Origin: Treponemataceae bacterium
GTDB taxonomy: Bacteria; Spirochaetota; Spirochaetia; Treponematales; Treponemataceae
Direction of reading: 5' to 3'
Length of the DNA: 60,197 nt
Assembly (NCBI GenBank): GCA_024680915.1
Contig: JAILBN010000070.1
Coordinates: 1-60,197, forward strand
Part shown: positions 1-60,197 of the stretch, piece by piece
How the letters are laid out: each line of letters opens with the position of its first letter
Numbering within the stretch: position 1 is the first letter of the stretch
Program-made: the position numbers and the translations under genes
The notes under the pieces: generated by a model
What the model was told of the DNA's origin: nothing
What the model saw: only the letters and a program-made list of their open reading frames with translations
Databases searched by the model: none

Positions 1-1
1 C

Positions 2-319
2 AATTACGAAACGCTTAGGGAATTTATTCTGCGCGACTACGAAACTTTCACAGGAAAAACGCTTGAGCATTATTTTACCGCAAAAATACAGGAACAAGAA
101 AACATAACAAAAATGGGCGGATGGTGGGATAAAAAATCGCAAAGCGAGATCGATATTATCACCGTGAATGAACTGGAAAAAGCTTGTCATATCTATGAAG
201 TAAAACGCCAGTCAAAGAAAATAAGTTTAGAGCAAGTCAAATCAAAGGCGAGTATATTCATGAAAGATATGCCGGATTATTCGCACGAAGTCTCCGGGTT
301 ATCTATGATTGACATGTAA
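2..319 (+). CDS. AAA ATPase of the DUF234 type, C-terminal part
   Basis: The reading frame is open from the left edge, so only about the last 105 codons of the gene are present. The visible part ends with a compact region containing the phrase GWWDKKSQSEIDII followed by YEVKRQSKK. This matches the C-terminal nuclease-like DUF234 region of prokaryotic AAA ATPases, in which an acidic residue and a downstream E-x-K form a PD-(D/E)xK-like core. These proteins are chromosomal or mobile-element-associated ATPases of unclear role. The ATPase half lies outside the window. An internal Met at 113 would give a 68-residue product, but the coding signal clearly starts upstream of it. Family assignment is moderately sure; no function beyond it can be given. 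Confidence 0.6.
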   Translation, partial: NYETLREFILRDYETFTGKTLEHYFTAKIQEQENITKMGGWWDKKSQSEIDIITVNELEKACHIYEVKRQSKKISLEQVKSKASIFMKDMPDYSHEVSGLSMIDM

Positions 320-330
320 ACGGCGTATTT

Positions 331-999
331 TTACGGGATTCGGTACAGCATCTGCTTTTTGTTCAGGCCGTTCTTTTTGGCCCTTGCTTCCCAAACCGTA
401 CTGTTTGTGGCGGCGGTGAACATGAAACGGGGCATATCCAGCTTTGAGAATAGAGAATCTCCGTTTTTTCCATTCACAATATTAAAAGCAAAGCGACTTA
501 TGTTTTTTCCTAAAGAACGCAAGGGACCATGTCCCATTACAATCTGGGGCATGGAGCCTATCAGCTCGCCCCCTCCTGTTCCGAGCCCCTGTTCCCATAT
601 AAAACCACATTTTCGGCACCAAATTTTCAGCATATCGAAAGAAAGTCCTGTTCTTTCCCCCTCATAAAAACCGCAGTTGCAAAGGCCATATACTCTAAGC
701 TTGTCTTTAGCAGCACTTTTCTCACCTTTTCGACTATTGTACCATTCCTCAAGCTTTATCAGTTGTGTTGTAAGATGAGAAGGAAAGGAGTCCATATAAA
801 GGGGATACGCTATCACAAGGGCATCACAAGCATCGAAAAGCTGGTAATCACTCTCCACCAGCATGTTAGTACGGATATTGAGCAGGGTAAAGTTAACGTC
901 CGGCTTAAGCTTTACGATTGCTTTTTTCAGGAACTCAGAAAGGATAGCTGAATTTCCTCCCGAAGGTTTCGGACTTCCGTTAAGAAAGACTATGTTCAT
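331..999 (-). CDS. Flavodoxin-like FMN-binding protein (NADPH-dependent FMN reductase family)
   Basis: The protein has 222 residues and begins with a beta strand followed by NGSPKPSGGNS (residues 7-17), the phosphate-binding loop of the flavodoxin/NADPH-dependent FMN reductase family. A second family signature is the AYPLYMDSFP segment near residue 65, which in relatives contacts the isoalloxazine ring. Such proteins bind FMN and transfer electrons to an unknown acceptor in the cytoplasm. The C-terminal half is longer than in minimal flavodoxins and carries several cysteines. Its ATG overlaps the stop codon of the upstream flavodoxin-like gene by four bases (ATGA), so the two are almost certainly translationally coupled and may act as a pair. 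The substrate is unknown. Confidence 0.8.
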   Translation of the reverse strand: MNIVFLNGSPKPSGGNSAILSEFLKKAIVKLKPDVNFTLLNIRTNMLVESDYQLFDACDALVIAYPLYMDSFPSHLTTQLIKLEEWYNSRKGEKSAAKDKLRVYGLCNCGFYEGERTGLSFDMLKIWCRKCGFIWEQGLGTGGGELIGSMPQIVMGHGPLRSLGKNISRFAFNIVNGKNGDSLFSKLDMPRFMFTAATNSTVWEARAKKNGLNKKQMLYRIP

Positions 1000-1499
1000 A
1001 ACATCACCCCCTTGAGGGCTGATTTATCACAATAGAAAGCTACTGTACAACCTGATCCGTTTATATTTATTGTATTAGCTTCCACCAGCTTAGAGGCAAT
1101 ACTCTCTTCCTCCGAAGAAATGTGCTCTCCGTAAAAATGGGCTGAGACATGAATCCTGTTGTCATATCGCTTGGAAAGATTGACTGAATTGTTTCTTGTT
1201 TCAAAAAAAGGAAGCATATAAGGAATCGCCCTATCCAGAACATTCTTTACAAAAGGACTGTAGCCGCCGTAACAACATTTGGAAATAAGGATCATCTCGG
1301 AAACTTTTGAGAAGACGTCCCCTAATTGCTGATAATCATCACGGATGATGCAATACGCAGGCGTATTGACCCAACAGCCGAAGCACCCGATACAAGGATG
1401 TATACGTTGTGTTTGCGATAAAATAACTATATCGCGGGGAACAGAGGAGAAAAGCTTCTTAAACTCTTTTTCTGTAAGATCATGTACAAGCAGCTTCAT
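996..1499 (-). CDS. Flavodoxin-like protein with Cys-x2-Cys-x2-Cys motif
   Basis: This is a 167-residue protein of the flavodoxin/iron-sulfur-flavoprotein type. Residues 36-42 read CIGCFGC, a short cysteine cluster placed where NADPH-dependent FMN reductases and iron-sulfur flavoproteins have their CxGCxxC segment. The later stretch ILISKCCYGGYSPFVKNVLDR matches the flavin-contacting strand and helix of the family. It lacks the N-terminal GSPR-like phosphate loop that its downstream neighbour has. It is the first gene of a two-gene operon and overlaps the next gene by four bases. A role in flavin-dependent electron transfer is inferred from the family; partner and substrate are unknown. Confidence 0.7.
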   Translation of the reverse strand: MKLLVHDLTEKEFKKLFSSVPRDIVILSQTQRIHPCIGCFGCWVNTPAYCIIRDDYQQLGDVFSKVSEMILISKCCYGGYSPFVKNVLDRAIPYMLPFFETRNNSVNLSKRYDNRIHVSAHFYGEHISSEEESIASKLVEANTININGSGCTVAFYCDKSALKGVML

Positions 1500-1538
1500 G
1501 TAAAACTATCCGTATATTCTGTATATAGATATTCTTTA

Positions 1539-1650
1539 TAGTGCTTTCGCCGACAATCCCTACAAGCTCAGTCAGTTCCTGTCGTTCGGACAACTTCGTT
1601 GCCCGAACTTATCTGGTTTTGCAACAAAATCCATTGGCTACGCACTACAA
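1539..1650. repeat. Palindromic intergenic repeat, copy 1
   Basis: This stretch shares a block order with 23797-23898: a TAGTNC end, CGCCGACANTCCCTACAAGC, then an 11-bp stem-loop built on GTTGCCCGAAC, then GGCTACG. Its ends TAGTGC and GCACTA are inverted repeats of each other. The central stem-loop (1584-1608) has one imperfect pair that becomes G-U in the leftward transcript. The copy lies just after the stop codon of the cellobiose phosphorylase gene, filling the gap before the flavodoxin-like pair. It looks like a small REP- or MITE-like structured element. Confidence 0.6.
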
Positions 1651-1682
1651 TGCAGTTCCAATATACTCAATATATTAAACCT

Positions 1683-4115
1683 TTATCCTAAAATAACTGA
1701 AATTTCATTAATTCCATCTTTTAAGATATCGGCAGGAACGACGTTTCCTTCAAGCTTAACACCGTTCACCACGAGCGATTTTACACCGCAGCAAACCTTA
1801 GACGGGTTCTCAACCTTTATTGAGAGCATCTTTCCACGGAATCGCCTTTCTGCTGTGAAACCTTCCCAATCATGAGGTATACAAGGATTAATCATTAATC
1901 CCTCATAAACAGGCTTTATTCCAAGGATATACTGGGTAAGACTGTAATAAGACCAGGCAGCTGCTCCAGAAAGCCAGGATACACGAGCGTTTCCGGCACG
2001 AGGGGAGAAAGCGGAATAGGTTGTCTGGCACTGGACATAGGGTTCTGCCTGACGGATTTCCGCCTTGTCGTTGTATGCCGCAGGGAGCGCCGCCTTGCAG
2101 TAAGCGTAAGCCTGATCTCCATGACCAAGCATAGTCTCCGCGATGATACCCCAACCCTGGGTGTGATTAAAAATACCAGCGTTCTCTTTTATACTGTCGT
2201 TGAAAACAACTGCACGCATAACCTCGACGGTTGTTTTTTTGAAGGGAGGTGCGCAAAGCATAAGTCCGAAAGGTGTCTGCAAATTCTCTTTTACAGTCTG
2301 CATGGCTTTTTCAGCCTGCTCTTTGTCGGCGGCACCAGAGATTACAGCCCAAACCTGTGTGTTGAGGTAAATATTTCCTTCTTCAAAATCCCGTGTTCCA
2401 TAAACCGTACCATCCTCGGCTATTGCCCAGATAAAGCGGTCTCCGTTCCAACAGAACTTCTGTATGTTATCATCCAGCTTCTGGCACTCAGCAAGAGCCC
2501 AGTCAGCTTCCTCCGGCTTGCCAAGCCTCTTAGCTATATCGGCATATACATTTAGTCCCAGATGAAGCTGGAAAGCCACGAAAAGGCTCTCTCCCTTGTA
2601 GCCAAGTTTCAGACAATCGTTCCAATCAGCAAGAAGACCGCAAGGAAGACCATGGGCACCAGTACGCTCAAGGTTAAAAATAAGAGCCTGCTTAAGATGA
2701 CCGAAAACCGTAGCCTCCCCTTTATCAGCATAGGGTATGACCTTATTGTAAAAATCGAAATCACCGGTCTCTGCGATATAAGCCGGAACTGAGTTGAAAA
2801 ACCAAAGACAATCATCGGAGCGGAACTCCTCAGGCTCAGGAGCTTTTTCCTGGCCTGGAACATGCTTCACAGGATTAATGACAGGAATAGCACCTCCGCA
2901 GGCAACCTGACCGGAAAGCATAAGCTCAAGGCGTTTTCCCGCATCTTCCGGGATGGCTGAGGCAACCCCGAGTATGTCCTGGACGGAATCCCTGAAACCG
3001 AAGCCGTCACGCTCGCCGTTGTATACAAGGCTGGCCGCCCGGCTCCATGCATATGTGATAAGACAATTATAAAGACCCCACATATTAACAGTATGGTTGA
3101 TATCTGGATCAGGAGTATTCACAGAAAGACTGTTCAGCTTTGAATGCCATGCTTTCTTAAGCTTCTCAAGCTCGGCGGCGCAAACTTCGACAGAGCCGTA
3201 TTTCTCCACACATTTTTTACCTACAGTAAGAGCCTCCCCAATACCAAGCATGACCAAAAGATCTTTTGACTCACCGGGAGCAAGCTCTATAACAGACTGC
3301 ATTGTTCCGCAGGCGTTGTCGCCATATGCATCAGAGCCACTGCATCTACCGTTTATAACAGCTTCCGGAGCGTGGTAACCACCATAAGTACCCAAGAAAG
3401 CTTGACGACTTGTATCATAGCCATCCATAGATGAACCACAGAGAGCCATCCATGTGTTCATGGCTATGTCTCCGTCAAGGGAAATAGCGTCAGGATCCCG
3501 CCCCTCCTCTATTGCCTTGGCCCTTGATTGAGCAGCCATATTATCTTGGATAGCTATGCGCAGCATATTATCGTGACGACTTCCCTGTATTATGAAAAGA
3601 GAATACTGCAGGTTCACCTGATCCTGGGTGGTATTCCACTGGTTAGTGAACTCGCAATAGCTGAAAACAGAAATGCGACGCTTTTTGTCGCTGTTGTTGG
3701 TAAGCTTAAGATGCCAATACTCAAAAAGCTGGTTCAGCGGCACGAAATAAGTGGTCTCACTTTTTATCCCGGAATACTCAGAGCTTATCGTCGTATAAGC
3801 AGTTCCATGACGACATTCTGACTTATATTTGTCCAATGGCTTACCTACAGGCTGCCAGGAAGCAGACCAATAATCACCATTCTCCTCGTCACGGAGGTAA
3901 AAATAACGCCCTGGCTGATCCATGGGAACTGAATTAAAGCGGAGGCGGAGAAAACGTCCCTGTGCTCCTGACTTATAAAAGCCGTAACCACCAGCATTGT
4001 TGGTTATAACAGCACCGTATTCTACAGATCCCAGATAGTTACTCCATGACTGGGGTGTATCAGGACGAGTTATGACATACTCTTTTTTCTCATCATCAAA
4101 ATAGCCGTATTGCAT
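1683..4115 (-). CDS. cbpA: Cellobiose phosphorylase, GH94
   Basis: The 810-residue protein matches the length and layout of bacterial cellobiose phosphorylases. These split cellobiose with inorganic phosphate into alpha-glucose 1-phosphate and glucose in the cytoplasm. The N-terminus (YGYFDDEKKEYVITRPDTP, then SNYLG and AGGYGFYK) is the characteristic GH94 beta-sandwich opening. GERDGFGFRDSVQD near residues 368-380 and ADWNDCLKLG at 496-505 are (alpha/alpha)6-barrel signatures; the DWND motif carries the conserved general-acid aspartate. There is no signal peptide, as expected. The gene lies 32 bp downstream of an amidohydrolase gene, probably in one transcript. No dedicated transporter is adjacent. 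Cellobiose specificity is inferred from overall similarity and is more certain than for the second GH94 protein in this window. Confidence 0.88.
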   Translation of the reverse strand: MQYGYFDDEKKEYVITRPDTPQSWSNYLGSVEYGAVITNNAGGYGFYKSGAQGRFLRLRFNSVPMDQPGRYFYLRDEENGDYWSASWQPVGKPLDKYKSECRHGTAYTTISSEYSGIKSETTYFVPLNQLFEYWHLKLTNNSDKKRRISVFSYCEFTNQWNTTQDQVNLQYSLFIIQGSRHDNMLRIAIQDNMAAQSRAKAIEEGRDPDAISLDGDIAMNTWMALCGSSMDGYDTSRQAFLGTYGGYHAPEAVINGRCSGSDAYGDNACGTMQSVIELAPGESKDLLVMLGIGEALTVGKKCVEKYGSVEVCAAELEKLKKAWHSKLNSLSVNTPDPDINHTVNMWGLYNCLITYAWSRAASLVYNGERDGFGFRDSVQDILGVASAIPEDAGKRLELMLSGQVACGGAIPVINPVKHVPGQEKAPEPEEFRSDDCLWFFNSVPAYIAETGDFDFYNKVIPYADKGEATVFGHLKQALIFNLERTGAHGLPCGLLADWNDCLKLGYKGESLFVAFQLHLGLNVYADIAKRLGKPEEADWALAECQKLDDNIQKFCWNGDRFIWAIAEDGTVYGTRDFEEGNIYLNTQVWAVISGAADKEQAEKAMQTVKENLQTPFGLMLCAPPFKKTTVEVMRAVVFNDSIKENAGIFNHTQGWGIIAETMLGHGDQAYAYCKAALPAAYNDKAEIRQAEPYVQCQTTYSAFSPRAGNARVSWLSGAAAWSYYSLTQYILGIKPVYEGLMINPCIPHDWEGFTAERRFRGKMLSIKVENPSKVCCGVKSLVVNGVKLEGNVVPADILKDGINEISVILG

Positions 4116-4147
4116 GACAGTTTTTCCTCCGTTTTATTGTCATTATT

Positions 4148-4942
4148 CTACTCATTCTTTTTAAGAAGTTCAAATGCATTTTTATAAAGAACAGCTTCTC
4201 TCTCATTTTCAGTAAAACCAAGCTGGTCAAACCTCCTCAATTCCTCTACATGATCCCACATGGGGAAATCGGAACCGAAGAGCATATTCTCGTAGCCGTG
4301 TTTCTTTATTATTTTCTTTGCATAGCTTAGAGGAAGCTTCCATAAAGTGCTTGATGTATCGAACCAAAGACGTTTTCCGGCAAGATACTCATAGGACGCC
4401 TCCCATTCCGTATAACCGCCGAAATGAGCCGCCACAATATCTAAATCCGGATGTTTCTCCAAGACATGGGCTATGCGTACAGGACCTGAATAATCATAAC
4501 GGATATCGCCTGCGTGAAAGAGAACCGGCATCTTCTCCGCAGCGATGACATCGTATACCTTATCCATCCAAGGGTCATCAGCCTGGAATCTCTGGAAATC
4601 AGGATGAATCTTTATACCTCTTATTCCCGCCTGACGAATACGTTTTATTTCTGCCTCGAAATCATCATAGCCGATATGTAGTGTACCGAAACCCACGAAC
4701 TCAGGGTGTAAACGCATCTGCTCAAGGATAAAATTGTTTATCGAGACAATCTGGCTCACTTTGGTAGCACAGGAATGAACAATATACTTAACAACACCTA
4801 TCTTGCTTCCGTTTTTTATGAGATCATCTGGACTACCTGACAAGGAAGCGTGAGAGGAAATATCGTAAAAGCTTTTTATAGCTTCTGTGGCTTTCTCGGC
4901 AATTTTTACGGGATATATGTGGGCATGAAAATCAATAATCAT
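4148..4942 (-). CDS. Amidohydrolase 2-family metal-dependent hydrolase
   Basis: The protein starts MIIDFHAHIYP, the metal-binding HxH strand of the amidohydrolase (TIM-barrel) superfamily. Later hallmarks are GIKIHPDFQ, VLFHAGDIRYDYSGP, VAAHFGGYTEWE and the C-terminal MLFGSDFPMWDH, the conserved metal- or substrate-binding aspartate. Members include aminocarboxymuconate decarboxylases and several lactonases or decarboxylases, so the reaction cannot be stated. I chose the ATG at 4942 because AGGGG sits seven to eight bases upstream of it; the GTG at 4960 would place this ribosome-binding site inside the coding region. It is followed after 32 bp by the cellobiose phosphorylase gene. That partnership suggests, but does not prove, a role in sugar or aglycone metabolism. 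Confidence 0.8.
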   Translation of the reverse strand: MIIDFHAHIYPVKIAEKATEAIKSFYDISSHASLSGSPDDLIKNGSKIGVVKYIVHSCATKVSQIVSINNFILEQMRLHPEFVGFGTLHIGYDDFEAEIKRIRQAGIRGIKIHPDFQRFQADDPWMDKVYDVIAAEKMPVLFHAGDIRYDYSGPVRIAHVLEKHPDLDIVAAHFGGYTEWEASYEYLAGKRLWFDTSSTLWKLPLSYAKKIIKKHGYENMLFGSDFPMWDHVEELRRFDQLGFTENEREAVLYKNAFELLKKNE

Positions 4943-5117
4943 AATAAACCCCTGGAGCACGGATTTCTAAAGATTCTATATAATAATGAAAAGAATACAT
5001 GAAAACGTATAAAGATTCAATTATCCATAAAGGGACTGGCGACTGCTCCTAACTCCCAAGCCTTCACAAAATAAGAACTCGTTTGACAAAAGACTTATCC
5101 TTTAATAAACTCCTCCC

Positions 5118-6212
5118 ATGAACCGCTACGATAATCTATCCTGGGAAAGAATGCTTGCCCGCTTTCCCCTTCGGAAAATCAACATAAATGATTATTTCCG
5201 TATCCTTTGTCCGGATGAGGACTTCCCTTCTTTTCTTGAAAAATACTTCGAGCTTCCTATTCTTAAAAGACTGCAGGGCGTAGGACTACTTTGCGGAACA
5301 GATTGGACCCGGCTTTACAGGAATCGTTTCTATTATTCACGTTTTGACCACAGCAAGGGGGTTGCCCTTATAGTATGGCATTTCACCCATGACAAGGCTC
5401 AGACTATAGCTGGACTTCTCCACGACGTCTCAACACCTGTTTTCAGTCACGTAAGTGATTTCAGGAAGGGAGACGCACTGACCCAGACGTCTACGGAGGA
5501 AGAGAACTCCCGTATGATAAAAGAGGACGAAGCTCTTAGAAAACTCCTTGAAGAGGATGGACTTAGACCTGAAGATGTCTGTGATTACCACATTTATCCA
5601 GTGGCAGACAACGAGATACCCCACCTCAGCGCAGACAGGCTTGAGTATATGTATCCTTCAGGACTAGCTTTGGACGGAAGCTGGACTCTGGATGAGATCC
5701 AGGAAACCTACAGGGATCTGGCGGTTTTGAAAAACAAAGAAGGCATTGACGAGCTGGGCTTCAGAACAGTGGAAAGCGCAGAACTATACTGCGAGAAGTT
5801 CTGTGATATAGGCCACATTCTGCAGCTTAACGAAAATAAGCTTTGCCTCCATCTTCTAGGTCAAATAATGAACAGAGCGGTGGAAGCCAATATACTGACA
5901 GAAAGAGATTTTATGGCCCTAAGTGAGAAAGAGATACTTGTAAAGCTGGAAGCCGCCCTTGCGGATAAAGCTTTCCAAGAACTGAAGAGTCTCTACACCA
6001 CCTTCAGGACCATGGAAAGCATCAAACACACCGATCAGCCTCTTGAGAACCACTTCTGCGTGAAACTTGAGGTAAAGCAAAGATACATAGACCCTCTTGT
6101 GTCTCCAGGAGTACAGCTGTCCTGCTTATCTCAGAAGGCAAAAGGGATAATAGATGATTTTCTTACATGGCATGACAAAAGCTGGGGCTGCGTTCCTTTA
6201 ATCAATCTGTAA
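5118..6212 (+). CDS. HD-domain phosphohydrolase
   Basis: The 364-residue protein carries the metal-binding signature of HD phosphohydrolases: a first His in RFDHSKG (residue 78), the HD pair in AGLLHDVSTPVFSHV (residues 102-103), a further His at 111, and a distal Asp in HLSADRLEY. HD enzymes hydrolyse nucleotides or other phosphoesters in the cytoplasm; the substrate here is unknown. The gene is read rightwards, divergent from the amidohydrolase/cbpA pair. A TTGACA box at 5083-5088 precedes it, but no strong ribosome-binding site is visible before the ATG. Its last 15 bp overlap the end of the convergent GH35 gene, so the two genes have no room for a terminator between them. Confidence 0.78.
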   Translation: MNRYDNLSWERMLARFPLRKININDYFRILCPDEDFPSFLEKYFELPILKRLQGVGLLCGTDWTRLYRNRFYYSRFDHSKGVALIVWHFTHDKAQTIAGLLHDVSTPVFSHVSDFRKGDALTQTSTEEENSRMIKEDEALRKLLEEDGLRPEDVCDYHIYPVADNEIPHLSADRLEYMYPSGLALDGSWTLDEIQETYRDLAVLKNKEGIDELGFRTVESAELYCEKFCDIGHILQLNENKLCLHLLGQIMNRAVEANILTERDFMALSEKEILVKLEAALADKAFQELKSLYTTFRTMESIKHTDQPLENHFCVKLEVKQRYIDPLVSPGVQLSCLSQKAKGIIDDFLTWHDKSWGCVPLINL

Positions 6213-8429
6213 GCAACAGCTCCACTCGTATTCGATACCTGTGCATAAGAGCCGGCATATAGTCCCATTCACGAAAGTAACAGGCGACTCAAAGAATATG
6301 TCATCTTTTTTACTCAACTCATCTATTTCCAGTTCTAATGAAGAGAAATCTGTATTCAGGCTCAGGAAACGCTTCAAACCTATTTCCCATGGAAAATCAC
6401 TACCTGAGAAAAAATTATCAGCGAGGAGCTTTCTTTCTCCGTTAATCGTTCCATAAAGCCTGGCTTTATTTCCTTCATAGTAGAAACGTAAGAAGCAATC
6501 ATCAAAAAGATTCTGGCCCCGGTCACTTTTAAGGAAATTGACTACAGAGGAGATATCCACACGATATTTTTTTCCACCTTTAATAACTTCGGCTTCAGAA
6601 GCATAGATACATTCCGGAATAACACAACCAGAGAAGAAGGGGTCACTCTCGTATACCTCGAAAAAGAATTCCTTTCCGCCTTTATACAGGTTTTTCTGTA
6701 CTTTTTCCCTGCGAATGAATCCAGAAGGAAGTTTCTTAAGCGGAGGGTAAGCAGCGAAGCGAGCATTTCCTTTTCCTATAAGAATATCCTCCGAGAACTC
6801 GTTCTGAATCAGGACCCCGTCGGTTATTATCAATTCTCCAGAAGCAGTCTTCCAGGCGTTCAAGGCATCTTTCCTAGAAAGAACAAGAAGTTCCTTTTTT
6901 GAAGCTTCTCTTAGGTCGGCTTCAGATGCTGAAGAATCATCCTTGAATCTGAAAAAATCAGAGGATGAAGAGACATTTCTCCTTGCGTAGAAAACAAAGA
7001 TATCTCCATCTTTCGAATTGTTTATTCTGCAGAAAGGCGTTACTTCAGCTGTTTCTATAACAGAGGTGCCGCATTTCATATTAAAAGGCAGGAAGAAATA
7101 ATCGCCGTCATTGATATCAAGGGATGGGAAAGAAAGTCCCTCATCACAGACAGATGACGGCACCGGGATTCTCACTGCCTTGTGATTCGCTGTATGCCTT
7201 CTTCTGACATAATTATTCACGAAAAGCCAACCACTTTCTCCATTAGTGCGGAAGGAATAGCGAAGATGAGATAAATCCTTAGGGTCAAGGGGATTATCCT
7301 CTGGAATAACAGCCTTTGACAGGCATATCTCATCATTGAAATCGTGGACGAAATAGGTAAGGAGCTTTAGCTCCCGAAGGGTATCAGAGACCTGACCATA
7401 TTCTCTTATGGGAGCACGGAAATCATAGCTTTTCACGGGCAAATCGTTAGGAGAGCCGGTAGCTTTGCTTTCTTGAAGAGTGGTAAGCTTTCCGTTGGGA
7501 TTAGTGCCACCGTGATACATGTAATAACCCAGAAGATTCACGCCGGAACCAAGCTTCACAAGAGACATGGCTCCTATATCTGTGGAAGAGGCTTCAGTCC
7601 GTCTGTGATAAGTCATCTGAAGGCCGCCACCCAGCTCTGCTGTAAGGAAGGGGAACTTAGACATATCAAAGGTGATTCCCTCTCCAAAGCCATGGTCGCT
7701 CCCTATATTATGATCGTTTCTTTCGTGGGTAAAAATATAGTTGCCGCTTGGCTCTATGTCTCTAGTACGCGGATCCCAAGGAGCATCGCAGTAACCGCCC
7801 ATGACTGGTATAAGACCTCCGGTCACAGCTCCTCCCCAACCAGTAGCAGTATAAAGGGGTACATTGAAACCGACTTTTCTGGCGATTTCAAGAAGCTTCT
7901 TCATGTGACGCTCACCTTCCTCTCCGTTCAAGCCCCCGCAATGGCCATACTCATTCTCAATCTGTACACCTATGATAGTATTGTCGCTTTTATCAGAAGT
8001 AGACAGGAAGCCTGAGACCATACTGTATATTTTTGAGTACCATTTCTCGACGCAGGCAAAGTACTCATCATTATTGGTCCGGGTCTCAAAGGGCTTTTTC
8101 AAAAGCCAGTCTGGAAAGCCACCATTTCGCACTTCACCATGGCACCAGGGACCTATACGGAGCAAGAGCTTTACACCACAATCACGGCAGGCTGCAGCAA
8201 AGGCTCTTAAATCCCTGTCCCCAGAAAAATCATAGGAGCCTTCTATTTCTTCATGATGTATCCAGATAACGTAGGTAGAGACAAGCTCTACACCGCCAGC
8301 CTTCATTTTACAAAGGGACTCCTTCCAATATTTCTCCGGATATCGGGAATAATGCATTTCACCCATTATAGGAAACCAAGGCTTGCCATTTTTTGTCAAA
8401 TACTCTGGTGTAAAACTATATTCAGCCAT
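6198..8429 (-). CDS. GH35 beta-galactosidase
   Basis: The 743-residue protein opens with the GH35 TIM barrel: GKPWFPIMGEMHYSRYPEKYW, then GPWCHGEVRNGGFPDWL. GVQIENEYG at residues 154-162 holds the predicted acid/base Glu160, and FLTAELGGG at 261-269 holds the predicted nucleophile Glu265. There is no signal peptide, so it should act in the cytoplasm on imported beta-galactosides. The C-terminal third is less conserved and probably forms beta domains. Its ATG directly abuts the stop codon of the GH53 galactanase gene, with the GGAGG ribosome-binding site inside that gene's end, so the two are translationally coupled. In the Bacillus gan operon this position is held by a GH42 enzyme; here a GH35 protein takes the role. 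It would release galactose from galacto-oligosaccharides. Confidence 0.85.
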   Translation of the reverse strand: MAEYSFTPEYLTKNGKPWFPIMGEMHYSRYPEKYWKESLCKMKAGGVELVSTYVIWIHHEEIEGSYDFSGDRDLRAFAAACRDCGVKLLLRIGPWCHGEVRNGGFPDWLLKKPFETRTNNDEYFACVEKWYSKIYSMVSGFLSTSDKSDNTIIGVQIENEYGHCGGLNGEEGERHMKKLLEIARKVGFNVPLYTATGWGGAVTGGLIPVMGGYCDAPWDPRTRDIEPSGNYIFTHERNDHNIGSDHGFGEGITFDMSKFPFLTAELGGGLQMTYHRRTEASSTDIGAMSLVKLGSGVNLLGYYMYHGGTNPNGKLTTLQESKATGSPNDLPVKSYDFRAPIREYGQVSDTLRELKLLTYFVHDFNDEICLSKAVIPEDNPLDPKDLSHLRYSFRTNGESGWLFVNNYVRRRHTANHKAVRIPVPSSVCDEGLSFPSLDINDGDYFFLPFNMKCGTSVIETAEVTPFCRINNSKDGDIFVFYARRNVSSSSDFFRFKDDSSASEADLREASKKELLVLSRKDALNAWKTASGELIITDGVLIQNEFSEDILIGKGNARFAAYPPLKKLPSGFIRREKVQKNLYKGGKEFFFEVYESDPFFSGCVIPECIYASEAEVIKGGKKYRVDISSVVNFLKSDRGQNLFDDCFLRFYYEGNKARLYGTINGERKLLADNFFSGSDFPWEIGLKRFLSLNTDFSSLELEIDELSKKDDIFFESPVTFVNGTICRLLCTGIEYEWSCCLQID

Positions 8430-10391
8430 TTATTCCTCCACAGGGGCAAGCAAAAACTCATCAAGGCTTCCCCACGCGTTTTTATTACATTTGATTTCTG
8501 CTCCGACTATTATCTCAGAACCTTCAAGCTTTATCCCCTCAATGCAGGGAAAAAAGAAATTACGCCAGCCGTCCACTTTAGTAGCCATCTCATAGCGTTT
8601 TCCGTCAGCTATGGCGTATATCCTCATGTCAGCGTCAGCCGCGTCTCCTCCATGAAGGGCTATGGAGAACTTATATACCCCCGCCTCAAGGTTAGACACT
8701 GTCTGCTCAACAGTAAAATCCACATTATTTGAGGACCAGAAGTGAAGAGCCTTTGAACCAGAATAGGCGTCAGAAAGCTTTTCCTGAACAAAAAGCTCTG
8801 TTGTTACGTTCCCCTTGTTAGTTATCCTCCACATGGAGATGTCTTTTTCCTCGAAGGAAGGATTATCCACATAATTTTTTTCTGCGACTTGAACCTGAAG
8901 GACAGGAATTAAATCTGAGTCTTCAATTTTTCCGTCCACAAAATATACAGCTGGTCCCATAAAAGGAAGCTCTGAAAGGCTCTCCCCTGTTCTGGCCGCT
9001 TCATTCCATACAACAGGAACAGTGCTTTCGCTACCGTCGTTAAAAAGTACAGAAACGGTCGCCGGCAGGCTGTATGAATCCTTTACCCGGACTTTGACAG
9101 TTGAAAGTTCTATAGAATCTGGCCTGACCTTTGTTACAGCGCCCTTCTTCACCAGCTTGAAAACAGCCAGGGAATCTAAGGGTTTGCCATCAAAATCGAA
9201 GAGAGCCTGATTATCCCAGGATGAGCCACCGTAATATAGGCCTGCATCATCAGGATCATAGACTGCCGCAAAGCTTGAAGCCCAGCCGGAGCCGTATTTT
9301 TCCCAGAGAGCAGACTGCTCTTCTAAGCTGTTCCCAGGAACACCTATCCAAGCAGGTTCCCAATAGAAGACACCAATACCTCCCGCATCCACCACAGCCT
9401 GGATAACATCACGAAGGGCATCTGCCTGGCCCTGAACCGTAGCGGGATAAGGCTTGTCGCACACAGTCTCTTGTGAAATCGTATTTCCCGTCATATCGGC
9501 ATTATCATAGGTATATACGTATGAGGTTTCGCCGCACATTACTTCCTTTCCGTAATTATTCTTTATATTGGCAAGCTCTGCTGTCAGGTTCTCTAAGGTA
9601 CCATGCCAATATGGATAATAGGAGGAGGCGAAAATATCATAATCCACCTTGTACCTGTCAAGGATTTTCGCATAGCGGTCATACTCTCCCGCTTTCTCAG
9701 GATTAGTGAAATGAACTGCTATTTTTGCCTTTGGAAATACCTCACGCATTGCTTTGGAGGCAGAAACAAATAGCTTTGTTATTTTTATCCAGTTATTCTC
9801 GCCACAGAAATTACCAGTGGTCTCATTACCTATCTGCAGAATTACAGGAGAAATACCTGCGGCCTTCACCTTTTTAAGGCTATCAAGGGTGTATTCATAA
9901 ATGGCTTTTTCTTTTTCCTCTATGTTCATTTTCTGCCAGGCCCTGGGAGCTGCCTGCTTTGAAGGATCTGCCCAGAAATCTGAATAGTGAAAATCCAGAT
10001 AGACCTTAATTCCCTGGGCTTGGGCTCTTTTTGCTATCTCTATATCAGTTTCAATGTCATTGTTGCCGCCACCGAATCCATTACCCTTATCATCATAGGG
10101 ATTATTCCAAACCCGAAGCCTTACACAATTTACACCGTTATCTTTAAGCGTTTTGAAAATATCCTGGGGATTACCTTCCTTGTCCTTGAAAACAACCCCG
10201 CTCTTCTCCAAGGATAAAAGAGAAGAAAGGTCAACACCGTAATAAAAATCTGACTGTATCTTGTCTACTTTCTCGCAAAAAATACCAGGGTCACCAGCAA
10301 CCCCTCCATTAGTCTGGCAGGAAAAAAAAGCAGAGAATGAAAGGATCAAAAACATTGACACCAATACATTAATAATGAAAGATTTTTTCAT
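8430..10391 (-). CDS. Arabinogalactan endo-beta-1,4-galactanase, GH53 lipoprotein
   Basis: The start at 10391 gives MKKSF followed by a hydrophobic stretch and the lipobox AFFSC (Cys25), with GAGG five bases upstream of the ATG; an upstream in-frame Met at 10436 would hide this signal. The mature protein begins with a GH53 domain: YYGVDLSSL, VRLRVWNNPYD, LDFHYSDFWADP, QIGNET (acid/base Glu190) and CGETSY (nucleophile Glu288). After the catalytic domain come a bacterial Ig-like segment (about residues 415-475) and a C-terminal beta-sandwich with NPSFE and FTVEQTVSNLEAGVYKF, similar to carbohydrate-binding modules such as CBM61. It should be anchored at the cell surface or periplasmic membrane and cut beta-1,4-galactan into oligosaccharides for the adjacent transporter. 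Confidence 0.88.
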   Translation of the reverse strand: MKKSFIINVLVSMFLILSFSAFFSCQTNGGVAGDPGIFCEKVDKIQSDFYYGVDLSSLLSLEKSGVVFKDKEGNPQDIFKTLKDNGVNCVRLRVWNNPYDDKGNGFGGGNNDIETDIEIAKRAQAQGIKVYLDFHYSDFWADPSKQAAPRAWQKMNIEEKEKAIYEYTLDSLKKVKAAGISPVILQIGNETTGNFCGENNWIKITKLFVSASKAMREVFPKAKIAVHFTNPEKAGEYDRYAKILDRYKVDYDIFASSYYPYWHGTLENLTAELANIKNNYGKEVMCGETSYVYTYDNADMTGNTISQETVCDKPYPATVQGQADALRDVIQAVVDAGGIGVFYWEPAWIGVPGNSLEEQSALWEKYGSGWASSFAAVYDPDDAGLYYGGSSWDNQALFDFDGKPLDSLAVFKLVKKGAVTKVRPDSIELSTVKVRVKDSYSLPATVSVLFNDGSESTVPVVWNEAARTGESLSELPFMGPAVYFVDGKIEDSDLIPVLQVQVAEKNYVDNPSFEEKDISMWRITNKGNVTTELFVQEKLSDAYSGSKALHFWSSNNVDFTVEQTVSNLEAGVYKFSIALHGGDAADADMRIYAIADGKRYEMATKVDGWRNFFFPCIEGIKLEGSEIIVGAEIKCNKNAWGSLDEFLLAPVEE

Positions 10392-10412
10392 AATAACCTC
10401 AAGAAATATTTC

Positions 10413-10462
10413 AGGAAATAAAAAATGAACTTGCAAAAACCATAAGTCTCTGCAAGTTCATT
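10413..10462 (-). terminator. Terminator-like stem-loop between permease and GH53 genes
   Basis: A perfect 12-bp inverted repeat (AATGAACTTGCA with its complement, 10424-10435 and 10451-10462) is followed on the leftward transcript by a T-rich run (TTTTATTT). It lies between the second permease gene and the galactanase gene. It could partially terminate transcription so that transporter genes are expressed more than the hydrolases. Confidence 0.6.
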
Positions 10463-10470
10463 CTATATCT

Positions 10471-11316
10471 TTATTCTTTAACCGCAGCTCCACCGAAGCT
10501 CGTTATAAGAGTCTTCTGCGTCAGCATGAAGAAAATAACGAAAGGAATGGCAACGATGAGAGAACCAGCTGCAAATGTGGTAAACTCATTCTTTTTGTCA
10601 GTAACAAAGCTGAAAAGTCCAAGAGCAAGTGTCTGCTTCTCTGGAGAGCGCAATACCATTTTGGGGAAGATATAGTCCATCCAGGGCCCTGTGAAGCTAG
10701 TAATACCAAGGAAGGTAATGATAGGCCGGGCAATGGGAAGAATAATCGTAGCGAAAATTCTGAAATGCCCTGCACCATCTATTCGGGCAGCCTCATCAAG
10801 ATTCTTTGAAACTGTATCCATATAGTTTTTTACCAGCCATGTATTATAGGGGGTATTTCCTGCTACATATACCAGTACAAGTCCCCACAAGGTGTTAAGT
10901 CCGCCGATACGCATCAGGATTACATAAATAGCCACCATACCGACGAAGGACGGAAAAATCTGAAGTATAAGCAATGACATAAGGAAAGGCTTTTTCAGGC
11001 TGAAACGGAAGCGGGAGAATACATAAGCAGCTAAGGAAGCCACGAAAATAGTCGCCAAGGAGGTGGCTACAGAAACCTTCAAGGTATTCAAGAACCAGTT
11101 TCCATAATCAGTGTTCTTGAAAAGATGAATAAAATGAGCAGGGGTAAAGCCGTCACCAAAGGGAACTATATTTACGGAAGCTATACCGTTTCCCGGAGAG
11201 AAAGCCGCACTGACCACATATACTAGAGGATAAAGCACAAGAATTGAAATAATGATAAACAAGACATAAATTACAGTCCTATTTATTTTGTCGAATATAT
11301 AACTGTTTGATTTCAT
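10471..11316 (-). CDS. ganQ: Sugar ABC transporter permease, MalG/GanQ type
   Basis: The 281-residue membrane protein has six predicted transmembrane segments, and the EAA loop reads LDEAARIDGAGHFRIFATIILPIARP (ATPase-contacting signature, about residues 175-200). The N-terminal loop between the first two membrane segments is short, as in maltodextrin-type MalG proteins. It pairs with the MalF-like protein upstream, whose stop overlaps its start by four bases. Together with the binding protein they import oligosaccharides. No ATPase gene is present, so a shared MsmX-like ATPase from elsewhere is expected. The gene symbol follows its position in a galactan locus and is an inference. Confidence 0.85.
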   Translation of the reverse strand: MKSNSYIFDKINRTVIYVLFIIISILVLYPLVYVVSAAFSPGNGIASVNIVPFGDGFTPAHFIHLFKNTDYGNWFLNTLKVSVATSLATIFVASLAAYVFSRFRFSLKKPFLMSLLILQIFPSFVGMVAIYVILMRIGGLNTLWGLVLVYVAGNTPYNTWLVKNYMDTVSKNLDEAARIDGAGHFRIFATIILPIARPIITFLGITSFTGPWMDYIFPKMVLRSPEKQTLALGLFSFVTDKKNEFTTFAAGSLIVAIPFVIFFMLTQKTLITSFGGAAVKE

Positions 11317-12635
11317 ACCTCACCCTCCTTATATGCTTTTGTCTGTCTGAAATTGAATATGGCGAAAGGAGCAAGAACTATAAAGATAAGAACAGCGATA
11401 ACAGAAGCATAGTTATATTTCATAAGAGTTATAGTAAGCTTATAAATCCAGGTTACAAGAAGGTCGGTACCTCCTGCCAGGGTCGTAGTACTGTCTGCTA
11501 CAGTCGGATTTCCTCCTGTCAGGAAGAAGATAGCACCGAAATTGTTGATATTATGGGCAAAGGACATAATTATCAGCGGCATGGTCTGGTAAAGCACCAA
11601 AGGAAGAGTTATCCTTCGTAGGATTTGGAAACGATTGGCTCCGTCGATACGGGCAGCCTCGTACATATCCTGAGGAATAGCAGTCATGGTTCCAATGGCA
11701 AGAAGCATGAAATAACCGAAGCCTGCCCAAAGATTTATAAGTATACAAGTAATTTGAGCAAGAGTGGAGGAGCCCAACCAAGGAATCGGCTCTGTTATCA
11801 AGCCCCAGGTCATTAATGTCCTGTTGACAGTACCAAAGGTACCGTTAAGAAGATTCTTCCAAACAAGCATACTGACTACTGACGGAACAGCATAAGGTAG
11901 AATGAATATGAAACGGAAAAAGGCTGATATCTTAATATGAAGCTCTTTAAGCTGAACTGCTACGATTAAGCCTCCGAAATAGCAGGTTACAGTTGCCGCT
12001 ATTGCCCAAACCAGGGTCCATATGGCTACACGGGAAAAGCCCTGGGACCAGGAAGTCTCTCCGGTCAAAAGCTCTTTGAAGTTATCCATTCCGACCCAAT
12101 CCACCGTATTGTTAGGTGGAAGATGGTGAGGAGAAGAATAGTTAGTGAAGGCCACACATACAGAGAAGACCAAGGGAACAACAACAAAGACAAGTATTAG
12201 TATGAAGCCGGGAGCCAGACCTGCCACAGGGAAGGAGCTGCCCAGCGTTTTTTTCAGGTTTTCGCGCTGAGAGGAAAATGCTTTTTTACGGCAGTATTCC
12301 TTATAATCTTTCTGAGCACTTCTTACAGAAAGGATGTAAGCGACGACAAATATTGCTATGACGGCAAGAACTAGAACACCGTCAATAAGCATGAACATTG
12401 AGTTGTCACGCTGCTTTATAGGGATATTAGGCTGAGGCTCGCCAAGGGTGACGAGATCCACAAGCTTATTCACAATAGTAGGAATAAAAGCTATAAAGAC
12501 AAACTCTATCAAGGCGAAAAGAAGCCCCTTGATATAATTTTTCAAATATATGACATGAGCCAAGCCCATGAAACAGGAAGCAGTCACCTTTATTTTTTTA
12601 GATGCACTTCCATCTATAGGCAAATTACCGGTCAT
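11313..12635 (-). CDS. ganP: Sugar ABC transporter permease, MalF/GanP type
   Basis: The 440-residue permease is longer than simple MalF relatives because of an N-terminal extension. This has two extra membrane segments (around 36-60 and 85-110), a short cytoplasmic basic stretch, then the core beginning SFPVAGLAPGFILILVFVVVPL. The EAA loop reads MYEAARIDGANRFQILRRITLP. This extended architecture is shared with maltodextrin and galacto-oligosaccharide permeases of Firmicutes and spirochaetes. The gene starts after a 111-bp gap with a strong hairpin and ends overlapping the second permease gene by four bases. It forms the membrane channel with that protein. Confidence 0.86.
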   Translation of the reverse strand: MTGNLPIDGSASKKIKVTASCFMGLAHVIYLKNYIKGLLFALIEFVFIAFIPTIVNKLVDLVTLGEPQPNIPIKQRDNSMFMLIDGVLVLAVIAIFVVAYILSVRSAQKDYKEYCRKKAFSSQRENLKKTLGSSFPVAGLAPGFILILVFVVVPLVFSVCVAFTNYSSPHHLPPNNTVDWVGMDNFKELLTGETSWSQGFSRVAIWTLVWAIAATVTCYFGGLIVAVQLKELHIKISAFFRFIFILPYAVPSVVSMLVWKNLLNGTFGTVNRTLMTWGLITEPIPWLGSSTLAQITCILINLWAGFGYFMLLAIGTMTAIPQDMYEAARIDGANRFQILRRITLPLVLYQTMPLIIMSFAHNINNFGAIFFLTGGNPTVADSTTTLAGGTDLLVTWIYKLTITLMKYNYASVIAVLIFIVLAPFAIFNFRQTKAYKEGEV

Positions 12636-12654
12636 AATGCCTCCTGTAATTTAT

Positions 12655-12730
12655 ACAGATCGAATATCGAAGCTAAGCTAACCAGCTGCTTTCGCATGCT
12701 AAAGCATAAGTATTCGATATTCGAATCTGT
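12655..12730 (-). ncRNA. mRNA stem-loop between binding-protein and permease genes
   Basis: The arms ACAGAT-CGAATATCGAA (12655-12671) and TTCGATATTCGAATCTGT (12713-12730) pair over 17 positions with one bulged base. The loop contains a second small GCATGC/GCAT hairpin. There is no T tract after it on the leftward strand. Hairpins in this position commonly protect the upstream binding-protein message and reduce read-through into the permeases; that role is inferred. Confidence 0.6.
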
Positions 12731-12746
12731 CTTCAGTTATAGTTTG

Positions 12747-13949
12747 TTATTTACCAAGAATTGTAGCGTTACAAGCATCAAGCTCTGCCTGAACGTCAGC
12801 ACCGTCCCAGATATTCTTGCTGGCGTTGTTCATTGCTTCCCAGAAAGTTCCCATCTGTGGGATTGAAGGCATTGGGAATGCATAGTCAAGCTGAGCAAGG
12901 AAGCCAGGCATATATTTGCTGCTTACAGAAACATTGATTGATGGCATAGCACCTGTGATGTCGAAACGGAGCTTCTGCATTTCTTCAGAGATAAGGAACT
13001 GTGCGAATTCAGCAGCTTCAGCAGGATGATCTGAGTAAGCTGATACGAACATAGCACGTGTTCCAGAGAATGATGAAGCTGGTTTTGAATCGCCAGGAAG
13101 AGCAGGAAGAGCTGCTACACCGAAATCGATACCTGCGTTCTCAAAAGGAACGATGTTCCAGAGACCTGTGATATGCATTGCTGCTGTACCAGCTGCGAAG
13201 GCTGCGTCTGCGAATGAAGTTGTAAGGTCAGCAGAAGGAACGTCAAGAGCGCTTCTGAGTGTCTGGAAGAATGTCATACCTTTTACTGAATCAGCAGAGT
13301 TAAGATATGTTGAAGAGGTATCTGTTCCTGATGCACCGAAAAGACGGTTACCGTTTGCAGAAGAGAATACGATTGTGTAGTAAGCATTGCCTACGTCCAT
13401 GATGAAACCGTATTTTCCAGGATTAGCAGCATTGAATTTCTTTGACCAAGCAGCAAGGTCTTCCCAAGTCTTAGGAAGCTCATTCTCTTTGATAAGAGCC
13501 TTGTTATAGAAAAGAGCATATGTCTCAGCAGATACAGGGTATCCGTACATTGTTCCATCATAGGTAAGAGCTGTTGAACATGCACCAAGAACAGCATTCT
13601 TAACTGCATCAGCGTTTACTGTAGGAAGAACACTACCTGCAGAAACCAACTCACCCAGCTTGTCATGAGGAGCAGCGAAAAGGTCTGCACCAACACCAGC
13701 AGGACCGTCAAGAGCAATCTGTCCTGTTGAATCACCAAGCTCAACATTTACGTAGTTGATTTCAATATTAGGATGTTTTGCTGTAAAAGCTTCTCCTGCT
13801 TTCTTTATAAAATCATCCGGACCGTTTGTTGATTCCCATACGGTAAGAACTACTTTTTCTTCTGCTGGTTTAGTCTCTTTTGTACCACCCGCAAACACTG
13901 TCATACATGCTGCTACACACAGCAATACGGCTAAAAGTTTTCTGTTCAT
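12747..13949 (-). CDS. ganS: Extracellular sugar-binding protein of ABC transporter, MalE/GanS type
   Basis: The chosen start at 13949 follows AGGAGG at the right distance and gives a signal peptide (MNRKLLAVLLCVAACMTVFA) before GGTKETKPAEEK. The longer frame starting at 13997 would place basic and polar residues before the signal. The mature protein is a family 1 extracellular solute-binding protein: VLTVWESTNGPDD, then FNAANPGKYGFIMD, MYGYPVSAETYALFYNK and the C-terminal FWEAMNNASKNIWDG. The cleavage region has no cysteine at +1, so it is probably soluble periplasmic or anchored otherwise. It is the first structural gene of the galactan operon and should bind beta-1,4-galacto-oligosaccharides; the ligand is inferred from the GH53 and GH35 neighbours. 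Confidence 0.86.
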   Translation of the reverse strand: MNRKLLAVLLCVAACMTVFAGGTKETKPAEEKVVLTVWESTNGPDDFIKKAGEAFTAKHPNIEINYVNVELGDSTGQIALDGPAGVGADLFAAPHDKLGELVSAGSVLPTVNADAVKNAVLGACSTALTYDGTMYGYPVSAETYALFYNKALIKENELPKTWEDLAAWSKKFNAANPGKYGFIMDVGNAYYTIVFSSANGNRLFGASGTDTSSTYLNSADSVKGMTFFQTLRSALDVPSADLTTSFADAAFAAGTAAMHITGLWNIVPFENAGIDFGVAALPALPGDSKPASSFSGTRAMFVSAYSDHPAEAAEFAQFLISEEMQKLRFDITGAMPSINVSVSSKYMPGFLAQLDYAFPMPSIPQMGTFWEAMNNASKNIWDGADVQAELDACNATILGK

Positions 13950-14124
13950 TAATTTCCTCCTGATTAAACAGAACTTTTTGGACCTGTCAAGAAACAAATG
14001 CTCCTCACCAAGTCATATGTAATTTCTATAGGCAAAGCCCTTCAAAATTACTTTTTCATATGATTTACCTGGGCTATTTTACGGCCACAGCTGAATCCTT
14101 GTTAAATAGCTCTCTCCAGAAAAA
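13950..14124 (-). promoter_or_regulatory. Leader/promoter region of the galactan operon
   Basis: Between the regulator gene and the binding-protein gene are two inverted repeats. The first, 14013-14063, pairs TCATATG and GTAATTT with AAATTAC and CATATGA. The second, 14073-14110, pairs GCTATTT with AAATAGC and could terminate the regulator transcript. A TTGACA box occurs at 13984-13989 on the leftward strand, but its best -10 match is so close to the ribosome-binding site that I doubt it. No copy of the regulator's own GTAAAC-NN-GTTTAC operator is obvious here. Confidence 0.4.
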
Positions 14125-15150
14125 TCAAAGATTTTCAGTCCGGATGAAACTATAATCAACGCGTGTCTTCTCCTCTACCCGCTCTCCTTTCAGCATACTC
14201 ATAAGGACTGAGACAGAGGTTCTACCCTCCATGTCCGCATCAACATCAACTGCAGGAACCTTCGTGAAGCGATCAAGAAGATTGCTGTTGTAAAAGGATG
14301 CCACCATGAGCTCCTCTGGAACCTGGATTTCTGCTTTATCAAGCCAATTCAAGGTATAGGAACAGAGGACATCATCCCCACAAATAATACAATCCGGCAA
14401 AAAGGAAACATTCTCCATCAGAGATTTCTCCACATCACTAAGCAGTCGATTATTCCCACTCATTCTGAAGGAAGCTTCCTCTATACCACATTTTTTCAAT
14501 GCCTTCAAAAAGCCATTTTTACGAAACCTGTTTACGGTTATTTCCTCAGGTCCGTATAAAAAAAGAAACTTATGAAAGCCCTTTTCTATCAGCAGCTCGG
14601 TAAACTCGCAGCAGGCGTTCTCATGATCAGTATCAACCTGGACGATTCCATCTGCAGTACCAGAGCCAATGACGACGAAGGGCAAGGCAGAATTCTGCAG
14701 AAGCTTGAGACGGCTGTCATCCTCCATAAGTCGTGTAATGACAATTCCATCAGCCTTATTCTGTCTTAATACCCTTTCAAGATGCTCAGCAGAGTTTCCG
14801 CTGGAAACCATAACCAAAGCATCATATCCATGGAGAGCAGCTTCCTGAGTGATACCAGAAAGACACTTATGAAAGAAAGGTATGTCAGACTGTTCATCAT
14901 CTCCAGGAAGAAGGACTCCAATATTAAAGGATTTGGAAGTGGCAAGTCCTTTAGCAACGAGATTCGGTTTGTAATCGTAAGATTTCACACATTCAAGAAC
15001 CCTGTTTTTTGTCTCTTCGCTTATGCGCCCTGTACCAGAAAGAACCCTTGATACTGTCGTTTTTGATAAACCTAGCTCGTCTGCAATATCTTTTAGAGTG
15101 ACACTTTTGGAAATTGATTGCTTATCAGAACTGCGCAACCGATTGCTCAT
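14125..15150 (-). CDS. LacI-family repressor, probably of the galactan operon
   Basis: The 341-residue protein has a typical LacI helix-turn-helix and hinge (SVTLKDIADELGLSKTTVSRVLSG, about residues 17-40, then KPNLVAKGLATSKSFNIGVLLPG). The rest is a periplasmic-binding-protein-like effector domain (VDTDHENACCEF, CGDDVLCSYTLNWL, ending MEGRTSVSVLMSMLKG). It lies immediately upstream of the galactan genes in the same direction, so it is the obvious candidate to control them in response to a galacto-oligosaccharide. Its own promoter contains a palindrome typical of LacI operators, which suggests autoregulation. Confidence 0.85.
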   Translation of the reverse strand: MSNRLRSSDKQSISKSVTLKDIADELGLSKTTVSRVLSGTGRISEETKNRVLECVKSYDYKPNLVAKGLATSKSFNIGVLLPGDDEQSDIPFFHKCLSGITQEAALHGYDALVMVSSGNSAEHLERVLRQNKADGIVITRLMEDDSRLKLLQNSALPFVVIGSGTADGIVQVDTDHENACCEFTELLIEKGFHKFLFLYGPEEITVNRFRKNGFLKALKKCGIEEASFRMSGNNRLLSDVEKSLMENVSFLPDCIICGDDVLCSYTLNWLDKAEIQVPEELMVASFYNSNLLDRFTKVPAVDVDADMEGRTSVSVLMSMLKGERVEEKTRVDYSFIRTENL

Positions 15151-15156
15151 AAAATC

Positions 15157-15185
15157 AGGGTAAACCAGTTTACTTTATCTGTCAA
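15157..15185 (-). promoter_or_regulatory. Promoter with LacI-type operator upstream of the galactan regulator
   Basis: On the leftward strand TTGACA (15180-15185) is followed after 17 bases by TACCCT (15157-15162). The palindrome GTAAAC-CA-GTTTAC (15160-15173) overlaps the spacer and the -10 element, a classic arrangement for autorepression. An AT-rich inverted repeat (15190-15206) just upstream could terminate the preceding small gene. Confidence 0.65.
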
Positions 15186-15204
15186 GAAAAAAATTCTAAG
15201 AATT

Positions 15205-15429
15205 TTATAAATCTGCTAGAAGTTCACGGAAAAAATAATTGTCTACTTTTGCATGGTTTATGAATTCACCGAATGAATTATAACGCTTTCCTTCGTAGAG
15301 ACGGCCGAAAACTATATACTTTTTGTGGGAGGAATCCTTATCATAGGTGAGATTATATTTGACTCCATTGAAGGTGAATTCGAATGGTTTTTCGGTTTCT
15401 ATCAAGAAACGTAATTGATCTAGGGTCAT
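15205..15429 (-). CDS. Small protein of unknown function
   Basis: The 74-residue protein MTLDQLRFLIETEKP...FFRELLADL has no recognisable domain, signal peptide or membrane segment. The sequence looks like a real protein: a short helix, a beta hairpin (FEFTFNGVKYNLTYD), then YIVFGRLYEGKRYNSFGEFINHAKVDN. That pattern is typical of small spirochaetal and clostridial proteins annotated as hypothetical. It lies 66 bp after hisS in the same direction and may be co-transcribed with it. I do not know its function. Confidence 0.6.
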   Translation of the reverse strand: MTLDQLRFLIETEKPFEFTFNGVKYNLTYDKDSSHKKYIVFGRLYEGKRYNSFGEFINHAKVDNYFFRELLADL

Positions 15430-15495
15430 AAAAGCTCCCCAAAAGCATCGATAAACCGATGGCCTCCTTTGAAGTCCATCGGTTCCATTATTCTG

Positions 15496-16740
15496 CTATT
15501 TGTCACCGAAATACTTAAGGCTGCCGTCCTCATTGATCGCGGCAAATTTTGAGAAACCAGCGGCTTCCAGCATATTAAGCTGAGGTCCGATTTTCTTTCC
15601 CTTCTTGATAACAGATACACAATAATCCTTACGAAGCTGGTCTGCTTTCGAAAGGACGGAGGTAAAGGATAAGGAATCATCATACAAAAGGGCCAACCTT
15701 TCCTTGGCATCAGGAATTTTGTAGCCCTGCTCCATGAGGATTCCGCAGATTCTTTCAAAGCCGATGGAAAAGCCCACGGCAGGAACCTGCTGACCCAAAA
15801 ACTTGCCTACCATGTTGTCATAGCGGCCACCACCAGCCACGGCCCCTGAAAATTGAGGACAAGTAATCTCAAAGACCATGCCGGTATAATAGCCCTGCCC
15901 CCTTACCAGACTGGGAGTATACTCTATTTTGTATTTACCGGCGGAAATTTCCCCTGCAGTTTTTATTACGTATTTAAGATCATCAGCTATTGAAGGGTCT
16001 CCGCATCTTGAGGCCACATCATCAAGCTCTATGGCACCGGCGGATATGAAGTCCTTGAGGGAAGCAATGGCGGATGCAGGCAGTCCTTTCTCCGTAAGCT
16101 CCGCAACAACACCATCAACACCGATTTTGTCCATTTTGTCGAAAGAAATACAGACGGAATCCAAAGAGTCCTTTGCGAAGCCCATATTCTCCAACATACC
16201 ACGAAGGATACGCCTGTCGTTTATATGTACGATAAAATCATCGAAGCCGATAGAGATAAGGGCTTTGGTGGTAGAGTCGATAAGCTCGACCTCTGCATTG
16301 GGAGAGGCATCTCCCAGTATATCAATATCACACTGGACGAATTCCCGGAAACGGCCCTTCTGCGGGCGCTCCGCACGGAAAGCCCGATCTATCTGAATTA
16401 TCTTCGCAGGAAAAGAGAGCACATTCCTGTTTGCGGCGAAGTAACGTGAAAGAGGAAGAGTAAGATCATAACGCAAGCCCATGTCGGAAAGCTCCTCGGG
16501 ATTGCCAGAGCTCAGAGCCTTGTCCAGCTTGTCTCCCCTTTTCAGAACCTTGAAAATAAGATTAAGGTTATCACCCCCGTCAGATTTGTTCAGGTTCTCA
16601 ATATCCTCAAGCACAGGTGTTGAGATACGCTCAAAACCTGCGGTACGATAAGTCTCAAGGATTTTTCCTTCGATATAGTCTCGGATACGCTGCTCTTCTG
16701 GCAGAATATCACGCATTCCTTTAAGCGGGTTAATTTTCAT
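15496..16740 (-). CDS. hisS: Histidyl-tRNA synthetase
   Basis: The 414-residue class II synthetase begins KINPLKGMRDILPEEQ, the usual HisRS opening. Motif 2 reads FRAERPQKGRFREFVQCDIDILG and the histidine-specific signatures RGQGYYTGMVFEI and SGAVAGGGRYDNMVGKF follow. The C-terminal anticodon-binding domain (about 325-414) is present and ends SLKYFGDK. It charges tRNA-His in the cytoplasm. A small inverted repeat TTGCGC/GCGCAA (16761-16780) lies in its likely 5' untranslated region. It starts a short leftward unit with the small unknown gene. Confidence 0.95.
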   Translation of the reverse strand: MKINPLKGMRDILPEEQRIRDYIEGKILETYRTAGFERISTPVLEDIENLNKSDGGDNLNLIFKVLKRGDKLDKALSSGNPEELSDMGLRYDLTLPLSRYFAANRNVLSFPAKIIQIDRAFRAERPQKGRFREFVQCDIDILGDASPNAEVELIDSTTKALISIGFDDFIVHINDRRILRGMLENMGFAKDSLDSVCISFDKMDKIGVDGVVAELTEKGLPASAIASLKDFISAGAIELDDVASRCGDPSIADDLKYVIKTAGEISAGKYKIEYTPSLVRGQGYYTGMVFEITCPQFSGAVAGGGRYDNMVGKFLGQQVPAVGFSIGFERICGILMEQGYKIPDAKERLALLYDDSLSFTSVLSKADQLRKDYCVSVIKKGKKIGPQLNMLEAAGFSKFAAINEDGSLKYFGDK

Positions 16741-16869
16741 CAGTTACCTCTTCAAAAAGCTTGCGCACAAACTGGCGCAAAACAAAGTCCGCCTAAATAA
16801 TACACAAAAAAGCCTTAAGGGGGAAGATATCATCAATGATTCAGGAGACATTGGCAAGGATCAAGCTTT

Positions 16870-18036
16870 TTAGAGCTCAGGCAGTTTTTTCAGCCATTCC
16901 AGCATTTGTGCCGATGTAAGGATTTTAGTATCAGGCTTAGAGGCCACGTAGTCCAAGAAAGCTTTGAAAACTTCCCGCCTCTGGGCTGCATCCGCCTTTA
17001 TATTTGCTGGATCTTCATCCTCAAGATCATTCTTATCATATTTGTCAGAATAAATGTCGCTATGGAAGGCCAAGGGCCAGGGACAACGATTCCCATAATA
17101 GCGAAGGTCAAAGGAGTATTTCAGGACGGCCAGAGCATCCTCCTTATTCATAAAATACTCGAACCAAATATTCCAATCCACCCCGGTTATTTTTCCGCTT
17201 GCCTCATCAAACCAGGGATTAGCCTTTTTCATTCTTGCCCGGAAGCCTGGCTGAGTTCCATATTCCAGGCATTTATCATCAGGAGGAATAATCATGACGT
17301 AACAGGGAAGAATCCAAAGGCCGGGATGCTTTCCTATCAGAGGCTCAGAATGGTCAAAAAAGTTCTCGGCCACCCAATTCTCACTGAAGCATCCCTCATC
17401 AAGAGTATAGGGCCAAAAGAAGTTACTTCCGTCCTGATCAGGCTCCCAGCCCTCCTCTGTGGCAGCTTCGTATTCAATACCAAGCTCCTCCAGAGCTGAG
17501 AACAGACCGTCATTATACTCCAGGAAGGGAGTCCTGTGACCAATTATCTCAGAGGCTTTTATCCCTAAGCCATACTGAGATTCGTGCTCTTTTACATTCT
17601 CATTCCAAGGCTTGGAGACAGTATCACAAAACTTTTCTATCTCAGCTATCCACTGCTCTTTTGTCAGGATAGGCTTTCTTATGGTTTTACCATCCTCTTC
17701 TATAAAATCAAGGCCATGGGGATGGGAATAGGTATGGGAAGCAAACTCGAAGCCCTTCTCATAGGCTTGTCTACAGGCTTTTTTTACCAGGGAATCATCC
17801 TCGAACTGATTCTCTGCTATATTGTTGCCCTTAAGATATATGGTACCAGATGCACCATGACTGCTTAGCTCTTCTGTAATAAAGTGAAGGCCTCCTTCAG
17901 CCCCTGAAGCAGGAAGTCCGGAATAAGTATTATCATCAAAGGTAAAGGAAATAAGCTGAGGAAGCTCCTTTGCCTTCAAGCCGTATGGCGGCAGAGAAGA
18001 AGCCTTCCGACTGATTCTATCAATCTTCTTTTTCAT
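16870..18036 (-). CDS. Polysaccharide deacetylase-like (NodB-homology) protein
   Basis: The 388-residue protein contains the carbohydrate esterase 4 signatures. ISFTFDD (Asp34, Asp35) supplies the catalytic and metal-binding acids, and FASHTYSHPHG (His101, His105) supplies the metal-binding histidines. A later segment IIGHRTPFLEYND replaces the usual R-PPYG-type motif. There is no signal peptide, unusual for enzymes that act on peptidoglycan, so an intracellular sugar substrate is likely. It is longer than a minimal NodB domain because of a C-terminal extension. It is the last gene of the leftward arm of the second glycan locus, 15 bp after the phosphatase gene. De-N-acetylation or de-O-acetylation of an imported oligosaccharide is inferred, not shown. 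Confidence 0.75.
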   Translation of the reverse strand: MKKKIDRISRKASSLPPYGLKAKELPQLISFTFDDNTYSGLPASGAEGGLHFITEELSSHGASGTIYLKGNNIAENQFEDDSLVKKACRQAYEKGFEFASHTYSHPHGLDFIEEDGKTIRKPILTKEQWIAEIEKFCDTVSKPWNENVKEHESQYGLGIKASEIIGHRTPFLEYNDGLFSALEELGIEYEAATEEGWEPDQDGSNFFWPYTLDEGCFSENWVAENFFDHSEPLIGKHPGLWILPCYVMIIPPDDKCLEYGTQPGFRARMKKANPWFDEASGKITGVDWNIWFEYFMNKEDALAVLKYSFDLRYYGNRCPWPLAFHSDIYSDKYDKNDLEDEDPANIKADAAQRREVFKAFLDYVASKPDTKILTSAQMLEWLKKLPEL

Positions 18037-18051
18037 AATTCATAACCTCTT

Positions 18052-18735
18052 TCAGTCTTCATATAATGTCATCTTCTCATAGGGAAGATGGGAATAATTG
18101 TTTATATAGTCCACTTCGGCGGCGGTATATGTCCCCTGCCGCCCCTTGATGTTTATCTTTGTAATGGCCGTCATATCCATGGGATAATGAACCACAAACT
18201 GCCAGAAAGGAATGTTCAGAAGGTGGGATACAAGGGCACAGGAAATTCCTCCATGACAGAAAAAAGCAAGATCCTGGTCAAAAGCCCTGTCAATTCTGTA
18301 GAGTTGCCCTTGTCGGACGTAACCATGCTGCTCAAGGAAAGAGTCAAAGAAGCGGCATCTCTCCTCCACATCATCAAGGATACGGTCATGACTCACCCAG
18401 GGATCATTTTTCCAGCTATCTCCAGCAGGATAAGAATGCCTTTCTTTTATCATTCTTTCTGTAATTGACCAAGGACTGTCAGTAGAATAGGCATCCCCGG
18501 ACTTGTCCCCCCATTCTATTTCTCTTAGCCAGGGGGTCTCAATCAAATCATTTCGCAGCTTGCTGAAGCAGATACGAGCCGTCTGAGAAGCCCTTCCCAT
18601 GGGAGAATGATGAATCTCTGCAAAGGGAATATCGAAAAGTCTGTCAGCCAAAAGCTCTGCCTGCTCCACCCCTTTTTCTGTCAGAGAATCGGAATCGTAA
18701 TCAGGCTCACCATGCCTTATAAAATATAGTCGCAT
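18052..18735 (-). CDS. Histidine phosphatase-family protein
   Basis: The 227-residue protein starts MRLYFIRHGEPDYDSDSLTEKG, with the catalytic RHG motif at residues 7-9 of the phosphoglycerate mutase/histidine phosphatase branch. HHSPMGRASQTA provides the second conserved arginine, and FFCHGGISCALV the distal catalytic histidine. It probably removes phosphate from a small phosphorylated metabolite or sugar in the cytoplasm. It sits between the LacI regulator and the deacetylase-like gene, with 15 bp to the latter, so the two are probably translated from one message. Confidence 0.82.
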   Translation of the reverse strand: MRLYFIRHGEPDYDSDSLTEKGVEQAELLADRLFDIPFAEIHHSPMGRASQTARICFSKLRNDLIETPWLREIEWGDKSGDAYSTDSPWSITERMIKERHSYPAGDSWKNDPWVSHDRILDDVEERCRFFDSFLEQHGYVRQGQLYRIDRAFDQDLAFFCHGGISCALVSHLLNIPFWQFVVHYPMDMTAITKINIKGRQGTYTAAEVDYINNYSHLPYEKMTLYED

Positions 18736-18806
18736 AATAACTCCTAAAAGCCTATATAGAGTGAGAAAAGTTTAATATCTGAAGAGATTTTACAGGGAAA
18801 GAATTA

Positions 18807-19808
18807 TCAGACGGAATTTCTTATTACAAGCTGAGGCTCGTAGACCATGCGCTCAATACCTTCGGCACTTCCATTCTCAAGGACACGGACTATAGTCTCG
18901 TAGGCATTACGGCCTATCTGAACAAGAGGCTGTCTTACAGTGGTCAATGGTGGTGACAATAGAGCTGAGGATATTATGTCGTCATAGCCTATTATGGAAA
19001 GCTGCTCTGGAATCTTTACTCCCTGATTCCTTGCCTCAAGCATAATACCTGTGGCGACCACATCACCTGCGGCACAGAAAATACCGTCCACATCATTTGT
19101 AAGCCGGGACATACGCTTGAAAACAATAAGCCCTTCCTCAAAGTAATAGTCAGAGATACGGTACTCCTTATCCTCGGAAAAGGATAGTCCGTAGTCCTCC
19201 ACGGCCTTGAGGAAGCCTCGCTTACGCTCAGACTGAGAAAGTCCCAGGTTACCGCCGTCACCGAGCACAATTGAAAGATTCTTGCGGCCTGACTTTATCA
19301 GATGCTCCGTAGCGATATAGGCGCCCTTAAAGTTATCAAGCTTAACCTCCAGAGCCCCGGGTGCATCCTCGTCTATAACCATGAGAGGAACTCCATTGCT
19401 TTTGTAAAGCTCCACGATACTCTCAGAAACGCCTATGCTCATAAGGATGACGCCATCAGCCCTTTTACTGTACACAATGTCAGAAAGAACCTTCTCATGC
19501 TGTCCCAAGGTAGAGAAAAGAGTAATGGTATAGGTGCTTTTCATTGAATTTATGCTTTGCTCTATACCCTTAAGGATCTCCATCTCGAAAGTACTGGAAA
19601 AGAAGGTTGCCACTATAGCTATAGTATTGGTCTTTCCCCTCACAAGACTACGGGCAAGGTAGTTGGGGTGATAGTCAAGCTCTTTTATAGCCTTGAAAAC
19701 CTTTTCCTTTGTCTCCGGACTTATTTCCGGCCTGTCATGTATAGCCCAGGAAACAGTGGTATGGGAGACTCCGGCTCTTTTAGCGACATCAAGTATAGTA
19801 ACACGCAT
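18807..19808 (-). CDS. LacI-family regulator of the second glycan locus
   Basis: The 333-residue protein has a LacI DNA-binding head (VTILDVAKRAGVSHTTVSWAIHDRPEIS, about residues 3-30) with Trp where most family members have Arg after TVS. The hinge is YHPNYLARSLVRGKTNTIAIV. The effector domain ends LTTVRQPLVQIGRNAYETIVRVLENG. It lies in the leftward gene row, about 100 bp after the anchored TIM-barrel gene. It is the best candidate to bind the four ACGT-centred palindromes between the divergent arms of this locus. No such palindrome is visible upstream of its own start. Confidence 0.85.
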   Translation of the reverse strand: MRVTILDVAKRAGVSHTTVSWAIHDRPEISPETKEKVFKAIKELDYHPNYLARSLVRGKTNTIAIVATFFSSTFEMEILKGIEQSINSMKSTYTITLFSTLGQHEKVLSDIVYSKRADGVILMSIGVSESIVELYKSNGVPLMVIDEDAPGALEVKLDNFKGAYIATEHLIKSGRKNLSIVLGDGGNLGLSQSERKRGFLKAVEDYGLSFSEDKEYRISDYYFEEGLIVFKRMSRLTNDVDGIFCAAGDVVATGIMLEARNQGVKIPEQLSIIGYDDIISSALLSPPLTTVRQPLVQIGRNAYETIVRVLENGSAEGIERMVYEPQLVIRNSV

Positions 19809-19909
19809 AGCAATCCTTGTATAAAAAAGTTCAGCCTTTATATTAGAATAGTACTGGATAAAAGTATAAGATTCTAGAGCTTATTCCAGTTTCCTTCCTT
19901 ACCTTCCCT

Positions 19910-20845
19910 TTATTCCTCCAGATTTATTACCTCCCTTAAAGAAAAATCAACCCAGATAATTCCAAGGTTCTGGTTATCAGCCAGGTCCTTTGAAAGATAT
20001 TCTCCCAGCTGGGCCTCAGGCTTATCGAATTTACTCCATATCCTCTTGTCAGCCTGGTAGCCTATCTGATACATAACCGTATTCGGGGCAAAATGCTCAG
20101 CCCAGGAATCAAACTCATACTTCATGGACTGAAGGGACTTGTGCCCCTGGCTATCGTTAACAAAAATCATATCTGATCTATAGGTGGGAGGAAGCCATTC
20201 CTCATCCCAATGCTTGACGAAATAATTGAAGCGCCTGTCGACTTTTTTTATCTTCTTGTCTATCTGCTCTGCTATCTCATCGGTCAGTGGCACTCCATAG
20301 CCATCGGTTCCTCCTGGATGATACCACTCCACGTCTATACCAAAGCCCTTTACGCACTTATGATTCTTGTAGTGGCTCATCACCGCACCGGCGAGCTCTA
20401 CGATATCCGCATCCCCTGGCTCCACCTGCAGCCAAACAGAATACCCCTTCTCGTCAGCCATCTTAAGAAAATCTTCGTTCATATCCATGGGAAAATCCGT
20501 GACATACTCGATTTTCTTATCAATTGGGAAATTCAGGACACACTGCTTTTTGGCTCCGTTCCCCTCCACATAGCCTACAATCCATATATAGCTGCCGGAG
20601 CTGCCTTCAAAAGAAGACTGCATGTGGGCAGCATACTTGTCCCACTCCTCAACGGTGGGAAAGGGTTCTATACCGTAAGTAGAACATCTGACACCCGCAT
20701 AGGCGACAGGAACAGTCTTAGGAGGAAGAACCGTCTTACCAGACAAATTAAATACAAGCAAAGTAATAACTCCAAAAATGATTACAAAAGCAGCTGTGCT
20801 TATCCAAATGAATTTCCTTTTTTTTATCTTTTTTTCATCTTCCAT
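19910..20845 (-). CDS. Membrane-anchored TIM-barrel-like protein, putative glycosidase
   Basis: The protein has a positively charged start, one membrane segment (about residues 13-32) and a mature domain of about 270 residues outside the membrane. The repeated strand-helix pattern (VAYAGVRCSTYGIEPFP, YSVWLQVEPGDADIVELA, CVKGFGIDVEWYHPGG, LGIIWVDFSL) fits a beta/alpha barrel. The D-V-E of GFGIDVEWY, near residue 172, resembles the catalytic strand of GH18-like hydrolases. The start at 20845 (ATG) is preferred over the TTG at 20854 because GGAGG lies only three bases before the TTG. It overlaps the upstream gene by 11 bp. I do not recognise the family with certainty; a surface-bound hydrolase for the transporter's ligand is an inference. 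Confidence 0.6.
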   Translation of the reverse strand: MEDEKKIKKRKFIWISTAAFVIIFGVITLLVFNLSGKTVLPPKTVPVAYAGVRCSTYGIEPFPTVEEWDKYAAHMQSSFEGSSGSYIWIVGYVEGNGAKKQCVLNFPIDKKIEYVTDFPMDMNEDFLKMADEKGYSVWLQVEPGDADIVELAGAVMSHYKNHKCVKGFGIDVEWYHPGGTDGYGVPLTDEIAEQIDKKIKKVDRRFNYFVKHWDEEWLPPTYRSDMIFVNDSQGHKSLQSMKYEFDSWAEHFAPNTVMYQIGYQADKRIWSKFDKPEAQLGEYLSKDLADNQNLGIIWVDFSLREVINLEE

Positions 20846-21797
20846 ATCTTTCAAGCTCCTCCTTTATTATTCTTAAGCTTTCAGGAGATTTCTCTATATC
20901 ACTCCATTGATAGAAGGAAAGTCCTCCTGTGGAAAAAGCCAGGGCTGTCCTCATAGCCTCCCTGAACTCCTCCCTTGAAAGTAGCTCCTTTCTGTAAAGC
21001 TCCTTTACCTGAACTGAAGGGATCACAGGAATGCTGTCTTTAATATAAGCACGATGGTTCTGTAAAACTTCTCCAATGTAAGAAGGGGCTTGGTGAATCA
21101 TATGATGGTAGGTCATGGGAGCAAGAAAATCCACAATCTCACTCAGGGCACGCAAGTCCTGACCAAGGACAGTTTCAAGTGCGCCACCGGAACCGCCATC
21201 AAACATATCAGTCTTCCAGGGCACAATATGAACTCCCGTCCTTAGAGAGGCCTTTACTGATTTCGCAGCCGCCACACAATTACTTACAGCCTGAGTAACG
21301 ACTTTCATACGCCACTCTGCTTCTGAAGTATGGGCTTCCATAGCTTTTCTACAACGCAAGCAATAACAGGTTTTCTTCAGGGCAGAAGAGGGCGTATCAG
21401 GAAGAACCATCTCCCAGAACAGAAAAAACCTCGCAAAATCAAAGGTAAGATAATCGACGTCTAAAGACGCGTCTTTTTTTATGCGCTCATACACTGAAGA
21501 AAGATATTTTTCATCCGTAGGGCACACAAAACGCACCCAATCGTCAACGGCGGCTGTACCGTCGCGGAACAAAGCTTTGTCGTATGTCGCACCATGGGAA
21601 ATCTCTGCCTCTGAGGGAGCCAGGAAAACAGGCTCTACAAGGCTGACCTTCATTCCAGCCTCGTGGATTTTCCCAAGGAAGGTCATGTCAGCCAAGCATT
21701 CCCGACCTGTCATAATTGTGTCAAAGCCTATATCTGTCCATGTTCTCACAGTAGCTTCTATATCCTTGGGGACAGAATAAATCTTTACAGCGAACAT
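20835..21797 (-). CDS. Cytoplasmic TIM-barrel-like protein of unknown function
   Basis: The 320-residue protein has no signal peptide. Strand-like segments at regular spacing (FAVKIYSVP, FDTIMTGRE, MKVSLVEPVF, VDYLTFDFARFF, LRTGVHIVPW, VDFLAPMTYHHM, VIPSVQV, GLSFYQWSD) indicate a beta/alpha barrel. The DFARFF and PMTYHH segments recall uncharacterised glycosidase-like families. A CYCLRCRKAM segment near residue 170 could bind a metal. Its start overlaps the stop of the second permease gene by one base and its end overlaps the anchored barrel gene, so it is tightly embedded in the transporter operon. It is probably an intracellular hydrolase or isomerase for the imported sugar; the reaction is unknown. 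Confidence 0.6.
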   Translation of the reverse strand: MFAVKIYSVPKDIEATVRTWTDIGFDTIMTGRECLADMTFLGKIHEAGMKVSLVEPVFLAPSEAEISHGATYDKALFRDGTAAVDDWVRFVCPTDEKYLSSVYERIKKDASLDVDYLTFDFARFFLFWEMVLPDTPSSALKKTCYCLRCRKAMEAHTSEAEWRMKVVTQAVSNCVAAAKSVKASLRTGVHIVPWKTDMFDGGSGGALETVLGQDLRALSEIVDFLAPMTYHHMIHQAPSYIGEVLQNHRAYIKDSIPVIPSVQVKELYRKELLSREEFREAMRTALAFSTGGLSFYQWSDIEKSPESLRIIKEELERYGR

Positions 21798-22828
21798 TAT
21801 CCCTTAACTCCTGAAACAACAGTTCCTTGAATAAAATATCTCTGGAAGAAGAAGAAAAGAAGGACAGGAGGAACCAACATAACCATGGTGGCAGCTCCCT
21901 TTATTCCGCTGTTATTGAAATAGAGGGCATCAAAGGACTGAAGCCCAAGGGATACTGTAAATAATTCCCTGCTCTGTATATAAATAAGCGAATAAAAGTA
22001 CTCATTCCACCAGTAAACCGCAGAGTTAAGGGTAATGGTTATGAGGACGGCCGTACACTGAGGAATTATTACATAAAGAAGATTACGGAAGGGACCACAT
22101 CCGTCCATTTTCGCTGCTTCATCAAGCTCAATGGGCAGTCCCATCATGAACTGGCGGATAAGGAAGACGTTCCAGGCACTGGCAGCAAAGAAGGATGCCA
22201 CCGTAAGAGGAAGATAGGTATCATACCAACCCAGCCATTTATATATAAGGAAACTAGGAATAAGCGAGACCTGAGCGGGAAGCATCATAGTAGCAAGAAG
22301 TACCATGAAAAGAATGTTCCGCCCTTTGAAAGCGAAACGGGCAAAACCGTAGGCAACAAGAGTAGACGAAAGGACAGCGCCGAATGTGGATATAACGAGA
22401 ATCAGCAGAGTGTTTCCGATATATCGGGCAAAATCGGCTTTCTGGAGGGCTTCCGGAAAGTTGGACCAGTTGAACTTTACTGTACGGACTCTCTGATCAG
22501 GCGTCGCGGGAGCCGCAAGATAAGTCTCCGAAGGATTATTAGGATCAGCGTATACCCACTGCTTATCCTGTTTTCCTGTATGAGCAAGCTGCATTTCCTT
22601 GCCATCAATTTCTATATGAAAAAGGTCGCACTCCTGTCCGTTTATTTCCACCTTCTTTCCTTCGATAGGAACAAGGGATGCTGGCATTGTCTTTATAACT
22701 TTTTTTGATGACAGAGAAGAGCATGCCATAGAAAGGACCGGATAAACAATTCCTATTCCGAATATTATCAAAAGGATAGTTACAATTACCTTTCCTCGTG
22801 TTTCAATCGCTTGTTTTGTCTGATTCAT
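21797..22828 (-). CDS. Sugar ABC transporter permease, MalG type, with enlarged first external loop
   Basis: The 343-residue permease has a C-terminal five-segment core and the EAA loop ELDEAAKMDGCGPFRNLLYVIIPQ. Between the first membrane segment (about 14-34) and the second lies an unusually large extracytoplasmic stretch (about residues 45-125). It contains IEGKKVEINGQECDLFHIEIDGK, roughly 60 residues more than in standard MalG-type permeases. This loop form is known in some sugar permeases of spirochaetes and Firmicutes and may contact the binding protein. The gene overlaps both neighbours by a few bases. No ATPase gene is nearby. Confidence 0.85.
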   Translation of the reverse strand: MNQTKQAIETRGKVIVTILLIIFGIGIVYPVLSMACSSLSSKKVIKTMPASLVPIEGKKVEINGQECDLFHIEIDGKEMQLAHTGKQDKQWVYADPNNPSETYLAAPATPDQRVRTVKFNWSNFPEALQKADFARYIGNTLLILVISTFGAVLSSTLVAYGFARFAFKGRNILFMVLLATMMLPAQVSLIPSFLIYKWLGWYDTYLPLTVASFFAASAWNVFLIRQFMMGLPIELDEAAKMDGCGPFRNLLYVIIPQCTAVLITITLNSAVYWWNEYFYSLIYIQSRELFTVSLGLQSFDALYFNNSGIKGAATMVMLVPPVLLFFFFQRYFIQGTVVSGVKG

Positions 22829-23733
22829 TTTTTTACTTCTCCTTCATAGAATACCCACAGCTCTGAACTCTTGAATACCACAAGTGTGAGCAGAAGTACG
22901 ATTACGAACAGTACCCAGGCAAGAGCCGACGCATAGCCCATGGACTGATACTTAAAGGCGTTGTTGTAAAGGTAAAGGTTGTAGAACATCGTTGATTCCG
23001 CCGGACCACCTTTTGTAAGAATCATAGGTTCCGCGAAAATCTGGAAGGCACCAATGATTCCCATGATAAGCTGGAAGAAAAGAATCGGCGTCATCTGTGG
23101 AATCGTTATATGAATCATCTTCTTGAACTTACCGCAGCCATCAAGCTCTGCGGCTTCGTAGAGAGACGAGGGTATAGACTGAAGGCCGGACAAGTAAATA
23201 ATCATTCCGCCGCCGCAACCCCATACCGTAAGGAAAAGAAAGCAGTAAAGAGTATATTTCGGGTCGTTTAGCCAAAGAGGCCCTTTCAACCCTACACTTC
23301 TCAAAAGATAATTGATAATACCATATTGATCATCGAAAAGTCCTCGCCAAAGCATGGCGACAACGACACCAGATATCATAGCAGGCAGATAGAAAAGGGT
23401 CCGCCAGAAATTCATGAGCCTTATCTTAGTATTCAAAAGACAAGCTAGGAAAAAGCCAGCAATAATACTAAGTGGTATCGACATAAAGGCAAATTTGAAA
23501 GTTATTCCAAGACTGTTCAGAACCTTAGGATCCTTGAAAAGCTTGGCATAATTCCCAAGACCGACCCAAACAGGGCTGCTCCTTCCGTTGTATTCAGTGA
23601 ATGACAGGAAGAGAGACGCAAGCATCGGTCCCAGTGTGAAACATAAAAAACCTATAATCCAAGGTGTTATAAAAAGCCATCCCCAACGGGCATATTTGAC
23701 AGACTGGGGGACTATTTTCTTTCCCAAAGCCAT
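22825..23733 (-). CDS. Sugar ABC transporter permease, MalF/UgpA type
   Basis: The 302-residue permease shows six membrane segments and the EAA loop LYEAAELDGCGKFKKMIHITIPQMTPIL. It starts WGWLFITPWIIGFLCFTLGPMLASL, the usual opening of short MalF/UgpA-like subunits. It pairs with the MalG-type protein whose start overlaps its stop by four bases. Upstream it is separated from the binding-protein gene by 228 bp holding a structured repeat and two hairpins. It forms the channel for the ligand bound by the neighbouring lipoprotein. Confidence 0.87.
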   Translation of the reverse strand: MALGKKIVPQSVKYARWGWLFITPWIIGFLCFTLGPMLASLFLSFTEYNGRSSPVWVGLGNYAKLFKDPKVLNSLGITFKFAFMSIPLSIIAGFFLACLLNTKIRLMNFWRTLFYLPAMISGVVVAMLWRGLFDDQYGIINYLLRSVGLKGPLWLNDPKYTLYCFLFLTVWGCGGGMIIYLSGLQSIPSSLYEAAELDGCGKFKKMIHITIPQMTPILFFQLIMGIIGAFQIFAEPMILTKGGPAESTMFYNLYLYNNAFKYQSMGYASALAWVLFVIVLLLTLVVFKSSELWVFYEGEVKK

Positions 23734-23796
23734 ACAGCCTCCTAAAAAACATCAATTTGATGAAATAACAGTTTCTCTTTTTACATAATTCCTTGG

Positions 23797-23898
23797 TAGT
23801 ACTATCGCCGACACTCCCTACAAGCACAGCTAGTACTGTTCAGTTCGGGCAACACGGATGTTGCCCGAACGACGGGCCTTGTCGGCTACGTACCGCAA
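23797..23898. repeat. Palindromic intergenic repeat, copy 2
   Basis: This is the second copy of the element at 1539-1650, with the same block order. Here the central stem is perfect (GTTCGGGCAAC and GTTGCCCGAAC, 23843-23870). The outer parts GCCGACA and TGTCGGC are also inverted, so almost the whole unit can fold into a cruciform. It lies between the binding-protein and permease genes. Confidence 0.65.
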
Positions 23899-23903
23899 GG
23901 GCA

Positions 23904-23933
23904 CTGATATTCTAAAAGCATTCAGAATATCAG
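23904..23933 (-). ncRNA. Stem-loop after binding-protein gene
   Basis: A perfect 10-bp stem, CTGATATTCT and AGAATATCAG, with a 10-base loop lies 28 bases after the binding-protein stop codon. Its position mirrors the hairpin in the galactan operon. A role in protecting the upstream message or damping read-through into the permease genes is inferred. Confidence 0.6.
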
Positions 23934-23961
23934 CTTATTTTATGCTTGCTATTTTTTATTC

Positions 23962-25422
23962 TTATTTATTTTTTGATGCCCAATATTCATCCAAGTAACC
24001 CTGAACTTCAGTGTTCAGATCCTCAGCGAGCTGATCAGTTGTTTCATAAAGTCCTGAAATAACATTGTTCATAGCATTCTCCATGGCGTCCCAAACTTTT
24101 GTATAATTAGGAACCCAGGACTCGTTGTTAGGATTGTCAGCGTATTTTCCGGCCTCAAGGAAGACTTCCCAATTGATGTCAGGGCGCGGATACTGGTTCC
24201 AAAGATACTCACCATCCTCGCCTTTTACACCGTTCTTCTGCTCTTCAATCCACTTGTCCTGGAACTGTTTCATAGCAGGAATACCGCCGTAGTTTTTGTT
24301 GAGCTTATAGTAGATTTCTGGTGAGAAAAGCCATTTATATACTTCCCAAGCTTGATCATGATGCTTTCCGCTCTTACACATAACGAAGGTGTCTTCGTTT
24401 GTTGCAGAAACAACATGACCGTTCAAAGAAGGAATAGCAGCAACGTTCCAGTTGAAGTTTGCATCCCATCCTTCATAAGCGTAGCTCATCCATGAGAAAA
24501 TTTCCCACATAGCACACTTGTTCGAACCAAGAGGATCGTTATCACCGAACAGTGATGTTCCCATATTTGAGGTGGTTACAGGGCGTATACAGTGCTTGTA
24601 GATCATGTTCTCAAGCTCTTTGAAACCGGCTTTCCATTCTTTAGTGTTCATTTTTGCAGTCTTAAAGTCATCGGACATACCAAGAGCTACAGATTTTCCG
24701 TTATCGTCAAAGAATTTTCCAATAAAGGCGCGCCAAGGTGCCCAGTCTGTTCCGTCGTAACCATACTGAGCAACACTATACATATCAAAGCCAGCATCAT
24801 TCGGGGTAAGACCGTTCTGATCAAAGGTCATACGGCGAGCCTGATCATAAAGCTTCTCGTATGTCCAATCAGCCTTTCCCCACTCTGTAGGTGGATATTC
24901 GATTCCAGCCCGGTCAAAGATATCTGCGTTATAATACAGAACTGAAGGATAGAATCCGATAGGAAGACCTACAAGCTTTGCCTCGCCGTTTATATTGTAA
25001 CGGTTACTATCGATGAGGGCTTCATCATAAACAGAAAGATCAACATTATCCTTCTTAATGTACTGCTCAATATCCATCCATTCATCTATGAACTGTGAAA
25101 CACCCATAATTCCAACCGGACCTACGATATCCGGAGCCATGTCACCAGCTATAAGAGTTGTGAATTTTGTCGTGGCATCAGCATATTGCACTGTAAGGAA
25201 TTCAAGCTCTATTCCCTTTTCTTTACCAACTGTATCATTGAAGAGTTTCTGAATCTCTTCGTGAACAGCAATCTGAGATGGGTCAGTTCCTGTACCCATT
25301 CCAACCATCACCTGGACTTTAACATTCGCACTTTTCTTTCCATCCTTACTGCAGGCAACAAATGACAGCATCACACCAAGGGCCAGAACGAGCAATGCAC
25401 TTTTACGTAAAAGTTCTTTCAT
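23962..25422 (-). CDS. Sugar-binding lipoprotein of ABC transporter
   Basis: The 486-residue family 1 solute-binding protein has a lipoprotein signal (MKELLRKSALLVLALGVMLSFVAC, lipobox SFVAC with Cys24). Its mature part contains KVQVMVGMGTGTDPSQ, LVGLPIGFYPSVLYYNADIFDRAGIEYPP, FVMCKSGKHHDQAWEVYKWL and a C-terminal AMNNVISGLYET. It delivers an unknown sugar to the two adjacent permeases. It is the first gene of the leftward arm, preceded by AGGAGG. Codons 3-8 of the gene contain a perfect 16-bp palindrome that I interpret as an operator, so repression may also act inside the coding start. Confidence 0.88.
   Translation of the reverse strand: MKELLRKSALLVLALGVMLSFVACSKDGKKSANVKVQVMVGMGTGTDPSQIAVHEEIQKLFNDTVGKEKGIELEFLTVQYADATTKFTTLIAGDMAPDIVGPVGIMGVSQFIDEWMDIEQYIKKDNVDLSVYDEALIDSNRYNINGEAKLVGLPIGFYPSVLYYNADIFDRAGIEYPPTEWGKADWTYEKLYDQARRMTFDQNGLTPNDAGFDMYSVAQYGYDGTDWAPWRAFIGKFFDDNGKSVALGMSDDFKTAKMNTKEWKAGFKELENMIYKHCIRPVTTSNMGTSLFGDNDPLGSNKCAMWEIFSWMSYAYEGWDANFNWNVAAIPSLNGHVVSATNEDTFVMCKSGKHHDQAWEVYKWLFSPEIYYKLNKNYGGIPAMKQFQDKWIEEQKNGVKGEDGEYLWNQYPRPDINWEVFLEAGKYADNPNNESWVPNYTKVWDAMENAMNNVISGLYETTDQLAEDLNTEVQGYLDEYWASKNK
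25399..25414. promoter_or_regulatory. Operator O1 (within binding-protein gene)
   Basis: ACTTTTACGTAAAAGT is a perfect 16-bp palindrome with an even centre, of the form bound by LacI-family proteins. It lies within the first codons of the leftward binding-protein gene and defines the consensus for three further sites upstream. Confidence 0.7.
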
Positions 25423-25584
25423 ATATTCCTCCTTTTTTTCAGGGCAGACAAATAAACTTCTCCTTTTATTAATTTGCCAAACCCAATAAAGCTATAATAA
25501 TTTATTCCTTTGATTACATACAGTTGAAAGCATCAAAAGCTTTTTGTATAAAAAAAAGCTTCCTTACATTCAGGCTTTTTTTTC

Positions 25585-25600
25585 ACTTTCACGTTTTTAT
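25585..25600. promoter_or_regulatory. Operator O2 (leftward start site)
   Basis: ACTTTCACGTTTTTAT matches the O1 consensus closely only in the left half. It lies immediately downstream of the predicted leftward -10 region, where a repressor would block transcription initiation. Confidence 0.5.
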
Positions 25601-25627
25601 CCTGTATCCAAAAAAAAGATTTGTCAA
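25597..25627 (-). promoter_or_regulatory. Leftward promoter of the transporter arm
   Basis: TTGACA (25622-25627, leftward strand) is a perfect -35 element. The -10 is less clear: AGGATA or GGATAA, 18 to 19 bases further. The transcript would have a leader of roughly 170 bases before the binding-protein start. O2 overlaps the expected start and O3 lies just upstream of the -35. Confidence 0.5.
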
Positions 25628-25634
25628 GAAAAAT

Positions 25635-25650
25635 ATTTTTACGTGAAAGT
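25635..25650. promoter_or_regulatory. Operator O3
   Basis: ATTTTTACGTGAAAGT matches the perfect palindrome of O1 at 14 of 16 positions. It lies between the two divergent promoters, just upstream of the leftward -35 element. Confidence 0.65.
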
Positions 25651-25735
25651 TCAACAAGAAGTATCAAAACGCAAAATATCACACTCTATGCTACTCTATG
25701 CGTAATACTCCAAAGGAAAAGTTTTAAAAATTTAC

Positions 25736-25764
25736 TTGACGACAGAAAATAATCAATGTAATAA
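25736..25764 (+). promoter_or_regulatory. Rightward promoter of GH94/phosphohexomutase
   Basis: TTGACG (25736-25741), a 17-base spacer and TAATAA (25759-25764) form a good sigma-70-like promoter. The expected start, near 25771, falls inside operator O4. Confidence 0.7.
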
Positions 25765-25779
25765 TTTTCACGTAAAAGT
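25764..25779. promoter_or_regulatory. Operator O4 (rightward start site)
   Basis: ATTTTCACGTAAAAGT matches O1 at 14 of 16 positions. It covers the predicted rightward transcription start and the first base after the -10 element, a standard position for a repressor. Confidence 0.7.
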
Positions 25780-25803
25780 TAATGATTTTTTTTGGAGATT
25801 TTT

Positions 25804-28287
25804 ATGAAAAGACAGAATAATGGAAATTTTTCTTTTTTAGCTGATGATAGGGTTCATCTTGAAGAATCCACAGGGAATATCACTAGAGAGCCATGGCTTA
25901 TGCTTCTGGCAAGAAGAAATCGTCCTCTTACAGATACTCTTTGCTGGGGAATAACTAATAACGGATCTGATTTTGCCCGTATAGGAACCCAGGAAGGAGA
26001 CCTTATTAACGGTTTCGTCCATGAGGATCCTTACAAGACGAGACTTCTGGGCTCTTATATATATTTCAAGGATGAAGACGGAACAATTTTCACTAACAAA
26101 TGGTACCCTCTTCTGAACAAAGAACAGAAGCTTGAGACAGACTTCCAGTTCGGATCCGTAAAAAGCACTACATCTTTCGACAATATAAAGGTAGTTACAG
26201 AAGCCTTCATCCCTGAGGAATACGATTCCCTTATACAGCTGGTAACCGTGACAAACGAAAGCGATAAAGAAAAGAAGCTTGACGTATATTCAGTATCCCC
26301 TGTTAACCTGGGAGATGCAAGAGCCCTGCAATTCTCAGGCTTCAACAGCATGATGATGGCAGGCGGTTTCTATGACAAGGATCTGGATGCCCTGGTTTGG
26401 AGAAATGACTACGGAATTCCCTTCGATAGCGATGAAGATACCATAAAGGGACTTTTCGGCAAGGTTCTGATCCACACGATATCAGAAAAGAGCCTTTCAT
26501 ATAGCATGAAATACGAGGATTTTGTGGGGCATTACACAAACACCATGGCGAACCCCGCCGGTCTCAAGCTTGATAAGCTTCCCTGCAGGAATGCGGAGGA
26601 TATGACCAGCGCACTTTCCGTTCTTCACTTCAAGCTTACCTTAAAAGCAAAGGAAAGCAAGCAGTTTGTAGTCTCTGAATCAGCTGTAAGTACAGAAAAA
26701 TATTACAAGAATAAAGCTGTGATAAAAGAATTATGCAGCAAGCTTAAAGAGCCTGAAAAAATCGAAGTCCTCCTGGAAAAAGTCAAGGCTTCATGGTGCA
26801 AGGAATTTGATCTTTTGAAGCTACAAGTACCTGGGGAGGAGCTTTTCTCCCATTCCTTCCGCTGGCTCCAATACCAATGTGCCATGGTCATGGCTCTGAA
26901 CCGGATGAAATCACGCTTTCACTCTGGCTTTGAATACGGCTTTGGCTTCAGAGACATACTCCAGGATATACTGGCCCTGCTCCCCTATGACACAGACAGG
27001 GTACGAGAATCTCTTCTCTATATCGCCAAACAAATGTTCTCAAAGGGCTCCGCTTATCATAACTTTTACGTCTCTGCTCCGGGAACAACAGATTTCAACG
27101 CCTGTGACGACCCCATATGGTTCATTTTTGCCGTCTGCGAATACATAAAAGAAAGCGGAGATTTCGCCTTTCTGGATGCATTGGTTAAGTATGCGGATGA
27201 AAAGGAAGGCATGACTGCAAAAGAAGGAAGCATATTTGAGCATTGTAAGGTGGCTCTCAGTTATGTCTGGGACAATTCTGAAAATGGACTTCCCATAATG
27301 CATGATGCGGACTGGAATGACGATTTGAGCGGGTATCCTGACCATCTATCCGTAATGGCTGCAGAGATGCTTTATAAGGCATACACTGATTTTGCTGAGC
27401 TATGCGAAAGCTTTGAGGATATGGAGAAAAAAAATATTGCAAAGCACTGTCTGGTAAAAGCCTCCCTTATAAAGGAAACCGTGGACAAGAACTGTATAGA
27501 CTCAAAGGGAGCTTATATAAGGCTTCTAGGACCGGGCTGCGACAAGAAAAAAGCAGTAGGCTCCTCCGACACTGACAAGCTTTTGTTCCTTGAGACCACG
27601 GCTTGGGCAGGTTATTCAGGTATAGCCAATGAAAAGCAATTCATGACCTCCGCGTCAATTGTTAAAGATAAGCTTGCTGCAAAAGGAGGTTTATGCCTTT
27701 GTACCCCTTCAAGGACCCTCGCCGAGGGCAAGCTTCCTGAGGACTGGACTGCTTACAAGAGGAACGCTCCTGGCAAAAAAGAAAACGGAAGCTTTTTCCG
27801 TCATGTGGAATCCTGGTACATTGCATCTCTCTGTCGCTATGGAAAAGGAAAAGAGGCTTGGAAGCTTTTCTATGAGACTCTTCCGGCCGTATGCAGTCAA
27901 GAGGATCCCTACGGCTATGCGGCAGAACGCTTTGTTTATCCAGAATATGTGGCAGGTCCTGCCAGCGTAGAATACATGAGGGCAGGACATACCTGGCTCA
28001 CAGGCACAGCCCCCACCAGACTCCGTGTGGTATGCGAGAACATTTTTGGCTTAAGAGCTTCATACGAAGGACTTATAGTCGATCCCTGCGTACCTTCTGA
28101 CTGGAAAAAATTCAGCGCCAGCAGGAAATTCAGGAATACGATCTTCTATTTCAATTACGAAAATATTTCTGGCCTTGAGAAAGGCGTTAAGGCTTTGTTT
28201 GTGGACGGAAAAGAATGTAAGGCTAATATCATCCCATTAAGCTTCTGCGACGGGAAAAAACATGAAGTAAAGGTTGTCATGGGGTAA
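25804..28287 (+). CDS. GH94 family phosphorylase of unassigned specificity
   Basis: The 827-residue protein is a second, divergent GH94 member. It keeps the barrel signatures HSGFEYGFGFRDILQD and HDADWNDDLSG (general-acid motif DWND at about 503-506) and the C-terminal DPCVPSDWKKFSASRKFRNTIF. Its N-terminal domain is quite unlike the cellobiose phosphorylase in this window: it starts with a short leader followed by REPWLMLLARRNRPLTD. It therefore probably splits another beta-linked gluco-oligosaccharide with phosphate to a sugar 1-phosphate. The ATG at 25804 is preferred because TTTGGAG precedes it; the TTG at 25792 is part of that site. It is followed after 17 bp by a phosphohexomutase, which would take the released sugar 1-phosphate. 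Confidence 0.82.
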   Translation: MKRQNNGNFSFLADDRVHLEESTGNITREPWLMLLARRNRPLTDTLCWGITNNGSDFARIGTQEGDLINGFVHEDPYKTRLLGSYIYFKDEDGTIFTNKWYPLLNKEQKLETDFQFGSVKSTTSFDNIKVVTEAFIPEEYDSLIQLVTVTNESDKEKKLDVYSVSPVNLGDARALQFSGFNSMMMAGGFYDKDLDALVWRNDYGIPFDSDEDTIKGLFGKVLIHTISEKSLSYSMKYEDFVGHYTNTMANPAGLKLDKLPCRNAEDMTSALSVLHFKLTLKAKESKQFVVSESAVSTEKYYKNKAVIKELCSKLKEPEKIEVLLEKVKASWCKEFDLLKLQVPGEELFSHSFRWLQYQCAMVMALNRMKSRFHSGFEYGFGFRDILQDILALLPYDTDRVRESLLYIAKQMFSKGSAYHNFYVSAPGTTDFNACDDPIWFIFAVCEYIKESGDFAFLDALVKYADEKEGMTAKEGSIFEHCKVALSYVWDNSENGLPIMHDADWNDDLSGYPDHLSVMAAEMLYKAYTDFAELCESFEDMEKKNIAKHCLVKASLIKETVDKNCIDSKGAYIRLLGPGCDKKKAVGSSDTDKLLFLETTAWAGYSGIANEKQFMTSASIVKDKLAAKGGLCLCTPSRTLAEGKLPEDWTAYKRNAPGKKENGSFFRHVESWYIASLCRYGKGKEAWKLFYETLPAVCSQEDPYGYAAERFVYPEYVAGPASVEYMRAGHTWLTGTAPTRLRVVCENIFGLRASYEGLIVDPCVPSDWKKFSASRKFRNTIFYFNYENISGLEKGVKALFVDGKECKANIIPLSFCDGKKHEVKVVMG

Positions 28288-28304
28288 ATTGTAAAGGAGA
28301 TTTT

Positions 28305-30335
28305 ATGATAAGGCTTATTGATAAAGGATTTTCCAGTAAGAAGACAGCCCCAAAAAACAAAAAGCCTCTGGAAGCTTTCCTGAAATGCAGGGCTTTTCAG
28401 GATTACCCTTTTCCGGCTCTGGTAGACACTGAAAAAGCACTTGCCCTGCTTTCTCCTGACGCTAACGAGGAAGAATGTGAAAAGGTCTTGATGCTTTCCA
28501 GGTTCTCTTTCATGGGTACTGATGGAATGAGGGGCAAGGTCTTTGCTGAAGACACCAATGGTTTAGATTCCCTCCGCTTGTTCACAGAAGAGAATATCCT
28601 TTCTGGGAAGATCATATCGCTTGCGGTCAAAGCCTTTGTCAGAATGCTGGAAAGGAATGGAATCACAAAAGCAGGAGACAGCTTCTGTACGGGTAACGAC
28701 GGCAGGGATGCAGCTTTCTTATGGAAGCTTTCCTCCTGTATGAACGAAAGCTTTTTGGACTGCGGCATGAAGGTGGATGACATAGGAGTCACCCCTACCC
28801 CCTATGTTCCTCTCTATATGCTTGAAAAGGCACTCCGGGGTGGAGCCATGCTTACGGCAAGCCACAATCCCTCAAACCAAAACGGTATAAAGTTCTTCCT
28901 TGACGGAAAAAAACTTTTGAACGAAGGTCCCCTGGGAGCCTATGCTCTTTCAGCCTATATGTATGAGCTTGCAATGGAGGAGGAAGTAAATCGCGGGCAT
29001 TCTTCCACCGGGCCAGACCTTACCGGGAAGCTCCGCAAAATAGATTACAGCGAAAGACGAAAATCCTTCCTTAATGACTTTCTGCCATCAAATTTCGCAT
29101 CGGAACTAAGTAAATCTACGCTTTTCATAGATGCTGCCAACGGGGCCTGGACAGAAACGGTATCATCGTTTTTTAAAGAGAACGGCCTTCCTTTCATACT
29201 TACGAGCGCAGCTCCCACAGGCTTCAACATTAACGCAGGTTGTGGAGTGGCAGAGCTAGAAGGTCACGACTCCTACACGAAAGACGTAATTCCCTACTCG
29301 CCTGACATTGTGAAAGCCGTATACAAGAAAGGCTCCGCATCACAAGGAAATGCGGGCGCACCTGTTTTCGGTATCGCACTTGATGGTGACGGAGACAGAG
29401 GCTTTGTTCTGGGTTATGAGCAAGAGACAGACTCCGTAAAAGTCTACGACGGCGACGAGGAAGCTTTTTTAATCGCGACTATCATGAAGGCTGCCGAAAT
29501 GAGCCCACAAACCGCCACCCCAAGCAAAAAAGCAGTCTGCACCGTGGAGTCGGACGTCATGGCTCCTGTATGGATGAAAGAAAAGCTGGGGTTGGAATGT
29601 GACCTTGTTGATGTGGGTGACAAATGGATATGCAACTATCCGGAGGACAAGCTTTCTATAGGCTTTGAATCCTCAGGACACGTAATAATTCCCTGCCAGG
29701 TACAAACTCCATCCGGCAAAAAGCTCCTTCTGACTGGCAACGGTATGTTTACGGCTCTGACCACCATCCTTGCTTTGCTGAAGGGAGAGAAAAGCTTCGA
29801 GAGAGGCTTCTCAAAAACTTATTACACTTACTATGTGAATAAAAACCTTTTTTATCCAGACAGCCTCATATGGAATAAGGACATAGAAATTATGGAGGAG
29901 GGTCTCAAAGAGCTGGGAAAAGAGAGAAAAAAGCTTCCCGGGCTTGAAGTAAAAAGAAGGATCTTCAAGGATCCTGACCTTCTTGCCTATTCACTTTATC
30001 AGGGCGGTATGCAAATAGCTCTGCTTTTCAGCCGTAATTCTGGAACTGAAGACAAGAATGCAGTTTATTTGAAATGCAGGCCGGACTTAAAAAGCATGCT
30101 GCTCCCCATAGCCCGCTCTGTTTGCGAAAACCATAGGAAGTCCATGAGAAATAAAAACTCTCCTGAAGCTAAATATATGGAAAAGGCGAAAAAGCTTTTT
30201 GCTGAAAAAGGCTCCTTTGAGGCAAAAGAACTCACACAGGATCTTCCCCTTGCCACCGCTGTTCTCCATGCCCTTGAAAGGGAAGGCAAAGTCCTAAAGG
30301 AAAAAAACAGATACAGGGCTATAGAAAGTTTTTGA
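28305..30335 (+). CDS. Phosphohexomutase (phosphoglucomutase/phosphomannomutase family)
   Basis: The 676-residue protein belongs to the alpha-D-phosphohexomutase superfamily. FMGTDGMRGKV (about 69-79) forms the phosphate-binding start and TASHNPS (184-190) holds the phosphorylated Ser186. DGDGDR (360-365) is the magnesium site, and GFESSGHVI with FSRNSGTED supplies the sugar and phosphate loops. It is longer than typical 450- to 580-residue members because of an N-terminal lead-in and a C-terminal extension. With the GH94 enzyme just upstream, it should convert the phosphorolysis product (sugar 1-phosphate) into the 6-phosphate. Its last 17 bp overlap the end of the convergent regulator gene. 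Confidence 0.85.
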   Translation: MIRLIDKGFSSKKTAPKNKKPLEAFLKCRAFQDYPFPALVDTEKALALLSPDANEEECEKVLMLSRFSFMGTDGMRGKVFAEDTNGLDSLRLFTEENILSGKIISLAVKAFVRMLERNGITKAGDSFCTGNDGRDAAFLWKLSSCMNESFLDCGMKVDDIGVTPTPYVPLYMLEKALRGGAMLTASHNPSNQNGIKFFLDGKKLLNEGPLGAYALSAYMYELAMEEEVNRGHSSTGPDLTGKLRKIDYSERRKSFLNDFLPSNFASELSKSTLFIDAANGAWTETVSSFFKENGLPFILTSAAPTGFNINAGCGVAELEGHDSYTKDVIPYSPDIVKAVYKKGSASQGNAGAPVFGIALDGDGDRGFVLGYEQETDSVKVYDGDEEAFLIATIMKAAEMSPQTATPSKKAVCTVESDVMAPVWMKEKLGLECDLVDVGDKWICNYPEDKLSIGFESSGHVIIPCQVQTPSGKKLLLTGNGMFTALTTILALLKGEKSFERGFSKTYYTYYVNKNLFYPDSLIWNKDIEIMEEGLKELGKERKKLPGLEVKRRIFKDPDLLAYSLYQGGMQIALLFSRNSGTEDKNAVYLKCRPDLKSMLLPIARSVCENHRKSMRNKNSPEAKYMEKAKKLFAEKGSFEAKELTQDLPLATAVLHALEREGKVLKEKNRYRAIESF

Positions 30336-31788
30336 CAGCAGAAGCCATTCTTGCCACAGTCTCCTGAATTGATTCCCTGCTTATACCAGAATAATTAATA
30401 ACAAAAAGAGCCTTGTCATCGTCAGGGCTTTTTTTGGCCTGGTAATATTCAGAAAGGAGGGGGATGTCAAGGCCATTCTCAAAAAAGCCTTCCTGCAGGG
30501 TCTTCCCAGATACTGGCAGCTTGAAGTCCAGTAAAAAGTGAAGACCGGCATTCTCTTCCCTAATGGAACATTTTTCAGCGAAAGCACTGGAATTAATAGC
30601 CTGGACAAGGCTGTTCCTTAGGTTTCTGTAGTAGTTTTTCATACGGATTATATGCTTTTCATAAGCACCAGAAGACATAAAACGACTCAGGGCATACTGT
30701 TCAAAGACAGATACAGGACAAGACATAAAACTAGCCCTGCTTCTGAAAAGCTCGATGAGAGAAGGAGGAAGGACCATATAGCTTATACGGTATGAAGGAG
30801 AAAGGGTCTTAGAAAAAGTGTTGGTATACAAAACATGCCCGGCTCCTTTTTGCCCTTCCTTACAGGAAGAGCCGAATAGGGTCTCCAAGGGCTGTCCGGT
30901 GAAACGGAATTCGCTGTCATAATCATCCTCGATAATAAAGCGGTCTTCCCTTTCAGAAGCCCAGGTCAGAAGCTCCTCCCTCCTGCTTAGACTCATGACA
31001 GTTCCAGTAGGGAAATGATGGGATGGAGAGACATGAACGACCGAGCCTCCCAGCTGTCTGACTTGGTTAACCTTTATTCCATCCCCATCCACATCGATGG
31101 GAAGGCATTTTGCCCCGTTCATTTTAAAAACCGAGGAGATTTTTCTGTAACCCGGATTTTCCACGCAATACACAGCATTTCGACCGAAAAGCGATACAGA
31201 AATAAAAGAGATGTATTCACTTCCGGCACCTATGACTATCTGAGAGGGAGAAATATCTATATCACGGAAGCAGCTCAAGTAACGGGCGATTTCCTCTCTC
31301 AGCTCAAAAACTCCCTCCGGTGGCGGACTTTTCAGAAGGGATTCATGAGGAGCCTTCAGTACATCTCGCATACAGGAGTTCCAGACGCTGAAAGGAAATT
31401 TCTGGTAGTTGACGGAGTTTGTACGTAAATCGGCGAAGACTTTTTTCCTTTCAAGCCCCTTTTCCTTTGCCGGACTAAAGTCAGACTGGAGTCCAGCAGA
31501 CTCCTGTAGAAGAGACTTCCTCTGCGAAGCCTCAGGAACATCGATATAATCAGCTGTGGCAAAGAAGCCTTTTTTCTCCACGGAATACATATAGCCCTCT
31601 GAAATAAGCCGGGCATAGGCATTAGCCACAGTTATTACGCTTACTCCCAAATGGGAGGCAAGACTCCTTTTTGACGGAAGCTTTTCGTTTTTCTTTATTT
31701 TATCACCAGTAATAAGCTCTTTTATGGTTTTATATAGATATTCGCATAGGCTCATATTGCCCCGCAGCTGGAAATCGCAGGTTATCAT
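30319..31788 (-). CDS. pdxR: MocR/PdxR-type regulator (GntR helix-turn-helix fused to aminotransferase fold)
   Basis: From the chosen start at 31788 (GGAGGG upstream) the 489-residue protein has an N-terminal winged helix of the GntR type: SLCEYLYKTIKELI, then LPSKRSLASHLGVSVITVANAYARLISEGY. A linker follows, then a class I aminotransferase-like domain with VIGAGSEY, EDDYDSEFRF and TNTFSKTLSPSYRI, whose lysine would bind PLP. Frames extending upstream to 31980 lack coding character. MocR proteins of this PdxR branch sense pyridoxal phosphate and control vitamin B6 genes. It is divergent from a pyridoxal kinase gene, which strongly supports that role. The symbol is by context. Confidence 0.8.
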   Translation of the reverse strand: MITCDFQLRGNMSLCEYLYKTIKELITGDKIKKNEKLPSKRSLASHLGVSVITVANAYARLISEGYMYSVEKKGFFATADYIDVPEASQRKSLLQESAGLQSDFSPAKEKGLERKKVFADLRTNSVNYQKFPFSVWNSCMRDVLKAPHESLLKSPPPEGVFELREEIARYLSCFRDIDISPSQIVIGAGSEYISFISVSLFGRNAVYCVENPGYRKISSVFKMNGAKCLPIDVDGDGIKVNQVRQLGGSVVHVSPSHHFPTGTVMSLSRREELLTWASEREDRFIIEDDYDSEFRFTGQPLETLFGSSCKEGQKGAGHVLYTNTFSKTLSPSYRISYMVLPPSLIELFRSRASFMSCPVSVFEQYALSRFMSSGAYEKHIIRMKNYYRNLRNSLVQAINSSAFAEKCSIREENAGLHFLLDFKLPVSGKTLQEGFFENGLDIPLLSEYYQAKKSPDDDKALFVINYSGISRESIQETVARMASAVKNFL

Positions 31789-31852
31789 ATAGACTTTCCC
31801 TCCTTTGTTTCTAGTTTCTTTGAGGTCAGCCGCTGAAACTGCCAGAAGCTCG

Positions 31853-31905
31853 AATCTGGTTATATCATATCTTATGAAAAATGGATATAGGCATAAGACC
31901 AGATT
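31853..31905. promoter_or_regulatory. Nested inverted repeat between pdxR and pdxY
   Basis: AATCTGG (31853-31859) pairs with CCAGATT (31899-31905), and inside it CTTATG (31871-31876) pairs with CATAAG (31892-31897). The 53-bp structure is central in the 216-bp divergent intergenic region and is a good candidate binding site for the MocR/PdxR-type regulator. Confidence 0.5.
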
Positions 31906-32004
31906 TTGCGTATTTTTTGATTGTACAGGATGCCCTGACCCGGCGAAATCGAACATAAAAGCGCGGCATTCCAAACACAATATAACTCTGTAAGAGGTTC
32001 AATT

Positions 32005-32832
32005 ATGGATAAAAGACTTTTAACAATTCAGGATATTTCCTGTGTAGGACAGTGCTCCCTCACTGTGGCACTTCCTGTCATCTCTGCCTGCGGAATAGAG
32101 ACCGCAGTACTTCCCAGCTCTGTCCTTTCCACCCATACGGCAGGCTTTACAGGCTATACTTTTCGTGATCTGACATCCGACATGGATTCAATTCTTGCCC
32201 ACTGGAAAAAAGAGAAAATCACATTCGACGCTTTTTATACTGGTTATGTATCAGAAGACCAGATTCCTATAATCCTCCGCATTATGGAGGAGACAGCCCG
32301 TAAGGGTGCTTTACGTATCGTTGACCCAGTAATGGCGGATAACGGAAAGCTATACCCAGGCTTCAAGGACTCCTTTCCATCAAAGATGGCAGAGCTCTGC
32401 AAGGGTGCCGACGTTATAATGCCTAATCTTACTGAAGCAGCCTTCCTGCTTGGTCAGGAATATGTGGGCTCAGGCTACACAAAAGATTTTATTGAAGATA
32501 TGCTCAAAAAGCTCTATAACCTTGGGGCAAAGAATGTTGTTCTTACAGGTGTAAGCTTCAAGGAGGACGAGCTTGGATGTGCCTGCTATGACGGAAAGAC
32601 TGTCACCTACTACTTCAACAAAAAAATTGATGTGGCCATGCACGGGACAGGAGATGTTTACGCCTCCTCCTTCGCAGGTGCCCTTTGCCGTGGGAAGACA
32701 ATACCGGAAGCTGCCGCCCTTGCAGCAGATTTCGTAGTTGAGAGCATCAAGGCGACAATGGGAGACAAGGACCACTGGTACGGTGTAAAGTTCGAGAAAG
32801 CTCTGCCCTACCTGATGGAAAGACTTAAGTAA
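32005..32832 (+). CDS. pdxY: Pyridoxal/pyridoxamine kinase
   Basis: The 275-residue protein starts RLLTIQDISCVGQCSLTVALPVISACGIETAVLPSSVLSTHT. This is the form of PdxY/PdxK-type ribokinase-fold kinases common in Firmicutes and spirochaetes. FDAFYTGYVSEDQIPII, VDPVMADNGKLY, MPNLTEAAFLLG and the anion-hole motif HGTGDVYAS complete the family signature. It phosphorylates pyridoxal (and possibly pyridoxamine) to the 5'-phosphate with ATP. It is divergent from a MocR/PdxR-type regulator and followed by two PLP-dependent enzymes, so it may supply their cofactor. Confidence 0.9.
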   Translation: MDKRLLTIQDISCVGQCSLTVALPVISACGIETAVLPSSVLSTHTAGFTGYTFRDLTSDMDSILAHWKKEKITFDAFYTGYVSEDQIPIILRIMEETARKGALRIVDPVMADNGKLYPGFKDSFPSKMAELCKGADVIMPNLTEAAFLLGQEYVGSGYTKDFIEDMLKKLYNLGAKNVVLTGVSFKEDELGCACYDGKTVTYYFNKKIDVAMHGTGDVYASSFAGALCRGKTIPEAAALAADFVVESIKATMGDKDHWYGVKFEKALPYLMERLK

Positions 32833-32844
32833 TTTTTCTTTTCT

Positions 32845-32868
32845 TTGCCCGGTATCTCAGCCGGGCAA
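32845..32868. terminator. Stem-loop after pdxY
   Basis: TTGCCCGG and CCGGGCAA form a perfect 8-bp stem with an 8-base loop; flanking T-rich and A-rich runs extend the pairing. It lies about 12 bases after the kinase stop codon. There is no T tract directly after the stem, so it is a 3' stem-loop rather than a textbook intrinsic terminator. Confidence 0.6.
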
Positions 32869-32877
32869 GAAAAAGAA

Positions 32878-33042
32878 AACAATTGGTAAAAAAAATATCA
32901 ATTATTTTTCTTTATGCTATTGTACATAAAAGAAATATGGTGTACTCTCATTCTCACGTTTTAATAAAAAAAATAACTGCCGTTGACAGCTTGTATTTCC
33001 CTTTGGCAGCATTAGACTGCTGCCCCGTAATGGAGAACGTAG
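32878..33042 (+). promoter_or_regulatory. Leader of the diaminobutyrate aminotransferase gene
   Basis: The 165-bp gap after the pdxY stem-loop is AT-rich. It holds a TTGACA box and an inverted TTGTACA...TGTAC pair (around 32919-32945). No convincing -10 at the right spacing was found, so the promoter is not placed. ATGGAGAAC lies just before the start codon. Confidence 0.3.
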
Positions 33043-34404
33043 ATGGTTCAGAATAATGCATCTGAATGCACCAATCAGTATTACATTACCAGACAGGAAT
33101 CCACTGAATCCAACGCACGCAGCTATCCCCGCAAATTCCCATTTGCACTGGCAAAAGCCAAGGGATCCTGGGTTGAGGATGTCGAAGGAAACAAGTATCT
33201 GGATTTTTTGTGCGGAGCAGGCACTCTTGCACTTGGTCACAATGATCCTGAAGTAAATCAGGCCATGGTTGAAATGCTTACAAGCGATGTACCGCTTCAC
33301 ACACTGGATTTAACGACTCCGGTAAAGGATGCTTTCGTACACACGCTTCTCTCACTCCTACCGGATGAACTGAAAAATAACGCGAAAATTCAATTCTGCA
33401 GCCCATCCGGCACAGACGCCACAGACGCAGCTCTTAAGCTTTGCAAGACGGCAACAGGCCGTTCTTCTGTAATAGCTTTCCAAGGTGGTTATCATGGAAT
33501 GGGACATGGAGCTTTAGCTTGTACAGGAAATCTTAACGCCAAGACAAAGGTGGCAGGCTTAATGCCTGACGTCCACTTTTTTCCATTTCCCTATTCCTAC
33601 CGTTGTCCCTTCGGAATCGGGGGTGAAGCCGGAATCGATGCAGCCTGCGCCTTTTTCGAGAGGACTCTAAAAGATCCTGAATGTGGAATAACAAAGCCTG
33701 CAGCAGTCATAATAGAACCAATACAGGGTGAAGGCGGTGTAATACCAGCTCCTGTCAAGTTCCTGCAGACAATACGCAGGGTAACGGAAGAACTGGACAT
33801 TCCTATGATTGTGGATGAGATTCAGTGCGGAATAGGACGCTCCGGTAAATTCTTCGCCTTCGAATACGCAGGCATAGTCCCGGACGTAATCCTCGCATCA
33901 AAAGCAATCGGTGGCTCACAGCCTCTTTCTGTAGTCATATACAACAAAAAGCTGGACAAGTGGACCGCAGGGGCCCACGCCGGGACCTTCCGTGGTAACC
34001 AGCTTGCCATGAGAGCCGGAACCGTCGTCATGAACCGGGTATCAAAGCCGGAATTCCTTGCCGACGTAGCAGCTAAAGGTGAGATTATCAAAAATCGCCT
34101 TCTTTCACTTAAAGACAAGGTTTCTATAATAGGCGAAGTACGAGGGAAAGGCCTTATGGTCGGTACTGAGTTCATAGATTCCAAGGCTGCACCTGATTCA
34201 CTGGGCTCACGTCCAGCCTGTGGTGATATAGCCGCAAAGGTTCAGAAGCTTTGCTTCGAGAACGGTCTTGTGGTGGAGAAAGGCGGAAGGAATGGAGCCG
34301 TCATGCGTTGTCTCTGCGCTCTCAATATAAGCCGTGAGGATATCGACAAGGCTATGGACATCTTTGAGAAGTGCGTTTTTGAAGTTGATAAGATGTATAA
34401 ATAA
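33043..34404 (+). CDS. dat: L-2,4-diaminobutyrate:2-oxoglutarate aminotransferase
   Basis: The 453-residue class III aminotransferase has YLDFLCGAGTLALGHNDP near its start, CSPSGTDATDAALKL and GGYHGMGHGALACTGN for cofactor binding. EPIQGEGG, VDEIQCGIGRSGKFFA (Asp258) and VILASKAIGG, with the PLP lysine Lys287, follow. GTFRGNQLAM completes the family. These are features of DABA aminotransferases (Dat/EctB), which make L-2,4-diaminobutyrate from aspartate semialdehyde with glutamate. The absence of ectoine genes and the nearby diaminobutyrate decarboxylase favour the Dat role in 1,3-diaminopropane synthesis over ectoine. It lies downstream of pdxY with an unusually compact B6-related context. 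Confidence 0.85.
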   Translation: MVQNNASECTNQYYITRQESTESNARSYPRKFPFALAKAKGSWVEDVEGNKYLDFLCGAGTLALGHNDPEVNQAMVEMLTSDVPLHTLDLTTPVKDAFVHTLLSLLPDELKNNAKIQFCSPSGTDATDAALKLCKTATGRSSVIAFQGGYHGMGHGALACTGNLNAKTKVAGLMPDVHFFPFPYSYRCPFGIGGEAGIDAACAFFERTLKDPECGITKPAAVIIEPIQGEGGVIPAPVKFLQTIRRVTEELDIPMIVDEIQCGIGRSGKFFAFEYAGIVPDVILASKAIGGSQPLSVVIYNKKLDKWTAGAHAGTFRGNQLAMRAGTVVMNRVSKPEFLADVAAKGEIIKNRLLSLKDKVSIIGEVRGKGLMVGTEFIDSKAAPDSLGSRPACGDIAAKVQKLCFENGLVVEKGGRNGAVMRCLCALNISREDIDKAMDIFEKCVFEVDKMYK

Positions 34405-34420
34405 GCATACAGCTTTTTGA

Positions 34421-34471
34421 AAAAAAAGGTCAGTTTTGACTGTCTACGGACTTCAGGACTGGCCTTTTTTT
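34421..34471. terminator. Bidirectional terminator between dat and the SulP gene
   Basis: AAAAAAAGGTCAG pairs with CTGGCCTTTTTTT (one G-U pair), so a T tract follows the stem on both strands. It serves the convergent dat and SulP genes. A second perfect hairpin, GGCAGGC/GCCTGCC (34474-34493), adjoins it. Confidence 0.75.
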
Positions 34472-34523
34472 ATGGCAGGCTAAAAAGCCTGCCCTTTATA
34501 GTCTTTATACGTTGTCTCTTGAT

Positions 34524-36224
34524 TTATTTCCCAGCCGGCAGATTTCTGGCTCGCTCCAAGGCCTCTGTTATATTTCCAAAGATATTATCACGACCTATTT
34601 TGTCTGCAAGCCCTGTCTTCTCACACAGCATATAGGGCTGGGTATGTATACCGGACAGAATTATTGTTATTCCCTTCCTGTCACAGGCAGCCTTACACTG
34701 CTCAAGAGCCCTCAGACCTCCAGCATCTATGTAGATAGTATTGCGCATTCTGAAGATAATAGCCTTGCAGCCTGTATCAGCCCTCTCAGTGGCAAGCTCG
34801 AACTTTCTTACTGTGCCAAAGAAGAGCGGGCCGTCTATCTCGTAAACAAGCACGCCTTCCGGAATATCAAGAGTCTCTTCCTTGCCATCGGCTTGGATGC
34901 CTCCCACAAGGGTTTCCCTCTTGTTCTGAACCTCAGACACATCGATCATCTTCTTGATGAAGAAGAAGGCCGCAAAGCCAAGACCAACCTCTATGGCGAC
35001 TGTAAGATCAATGAACACAGTGATAAGGAAGGTCACCACAAGCACACAGATATCCGACTTCTGCCCCTTCAAAAGAGCCTTTACCGATGGTAAGCCCGCC
35101 ATGTTCCAAGCTACACTGATGAGGACTGCCGCCAAGGATGCAAGCGGAATATAGACAGCGAATCTGCCCAGGACCACCAGGATAAGGAAAAGGACCACAG
35201 CATGGATAACTCCAGCGATAGGCGTCTTTCCTCCGTTCTTGATGTTGGTGGCAGTACGGGCGATTGCTCCCGTGGCAGGAATACCACCGAAAAGAGGGCT
35301 TGCCATATTGGCTATACCCTGGGCTATCAGTTCCGTGTTGGAATCATGCTTGCTTCCGGTCATACCGTCAGCTACCACTGCACTAAGCAAGGATTCTACG
35401 GCAGCAAGGACTGCTATTGATACGGAGGATGGAAAAAGCTTAATCACTGTATCCATGCTGAATTCCGGCAGGGAAGGAGCTGGAAGAGAAGATGGGATAC
35501 TACCGAAGCGACTGCCGATAGTGGCCGTCTGCCAGCCCAAGCTATTCTTTATGATTATATCAGCTACAGTCGCAAGAATGATAACCACAAGGGAGCCTGG
35601 AATGCGCTTGGTGATTTTTGGCCAAAGGAAAATGACAGTAAGGCATACAGCCGCCATCCCGAAGGAATACCAGTTGATTGTGGATATACTCTTGGCATAG
35701 ACGATGATCTTCCCAAGGAAGTCGCCCGGCATTTTATCATAGGCAGTACCGAATATTACTATCGGTGTGGAGAAATCCGGAGTAAGGCCGAAGAAATCTC
35801 CTATCTGACCTGCGGCTATAGTCACAGCGATACCAGCTGTGAAGCCTGTGACTATTGTATAGGGGATGAATTTAACAAGTCCACCCATCTTGAAGACTCC
35901 TAGGAGAATAAGAAGGATACCAGCCATAATAGTCGCTATGGCAAGCCCGGAATAGCCATACTGCTGGACAATACCGTAAACGATGACAGCGAAGGCTCCT
36001 GTTGGGCCTCCTATCTGAACACGGCTGCCCCCGAAAACGGAGATACAGAAGCCGGCTATTACGGCAGTGAAAAGACCACGCTCCGGGCTTACACCGCTGG
36101 CTATGGCAAAAGCAATGGCCAGTGGAAGGGCGACTATACCAACTATGACACCTGCAACTAAATCACTTAAAAAGGTTTTTAAGGAATATTTCTTAATACA
36201 ATTCAAAATCTCAGGTTTGAACAT
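34524..36224 (-). CDS. SulP-family anion transporter with STAS domain
   Basis: The 566-residue membrane protein has the SulP/SLC26 signature SDLVAGVIVGIVALPLAIAFAIASGVSPERGLFTAVIAGF near the N-terminus. About 10 to 14 hydrophobic segments follow, and then a cytoplasmic STAS domain (from about residue 440: LVYEIDGPLFFGTVRKFELA, IFRMRNTIYIDAGGLRAL). Members transport sulfate, bicarbonate or dicarboxylates coupled to ions; the substrate cannot be deduced here. It is read on the strand opposite the two diamine enzymes between which it lies, and does not belong to their operon. Confidence 0.9.
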   Translation of the reverse strand: MFKPEILNCIKKYSLKTFLSDLVAGVIVGIVALPLAIAFAIASGVSPERGLFTAVIAGFCISVFGGSRVQIGGPTGAFAVIVYGIVQQYGYSGLAIATIMAGILLILLGVFKMGGLVKFIPYTIVTGFTAGIAVTIAAGQIGDFFGLTPDFSTPIVIFGTAYDKMPGDFLGKIIVYAKSISTINWYSFGMAAVCLTVIFLWPKITKRIPGSLVVIILATVADIIIKNSLGWQTATIGSRFGSIPSSLPAPSLPEFSMDTVIKLFPSSVSIAVLAAVESLLSAVVADGMTGSKHDSNTELIAQGIANMASPLFGGIPATGAIARTATNIKNGGKTPIAGVIHAVVLFLILVVLGRFAVYIPLASLAAVLISVAWNMAGLPSVKALLKGQKSDICVLVVTFLITVFIDLTVAIEVGLGFAAFFFIKKMIDVSEVQNKRETLVGGIQADGKEETLDIPEGVLVYEIDGPLFFGTVRKFELATERADTGCKAIIFRMRNTIYIDAGGLRALEQCKAACDRKGITIILSGIHTQPYMLCEKTGLADKIGRDNIFGNITEALERARNLPAGK

Positions 36225-36409
36225 AAAGAACCTCTTTTACTGTTCGATATTACACATTATATCAAAATTGCAGATATAATGATATAATTTTCAAAAATAT
36301 GCAAGAAAACCGCAGTGTTTTCAGGATAAAAATCAGATTCAAGGAAGACCTGGACAGCACATGACCATCATGCGATGACAAAAGAAGATCTTTCCGTTAT
36401 ACTTCGCCT
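36225..36409. other. Divergent intergenic region, SulP gene/ddc
   Basis: This 185-bp AT-rich region must hold the promoters of the SulP gene and the decarboxylase gene. I see no strong -35/-10 pair and no clear operator in it. No good ribosome-binding site precedes the ddc ATG. Confidence 0.3.
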
Positions 36410-37918
36410 ATGGAAAATATCTTTCTTACTTGGCAAGACAACATAAAAGAAGAATACCGCAGAATGATGGCAGAAACAGCTTCAGCAATTACAGCCGCAT
36501 TCACCGATGACAGAGCCTATGCAGGCCCTACCCCCCAGGAACTGAAGGAAATCATTCATGTGGAGGATATTCTGCCTGAGAAGGGAGAAGGCTGGGAAAA
36601 GGTTCTGTCCAGATTAAAAAAGCAGATCCTGCCTAACTTCTTAAGAACGCCATCCACAGACTATATGGCTCATCTTCACAGCGCCGCCACAATTGAAACA
36701 ATAGCCTCAGAGCTTATAATATCCACCTTCAACCAGTCCATGGACAGCTGGGATCAGGCTCCGGTAGCCACAGAAATAGAAGTCGAGGTGATAAAAAAGC
36801 TCTGTGCCATATATGGATACAATGCTAAGGCAGACGGAGTCTTCACCTCAGGCGGTTCCCAATCCAACCAGACCGCCCTTATTCTTGCCCGGGACTGCTT
36901 CATAAACGAAAAGCTCAACTACGACGTTAAAAAATACGGACTTCCTGCTGATTTCAGGAAGCTCCGCATGTATACAAGCGAAATAAGTCACTTCTCCATG
37001 GAAAAGTCCGCCCACGTCATGGGCATGGGCTACGAGTCCGTGGTTAAAGTCCCAGTGGACCACAGGCAGAGAATGGACGTAAATGCCCTTCAAAGCCTGA
37101 TAGAGTCAGATATAAAAGCCGGCAACATTCCTTACTGCGTCGTCGCAACAATAGGCACCACCGATTTCGGCAGCATAGACCCTGTCAAGGAAATAAGCGG
37201 AATCTGCACAAAATACGGAATGTGGCTGCATGCTGATGCGGCCTATGGAAGCGGAGTCATACTCTCCAAGAAATATGTGGACAGAATCGCAGGACTTTCT
37301 GAATGTGACTCCATAACCGTAGATTTCCACAAGATGTTCATGATGCCCATAAGCTGCAGCGCAGTTCTTATAAAAGACGGACGGAACTTCGATGCTCTGA
37401 CTATACATGCGGATTATCTTAACAGGGAAGAGGACGAGGAAGCCGGCTACACAAACCTGGTGGACAAATCCCTTCAGACCACAAGGCGTTTCGATGCCCT
37501 CAAAGTTTGGGTCTCCTTCCAGACCCGGGGACAAGACGGTTGGTCAGACCTTATAACAAAGTGTATGGATAATGCCGCTTATCTTTATGGAAAGCTGAAA
37601 GAAGACAAGGATTATGATGTGGTTACAGAGCCGGAGATAAGCTCTGTCGTCTTCCGTCTGTCTCCCTCTTTCTGCGGAAAGCTTGGATCAGAAGGAAAGG
37701 CTGGCGAAGCAAACAGCCCAGAAAGATACGATAATCAGGCAGAGACCTGCGATGATGTGAACAAACGTGTACGCCGGGCCCTCATTCATGAGAAGGGAGT
37801 GGTTATAGGACAGACTGTCTGCAAGGGAAGCGTCTACCTCAAGTTCACTCTGCTCAACCCCTTACTGTCCTATGACAAGCTTGACCAACTGCTTACACTG
37901 ATAAAGTCCCTGGCCTGA
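36410..37918 (+). CDS. ddc: L-2,4-diaminobutyrate decarboxylase
   Basis: The 502-residue protein is a group II PLP-dependent decarboxylase. YMAHLHSAATIETIASELIISTFNQSMDSWDQAPVATEIE is the substrate-entry and dimer region, very close to diaminobutyrate decarboxylases. VFTSGGSQSNQ binds phosphate, WLHADAAYG (Asp276) the pyridine nitrogen, and DFHKMFMMP carries the PLP lysine (Lys308). It would convert L-2,4-diaminobutyrate to 1,3-diaminopropane. The partner aminotransferase gene lies 2 kb upstream in the same direction, separated by the opposed SulP gene. Glutamate or tyrosine decarboxylase functions are less likely given the partner. Confidence 0.85.
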   Translation: MENIFLTWQDNIKEEYRRMMAETASAITAAFTDDRAYAGPTPQELKEIIHVEDILPEKGEGWEKVLSRLKKQILPNFLRTPSTDYMAHLHSAATIETIASELIISTFNQSMDSWDQAPVATEIEVEVIKKLCAIYGYNAKADGVFTSGGSQSNQTALILARDCFINEKLNYDVKKYGLPADFRKLRMYTSEISHFSMEKSAHVMGMGYESVVKVPVDHRQRMDVNALQSLIESDIKAGNIPYCVVATIGTTDFGSIDPVKEISGICTKYGMWLHADAAYGSGVILSKKYVDRIAGLSECDSITVDFHKMFMMPISCSAVLIKDGRNFDALTIHADYLNREEDEEAGYTNLVDKSLQTTRRFDALKVWVSFQTRGQDGWSDLITKCMDNAAYLYGKLKEDKDYDVVTEPEISSVVFRLSPSFCGKLGSEGKAGEANSPERYDNQAETCDDVNKRVRRALIHEKGVVIGQTVCKGSVYLKFTLLNPLLSYDKLDQLLTLIKSLA

Positions 37919-37928
37919 AAAGCGAATA

Positions 37929-38606
37929 TTACTCTTTTGCTCCGTACTCCTTGTAGTAGGCCTCAATGGCGGCTTTTATAGAGTCATCGATAAGGTTTTT
38001 GCCATCAACTTCCTTGTTGTATAAGACCTCCACCACCTCTGACATGGTAACAATCGCTGCCGTGGGGAATCCATAGAGCTCAGAAATCTCAGAAAGAGCT
38101 CCCTTCTCTCCCTTCCCCTTCTCCTGTCTGTTCAAAGAAACCATGAGTCCTTTTATCTTAACCTTTGCCTGAGCAAGCAGGATAGGCACCGTCTCTTCCA
38201 TGGACTTTCCGGAGGTGGTGACATCCTCTATTATGACAACCTTGTCACCATCCTTGACCTGGCTTCCCAGAAGAATTCCTGTCTCACCGTGGTCTTTTGC
38301 CTCTTTTCTGTTAGAGCAGTAGCGGATTTCTTTGTTATATAGGTTTTTATAAGCAATTACAGTGGCTACGCTCAAAGGAATGCCCTTATAAGCTGGTCCG
38401 AAGAGGACATCAAAGTCATCCCCATATTTGTCGTGAATAGCCTTTGCATAATACTCACCGAGGGAAGAAAGCTGGCTTCCTGTGACATATGCTCCGGCAT
38501 TCATGAAAAAAGGTGATTGCCGGCCGCTTTTCAGCGTAAAACTTCCGAATTTGAGCACATTGCTCCTTACCATGAAGTTGATAAAATCAATTTTATACTG
38601 TTCCAT
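37929..38606 (-). CDS. pyrE: Orotate phosphoribosyltransferase
   Basis: The 225-residue protein begins YKIDFINFMVRSNVLKFGSFTLKSGRQSPFFMNAGAY, typical of PyrE. LFGPAYKGIPLS forms the pyrophosphate loop and VVIIEDVTTSGKSMEE the PRPP-binding motif. It joins orotate with PRPP to make orotidine 5'-phosphate in pyrimidine synthesis. No other pyr gene is adjacent. It is convergent with ddc and lies after a tRNA gene with its own terminator. Confidence 0.95.
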   Translation of the reverse strand: MEQYKIDFINFMVRSNVLKFGSFTLKSGRQSPFFMNAGAYVTGSQLSSLGEYYAKAIHDKYGDDFDVLFGPAYKGIPLSVATVIAYKNLYNKEIRYCSNRKEAKDHGETGILLGSQVKDGDKVVIIEDVTTSGKSMEETVPILLAQAKVKIKGLMVSLNRQEKGKGEKGALSEISELYGFPTAAIVTMSEVVEVLYNKEVDGKNLIDDSIKAAIEAYYKEYGAKE

Positions 38607-38646
38607 AGCTTGAATAGTAAAAAAAAGGCAGGATCTTGTCCAGACA

Positions 38647-38686
38647 TAAAAAAAGGCTGCTTAATACCTGAAGTACTAAACAACCT
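38647..38686 (-). terminator. Intrinsic terminator of tRNA-Pro gene
   Basis: The 14-bp stem (38654-38667 with 38673-38686) has three G-U pairs and a five-base loop, and is followed on the leftward strand by seven Ts. It ends the tRNA transcript before pyrE. Confidence 0.85.
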
Positions 38687-38695
38687 TTCAAATGA

Positions 38696-38769
38696 TCGGG
38701 CAAGCGGAACTCGAATCCGCGACCCCAAGTCCCCCAGACTTGTACGCTAACCAACTGCGCTATTGCCCG
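38696..38769 (-). tRNA. tRNA-Pro (anticodon GGG)
   Basis: The 74-base cloverleaf has a seven-pair acceptor stem (CGGGCAA with TTGCCCG), a D arm GCGC/GCGT, an anticodon arm CAAGT-CTGGGGG-ACTTG with anticodon GGG, and a T arm GCGGA-TTCGAGT-TCCGC. The discriminator base is A and CCA is not encoded. It should read the proline codons CCC and CCU. Confidence 0.95.
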
Positions 38770-39056
38770 TTATGTCGTTTTTTTCAGCATGAAGTCTATC
38801 AAGACTCATTCCTTATCAAATGACTGAACAAAATTACCAAAAAAGGGGGGATTAGTCAAGAGAATTACAGAATAATGGTACTTATCACCTCCGAATCAAC
38901 AAAAGACTTAACAAGCCTTCTTTTTCTTTCGATACTCAATAATGGAAAGCTTTCTATAAGATGATTGTTTTCATATTTTTTGTTACAAATATATCATGAA
39001 AGTGTTTTGTAACAGGTTAATGTCTACTTGAAAAAGTAGTATGAATAGGAGTTAAC
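38770..39056. promoter_or_regulatory. Upstream region of the ankyrin lipoprotein gene, with inverted repeat
   Basis: The region holds an inverted repeat TGTTACAA (38981-38988) and TTGTAACA (39007-39014) separated by 18 bases, resembling a two-site regulator target. A small CTACTT-GAAA-AAGTAG hairpin (39024-39039) lies just before the AGGAG ribosome-binding site. The tRNA promoter must also lie in the left part, but I could not place it. Confidence 0.45.
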
Positions 39057-41906
39057 ATGGAAAAGAACATATCAAGGCTTCTCGGAATCACTTTTATCGC
39101 TCTGCTTTTAGCCGGTTGTGCTTCTCAACCTGAAGAGGAGAAAGACAGTTCCGCCGGACAAAATATAGTTGAGATAGAACAAAAAACGACACAGATAGTT
39201 GAAGCTCCTCCTGTAGAACAAAAAAAAGACGAAACCAGTATACAGAAACTAATCCTCGAAGGAAAAAGCAACGAAGCTCAGGCTCTTTTCCAGGCGAAAA
39301 TCGATGTGAACAATATAGATGACATGGGGAACACTCCTCTACACGCAGCTGCTCAGGTGAATGATTCTGATCTGGTTCGTTTCCTTATACTGAAAGGCGC
39401 TGACACTGAGATAAAAAACAAAGCAGGAGACACACCCCTTCATATAGCGATAAAGAACAGATCTGTTCGCTCTGCAGAGATTCTTGGCTCGGCCAGCAAT
39501 GTCTTCTCAAAGGATGGAACAGGGAAAACAGCACTTGAGCTGGGGATGGAAGAAGGAACTAGCTTTTTTGATGCCCTGATAACAAAAACCACCGCAGAAT
39601 TAAAAGATGCCAATGGCAGGGGAATCGTTCATTACTTCGCCTCAACCAAAAACCAGGAAGCAATAGATGATTGCATAAGAAAAGAGCTCCCTCTTTCCCA
39701 GGAAGATAACAACGGAGCTACTCCCCTCTCTATTTGTTACGAGAACAACAACGACATAGACAGTATCCGTATGGCAGCCAGCCTTATTCTGGCCGATGCC
39801 ACACCGATACGAGGTCTTTTCAGTTATTTTGAGGATGCTGTGAAAACAAGGAACCCCTCCATGCGTTTCGATGACGGACAGACACCCCTTCACCTTGCGA
39901 CAATATTGGGACAGACAGGAGTAGCTCAATATCTCATTGAAAGAGGAGCTTCCACGAAAGCCAAGGACGTGTCCGGCGCGACACCACTTCATGAGGCCGT
40001 ACGATATGGACGCACTGAAATAGCCCGATACCTACTGGAAGCAGGAGCAGATCCCAACGCCCAGGACAGTCTCGGCAAAACGCCGATGCTTATCATTACC
40101 CCCCAGGATTCAAGGGCTGAGCTTTATACCATGCTCTTGAACCACGGAAGCAATCCCAATGCGAAGGATCTTTACGGTGATACACCCCTCCATATAGCTA
40201 CTATAACAGGTATGACAACCACAATAATAGAAAAGCTCATAAAAGCAGGGGCTGACATAAATGAAAGAAACAAAAAAGGAGTGACACCACTATCCCTTGC
40301 CGTGGAGCATAAATGGGCCGAGCATATCTCATATTTCGCCCGTTGCGGAGCGGATATACATGCAGAGGATATGGAAGGAAACACACCTTTGACAAGAGCC
40401 TTGGACAGTGGCTTCGAGATTATATCCAAGCTCATAAACTCAAATAACTGCACATCAAGAGATTCCTACGGTAACACTCCCCTCCATATAGCTATACAGA
40501 AAAATGCCAACGCTGAGCTTATAAAATATATCATAGACAAAGGCGCCGATGTTAATGCAAGAAACAGATATGGTGATTCACCACTTTACCTTGCTGTGCA
40601 GAAAAACTTCAGGGCAGCTGGCGAACAGCTGCTTGCCCACCAGGCGGATGTTTTCGCGACAAACACAGAAAACCTATCTCCTTTGAAGCTTGCACTTACA
40701 GCCGGTGGAGAAATTCTTGACTGGATACTGAGTTCTGAGATAATCCTTGCTTCAGACGGTATAGGAAACACTCCCCTTCACTATGCGGCGGAATGGAAGC
40801 TTGACTCCTCTGTAGCGGTTCTTCTTGAAAAAGGTGCTAATCCTAATATCCAGAACTCAAACGGCGAGACTCCTCTTTTCTTTTCTGTAAAATCCGACAG
40901 TCCCTCTACTATACAACTCCTTCTTGATAAAGGAGCAGACAAAAACATGAGAGACTTCCTTGGCAACACGACCCTTCACGCTTGTGTACGCTGGGATTCC
41001 CGGGACGCTGCGAAAAAACTCATTGCTAACGGAGTTTCAATCAACGCCCAGAACATATCCGGAAAAACACCTCTTCATGAAGCCGCTAAAGCGGGTCGTA
41101 CAGTAATGGTTGAACTTCTTCTTTCCAATGGAGCAGATATCAACGCTACTGACACCACAGGAAAGACAGTTCTTATCGACGCATTACAAAGCGGTAACAC
41201 AGAGCTTGTCAAAATGCTGATAAACAAAGGTGCTTCCCCTCATATCCAGGAAATGTACGGACGCAACGCCTACCATGAGGCAGCAGAGTCAGGCAGTATA
41301 GAGCTTATAAATATAATCCGTAACGCAGGTGGTAATCCTCTCTCAAGGGATTCTTATGGTAAGACACCTTTCTCCTTAGTACTTGATAAGGATGAATCGG
41401 TAATAAAGGCTGTATTGGGCTCAGATATGAATCTTTCCGATTCAGACGGAAATACTCCTATACACATTGCTGTAATGAACAGGATAACACCCCAGAAGCT
41501 TTCCATGCTTCTTTCCCTTAAGTATCCTGTAAACAGAAGGAACAGCACGGGACAGACACCTCTTTCCATCGCTGTGGAAAGCAATTATCAGGACACAGCA
41601 CGTATTCTCCTTGAGAACGGTGCGGATCCATTCCTTACAGATAATTCCGGAAATTGTGCGGTATCAATTGCCATAGAAGGCAGACCCGACATACTCAATA
41701 GCATAGTGACTACATGCGGAAACGCCAGGGACATGGCAGGAGACGGTATTCTCCATTATGCGGCCAGGACAGCAGACGAAGCCGTAATAAAGAAACTTCT
41801 TTCCATGGGTCTTGATCCCAACAACCGCAACATAACAGGCGAAACTGCCCATGATATAGCGATAAGATGGCAACGCCCTGCTGAAATAATAGAACTTCTG
41901 AAATAG
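39057..41906 (+). CDS. Large ankyrin-repeat lipoprotein
   Basis: The 949-residue protein has a lipoprotein signal (KNISRLLGITFIALLLAGC, lipobox LAGC at Cys21) and a short acidic linker with QPEEEKDSSAG. From about residue 70 nearly the whole protein is built of roughly 33-residue ankyrin repeats (G-x-TPLH-A, then ADxNAxD). The estimate is 24 or more repeats, some degenerate. Ankyrin lipoproteins occur in treponemes, where they are thought to bind proteins at the cell envelope; no enzymatic domain is visible. It stands alone, rightwards, with its own inverted-repeat-bearing upstream region and a hairpin after the stop codon. Confidence 0.9.
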   Translation: MEKNISRLLGITFIALLLAGCASQPEEEKDSSAGQNIVEIEQKTTQIVEAPPVEQKKDETSIQKLILEGKSNEAQALFQAKIDVNNIDDMGNTPLHAAAQVNDSDLVRFLILKGADTEIKNKAGDTPLHIAIKNRSVRSAEILGSASNVFSKDGTGKTALELGMEEGTSFFDALITKTTAELKDANGRGIVHYFASTKNQEAIDDCIRKELPLSQEDNNGATPLSICYENNNDIDSIRMAASLILADATPIRGLFSYFEDAVKTRNPSMRFDDGQTPLHLATILGQTGVAQYLIERGASTKAKDVSGATPLHEAVRYGRTEIARYLLEAGADPNAQDSLGKTPMLIITPQDSRAELYTMLLNHGSNPNAKDLYGDTPLHIATITGMTTTIIEKLIKAGADINERNKKGVTPLSLAVEHKWAEHISYFARCGADIHAEDMEGNTPLTRALDSGFEIISKLINSNNCTSRDSYGNTPLHIAIQKNANAELIKYIIDKGADVNARNRYGDSPLYLAVQKNFRAAGEQLLAHQADVFATNTENLSPLKLALTAGGEILDWILSSEIILASDGIGNTPLHYAAEWKLDSSVAVLLEKGANPNIQNSNGETPLFFSVKSDSPSTIQLLLDKGADKNMRDFLGNTTLHACVRWDSRDAAKKLIANGVSINAQNISGKTPLHEAAKAGRTVMVELLLSNGADINATDTTGKTVLIDALQSGNTELVKMLINKGASPHIQEMYGRNAYHEAAESGSIELINIIRNAGGNPLSRDSYGKTPFSLVLDKDESVIKAVLGSDMNLSDSDGNTPIHIAVMNRITPQKLSMLLSLKYPVNRRNSTGQTPLSIAVESNYQDTARILLENGADPFLTDNSGNCAVSIAIEGRPDILNSIVTTCGNARDMAGDGILHYAARTADEAVIKKLLSMGLDPNNRNITGETAHDIAIRWQRPAEIIELLK

Positions 41907-41916
41907 GAATACTGAT

Positions 41917-41940
41917 GAGGACAGGAAAAATCCTGTCCTC
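41917..41940. terminator. Hairpin between ankyrin and GH57-like genes
   Basis: A perfect 10-bp stem, GAGGACAGGA and TCCTGTCCTC, with an AAAA loop lies between two convergent genes. It has no long T tract on either side but is well placed as a bidirectional transcription end. Confidence 0.65.
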
Positions 41941-41963
41941 TTGAAGGGAATAAATATAAAAGC

Positions 41964-43517
41964 TTATTTTCTACGACTGAAAACGTGGTAGTTCATTATA
42001 TCGAACAAAGGATGATTCCTTTCCATTCGTGTCAGCCATTCAGTGCTGATGCTGTTGGAACCTAAGGAATCATAGACCGTGGAGAAGGCCGAGACACTTT
42101 CCTTGAATCTTTCCTCGGCATATTCCGGCATATCTCCGTCATGAAGCATCATAGGCCAGTCACCTGCCATGGCAAGAAGGACTTCCTTAGCGGCAAGGTT
42201 CAGAGATCTAGCTTTCAAGCCAGAATCATCAGAAAAACGAACAGAAAGGTCAATCATACGCTCACAAGCCTTACGTACATAACGAATCATCCAGCTGTTG
42301 CTGCTGTCCAGCAGACATTCCCCATACCCCGTTCCTAAGGAAGCCCCCGGGAAAGGAGAGATCAGAGGCAGGCTGTATTGATTCTCTATAAGCTCAGAGC
42401 ATGTGGCCAGCTCAAGATCATTGTTCCAAGAAGCCTTACGAAGGATCTGGTTAAGCCACTCCACTCCCTCATACCAAGAACCGCCGAAGAAAGAACCTTC
42501 AAAACTACAGACAAGAGAAACATCCGAACCATCCATAAGAACGGAGGCTTCCTTCAGCTTGTCACTTTTCTCATTGAGGAAAGCTTCTGCATCATGCTCG
42601 GCCTGGGCGAAAGCAAGTCCCATATCGTAAACGGAATCCTCATTTGAATAATACTTATATCCAGTCTTGAACCTTGAATTGATATCGCCCAATGTATTCT
42701 TAAGGTATTCCTCGTCAGCCTCGAAGCCCTCGTCTTTTTCCTGATTCCTGTATACACCGGCCTTTTTATAGCCTTCGTTTTTCTCATAATCACAAGCGAA
42801 AAGAGCAAGGGAATTGTTGCATCTTACAGGAGAGAAAATCCCGGCCTTGGGAAGCGGATTAGCGAACAAAAGGGAATGGGTATCGACTATAGAATAATTA
42901 AAACCGTATGGTCTTATTATGCTCTCAAGGTTAGGTACATAACCCATATAAGGTAGCCAGAATCCCTCCGGTACAATTCCGAAAAAGGATTTGTGAATCT
43001 GCATCCCGGTCTCAATCTGAGCCTGAACAGCCTCAGGCATATCGACATAATGGGGAAGGAAGCTATAGGTAGCGGCTGTGGCCATGAGTTCTATATTTCC
43101 ATGATTCACATAATATTTTATTTTAGAAAGTATATCCTGATTCAGAGTCTCCTGAAAATCCTTAAGATTCTGTTTTGCCTTTTCCAAATAATTAACCGCA
43201 AGGTCATGACGGGGATCATCGGACTTATATTTTGAGGTCTCAGCCTCTCCCAGGGCAATAATTCTCTCCTGCCATTCTATATACTGCTGCTGGATTACGG
43301 GATCAGCCAGCATTGTACAAAGCACAGGGGATATCACCATATTCACCTTGAAAGGGATTCCTTCTGCCTCAAGGTCGGCGAACATATTCAGGATTGGAAG
43401 ATAGACATCTGATATAGCCGTAAAAAGAACGGAATTTTTAGATACGTTGTCACCGTCTATATGCCTTATATATGGATTATGAAATACAATATTGATTACC
43501 AATGATTTTTTTGACAT
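41964..43517 (-). CDS. GH57-like protein with altered catalytic residues
   Basis: The 517-residue protein has the GH57 (beta/alpha)7-barrel layout: FHNPYIRH in place of the HQP strand, GNIELMATAATYSFLPHY as region 2, GFWLPYMGY (185-193) as region 3, and SFEGSFFGGSWYEGVEWL as region 4. In active branching enzymes region 3 reads WLPECxY, where Glu is the nucleophile; here Tyr190 stands in its place. In region 4 the acid/base Asp aligns with Glu340 and the following Glu is Ser. The region 2 histidine is Tyr151. It may therefore be catalytically inactive or changed in chemistry. The gene is 10 bp after a DUF4912 gene, a pairing I associate with treponemes. Family is sure, function is not. Confidence 0.75.
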   Translation of the reverse strand: MSKKSLVINIVFHNPYIRHIDGDNVSKNSVLFTAISDVYLPILNMFADLEAEGIPFKVNMVISPVLCTMLADPVIQQQYIEWQERIIALGEAETSKYKSDDPRHDLAVNYLEKAKQNLKDFQETLNQDILSKIKYYVNHGNIELMATAATYSFLPHYVDMPEAVQAQIETGMQIHKSFFGIVPEGFWLPYMGYVPNLESIIRPYGFNYSIVDTHSLLFANPLPKAGIFSPVRCNNSLALFACDYEKNEGYKKAGVYRNQEKDEGFEADEEYLKNTLGDINSRFKTGYKYYSNEDSVYDMGLAFAQAEHDAEAFLNEKSDKLKEASVLMDGSDVSLVCSFEGSFFGGSWYEGVEWLNQILRKASWNNDLELATCSELIENQYSLPLISPFPGASLGTGYGECLLDSSNSWMIRYVRKACERMIDLSVRFSDDSGLKARSLNLAAKEVLLAMAGDWPMMLHDGDMPEYAEERFKESVSAFSTVYDSLGSNSISTEWLTRMERNHPLFDIMNYHVFSRRK

Positions 43518-43527
43518 AAAAACCCTT

Positions 43528-44190
43528 TTACGAAAAAGATTGCCTATGGTTTAAATAATGAGTACGAATCAGGTTAGAGAAACCAGAAAGCTTGATTATC
43601 TCAGGAACATCGTTATCCAGTAGCGAGAAACTAAGCTCCGGACATCCTTTCGGCATGGAAATGAGTCCTGTCCTTGCAAGGCAGCGAGGCTCAGCATTTC
43701 TGAATTCAGCATATAAATCTATTCTGACAGCTCTTTCATGAGGAGGAAGAAGAACATATTGTTCTTTACTTGAAGAACTGATGTTTATATCAAATGTCTC
43801 CTGAACTTTCTCATCATCCCCGAAAAAAAGAACCTTGAGCACGAAAGAAATAAAAGACGGCGTATGAAGCATCTTCTCTTTCTCAGACTCCTTGAAATCC
43901 CAATATACATAACACCATACGGGATTCTGCATAACCGCAGTTATAGTCGTCTCATTGTATGACTCAGGAAGATCGATTCCTGTAGGAATCTCTCCATCAC
44001 CATGCATAGTATCTTTTTTCTCTTCATTGAGTTCTTCCGTAGCCTCAAGAAGCTCTCCGATAATAAAACGCCTGTTCAAACTCTCAGGAATATCTATTCC
44101 ATATTCATCAGCAAGAGAAATAAGCTCCGGAGTAGAAAGCTTCTCAAGGTATGAACGGGTTACATTTACTGTATCCATAAGCACGGACAT
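43528..44190 (-). CDS. DUF4912 domain protein
   Basis: The 220-residue protein contains the DUF4912 core: LPESYNETTITAVMQNPVWCYVYWDFKESEKEKML (about 74-108), then PPHERAVRIDLYAEFRN. An N-terminal part with SRSYLEKLSTPELISLADEYGIDIPE resembles a Rho N-terminal or SAP-like helical hairpin. DUF4912 proteins have an immunoglobulin-like fold and frequently stand next to GH57 genes; they may bind carbohydrate. It is followed after 10 bp by the GH57-like gene, so they are likely co-translated. The biochemical role is unknown. Confidence 0.82.
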   Translation of the reverse strand: MSVLMDTVNVTRSYLEKLSTPELISLADEYGIDIPESLNRRFIIGELLEATEELNEEKKDTMHGDGEIPTGIDLPESYNETTITAVMQNPVWCYVYWDFKESEKEKMLHTPSFISFVLKVLFFGDDEKVQETFDINISSSSKEQYVLLPPHERAVRIDLYAEFRNAEPRCLARTGLISMPKGCPELSFSLLDNDVPEIIKLSGFSNLIRTHYLNHRQSFS

Positions 44191-44275
44191 GATGTACAGA
44201 AAAGCCTTTTATGTCAAGGGCAAAGACTTGGAAATCCTTTTAAGAAGTTTCAAAGGAGGTCCATTTTGGGAAAAA

Positions 44276-44923
44276 TCACCGGCTTTCAGCCGGAAAATGT
44301 TCCGGTAAATTTATCGTAAAGACTTTTTCTTTACCAGCTTCTGGAATTGTCAAGGATACGGAAGCCAGCAGAAGTCTTTTTATTCCACAGGTCTTTTTCA
44401 GGATTTTATTGAGCCTGAAATCCCCGTGCTTATCATCTCCCGCTATAAAACATCTTTTCCCGGCAAGATGGATACGAATCTGATGCATTCTTCCTGTCTC
44501 AAGGGTAAGCCGGATTTTCTCCATAGGGATAACAGTATCCTCATTACTGACCTCCCACTTCTTCAACACCTCGTAGTGAGTGACAGCTTCCCTCTCTGAT
44601 CCGTGCTGTACCAGGGCTTCCCTTATTACTCCCTTCTCAGGACTTATCCTTCCGATACATACTGCCTCATATATTTTTTTTACTTCACGGGAAGAAATGA
44701 GTTTCGTCCACTTTGAGGCCGCAGGAGGATTCTTCGCTACGATCATAAGACCGGCAGTATCCTTGTCCAGTCTATGGACAAGATAGATCTTTTGACCAAT
44801 CTGTTCCGCCATATCCATGTCAACGGAGTGTGTCACTCCCTGCCCTCCTTGTACGGCAAGTCCGGAGGCCTTGTTTATAACGAATATCTCTTCATTTTCA
44901 TATATAACTTCAATTGATCTCAT
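44276..44923 (-). CDS. RluA-family pseudouridine synthase
   Basis: The protein of about 215 residues has the catalytic signature YLVHRLDKDTAGLMIVAKN (Asp near residue 53), preceded by the VINKASGLAVQGG strand and followed by KIYEAVCIGR and the RMHQIRIHLA motif. These enzymes isomerise uridine to pseudouridine in rRNA or tRNA. It lacks an N-terminal S4 domain, so it resembles the shorter RluA type; the target site is unknown. I chose the ATG at 44923 over a TTG nine bases upstream; no good ribosome-binding site distinguishes them. Confidence 0.85.
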   Translation of the reverse strand: MRSIEVIYENEEIFVINKASGLAVQGGQGVTHSVDMDMAEQIGQKIYLVHRLDKDTAGLMIVAKNPPAASKWTKLISSREVKKIYEAVCIGRISPEKGVIREALVQHGSEREAVTHYEVLKKWEVSNEDTVIPMEKIRLTLETGRMHQIRIHLAGKRCFIAGDDKHGDFRLNKILKKTCGIKRLLLASVSLTIPEAGKEKVFTINLPEHFPAESR

Positions 44924-45030
44924 CGATGCCAAGTATATGACAGACAGGTTTTTAAGTCAAAAGAAATACAGGCTGCAGGCTTGCAAAAGTCCAGATCATT
45001 GCCGATACTAATGATATGCGGAGGAATTCT

Positions 45031-46176
45031 ATGTACTTGAAGAAAAGCTTTATTCTCGTCCTGACATTAATATTTTTCATAAGTAATGCCGTCGCCGATA
45101 TGATGCACTCCCCTACCTGGGGTTACGGACTCGATCTTCCAGAAGGTTTTGAGCTAATAGATAAAAACGGTAATGACGCATACATGTTCGAACACACAGA
45201 ATTCCCTGTATCCGTAATCGTAAGGGCTTACCCAGAATCCCGCTTCGGCTCAGTGGACAAGACTATGGAGAACGTCATGAAAAACCTGGGGGCCGAATAC
45301 GACACTTCTGACCTGATCTGGAGAAAGAACCCCTGTATCGTATCTTCTTTCTCAATGGTACTGAACGGTGCTGTGGAATCCGGCTGGGCGACTGCTCTTT
45401 CCCTTCCAGAGACGAAGGGCATATTAGTCCTGCTTTCATATACTCCGGAGGAATACTACGAAGAGCTGATGCAATTCGTAATATCCTGCGTGGACAGCGT
45501 ATGCACCGACAGAGGCAGCTATTACAGCTCCGGGCCGATAACGAGCTTCGCTTTTCCAGAGACAGAGCAGGAAAAACATACAGTGACTATAGGCGGAACA
45601 GACATAACTATCAGGCTTGACAGTTCCGACAGAGAAGCTGATGAATTCGTAATAGAAAGAGAATATTCCGTCCTTTGCATGTATAAGCAGTCACAGCTTT
45701 GGCAGGAAGCCTGGCAAAGATACTACCGCCAGATTTTCAGGAATGAATTCGCCCGGCTTGAAAAAGCGGCTTTCACGATCCAGAACAAACTGACAAGGAA
45801 ACTCAACGGTTCTGACGGCATACCCCAGGCACTGCTCTCCTGGGTTCAGGAGATGCCCTATGAAAGACAAAAGAGCACTTCAGATTTTGCTCCAGTAACT
45901 GGTATACTTGCCGGAGACGGCTCCGATTGTGACAGCCGTTCTATGCTGGTAGCAATCCTACTCTACCACATGGGTTACAAAACAAGTATATTCGTTTCGG
46001 CGGAATACAGTCATGCCCTTACTGGCGTAGTGCTGGACAAACCGGGTGCAAAAATTAAGCTTGGGGATGATGACTTCCTCTTGGGAGAAACGACTGCTCC
46101 TGTTGATTTCGGCTTAGTCCCCAAAGATATGAACAATACTGATAAGTGGCTGGGTGTAGACTTCAACTTTTTTTGA
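45031..46176 (+). CDS. Exported transglutaminase-like protein
   Basis: The start at 45031 follows GGAGG with a six-base gap and yields a signal peptide (MYLKKSFILVLTLIFFISNAVA). The in-frame ATG at 45016 would include the ribosome-binding site. The C-terminal domain has transglutaminase-type triad candidates: GDGSDCDSRSML (Cys300), SAEYSHALTGV (His328) and LLGETTAP (Glu353). The N-terminal half (about 25-180) is rich in beta strands and resembles periplasmic domains of spirochaetal proteins annotated as hypothetical. Such domains act as cysteine proteases or peptide ligases in the periplasm; substrate unknown. It stands just before the RHS gene but is separated by 140 bp. Confidence 0.7.
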   Translation: MYLKKSFILVLTLIFFISNAVADMMHSPTWGYGLDLPEGFELIDKNGNDAYMFEHTEFPVSVIVRAYPESRFGSVDKTMENVMKNLGAEYDTSDLIWRKNPCIVSSFSMVLNGAVESGWATALSLPETKGILVLLSYTPEEYYEELMQFVISCVDSVCTDRGSYYSSGPITSFAFPETEQEKHTVTIGGTDITIRLDSSDREADEFVIEREYSVLCMYKQSQLWQEAWQRYYRQIFRNEFARLEKAAFTIQNKLTRKLNGSDGIPQALLSWVQEMPYERQKSTSDFAPVTGILAGDGSDCDSRSMLVAILLYHMGYKTSIFVSAEYSHALTGVVLDKPGAKIKLGDDDFLLGETTAPVDFGLVPKDMNNTDKWLGVDFNFF

Positions 46177-46316
46177 AAAAAAATAGAAAAGCTCACAAAA
46201 TTTAAAATCAGATTCGTATAAGACTTTCAGGAGATATCCTGAGAACAGAAGAAATTACTCTCAAACGAAGAGCTTGTATTCTTGTATGAAAGGATTCTCC
46301 ACAAAGGAGGCCTTAT

Positions 46317-49300
46317 ATGAGAATACGAAACTTTCTTTCAATATTGCTTGTCATAATGGCTGTACAGCTGATACATGCAAGGCAAAAGACAATAACCATC
46401 ACAGAATATGATACGGTAGCTGATCCTCAGCATGTTACGGGTAATATTTATAAGGCAGATGATGGGACAGAGATTGAATTAAAGCAAGGACAGGATCCCA
46501 AGGACCCGAAATCTTACAGAGTCGATGGGGAAGACCATGGTATGCCTACTGCATCAGTTTCTAACACATATACCATCATAATCGATATTCCAGACGAGAT
46601 ATACACAGAAGAAAATCAAAACTTTATAGAAAGTGAATTCAAGAATTATTGCAAACAGCAATACGAAGCCACAGGCCAAGGTATAATCGGCGCCGGTATG
46701 GTGATGAAGGAGACAGTAACCCAGAAATTCTTGAATATTATTCCTTATGAAAAAGAATACACAGCAATCACACTGGGAAAAATGGAAACAAAAGTATTAT
46801 CCCACTCCATAGACAAGATAAAGGCCTCAGAATCAGTACAGATAGGTGACCCGGTACTTATGACCAGCGGTCAGTACAGATATGACGAGACCGATGTGAT
46901 CGTCCAAAACAGGAATCTGATGCTTGAAATAGGGAGACATTATCAAAGTGAGGAAAACCTAGGCGAAAGTCTTGGTAGGAAATGGTTTTTCAGCCTGGAT
47001 ACAAGGATAATAAGAGGAAGCTCAATATCATCGGAAAAGACCTATGAGGAAGCGCTGAAGACACTGGCTACCCTTGAAGCTGAACTTGCCGGTTTAAGAG
47101 CCAATAAGCGAGAAGCAGAATTGGAATATAACAACAGCCTGTTAAATCTTTATAGTGATATAAAGACGACAAATAACGCCATTAACAGTCTAAGAACAAG
47201 TGGATATACCTCCTACAGTGAAGTCTCAGAATACATCAAGAATTTAAGCTCAAAGCTCACGACTCTGAATGAGCTGCTTACTGAAATACAGACAGACAAG
47301 GCAATATTTATGGATAGGATAAACACATACATCTATGAATATGAAACAAAGCTATCCGCAGAAAGAAAGACGCTGGCAAAGATCAAACAGATATATGATC
47401 ATTCCATATATAACAGGAATAAGAACTCCCGGGCAAAAGAAGGGAATGGCTTTGATGAATACATGGACATAGGTACAGATATCATAATTCTTTTCGATAC
47501 CTACGGACGAAAAAGCATCTATCAGCTTACCACTCCCCCCACATACAATGGAAATGAGGATCTTTTCCCCCAAGGGGCAGAAACTACAAGTCTCTCGGGA
47601 GGAAGTGACAAGCTTTCCATACTTGCGGACGGAAGTTATCAGCTCAAGAAAAGAGACGGAACTATCTGGCATTACGGCGATAAGGGAATGCTGGGAGAAA
47701 TTACGGACAGGTACGGAAACAGCATAAGCATATCTTATGAAGGAGAAAAGCCCATATCCATAAACATAGACGGAAAAAATGCTTACCGCTTGGAATGGTG
47801 CAACAACAGGCTATGCACAATTGTGAACGCCAGAGATAACTCAGACTACACTGAATATTCATATACAGACGGAAGATTATCATCAGTGAAAGACAATGAT
47901 GGGGATTCCATATCTTTCGGATATATGGATGCACCAGGGGATTACCTCACCACTATTCAAAAGCCCGACGGAAGTGAGGTACTTATAGACTACAGTCTTG
48001 AAAGAGAAGGCAGGAAACTTGCCAGCAGGACAAGGAATGAGGAGGGGTTCTGGGAAAACTTCTCATATAGTCAGAGTGGTAAGAAAGTTGAGCATACTTC
48101 TCAATCAGGAATAAAAACCATATATGAATATGATGATGACCAGAGACTTACAAAAGAGACAGACTGCGATGGAAGCACAAAAGAATACGAATATGATGAA
48201 GATGGAAATGTAATATCAGAAAAAGTAAATGGAAACATCACAACCTACGAATACAACAATTATGGGGAAAAGATAAGAGCCTGTTACAGCGACGGAAGTC
48301 AAGAAGCATGGCAATACGATGACTTCGGTTCCGTGATTTCATACAAGGACAGGGACGGAATACAGTACGAATACATACGGGACAACAAAGGAAATCTCTC
48401 CACTCTTAATGCAGGAGGAAGAACGCTTTACACATATGAACATGACGCGAAAGGTCAGATGAAATCGGCAACGATGCACCGGGCTGACGGCAGTACCGTA
48501 TCCCGGAGTTTTTCATACGATGAATACGGCAATCTAAAGGAAAGAAGGTCAGCCAGCACAGAAACAAACGGAGGCATAAGGGAAGAATGGACATACGATG
48601 GTCGTGGAAGGATCCTGTCATATACTATAAACGGCAATACTGAGGAAAGTTATTCCTATGAAGGTAGGAAAACGACAATAAGCTATAAGAACGGGCTGGT
48701 CTCCGAATATATCACTGATTCGAGGAAGGATTGCAGGTCAATTCTGGAGAAAGACAGCCTGACAGGAGAAATCAGGTTCACCCAGATAAGCTACGACAAA
48801 TGTCATCAGCCAGTCAAACGGACCATATCCCAAGGGAAAGGGGAAGCTCCAGTCATAACAGCCCTGTACAGATATCTAGCGGGAGGAGAACCGGAAGCAG
48901 AGCTCTTTACAGATGGAGAGAACTGCATAGTCACTCTTTATGAATACAAGGATCAACAGGGTAGACAAACTGATTATCTGACGAAAATCACCAGAATCCA
49001 ATGCGTGATGTCAGACTTACATAGGGCTGGAATGACTGAGGAAGAAGGCTTTTCCAGGACAAACCTAGTCGAACTGCAGGCCCATGCAGAAGACAGCTAT
49101 TCAGTTTCCTATTCATACTTGATCACACAAAACGGTACGGAAGTCATAGAGACAGCCTCAGACGGAACACAGACAAAAAAAGAATATGATGCCTGGGCAA
49201 GACTATACAGCATAACAAACACCGCGGGAATAAAGACCTTTAATGAGTACACAGCGGCAGGAAGACTAGAAAAACAAGAGTCTGAATATGGTGGATTCTG

Positions 49301-52300
49301 GCTGTACCAGTATGATATCACAGGAAATCTGAAGGAAACTGGCCCTGAAGGTGGAAAACATACATTTGTAACGATGAACCCGGATGAAACTCCATTCAGG
49401 GTAACAGACAGGAAAGGCCAAACGAGCGAATATGCCTATGACGATAGTGGAAATTTAATAAAATTGCGAACTCCAACAGGCTCCACCTTCTGGAAATATG
49501 ATTATAAAGGCAGGCTTATATCTGAAATTATAGGAGGAAATGGAGACACCGCAAGCGCAGAGGAATATAGTTCATACACATACAGCCCGAATGGCAGATC
49601 TGTCACAAGCAACAAAGGAGGCCTCTATTCCATGATATATACGCTCAATGCATGGGAAGAAACCACATCCATAACTGACGGAGAGGGTAATAAAGGAACC
49701 TTCGGCTATGATTGCGCGGGCAGGCTTATTTCTCAGAAAGACGCTTACGGGAACGAAACGAAGTATGAATATGATGTCCGAGGTTTAGTGACACGGATAA
49801 ACTACCCTGACGGTACATATCACCAATATAAATATGATGTTTTCGGCAACATAACAGAAGAAAGCTTCTGCGGGAAAAGTACGAGAGAATTACTCTATGA
49901 CAAAGGAGGACGCCTGAAGGAAGAAAAGGGAGAGCTTACTCCCCTGACCTCCTATGAATATGATGAAAGCGGACGATTAGCCGCCCTGTTTTCCGGTGGT
50001 GAAAGAAAAAACTCCTATGAATATGATGACAGAGGACGGGCTGTATCCATAAAAGACGGAAGAGGTAACATAAGCCTGTATGAATATGATGGATTCGGTA
50101 AACTGATCTCCGAGACTAACCGTTTGGGATTATCCCAAACATTCTCATACGATTATGAAGACCAGCTTACAGAAAAAAAAACTTTCTCAGGGAAAGTCGT
50201 CAAAACAGAAACATCCGCAGATGGACTCTGCAAAACTACTTATTACCCTGATGGAAGCGCAGACATTGTGACATACGATTCAGCGGGCCGGATAAAATCC
50301 ATAAGCAATGAGACAGGAAGGACCCGATATGAATATGACAAAGGTGGAATGCTTACACGACAGACAGACGAAAGCACAGGAGAAAGCATCATATTTATCT
50401 ACGATAAAGCAGGAAGAAGGAAACAGATAAAAGGAGCAGGAAGAGATATCTCCTTATCCTACGGAAAGAACGGGGAATTGATAGAAATCAGGGACAAGTC
50501 GATTTCTGCTGGTTTCCGGATAGAATATGACAGCATGATGAGGGAAATCCGAAGGACTGGGGATAACGGAGTAAGAACAGAAACCTTCTATAACGAGAAC
50601 GGTACTGTGGATATAATAACGACAAAAGATAAAAAAGGTATGCTCCTTGATGCGGAAGCTTACGTATATGACGAAAATGGCAGAAAAGAAGCACTTATCC
50701 GTGAGAATGGAGAAATCACTTTATTCAATTACGATGACCAAGGAAGGCTAATATCGGTTTTTCATCCTGACACAAAAGAGATACAGGACTATGAGAATCA
50801 AATTATCAAATCATACGGAATAGTGGAAAAGCGTTATAATTCCATAAAATCAATATATATTCAAAAAAATGTATATAATAAGCTTGCTGATTTACAAAAG
50901 CTATGTAACAATATCACCACAGTAATATCAGTATACAGGACTTTCAGGGTAGAAAGCTTCACATACGATGAGAACGGAAACCGTAAGGGCTGGTACATAG
51001 GAGGAGGCTTAATAGAATATTCATGCGATAAGGATGACAGGATTGTTTCTTGTCTTTCAGGTGGAAAAAGAGTAAAGGAATATTTATATGACGATGACGG
51101 AAACCTGACGTCATTTTCAAATCCATCTGTTTCAGGTCACAGAAGCTATTACACTTACGACGGAAGAGACCGTATGATTTCATCAATTTCCTATGGGGAA
51201 GACGGTATTGCAAAGGAGAAAAACTACGGATATGATGCGATCGGCAGGAGAGCGTATGTCTCATCGTCGGGAAAGGGGACGGTCCGTAGCACATATGATG
51301 GTTTTGGATTCGAAAGTCTTTCGGAAAACAGGACAAGTGAAATATATGACGTCAGCAGCTTCACATCGCAAAGCAAGTCGAAGGGAGCTTCCATTCCACA
51401 GGGAGAACGTTACCGGTATATAAAGGACGGAATACAAACTGACGGAAGGCAAAGGACGAAGAGAGAGGAAAGCATGACGGAGCAGACAGGCTTCAGGACA
51501 AGGAAGTCTCTATACATAAAAGGAATCCCTGCCGCGATAGAAACAGACGGTGAAAGCTGCTATCTGTCAAACGACACGGCAGGCAGCATCAGATGCATAA
51601 CAGATTCCTACGGCTCCTTTGCGGCATCAATACAGTATGACACCTTCGGCACCCCCGTCACGATTTCTGACAAGGGTATGCTTTCAGCAGGCGACAGCAC
51701 CACATACCAGGTGAACACCATGCACAAGGGCAGAAATACTCCGGACAAGCAATATACATCAGATTACGACCTCATCTCAGATACCCAGGAAAACAAAATA
51801 ATCGACACAGTTCTTTCCAAGGCAGCCTACGCAGGCAAGCCCTACGACCCAGTTACAGGCCTTTACGACTATGGCTTCCGTGACTACTCACCCGCCCTAG
51901 CCCGCTTCACCACTAAAGACCCAATAAGAGACGGCCTCAACTGGTACGCTTATTGCAACAATGATCCAGTGAATTTCGTGGATATGTGGGGGTTGAAATT
52001 TAAAAAGAGAACTTTTCATAATCTTATGGGAGACTCTGCTTGGAGGAATGAATTAACAGGAAATGGGGTTGATTTCTTAGCAGAAAAAGGGGAAATCGGT
52101 CAATTGAGAAACACCGGATGTGCAATAACGGAAATGAGTAATGTAATATCCTCTGCGACTGATATTATTCTAACTCCAAAAGATATTAATGATGATAAAT
52201 CTTATTTTGCAGCAGGTACAGATAATCTTTATATGCAAAAACTTGCTGAGGATAATGGACTAATATTCGATTATTGGACAAAAAATGTACAGGGAGATTT

Positions 52301-52577
52301 AGGGAAAAAGATTACAGAATTAAAAAACAATAAAAATGAATATCTGATTTCCGCACAAGTAAAATATAAAGAAGAAGATGAAAAAAGTCATTGGGTAGGT
52401 ATTACAGATGTAGAAACCAGAGAAGATGGGAAAACCTATGCAAAAATAGCCCCTACATCAATTTTAGACACAAGCAAATCTCATAGACCCAGAGATTCTT
52501 GGGTTTTAGATGAAAATGGGGATATGTGGATTGAAACCTCTGATATAAACAAAATATATACGTATAAGAATAAATAA
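46317..52577 (+). CDS. RHS/YD-repeat protein with C39-like peptidase C-terminus
   Basis: The 2086-residue protein follows a strong AAAGGAGG site and begins with a Sec-type signal (about residues 1-22). An RHS N-terminal region with VQIGDPVLMTSGQYRY and LGRKWFFSLD is split by a predicted coiled coil (about 241-365). Then come some 40 YD repeats (G-x-L-x-YEYDxxGR...) forming the cocoon shell. The conserved core ends GLYDYGFRDYSPALARFTTKDPIRDG...NFVDMWGL (to residue 1893). The variable tip from 1894 contains GQLRNTGCAITEMSN and SHWVGITDV, with Gln1929, Cys1935 and His2025 matching a papain/C39-like peptidase. It is probably an exported polymorphic toxin; no PAAR or type VI component is in the window. 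An AT-rich insert lies around residues 1481-1544. Confidence 0.88.
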   Translation: MRIRNFLSILLVIMAVQLIHARQKTITITEYDTVADPQHVTGNIYKADDGTEIELKQGQDPKDPKSYRVDGEDHGMPTASVSNTYTIIIDIPDEIYTEENQNFIESEFKNYCKQQYEATGQGIIGAGMVMKETVTQKFLNIIPYEKEYTAITLGKMETKVLSHSIDKIKASESVQIGDPVLMTSGQYRYDETDVIVQNRNLMLEIGRHYQSEENLGESLGRKWFFSLDTRIIRGSSISSEKTYEEALKTLATLEAELAGLRANKREAELEYNNSLLNLYSDIKTTNNAINSLRTSGYTSYSEVSEYIKNLSSKLTTLNELLTEIQTDKAIFMDRINTYIYEYETKLSAERKTLAKIKQIYDHSIYNRNKNSRAKEGNGFDEYMDIGTDIIILFDTYGRKSIYQLTTPPTYNGNEDLFPQGAETTSLSGGSDKLSILADGSYQLKKRDGTIWHYGDKGMLGEITDRYGNSISISYEGEKPISINIDGKNAYRLEWCNNRLCTIVNARDNSDYTEYSYTDGRLSSVKDNDGDSISFGYMDAPGDYLTTIQKPDGSEVLIDYSLEREGRKLASRTRNEEGFWENFSYSQSGKKVEHTSQSGIKTIYEYDDDQRLTKETDCDGSTKEYEYDEDGNVISEKVNGNITTYEYNNYGEKIRACYSDGSQEAWQYDDFGSVISYKDRDGIQYEYIRDNKGNLSTLNAGGRTLYTYEHDAKGQMKSATMHRADGSTVSRSFSYDEYGNLKERRSASTETNGGIREEWTYDGRGRILSYTINGNTEESYSYEGRKTTISYKNGLVSEYITDSRKDCRSILEKDSLTGEIRFTQISYDKCHQPVKRTISQGKGEAPVITALYRYLAGGEPEAELFTDGENCIVTLYEYKDQQGRQTDYLTKITRIQCVMSDLHRAGMTEEEGFSRTNLVELQAHAEDSYSVSYSYLITQNGTEVIETASDGTQTKKEYDAWARLYSITNTAGIKTFNEYTAAGRLEKQESEYGGFWLYQYDITGNLKETGPEGGKHTFVTMNPDETPFRVTDRKGQTSEYAYDDSGNLIKLRTPTGSTFWKYDYKGRLISEIIGGNGDTASAEEYSSYTYSPNGRSVTSNKGGLYSMIYTLNAWEETTSITDGEGNKGTFGYDCAGRLISQKDAYGNETKYEYDVRGLVTRINYPDGTYHQYKYDVFGNITEESFCGKSTRELLYDKGGRLKEEKGELTPLTSYEYDESGRLAALFSGGERKNSYEYDDRGRAVSIKDGRGNISLYEYDGFGKLISETNRLGLSQTFSYDYEDQLTEKKTFSGKVVKTETSADGLCKTTYYPDGSADIVTYDSAGRIKSISNETGRTRYEYDKGGMLTRQTDESTGESIIFIYDKAGRRKQIKGAGRDISLSYGKNGELIEIRDKSISAGFRIEYDSMMREIRRTGDNGVRTETFYNENGTVDIITTKDKKGMLLDAEAYVYDENGRKEALIRENGEITLFNYDDQGRLISVFHPDTKEIQDYENQIIKSYGIVEKRYNSIKSIYIQKNVYNKLADLQKLCNNITTVISVYRTFRVESFTYDENGNRKGWYIGGGLIEYSCDKDDRIVSCLSGGKRVKEYLYDDDGNLTSFSNPSVSGHRSYYTYDGRDRMISSISYGEDGIAKEKNYGYDAIGRRAYVSSSGKGTVRSTYDGFGFESLSENRTSEIYDVSSFTSQSKSKGASIPQGERYRYIKDGIQTDGRQRTKREESMTEQTGFRTRKSLYIKGIPAAIETDGESCYLSNDTAGSIRCITDSYGSFAASIQYDTFGTPVTISDKGMLSAGDSTTYQVNTMHKGRNTPDKQYTSDYDLISDTQENKIIDTVLSKAAYAGKPYDPVTGLYDYGFRDYSPALARFTTKDPIRDGLNWYAYCNNDPVNFVDMWGLKFKKRTFHNLMGDSAWRNELTGNGVDFLAEKGEIGQLRNTGCAITEMSNVISSATDIILTPKDINDDKSYFAAGTDNLYMQKLAEDNGLIFDYWTKNVQGDLGKKITELKNNKNEYLISAQVKYKEEDEKSHWVGITDVETREDGKTYAKIAPTSILDTSKSHRPRDSWVLDENGDMWIETSDINKIYTYKNK
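51788..51905 (+). repeat. 118-bp tract identical to the orphan RHS tip
   Basis: This stretch of the main RHS gene encodes the conserved core ENKIIDTVLSKAAYAGK through SPALAR. It is identical by eye, base for base, to 53544-53661. A further 35-bp identical tract covers DPVNFVDMWGL in both copies. These are the natural crossover sites for exchanging C-terminal tips. Confidence 0.85.
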
Positions 52578-52612
52578 GGAAGTAAGCATCCAAAACAAAG
52601 AAGGAGATATAT

Positions 52613-53437
52613 ATGAAAAAAGTATTGTTATTGGTTTTAACAGTCTATGGGCTGCTATTGACGGGCTGCAACAACAAAGCCATGGAGGAGCTCCAGAAGA
52701 AAAACACTGAACTGGAAAAGAAATACAGGACCCTCTCGTCCCAATCGAAGGAACTGTCTTCCTCCTATGAGGAATGCCTCAAGCAAATATCTGATCTTAC
52801 GGCAAGGTTGGATACTCTGGAGGAAAGGATTAATACGATAGAAAAAGAAAGACTTATAGCAAAAACAAGGAGAACTGCTATAAGGTACGATCATAAACAG
52901 ACTGTAAATTTCAAATACGGCGGTTATGACACTAAGATTTACAAAGAACCATTAGGAGAAGAAGTCATCTATACAGTCCAGACTGGAGATAAGATTCAAG
53001 TCACAGCTATATTGGTCTTTGAAACAACGAACGAAGGCTTCCTGGAGGTCAAGACACCAACTGAAGTCACAGGCTACATAGCCTTTTTGAATCCCTTCAA
53101 AGATGGAAGTTTTCTTCCTATATACACACTTACGGTGGATGGAAAAAACGTAACTATACTGAAGATGGAAAATGCATATCATGTTACGGAGACTTTTCAT
53201 TTGAGAACCCTACCATCCGACAACTCAGAAAGCATCCATGTAGTTACCCATAAAGAAGGCATGGATTATTATTGGACATCAGCTATAACTGAGGATTATG
53301 AATGGGTGAAGATAAAACTCAACGAATATGAAGGCTGGGTCAAAACTCAGGCACTGAGCGTGGATAAAGGCGGTCCTTTATTAAATACCCCAGAAGCAAT
53401 GATTGAATGGGTACTGATTGACGTGAACATGATCTAA
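52613..53437 (+). CDS. Coiled-coil/SH3-like lipoprotein, candidate immunity protein
   Basis: The 274-residue protein begins with a lipoprotein signal (KKVLLLVLTVYGLLLTGC, Cys19) after AAGGAGA. Residues 22-85 form a strong coiled coil (heptads such as ELQKKNTELEKKYRTLSSQ and LDTLEERINTIEKER). Two SH3-like beta domains follow, the second with FHLRTLPSDNSESIHVV and YEWVKIKLNEYEGWVKTQAL, the usual bacterial SH3 ending. It lies 35 bp after the RHS toxin stop codon, and a decayed second copy of its middle part lies at 57005-57355. The position fits an immunity protein that neutralises the peptidase tip in the periplasm; alternatively it is a cell-wall-binding accessory. The immunity role is inferred. 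Confidence 0.7.
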   Translation: MKKVLLLVLTVYGLLLTGCNNKAMEELQKKNTELEKKYRTLSSQSKELSSSYEECLKQISDLTARLDTLEERINTIEKERLIAKTRRTAIRYDHKQTVNFKYGGYDTKIYKEPLGEEVIYTVQTGDKIQVTAILVFETTNEGFLEVKTPTEVTGYIAFLNPFKDGSFLPIYTLTVDGKNVTILKMENAYHVTETFHLRTLPSDNSESIHVVTHKEGMDYYWTSAITEDYEWVKIKLNEYEGWVKTQALSVDKGGPLLNTPEAMIEWVLIDVNMI

Positions 53438-53448
53438 ATTAAGATATT

Positions 53449-54504
53449 ATGTTTTGTTACCCAAAAAAGAAAAAGTGTTTTCAAATGACTAATCATACAG
53501 GCTTCAGGTCTAGGAAGTCTCTATACACAAAGGGGAGTCCCGCGGAAAACAAAATAATCGACACAGTTCTTTCCAAGGCAGCCTACGCAGGCAAGCCCTA
53601 CGACCCAGTTACAGGCCTTTACGACTATGGCTTCCGTGACTACTCACCCGCCCTAGCCCGCGAGTTTTGCGAAGCAAAATCTCGGGAAGAAAAACAAAGT
53701 TTTTCGACCTTCACCACTAAAGACCCCGTCTGCGCAGAGCGCAGTTGTGATAGGAAATTTATTTTATATGTTCCCTCACGCGAACACCCAATAAGAGACG
53801 GCCTCAACTGGTACAATACATGGGCTGCGAGTTTTGCGAAGCAAAATCTCGTGGAGAAAAACAAAGTTTTTCGACCCGATCCAGTGAATTTCGTGGATAT
53901 GTGGGGGTTGAAGCAGGTTTTAGCAGAGGACATAGTTCAATTAAATAATAACCGTATAATAAGTAATAGTAATGGAAATCTAAAGAAACAGGCAAAGATA
54001 GAAATACAAAGAAGTCCTGATGACAACGGTAATAATGGCAAATACTACCAGTCTACTCTTTCCGTTGTGATTAATGATGATGTAAAACTTTTTTCAGCTC
54101 CTGTTCAATCTACGGCAGATCATCCAAACCTCAATAATGGCGAAGCAAAATATAGTGGAGGAACACTAGACGCGGGAATGTACGACGGTGTTTTCTTAAA
54201 CAAATCTGGAAGTTATATGAATGCTATTGATATAACAGGAAATGGGGTCGAAGAAAATGATGCCGTCCTTGTTCATCCTGATGTATTTACTGCAAAAGGA
54301 GAAACAGACAGTTATAGTATATATGGCAAACCATATAGTTTAGCTTGTCAGATATTAAAATTAGTTGACTTTAACAAAACTATAAACACTCTTTCAAATC
54401 TGGGTTTTAGAGGAGGAACTCCCAAAAATGAAAATGAATCATGGAGCAAGGGTGATCACATAAAAATAGAAATCAAAGATGCAACTGACAAAAAGGGGAA
54501 GTAA
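53449..54504 (+). CDS. Orphan RHS tip (core fragment plus alternative toxin domain)
   Basis: The 351-residue frame has no good ribosome-binding site. It starts with a few unrelated residues, continues with a fragment similar to the main RHS core (HTGFRSRKSLYTKG), skips about 250 bp, and resumes with the 118-bp tract identical to 51788-51905. The core then runs to NFVDMWGL but is interrupted by three palindromic, frame-preserving inserts. From about residue 155 a different tip follows (KQVLAEDIVQLNNN...). Its segments GGTLDAGMYDG, AVLVHPDVFTAKG and PYSLACQI recall the HP-N and S-x-GC pattern of L,D-transpeptidase-like domains. It is probably a silent cassette expressed only after recombination into the main gene. 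It ends two bases before the next gene. Confidence 0.65.
   Translation: MFCYPKKKKCFQMTNHTGFRSRKSLYTKGSPAENKIIDTVLSKAAYAGKPYDPVTGLYDYGFRDYSPALAREFCEAKSREEKQSFSTFTTKDPVCAERSCDRKFILYVPSREHPIRDGLNWYNTWAASFAKQNLVEKNKVFRPDPVNFVDMWGLKQVLAEDIVQLNNNRIISNSNGNLKKQAKIEIQRSPDDNGNNGKYYQSTLSVVINDDVKLFSAPVQSTADHPNLNNGEAKYSGGTLDAGMYDGVFLNKSGSYMNAIDITGNGVEENDAVLVHPDVFTAKGETDSYSIYGKPYSLACQILKLVDFNKTINTLSNLGFRGGTPKNENESWSKGDHIKIEIKDATDKKGK
53544..53661 (+). repeat. 118-bp identical copy of the RHS core in the orphan tip
   Basis: This is identical to 51788-51905 of the main RHS gene. The identity ends exactly where the first palindromic insert begins, which suggests that the insert entered after, or at, the duplication. 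Confidence 0.85.
53662..53709. repeat. Palindromic in-frame insert A
   Basis: This 48-bp insert in the RHS core is absent from the main RHS gene. It consists of two hairpins: CGAGTTTTGC-GAA-GCAAAATCTCG (including the base before) and GAAAAAC-AAA-GTTTTTC. It keeps the reading frame, adding 16 residues (EFCEAKSREEKQSFST). Confidence 0.8.
53725..53787. repeat. Palindromic in-frame insert B
   Basis: This 63-bp insert lies between the codons for KD and PIRDG of the RHS core and adds 21 residues. It contains the hairpin CTGCGC-AGA-GCGCAG (53730-53744) and an AT-rich rest. Its sequence is unrelated to inserts A and C. Confidence 0.7.
53829..53876. repeat. Palindromic in-frame insert C
   Basis: This second copy of insert A matches at 46 of 48 positions. 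It is read in a different frame (SFAKQNLVEKNKVF) from copy A, yet the RHS core frame is intact on both sides. Here it replaces the core residues AYCNN, and flanking bases have also changed. Confidence 0.8.
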
Positions 54505-54506
54505 TC

Positions 54507-55307
54507 ATGAAACGACCAATGTTTGTATTTATTTTATTGTTTTTGGCATCATCTGTATTTTGTCAAAATTTCACTGAAAGCGGAGAAATTCTGACTTTAG
54601 ACGGACTTTCATTTGCATCAGATATACTCAATGAAATTGTTTTCGAAAACGGGGAAATTTCAATCATCAACTATGAGGGATATTTTGAAGAAAAGAGACA
54701 TATCATTTTAAATGACAAATACGATATCGAGAAAAAAGGCAGCCTCGTTTTTCTTAACCTTAAAAATGAAAGTAAATCTTTTCTATGCCTTGCGAGCGAT
54801 GAAGTACTGTTGCTATATGACGAAAAGAATGAGTCCCCTTTCTTTTTCGGATTCTCCTCAATGAGAGGATTGGAATTAATAAGCCAGCCAGATAAGATAA
54901 CCGCATCATCAGAACTGCTTGAGAATGACTATGTTTATTCCGCCAGTAATCTTGGCAACTTTAATCTTTCACAGCCTTGGGTGGAAGGAGTTCCGGGGAA
55001 CGGTGAAGGTGAGTATATTACATTATCTGGAAATTGCACCTACATATACTTATTCAACGGATATATTTCGTATTCAAAGCCGTATCTGTACGAACGGAAT
55101 TCTCGAATCAAGAAAATAAAGATAACCACGAATACAGAAAATGGAGAAAAGGAATTTATTTTCAACTTATTTGACACTCCCAATCCTCAGAAAATAAATC
55201 TTGGGGAACGTGTTACAGATGATATAAAACTGGAAATCCTAGAAGTTTATCCAGGCACAAAATATCAGGATACCTGTTTGAATGCACTATTGTTTAAAAT
55301 ATTTTAA
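54507..55307 (+). CDS. Exported NADase-type glycan-binding-domain-like protein, candidate immunity protein 1
   Basis: The 266-residue protein starts two bases after the orphan tip's stop codon, with GGGGAAG as its ribosome-binding site. It has a signal peptide (MKRPMFVFILLFLASSVFC) that may be lipoprotein-like at Cys19. The N-terminal half (about 25-130) is beta-rich and unrecognised. The C-terminal half contains TASSELLENDYVYSASNLG, PWVEGVPGNGEGEYITL, FNGYISYSKPYLYERNSRIKKIKI and TKYQDTCLNALLF. This order of motifs matches the discoidin-like domain known from NADase-associated glycan-binding modules. Translational coupling to the tip gene suggests it is the matching immunity protein. That role is inferred; the domain call is moderately sure. 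Confidence 0.65.
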   Translation: MKRPMFVFILLFLASSVFCQNFTESGEILTLDGLSFASDILNEIVFENGEISIINYEGYFEEKRHIILNDKYDIEKKGSLVFLNLKNESKSFLCLASDEVLLLYDEKNESPFFFGFSSMRGLELISQPDKITASSELLENDYVYSASNLGNFNLSQPWVEGVPGNGEGEYITLSGNCTYIYLFNGYISYSKPYLYERNSRIKKIKITTNTENGEKEFIFNLFDTPNPQKINLGERVTDDIKLEILEVYPGTKYQDTCLNALLFKIF

Positions 55308-55348
55308 TGCAAGTCATATTATTTGCTTTTGGTTCGTGATTAGAGCCT

Positions 55349-55648
55349 ATGTATTGGAGCTTGATGCCGTCAAACAGTACTCCCCTAGCAAATAATGGAG
55401 AAGCTTATTCTACGGATAACTTGAAAAAAATCGCTAAAGAGGAAGTTTTATATGAAGAGGGAAACATTAATAATATAGATGCAGCATATGGCTCTTGGAT
55501 GGAGAGCAGAAATTCTGATTCACGACAAATAATTCAAACAGGAACTCATGTTGTAAATCAAACGTATGCTCCTTATCAAAATACACGAGAACCTGCTTCG
55601 CAGGGAAAAATAAACTGGAATTATGTTATAGGGGAAGTATGGAAAAGA
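55349..55648 (+). pseudogene. Remnant of another RHS tip fused in frame to the next gene
   Basis: The 300 bp before the second paralogue's likely start are open in the same frame (MYWSLMPSNSTPLANNGEAYSTDNLKKIA...NYVIGEVWKR). The polar, non-repetitive sequence resembles the end of an RHS tip, but it has no ribosome-binding site, no core motif and no complete domain. It contains a small CCTGC-TTC-GCAGG hairpin. I read it as a decayed toxin cassette whose end has fused with the following immunity gene. Confidence 0.4.
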
Positions 55649-56407
55649 ATGATAAAAAATCGAAGTAGCTTTATAATCTTTGTTTTTAGTCTGATATCGA
55701 CGTTGGCTATAGCTCAGGAAAAATATGTTAATATGTTTTTAGAGATAGATTTCTTTCCGTCTTTAATTTCCTTCACAGAATTGAATCCAGATAACGGAGA
55801 ATTATCAACAAGCACATATTCAGGCATATATAGAGAAGGGAATCCCTTATCCACTTTTTGCTGTGAAAATGGAGAGAATTTATTTGTTTTAAAATCGTCA
55901 GGTATACTGATTATTTACAAAGACGATAAAAAATATCCTGTCTGGGGGGTCAATCAAAAAAAATATAGAAGTGCAGAAACCTTCGTATTTGATGATGAAA
56001 TTCTTTCCGATTCTTTTTTAGTAGAACCGAATTTCACGTATTCTGCATCTAATTTAGGCAATATGTTCCTGGATTCACCATGGTGTGAAGGGGAGAAAGA
56101 TGATGGGAAAGGTGTCAAAATCGATATGGGTCTTTGTGGTACAGGTTTCATAATTTCAAATGGCTTTGTTTCGAAAAAACAGTACCTATATGAATATAAC
56201 AACCGCATAAAGACCATCAAACTAACCGACTCAAATGATTCTGATTTCATGAAAATAATTGAATTACAAGACAAAGCAGAACCTCAGTATGTTTTTATTG
56301 ATAATATTCCAGGAAGGCATATTAATATTGAAATACTTGAAACATATTCAGGTTCTAAATGGAATGACACTTGTATCAATTTCATCATAAAGTTATTTAA
56401 CAGATAA
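55649..56407 (+). CDS. Exported NADase-type glycan-binding-domain-like protein, candidate immunity protein 2
   Basis: Starting at the ATG at 55649 (GGAAAAG upstream), the 252-residue protein has a signal peptide MIKNRSSFIIFVFSLISTLAIAQ and the same two-part architecture as its upstream paralogue. In the C-terminal half SDSFLVEPNFTYSASNLGNM, SPWCEGEKDDGKGVKIDM, ISNGFVSKKQYLYEYNNRIKTIKL and SGSKWNDTCINFII align motif by motif with the 54507-55307 protein. The N-terminal halves are much more divergent. The longer frame from 55349 includes a likely toxin remnant and would bury the signal peptide. Confidence 0.6.
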   Translation: MIKNRSSFIIFVFSLISTLAIAQEKYVNMFLEIDFFPSLISFTELNPDNGELSTSTYSGIYREGNPLSTFCCENGENLFVLKSSGILIIYKDDKKYPVWGVNQKKYRSAETFVFDDEILSDSFLVEPNFTYSASNLGNMFLDSPWCEGEKDDGKGVKIDMGLCGTGFIISNGFVSKKQYLYEYNNRIKTIKLTDSNDSDFMKIIELQDKAEPQYVFIDNIPGRHINIEILETYSGSKWNDTCINFIIKLFNR

Positions 56408-56450
56408 CTAACTTAGTATATAGGTTGGAAATGATACATATAGATAACAA

Positions 56451-57032
56451 ATGAGGCAGCTATGGACGATAAAAGCTTCTAACATTCGAAACAGCACACA
56501 ATATTCGGCTACTTCCGAATTGATTGAAAACAACTTCACGTATGAAGTAGAAAATCTTGGGGAAACAAATCTAATTCCATGGGTTGAAAATGCACCAGAT
56601 TCTGGAATTGGACAAACAATAACAATGGAATGGCCGGTCTGGAAAGATAGAGACGGATCTCAAGGTGGAATTGGAGCATTAATCTTTTTTAATGGTTTTA
56701 TCTCTTTTGACAAACCATACCTTTATGAAGCAAATAACAGGATTAAAGAAATAAGACTATATTCAAAAGATGGTTCATATGATTTCCAAACAAAACTAGA
56801 TGATACTCCGAATCCCCAAATCGTTTTTTTACCTGTACCAACATCAGAAATGTGTGTAGAGATAAAAAGTGTGTATAAAGAAAATAAATGGAATGACACT
56901 TGTATTAATTCAATATTCGGATTAGAAAACTGGCAAGCAAGGAGTCTTTATGAAGATATGCTCAAAAAAGGAGATAAGATACTTGGTTACAAACCAAACT
57001 CTATTACGGCGGTTATGACACGAAAATCTTAA
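56451..57032 (+). pseudogene. Truncated third paralogue of the candidate immunity family
   Basis: This frame retains only the discoidin-like half: TSELIENNFTYEVENLGE, PWVENAPDSGIGQTITMEW, FFNGFISFDKPYLYEANNRIKEIRL, KWNDTCINS. It lacks the N-terminal half and the signal peptide, and no ribosome-binding site precedes the ATG. Its last ten codons read out of frame into a remnant of the SH3 lipoprotein gene. It is most likely a dead fragment. Confidence 0.55.
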
Positions 57033-57355
57033 AAGAGCCTTTAGGAGAAGAAGTCATCTATACAGTCCAGACCGGAGATAAGATTCAAGTCACAGCTATA
57101 TTAGTCTATGAAACAGCTAATGAATGCTTCATCGAGGTTAAGACACCCTCTGACATTAAAGGCTACATAGACATTTCGCTAAATCCCTTCAAAGATGGCA
57201 GTTTCCTGCCTATATACACACTTACGGTAGATGGAAAAAACGTAACAATACTGAAGATGGAAAGTTCATATCATGTTACGGAGAGTTTTCATTTGAGAAC
57301 CCTACCATCCGACAACTTCCCGCCAGGGAAGCTGTCTTTAACATTCAATTCTTGA
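57005..57355 (+). pseudogene. Remnant of the coiled-coil/SH3 lipoprotein gene
   Basis: From the bases for YGGYDTKI to those for LRTLPSDN (about 57005-57318) this stretch repeats the middle of the lipoprotein gene at 52613-53437 (about 52915-53220), with scattered substitutions. It has neither start, lipobox nor coiled coil, and after the homologous part it reads unrelated sequence to a stop at 57353-57355. It marks the right border of the cassette region. Confidence 0.75.
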
Positions 57356-57542
57356 TAAATAATCAGCAGTAATTTATATTTAGAAAAGTAACAGCAGCTG
57401 TCAGCTGTTTGCGGGACATAGCCGCATTAAAATCTTTTACCCCAGCCTACTGAATTTAAAGAAAGAACTTCACAGTCTCCATGCCCGTGGAGGAAGTTTC
57501 TCCCCATTGATTTTTTCATACTTATCTTCATAATAGTGCCAT
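57356..57542. other. Intergenic region, border of the RHS accessory block
   Basis: These 187 bp contain a CAGCTG-T-CAGCTG palindrome (near 57390) and a GC-richer stretch (57450-57510). The latter faintly resembles the 3' end of IS200/IS605-type elements when read leftwards. No transposase frame exists, so this is not annotated as an element. No ribosome-binding site is seen before the next gene. Confidence 0.3.
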
Positions 57543-58868
57543 ATGAAACTTAAAGGCTTTTATTCGTCTTTGTTTACGATTGCAATTCCAATTTCTCTTC
57601 AGGCCCTTTTGCAGAATTTTGTAAACATGCTCGATACCGTTATGATCGGGCGGCTTGGTAGTGTTGAGATTGCTGCCGTGGGTCTTGGAAATCAGATATT
57701 CTTTATCCTCAATATGATTCTTTTTGGGATTACTTCCGGTGGTGGTGTTTTTATTGCCCAGTTCTGGGGTAAAAAGGATATAGGCGGAATCAGAAGGTCT
57801 TTAGGTTTGATGACTTTGATTGCCACTTTTGTTTCCGTGGTTTTCACTCTACTCGGACTTTTTATTCCCAATCAGCTGATAAGAATTTATTCTCCTGATC
57901 CTGAGGTTGTACGCGTTGGTGGAGAATATCTTCGCATTGCCTGTCTGAGTTATATTCCAACCGCAATAAGTTTTTCCATTACTCTTGCCATGCGTAGTAC
58001 CGAACGGGTAAAGCTTCCCCTTATTTGTACATCTGTTTCACTTCTTACAAATGCCGGTGCAAATTATCTTTTGATTTTCACTGCCGGAATGGGAGTTAAG
58101 GGAGCTGCAATTGCAACAGTTTTCTCGCGCCTTGTTGAACTTGCCATTCTTTTGAGCTGGTCTTATTCTCACGGTTATGAAATCTGTGGAAAGCTTCGCG
58201 AACTGCTGGGCTTTGACTGGTCTTTTGTTGTTAAATATTTGAAGATTGCCTTCCCTGTCATTATCAATGAAACCTTCTGGGGTCTTGGAACCTCTGTCTA
58301 TAACGGAATATATGCACATGCGGGAACTGATTCCTTTACCGCCTATAGCATTACCGGAACAATCAGCCAGCTTACCTGGGTATTCTGTATGGGCTTCGGA
58401 AACGGTATCGGCGTTCTGATTGGAAAGAGAATCGGCGAAAAGAAGCTGGACGAAGCGAAAGCCTATGCACTGCGCTCCATGTGGTTTATGCCTTTAGTGG
58501 GAGCTCTTGTCGGCGTACTTCTGTTGCCGCTTTCTAAACTCCTTCCCTTCCTCTTTAACGTTGAGCCGGAAATCATCAAAATGGCAACTCAGATTCTTAT
58601 GATTTTGATTCTGCTTTATCCATTTAATTCCTTCTGTATGGACTGGGTTGTGGGTGTATGCAGGGCTGGTGGAGATACTGTATTTTCTGCCCTTGGCGAA
58701 CTGATTGTTTTGTGGGGTGTTGCAATTCCCCTTGGATATATTGCAGCCTTTGTTCTCCATCTTCCCGCCCCGATGATTTTCTTATTCCTATCAAGCGAAT
58801 CGATTGTAAAGGCAATCGTGGGTGCAATAAGAGTTTTAAGCGGAAAGTGGCTGCACGAAGTTACCTGA
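57543..58868 (+). CDS. MATE-family efflux transporter
   Basis: The 441-residue membrane protein has the MATE pattern of two six-helix halves: LFTIAIPISLQALLQNFVNMLDTVMIGRLGSVEIAAVGLGNQIFF at the N-terminus, then NYLLIFTAGMGVKGAAIATVFSRLVE, and a second half starting near residue 225 (LKIAFPVIINETFWGLG). NorM/DinF-like transporters export cationic drugs or metabolites in exchange for sodium ions or protons. Its length is normal. The substrate is unknown. It stands alone rightwards at the edge of the RHS block. Confidence 0.92.
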   Translation: MKLKGFYSSLFTIAIPISLQALLQNFVNMLDTVMIGRLGSVEIAAVGLGNQIFFILNMILFGITSGGGVFIAQFWGKKDIGGIRRSLGLMTLIATFVSVVFTLLGLFIPNQLIRIYSPDPEVVRVGGEYLRIACLSYIPTAISFSITLAMRSTERVKLPLICTSVSLLTNAGANYLLIFTAGMGVKGAAIATVFSRLVELAILLSWSYSHGYEICGKLRELLGFDWSFVVKYLKIAFPVIINETFWGLGTSVYNGIYAHAGTDSFTAYSITGTISQLTWVFCMGFGNGIGVLIGKRIGEKKLDEAKAYALRSMWFMPLVGALVGVLLLPLSKLLPFLFNVEPEIIKMATQILMILILLYPFNSFCMDWVVGVCRAGGDTVFSALGELIVLWGVAIPLGYIAAFVLHLPAPMIFLFLSSESIVKAIVGAIRVLSGKWLHEVT

Positions 58869-59302
58869 TTTTTAAATTATTTCCCGTTTTCAGCATATCT
58901 CTTGAACAGATTGATAATAATCATAACCATTGTATAAATATTGCTGAACTTCAGAATCCATATTCCACTTCTTATACATGGATTTATTACAATTCTATTA
59001 GTAGATCCTTTACAAGAATTCAAAACATAAAATCCGCCGAGCAAATGACCTACAATTCTGTCAACATAATAAGATAAAATCTTGTCTATTGTTTGTCTTC
59101 CATTGAGCAGATCAAATGCAGGACAAATAATATCCGCATATCAACCTCTCAGATATTATAAAAAAAAACTACAATAAGTTCAAAATTTTTATAGCCAAAA
59201 TAGAAAATACTTGTTTTCTCAGCAATTTCAGCATTGAATGAAATCTCTCAAGTTTATCCTTGCTCTGAGGATGGCAGACTCTTGCCGCTGTTTCCCATTA
59301 TA
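58869..59302. other. Gene-poor AT-rich region
   Basis: I see no convincing gene here. On the leftward strand one frame is open for about 85 codons (ending at 58877) and includes VDRIVGHLLGGFYVLNSCKG, but it has no ATG and no ribosome-binding site. It may be a gene remnant. The rest is AT-rich with no tRNA or recognisable RNA structure. Confidence 0.3.
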
Positions 59303-59337
59303 CAAAAAAAGCCCTGATGTCTTACATCAGGGCTTTT
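59303..59337 (-). terminator. Intrinsic terminator of yebC
   Basis: GCCCTGATGT and ACATCAGGGC form a perfect 10-bp stem with a three-base loop, flanked by A and T runs that extend the pairing. A seven-base T run follows on the leftward strand. It lies about 100 bp after the yebC stop codon. Confidence 0.85.
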
Positions 59338-59437
59338 CGGCAATCAAGAGCTTGAAAAAGACTACCGGTCCCAAAGCCTATATATGCTAAAAGCCGGTAC
59401 AAACTATTCCAGGCTGATTACGATTATCAGCTGTCAC

Positions 59438-60175
59438 TCAGCCTTCGAATCCTTCTGGGAAGTCTCCGTTGTGATATACATTCTGAACATCGTCATCTTC
59501 TTCGAGACGATCTATAAGCTTCTGAAGCTTTGTAGCCTGCTCGTTATCAAGAGCGGAATATGTATCAGGAACCATGGATACCTCGGCAGAGACTGACTCA
59601 TAGCCTTTTGCCTGGAGAGCTTCGAGAACAGTCGCAAAATCGTTAGGATCCGTAGTCACAGTTATAACTCCATCCTCATTGACGATATCCTCAGCACCTG
59701 CCTCAAGGCCTGCATCCATAATCTCATCTTCGCTTACAGCTTCTGCATCATATTCGATGACACCCTTTCTTGCGAACATATAGGAAACAGAGCCTGTCGC
59801 ACCAAGGTTTCCGCCTGTTTTTGAGAAGATATTGCGGATGTTAGCAGCTGCGCGGTTATTGTTATCGGTAAGAACCTCAACGAGGATAGCGACTCCGGCA
59901 GGACCATACCCTTCATAAATCTTTTCTTCGAATACTGCGTTTCCGAGCTCACCTGTACCTTTCTTGATAGCACGCTCAATATTGTCCTTAGGCATGTTTG
60001 ATGCACGTGCCTTAAGAATGGCAGTCCTCAAGCGGGGGTTAGAGTTAGGGTCTCCGCCACCCATACGAGCTGCAATAGAAATTTCCTTGATAAACTTTGT
60101 AAAAAGCTGACCGCGTTTTGCATCAGCTGCACCTTTGGCGTGTTTAATTGTCGCCCATTTACTATGTCCAGACAT
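59438..60175 (-). CDS. yebC: YebC/PmpR-family regulator or translation factor
   Basis: The 245-residue protein begins MSGHSKWATIKHAKGAADAKRGQLFTKFIKEI, the hallmark of the YebC/PmpR/TACO1 family. The middle motif YEGYGPAGVAILVEVLTDNNNRAAANIR and the acidic C-terminus are also conserved. Members were described as DNA-binding regulators, and more recently as translation factors that relieve ribosome stalling at polyproline-type sequences. The start follows AAGGAG in a normal context. It has its own terminator. Confidence 0.95.
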   Translation of the reverse strand: MSGHSKWATIKHAKGAADAKRGQLFTKFIKEISIAARMGGGDPNSNPRLRTAILKARASNMPKDNIERAIKKGTGELGNAVFEEKIYEGYGPAGVAILVEVLTDNNNRAAANIRNIFSKTGGNLGATGSVSYMFARKGVIEYDAEAVSEDEIMDAGLEAGAEDIVNEDGVITVTTDPNDFATVLEALQAKGYESVSAEVSMVPDTYSALDNEQATKLQKLIDRLEEDDDVQNVYHNGDFPEGFEG

Positions 60176-60197
60176 CGGAACTCCTTATATAACAGCC

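Follow-up and report, generated by a model that had tools for sequence, protein, structure and literature searches.

An Rhs orphan module with three in-frame palindromic inserts in a Treponemataceae genome: a putative store for tip exchange

The RHS locus analyzed here, located in a window of 60,197 nt (the whole stretch of DNA under study), holds a full-length main gene followed by an orphan fragment that is probably a stored alternative tip-plus-immunity module, one that could be joined to the main gene and whose core is split by palindromic repeats. Spare tips beside a main RHS gene are a known arrangement, and the in-frame palindromic inserts are the unusual part of this one. Orphan tips are regarded as a reserve from which toxins may be switched and, to our knowledge, the evolution of their unused core DNA has been little studied. 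A core apparently homogenized to 100% while carrying three palindromic inserts, at positions that recur in another genus, offers a concrete and testable case of palindromic repeats entering spirochaete protein-coding DNA, and of the way in which inserts would restrict where a tip swap can work.

Locus layout and the core shared by main gene and orphan

The species is represented by one genome, a 134-contig and probably metagenomic assembly. The features of the locus are, in window coordinates:

46317-52577, + strand: main RHS gene, open reading frame of 2086 aa, with signal-like N-terminus, DUF6531, YD/RHS repeats, Rhs-associated core and variable tip (PF05593, PF20148)
51999-52574, + strand: main tip, 'C39-like' by eye only
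52613-53437, + strand: SH3-domain lipoprotein gene (PF08239), putative immunity gene of the main tip
53449-54504, + strand: orphan RHS fragment, open frame of 351 aa, no ribosome-binding site
53485-53543, + strand: diverged upstream-core piece in the orphan, called older, 80% identical to 51474-51532
53544-53661, + strand: identical core stretch in the orphan, 118 bp, equal to main 51788-51905
53661-53708, + strand: insert 1, 48 bp, two hairpins, in frame
53727-53789, + strand: insert 2, 63 bp, second palindromic family, in frame, between core DP and IRDG
53828-53875, + strand: insert 3, 48 bp, in frame, same element as insert 1
53878-53912, + strand: last core homology before the orphan tip, 35 bp, equal to main 51963-51997
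53914-54501, + strand: orphan tip, L,D-transpeptidase-like by eye only
54507-55307, + strand: gene of a PF25302 (NADase_transloc) secreted protein, putative immunity gene of the orphan tip
55349-56407, + strand: second PF25302 gene, signal-like start probably at 55649
56451-57032, + strand: third PF25302 frame, without signal sequence
57000-57317, + strand: SH3 lipoprotein gene remnant, 85% and 94% identical to 52911-53225

This layout agreed with an earlier note on this DNA, which had described a main RHS gene and a downstream orphan sharing a core and differing in their tips; the tips diverge after the WGLK codons. By eye, Shine-Dalgarno-like sequences precede the main gene, the lipoprotein gene and the gene after the orphan, and none precedes the orphan ATG at 53449 or the next one at 53485, in line with the proposed lack of a ribosome-binding site and of a convincing start. 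Gene position designates the SH3-domain lipoprotein as the putative immunity protein of the main tip. The stretch ahead of the signal-like start of the second PF25302 gene (55349-55648) may be the end of another displaced tip.

The 118-bp perfect identity claimed previously was recovered at 118 of 118 bases, each copy lying in its own reading frame. It had been described as flanked by divergent sequence, which did not hold on the 3' side: identity resumed there as blocks of 18, 27 and 35 nt with 0 mismatches, so that, counted from the 5' end of the 118 bp, 195 of 195 non-overlapping aligned bases of the orphan core were identical to the main gene. The identical blocks are separated by the three inserts (48, 63 and 48 bp), and 15 nt of main sequence are replaced beside insert 3. 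5' of the identical stretch, the orphan lacks 255 bp of the main core (51533-51787), and 47 of 59 positions match beyond this gap (51474-51532 versus 53485-53543). Since the core next to the tip is 100% identical and the upstream piece 80%, the tip-side stretch is younger or more recently homogenized. Among 38 cores of the family other than those of the two insert-bearing orphans (this one and that of genome G010, below), the best within-genome identity over 120 nt was 75-97.5% where a partner existed, which makes the full identity of main gene and orphan an outlier. Recent homogenization with the main gene, or re-duplication, is likely, because this identity stands out and the upstream piece reaches only 80%. 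The recent gene conversion or duplication suggested before is retained to that extent, with a 5' neighbor at 80% and a 3' side that is not divergent.

Palindromic inserts in Rhs cores and elsewhere

The 50-nt repeats of inserts 1 and 3 are 96% identical, with 2 differences, and both inserts fold as two adjacent hairpins, one constant (TTTTGC loop GCAAAA) and one variable, with z about -2.3 for insert 1, whose start can shift by one base in either direction, and about -3.4 for insert 3. Insert 2 is a palindrome unlike the two others and has an 85% identical relative in a genome of the same genus (G001). Chance occurrence of the insert hairpin was excluded, as 100 shuffles of the window gave 0 matches with up to 3 mismatches; no Rfam match to the element was found in 51400-57600 up to an E-value of 1. 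The profile of the Rhs-associated core (TIGR03696) matched the main gene with 71.3 bits over positions 13-76 of 76, and the orphan with 28.5 bits, below cut-off, over positions 13-44, the match ending at insert 1. By this profile, the inserts break the Rhs-associated core domain of the orphan. This region carries the Rhs self-cleavage site, and the orphan, as it stands, could probably not yield a normally processed Rhs protein.

Comparable inserts were found in two other genomes. In a representative of another genus, assembled as a single 3.06-Mb contig (G010), an orphan downstream of a main gene carries two-hairpin inserts of 51 and 48 bp (z about -4.6 and -2.8) at the sites of inserts 1 and 3 of the present orphan, at the same nucleotide within alignment freedom, and its core domain is also broken (TIGR03696, 32.7 bits, 16-42 of 76). 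Insert positions were compared in these two orphans, for which two shared positions would be expected by chance about 2 times in 10,000, given free placement over 195 bases and assuming uniform sites. The G010 pair differs in hairpin B, whereas inserts 1 and 3 of the present orphan are nearly identical. In the same-genus genome G001, the relative of insert 2 lies in frame in an orphan of 362 aa, at a more upstream position of the core; the nearest counterpart of this orphan in our genome (contig C7) lacks the insert. All six Rhs inserts in the three genomes had lengths that are multiples of 3: 48, 63 and 48 bp here, 51 and 48 bp in G010, and about 63 bp in G001, the latter compared by eye from proteins. 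When 79 elements of the family were placed in a simulation at every position of the main core, the frame was kept in 25% of cases and left open in 18%. That the frame survived the inserts suggests translation of the fragment, now or in the recent past, for instance as part of a fusion with a main gene. One further candidate for an insert-bearing longer core (G482:C82) was rejected, no insert being present.

With up to 3 mismatches, the insert hairpin has three copies in its own genome, two in the orphan and one on contig C22; with only these three, we infer its mobility here from relatives. The C22 copy lies directly before a stretch that reads by eye like an Rhs core motif, in a remnant without a long Rhs frame, and counts as a seventh Rhs-linked copy, not in frame; an NCBIfam search with the 22-residue C22 peptide returned no match. 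A stricter element pattern was detected in 48 of the 245 family genomes, against 0 for the reversed control. Among 105 distinct copies read, all but one from within the family, Rhs core motifs were nearby only for the two copies of this window. The second hairpin followed in 71 of 104 copies, compared with 227 of 2080 random windows, and only 18 of these 71 had an element length that is a multiple of 3. In a public genome collection, the exact hairpin was found in 20 stretches, mostly from Treponema assemblies, several of them from goat and deer; one Bacillota assembly and a separate Ensifer repeat also matched. The Ensifer hits (L194, L197, L199-L201) were discarded as another repeat, sharing the same 24-nt hairpin with constant, unrelated flanks. 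Pattern matches in two genes that we take to be hisS-like (L055, L137) were also set aside, as they read as ordinary gene sequence. In genome G015, the two-hairpin element forms arrays near contig ends, with a spacing of about 70 bp (C17, C2 and C6; L016, L011 and L018); these lie outside long frames according to the open reading frame list of one array.

In-frame copies also occur in other genes. One lies in an AAA-ATPase-like gene (L230, G219:C52:2-985), inside a conserved YWF-TGTPTF motif, and three AAA-ATPase homologues without the element read straight through. Another, with two hairpins, is in frame in a dapF-like gene (L052 near 926, G012:C46); both the identity of this gene as dapF and its uninterrupted form are our assumptions. 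The element is thus a short palindrome repeated through genomes, with intragenic copies in frame, and it is on palindromy, repetition and in-frame copies that we would file the inserts as working like REP/RPE repeats.

Tips, partner genes and distribution of cores

Relatives of the orphan tip were found in frames of 15 of the 245 genomes, own included, with sizes of 1945 aa (G129), 1255-1257 aa (G095, G116) and also 200-700 aa; in four other genomes (G143, G103, G069, G087) the orphan tip has internal stop codons. Relatives of the main tip were present in 19 of the 245 genomes, where their frames measure either 1791-2234 aa or 194-469 aa; one record, in G250, is split. Both tip families therefore occur on main-size and orphan-size frames, which indicates that tips move between these settings over evolutionary time. 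A PF25302 gene directly follows the orphan tip here and in 4 of 4 relatives checked; the orphan tip is a putative antibacterial effector and the PF25302 protein its putative immunity protein. In a genome of the same genus (G002:C24, L040:7807-8931), the orphan tip family occurs in a short protein that starts with a signal-like segment and whose core is complete (TIGR03696, 71.2 bits), again followed by PF25302.

Neither tip matched a Pfam or NCBIfam family. The Cys and His motifs of the main tip are read by us as C39-like. Seven aligned relatives of the orphan tip share an invariant His and an SxxC motif, a pattern that we take to resemble L,D-transpeptidases; no search supported assigning the orphan tip to these enzymes, there being no Pfam match and only an Endonuclease V chain (E 1.4), not a convincing hit, in a PDB profile search. 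Single-sequence AlphaFold2 models of the tips had mean pLDDT values of 29 and 50, the orphan tip scoring 29, and were set aside for fold searches.

At an E-value of 1e-5, the core profile matched more than 100 places in 74 of 245 family genomes; a cut-off of 1e-10 left matches in 38 genomes out of 390 in the order and in 49 out of 274 in the family. The profile covers about the last 60 codons of the core, and the G001 insert, which lies upstream of it, was found by DNA comparison. Judged by match length, only the present orphan and that of G010 carry inserts. No insert was found in main-size frames among the core-profile matches of order and family genomes, and a rerun on the 390 order and 274 family genomes gave no further inserted core. 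Loci combining a main gene and an orphan are common in relatives. The earlier note had held that one fixed arrangement with diverged cores in many relatives, together with an absence of junction reads, would speak against switching; loci with diverged cores are indeed frequent, which goes half the way to that refutation, although their tips differ between species. Two further loci deserve mention: one where about 34 kb contain eight RHS cores, up to 97.5% identical to one another, and many short tips (G103:C1:1-38000; L170, L171), and a second orphan RHS frame in our own genome, located beside a tyrosine-recombinase-like frame, with a core about 88% like that of G001:C75 (G000:C7; L051).

Tip exchange, alternative explanations and known systems

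In our preferred explanation, the orphan would be a 3' end that was displaced or captured and now holds an alternative antibacterial tip in store, which homologous recombination could join to the main gene. Recent gene conversion or re-duplication would have homogenized its core with that of the main gene, and the split in the Rhs-associated core domain would be due to three short palindromes of REP/RPE type that entered in frame. The 118 bp had been regarded as a ready crossover site. Because the three inserts interrupt the orphan core after it, it is not the obvious productive one: a crossover there would produce an open fusion bringing all three in-frame inserts along, inside the Rhs-associated core. 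The 35 bp shared by 51963-51997 and 53878-53912 are the only uninterrupted homology next to the tip, and a crossover within them would give a clean swap, as needed for a recombinant with an intact core. If either crossover acted as a simple deletion, the main tip and the SH3 lipoprotein gene would be lost. Salmonella provides the analogy on which switching at this locus appears possible: there, recombination between a main gene and an orphan with 522 bp in common, at 95% identity, has been shown by experiment and leads to expression of the orphan toxin (PMC3967940). A stronger reading, in which the inserts are a recurrent, position-specific lock, is very improbable; if true, the stored tip would be kept from processing when expressed, and productive exchange would be limited to the short clean stretch beside the tip.

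Several observations can be held against a store. The orphan may simply be dying, given its 255-bp core deletion and absent start signals; the neighboring SH3 and PF25302 remnants fit a graveyard; and cores are diverged in most relatives, as expected of fixed, slowly decaying arrays. Taken further, the orphan would be a dead relic that arose when the 3' end of the main gene was partly duplicated not long ago, and that has become a pseudogene, out of exchange and gathering palindromic repeats because nothing selects against them. The broken core domain and the decayed, stop-containing orphans of relatives also point that way, and yet all six Rhs inserts in three genomes are in frame, far from the simulated proportions, and the orphan tip retains its partner gene and every residue invariant in the seven relatives. 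We regard the relic explanation as unlikely. Somewhat less doubtful, and compatible with a store, is the proposal that preferred landing sites in Rhs core DNA, and not descent or selection, explain the shared positions. Both G010 inserts occupy the same nucleotide, within a base, as two of our three; the near-identity of inserts 1 and 3, set beside a G010 pair unlike in hairpin B, also speaks for site preference, as does the C22 copy next to its Rhs-core-like stretch. Such preference has to be reconciled with the absence of a common target motif by eye, with more than 100 other cores that are empty, including all main genes matched, with 103 of the 105 copies read lying outside Rhs cores, and with a C22 peptide that has no NCBIfam match. 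As to an artefact, repeats are error-prone in assemblies of this many contigs and probable metagenomic origin, and an assembler could have joined repeat copies inside the orphan; exact in-frame inserts of 48, 63 and 48 bp between error-free core blocks, and the same arrangement on the single G010 contig, make this barely credible.

Among known systems, the stored module that we favor fits the orphan rhs-CT/rhsI modules of Enterobacteriaceae, such as STM0291/STM0292 of Salmonella LT2 (PMC3967940, PMC3150448). Like an orphan rhs-CT/immunity module, it is a core-sharing fragment downstream of a full-length rhs gene and has no translation initiation signals of its own. Unlike the Salmonella orphans, it is spirochaetal, has a shorter homology with its main gene (195 bp at 100%) that is broken by three palindromic inserts, and has other tip and immunity families. 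The standalone toxin cassettes of polymorphic toxin systems are of a close kind, and the accessible part of that account makes no mention of inserts in the cassette core; the two further PF25302 frames and the SH3 remnant fit earlier replacements as described there (PMC3482391).

No literature on inserts of this kind, whether from Treponema or from Rhs orphans, was found in a search that covered subscription journals sparsely. In-frame palindromes as such have already been described, as RPEs in Rickettsia and, across many phyla, as tagged REPs, of which CGTC repeats have been reported from Spirochaetes; they are mostly intergenic, with some in frame inside conserved genes, and different REPs occupy about the same recB site in two Xanthomonas species (PMC2229807, PMC3733652, PMC10969869). 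Compared with RPEs and GTAG/CGTC-tagged REPs, the present element differs in its pair of neighboring hairpins spanning about 48 bp, of which the first is constant and the second variable, and in belonging to Treponema-type genomes, here placed in Rhs orphan cores.

What the first reader, a model, noticed from the sequence alone, without database searches (positions are those of the whole stretch)
53662..53876. Palindromic elements inserted in frame into an RHS core
Compared with the main RHS gene, the orphan tip carries three extra pieces (48, 63 and 48 bp) in roughly 215 bp of otherwise conserved core. Two of them are 46/48 identical double hairpins read in two different frames, yet every insert preserves the downstream reading frame. 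This is the behaviour described for Rickettsia palindromic elements, which spread inside coding genes. I know of no such description for a spirochaete RHS gene. The inserts may simply be tolerated in a silent cassette, but the preserved frame on both sides argues for selection or for element design.
Basis: partly seen in the sequence, partly recalled or inferred. Interest (0 to 1): 0.85.

Follow-up and report, generated by a model that had tools for sequence, protein, structure and literature searches.

The report
Palindromic repeats inserted in Treponema genes
A short DNA repeat that folds into two hairpins is scattered through Treponema genomes, mostly between genes but sometimes inside protein-coding genes without breaking them, and two recent copies sit in a spare toxin-tip gene here; such coding insertions were famous in Rickettsia and are not described for these bacteria in the papers I could search.

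Summary
Relative to the main RHS gene, the orphan tip carries a 48-bp double hairpin (53661-53708), a 63-bp piece (about 53727-53789) and a second 48-bp double hairpin (53828-53875, 46/48 identical to the first). All are in frame.

The 48-bp unit belongs to a dispersed family in Treponemataceae: G|CGAG-[palindrome A]-CTCG-GTAAG-[palindrome B]-CGAC. It occurs in 61 of 118 family genomes and 10 of 20 genera. Arm sequences differ between copies but keep pairing. The 63-bp piece belongs to a second palindromic repeat.

RHS cores elsewhere in the genus lack the inserts. The main gene supplies an exact empty site for copy 1, with 118 bp of identical left flank and no target duplication, so the insertion is derived and recent.

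Other copies lie inside carA of the same genome and, in other Treponema, inside asnB, prmC, a KilA-N gene and an ABC transporter. The same ABC loop holds different palindromic repeats in sister species.

So RPE-like behaviour is supported. Frame preservation is weak evidence for selection here: the two 48-bp inserts share one length, both are open in all six frames, and the cassette may be silent. No dedicated transposase was found. I class it as a new variant of a known kind (REP/RPE-like).

The parts
53661..53708 (+). Double-hairpin element, copy 1 (48 bp): CGAG-A-CTCG, linker GGAAG, stem B, CGAC; inserted G^C in the RHS core
53727..53789 (.). 63-bp insert of a second palindromic repeat family (related copies at G000:C64, G006:C248, G003:C73), flanked by ACCC direct repeat
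53828..53875 (+). Double-hairpin element, copy 2 (48 bp, 46/48 identical to copy 1), read in another frame
53449..54504 (+). Orphan RHS tip ORF (351 aa) that carries all three inserts; probably a silent cassette
   Evidence: silence is inference
46317..52577 (+). Main RHS gene (2086 aa); its core 51788-51997 is the insert-free counterpart
1581..1631 (-). Another member of the double-hairpin family, between ORFs
   Evidence: E 7.7e-5

Best explanation
The 48-bp units are two copies of a REP/RPE-like dispersed double-hairpin element of Treponemataceae with the layout G|CGAG-palindrome A-CTCG-GTAAG-palindrome B-CGAC. The element spreads as DNA to new sites just 3' of a G without a target duplication (shown at one clean empty site), most likely as a folded single strand handled by an enzyme acting in trans or by replication-associated template switching (inferred, no enzyme found). 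Recognition is of shape plus a few fixed bases (inferred), because arm sequences vary freely while pairing is kept (shown). Most copies lie between genes. Copies in genes persist when the net insertion is a multiple of three, stop-free and in a surface loop or linker, and they then add roughly 15-50 residues to the protein. In this window two copies, plus a 63-bp member of another palindromic repeat, landed in an orphan RHS tip cassette after it was last homogenised with the main RHS gene; they are tolerated there because the cassette is probably not expressed (inferred).
For: Empty site: main gene flanks identical over 118 bp and resuming at the same base. Insert-free core in the other readable RHS cores of the genus. 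Family: pattern scan of GTDB genomes gave more than 108 stretches, mostly Treponema; covariance model finds about 16-43 matches in six of seven genus genomes, many of them weak or reverse-strand hits to the same hairpin, and 61/118 family genomes, 10/20 genera at E<=1e-6. Consensus: -1 base G in 85%, linker GTAAG in 78/87, tail CGAC in 70/87. Covariation: 97.9% of cells paired versus 77.8% shuffled; 322 double-change cells versus 91 shuffled and at most 50 when slid; helix 2, which the search pattern did not select, has a double change at all 5 pairs. Coding insertions: own carA, AsnB with about 48 extra residues against E. coli 1ct9, PrmC, KilA-N, HU-like domain and macro-domain genes. One ABC loop with different palindromic repeats or none among its homologues.
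Against: No transposase is linked: the own genome has no Y1 transposase, and among G000-G024 3/11 element-bearing versus 3/14 element-free genomes have one. Only one clean empty site was obtained at the DNA level. The genome is a draft MAG in 134 contigs. The fragment on contig C22 shares both the element and flanking RHS-like sequence with copy 2, so that copy may have arrived with an RHS fragment instead of by its own insertion. Translation of any copy was not measured.
Confidence: 0.82

Rival explanations
1. The orphan tip acquired its core, inserts included, by recombination with a different diverged RHS gene, so no element moved here.
For: Copy 2 sits next to a 15-bp stretch (NTWAA) not found in the main gene, and contig C22 has the element with similar flanks on both sides (82% over 70 nt).
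Against: Copy 1 and the 63-bp insert are bounded by sequence identical to the main gene; no other RHS core read in the genus search has inserts there.
Confidence: 0.2
2. The inserts are under selection as protein segments: the RHS core, or proteins in general, gain useful residues from them.
For: All inserts keep the frame, and a coding copy in the single full-length carA of this genome stays open.
Against: Peptides read from different copies differ in frame, strand and sequence; lengths are not biased to multiples of three (22/92); one KilA-N copy carries a stop; hosts are unrelated proteins with insertions in loops and linkers. Purifying removal of harmful insertions is enough.
Confidence: 0.1
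3. The double hairpin is an RNA element (terminator, mRNA stabiliser or regulator) rather than a mobile repeat.
For: Strong RNA folding and compensatory changes; most copies are intergenic.
Against: No Rfam match; copies occur in both orientations, in tandem or inverted pairs, and inside ORFs on either strand. A secondary RNA role is not excluded.
Confidence: 0.1
4. The elements are RAYT-mobilised GTAG-type REPs.
For: Short palindromes, in places paired; REPs are thought to be moved by Y1 transposases.
Against: No GTAG tag (GTAAG is a linker between two hairpins), no Y1 gene in the own genome, and the one Y1 gene in the genus (L172) is not directly flanked by the element.
Confidence: 0.1

Closest known systems
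Rickettsia palindromic elements (RPE; RPE-4 and RPE-6 are CGTC REPs)
   Same: Short palindromic repeat, dispersed, found both between genes and in frame inside unrelated protein genes; no dedicated transposase known
   Different: Different host phylum; two separate hairpins with fixed CGAG/GTAAG/CGAC marks; arm sequences not conserved between copies
CGTC-tagged REPs (Di Nocera 2013, PMC3733652; reported in Spirochaetes among 5 phyla)
   Same: Hairpin repeats often in dimers, intragenic copies, no associated transposase
   Different: Those carry a CGTC tag next to a conserved stem with AT first pairs and a CCA tail; here the mark CGAC (sometimes CGTC) follows stem B and there is no conserved stem sequence. 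Sequences resembling CGTC REPs do occur near some copies (L088, L152)
GTAG REPs and RAYTs
   Same: Short extragenic palindromes, recurrent and in places paired
   Different: No GTAG tag, no RAYT association found
IS200/IS605-derived miniature elements (own knowledge)
   Same: Hairpin ends and no target duplication at the one clean site
   Different: No transposase gene, no left-end spacer before the first hairpin, no guide sequences demonstrated
Coxiella and enterobacterial MITE/RU elements found in coding genes (PMC5896051, PMC2759123; abstracts only)
   Same: Small repeats reported in coding sequence
   Different: Longer inverted-repeat elements with transposon-type ends

Membership tests
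RPE-like coding palindromic element (behaviour) | Palindromic repeat dispersed in the genome | tested here: met
RPE-like coding palindromic element (behaviour) | Inserted in frame inside several unrelated protein genes | tested here: met
RPE-like coding palindromic element (behaviour) | Insertion-free homologues exist | tested here: met
   RHS cores; ABC loop; E. coli AsnB
RPE-like coding palindromic element (behaviour) | Insert present in mature mRNA/protein | not testable with these tools
   no expression data
Rickettsia RPE (sequence family) | Sequence homology to a named RPE | not tested
   no RPE sequences were compared; layout differs from the published description
CGTC REP super-family | CGTC tag at one end of a conserved stem starting AT, CCA tail | tested here: not met
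   consensus against the description in PMC3733652
GTAG REP / RAYT | GTAG tag at the hairpin foot | tested here: not met
GTAG REP / RAYT | RAYT gene flanked by the repeat | tested here: not met
   own genome lacks Y1; L172 not directly flanked; limited sample
MITE with target-site duplication | Target-site duplication at clean insertions | tested here: not met
   48-bp copy 1: at most 1 bp; the 63-bp insert of the other family does have a 4-bp repeat ACCC

The most novel reading that the evidence does not exclude
A mobile repeat family conserved as a shape, with freely rewritten but always complementary arms, that repeatedly enters coding sequence across Treponemataceae together with several other palindromic families, so that protein loops in these bacteria are populated by palindromic DNA through an unknown structure-reading or hairpin-copying mechanism.
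Probability: 0.4. Interest if true: 0.85.

Novelty: new variant of a known kind. Interest (0 to 1): 0.68.

Why it matters
In-frame spread of palindromic repeats in protein genes was the hallmark of Rickettsia, later noted for REPs in some other bacteria. Here it appears in Treponema, in housekeeping genes such as carA and asnB, with many species available for comparison. The freely varying but complementary arms are unlike the conserved stems of ordinary REPs and pose a direct question about how such a repeat is recognised and copied. Culturable gut and rumen strains (for example Treponema bryantii or strain C6A8) make expression and mobility testable.

Tried and rejected
Exact 24-mer search in the genus gave only the window copies, C22 and G003: the family is nearly invisible to sequence identity and needed a structural pattern. 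Rfam: no match. Y1 transposase/RAYT as driver: no association. MAFFT alignment A1 misplaced stem gaps and was not used for the model; A2 was. In-ORF candidates lying upstream of a plausible start codon or in doubtful frames (L090, L134, antisense frames of L065 and L069) were discarded. The MAFFT alignment of main gene and orphan misplaced the gaps; exact segments were used. A 27-nt partial match at 54140-54166 was left as possibly chance.

Full report
What is there. The orphan tip (53449-54504) repeats the end of the main RHS gene (46317-52577). Positions 53544-53661 equal 51788-51905 base for base. The match then breaks, a 48-bp piece follows, and the match resumes at main 51905 = orphan 53709. 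A 63-bp piece interrupts after main 51922, with the match resuming at 51919, so ACCC is present on both sides. A second 48-bp piece, 46/48 identical to the first, lies at 53828-53875, with 15 neighbouring bases replaced. Each 48-bp piece folds as two hairpins. The frame is open throughout.

Ancestral state. The readable RHS cores from the genus (the main gene plus seven others) have the DYGFRDY....(A/G)RF..(P/V/K/S)DPI.DG.NWY....(D/N)P(V/I)N(F/Y)VD.WGL form without any insert. The inserts are therefore derived, and the perfect flanks say they are younger than the last homogenisation with the main gene.

The family. Exact searching finds little, but relaxing the inner arms reveals a family. Genus genomes hold many CGAGTTT...AAACTCG hairpins, far more than the reversed-pattern control. 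A scan of GTDB genomes for CGAGTTTN{4,16}AAACTCGGTAAG reached its limit at 108 stretches, mostly Treponema from gut and rumen, with a few in Pseudomonadales and Acidimicrobiales MAGs. Reading the DNA behind the pattern shows a second palindrome after GTAAG, usually closed by CGAC, in most Treponema cases. Over 87 copies with distinct flanks the base before the element is G in 85%, the linker is GTAAG in 78 and the tail CGAC in 70. The linker and the outer part of hairpin A were largely fixed by the search pattern; the -1 G, palindrome B and the last two tail bases were not. Window copy 1 fits this: CGAG...CTCG, GGAAG, stem B, CGAC, exactly 48 bp, inserted between G and C.

Shape conservation. 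On 150 aligned copies 97.9% of paired cells are standard pairs, with 322 double changes against 91 in shuffles and at most 50 when partners are slid. Helix 1 was partly fixed by the search pattern and its outer pairs cannot count; helix 2 was not, and all five of its pairs show double changes, though the alignment was fitted to the structure. The model finds 16-43 matches in six of seven genus genomes and one weak match in G002 (many matches are the reverse-strand reading of the same hairpin, so element numbers are lower), and 61 of 118 family genomes in 10 of 20 genera at E<=1e-6.

Coding copies. Most copies lie outside recognisable genes, but several lie inside. In this genome's only full-length carA a 45-bp element sits in the linker between the two domains, and the same linker is differently composed in G003 and G006. 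An asparagine synthetase of a Spirochaetales MAG has about 48 residues, element included, with no counterpart in E. coli AsnB. PrmC of G001 has an insertion of about 40 residues that contains a weaker model hit. A KilA-N gene has two inverted copies, 102 bp in all, in frame; its sister in L087 has one fused copy with a stop. A HU-like domain and a macro-domain protein also carry copies. In an ABC transporter of strain C6A8 the element forms the loop before ILHGIN; among its homologues that loop is short, or filled by other, unrelated palindromic repeats encoding GESLPLAPA..., CHTDSILLTQNQ... or VVEPVETT.... So several palindromic repeat families enter coding loops in these bacteria.

The 63-bp insert. 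Similar sequence occurs at G000:C64, G006:C248 and G003:C73. The shared layout is a hairpin, a conserved TTGYGTATGGAAATT-ATTTTTGAT-like spacer and a hairpin GTCCGCTCACGCGGAC, with the compensated version GTTCG..CGAAC in G003. It is a second family.

Mechanism. Shown: dispersal, a clean insertion at G^C without target duplication, arm covariation, coding copies. Inferred: movement as a folded strand and recognition by shape. No enzyme is linked; Y1 transposases are as common in genomes without the element as in those with it (my count over G000-G024). Published CGTC REPs, which include Rickettsia RPE-4 and RPE-6, likewise lack a dedicated transposase (PMC3733652).

Frame. In this gene the preserved frame is weak evidence. 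Family lengths are not biased to multiples of three (22 of 92). Copy 1 is read in the frame where the consensus GTAAG would give TAA, and it has GGAAG instead; but C22, apparently non-coding, has GGAAG too. The cassette has no obvious ribosome-binding site before its first ATG and is likely silent (inference).

Relation to known kinds. It works like RPEs and intragenic REPs. It does not meet the published definition of GTAG or CGTC REPs. I found no description of such insertions in Treponema in the open-access library; subscription papers were not searched.

Limits.

Noticed in passing
window 1581-1631 (-): A further, degenerate member of the double-hairpin family between ORFs 996-1499 and 1683-4115.
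   Followed up: partly
L322, L323, L324, L328, L338, L339, L341, L342: The same ABC-transporter loop carries other palindromic repeat families in frame in sister Treponema species.
   Followed up: partly
window 54140-54166: A 27-nt stretch 85% identical to part of copy 2 inside the variable end of the orphan tip; a remnant or chance.
   Followed up: no
G000:C22:844-913 (L005): Degraded copy with a stop, next to an apparent RHS-end fragment, similar in its flanks to copy 2.
   Followed up: partly
L073, L080, L103, L155 (Pseudomonadales MAG PL23a_bin.75); L081, L084, L108 (Acidimicrobiales MAGs): Similar double hairpins with CGAC or CGGC after stem B outside spirochaetes; transfer, convergence or binning error. 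(L155's organism was not listed; assigned here by its similar sequence.)
   Followed up: no
window 52911-53225 and 57000-57317: Two diverged copies (85-94%) of the same stretch, one inside ORF 52613-53437 and one around the end of ORF 56451-57032.
   Followed up: no
window 54507-55304: ORF directly after the orphan tip has an NADase-type glycan-binding domain (NF047619, E 1.2e-33); it may be the partner of the tip.
   Followed up: no
L087 versus L101: Two related strains differ by fusion of two inverted elements in a KilA-N gene, suggesting the elements recombine with each other.
   Followed up: partly
various loci, e.g. L042, L043, L058: A third hairpin with a GGA-containing loop (CATGGATG-like) often precedes hairpin A, so larger mosaics exist.
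   Followed up: no
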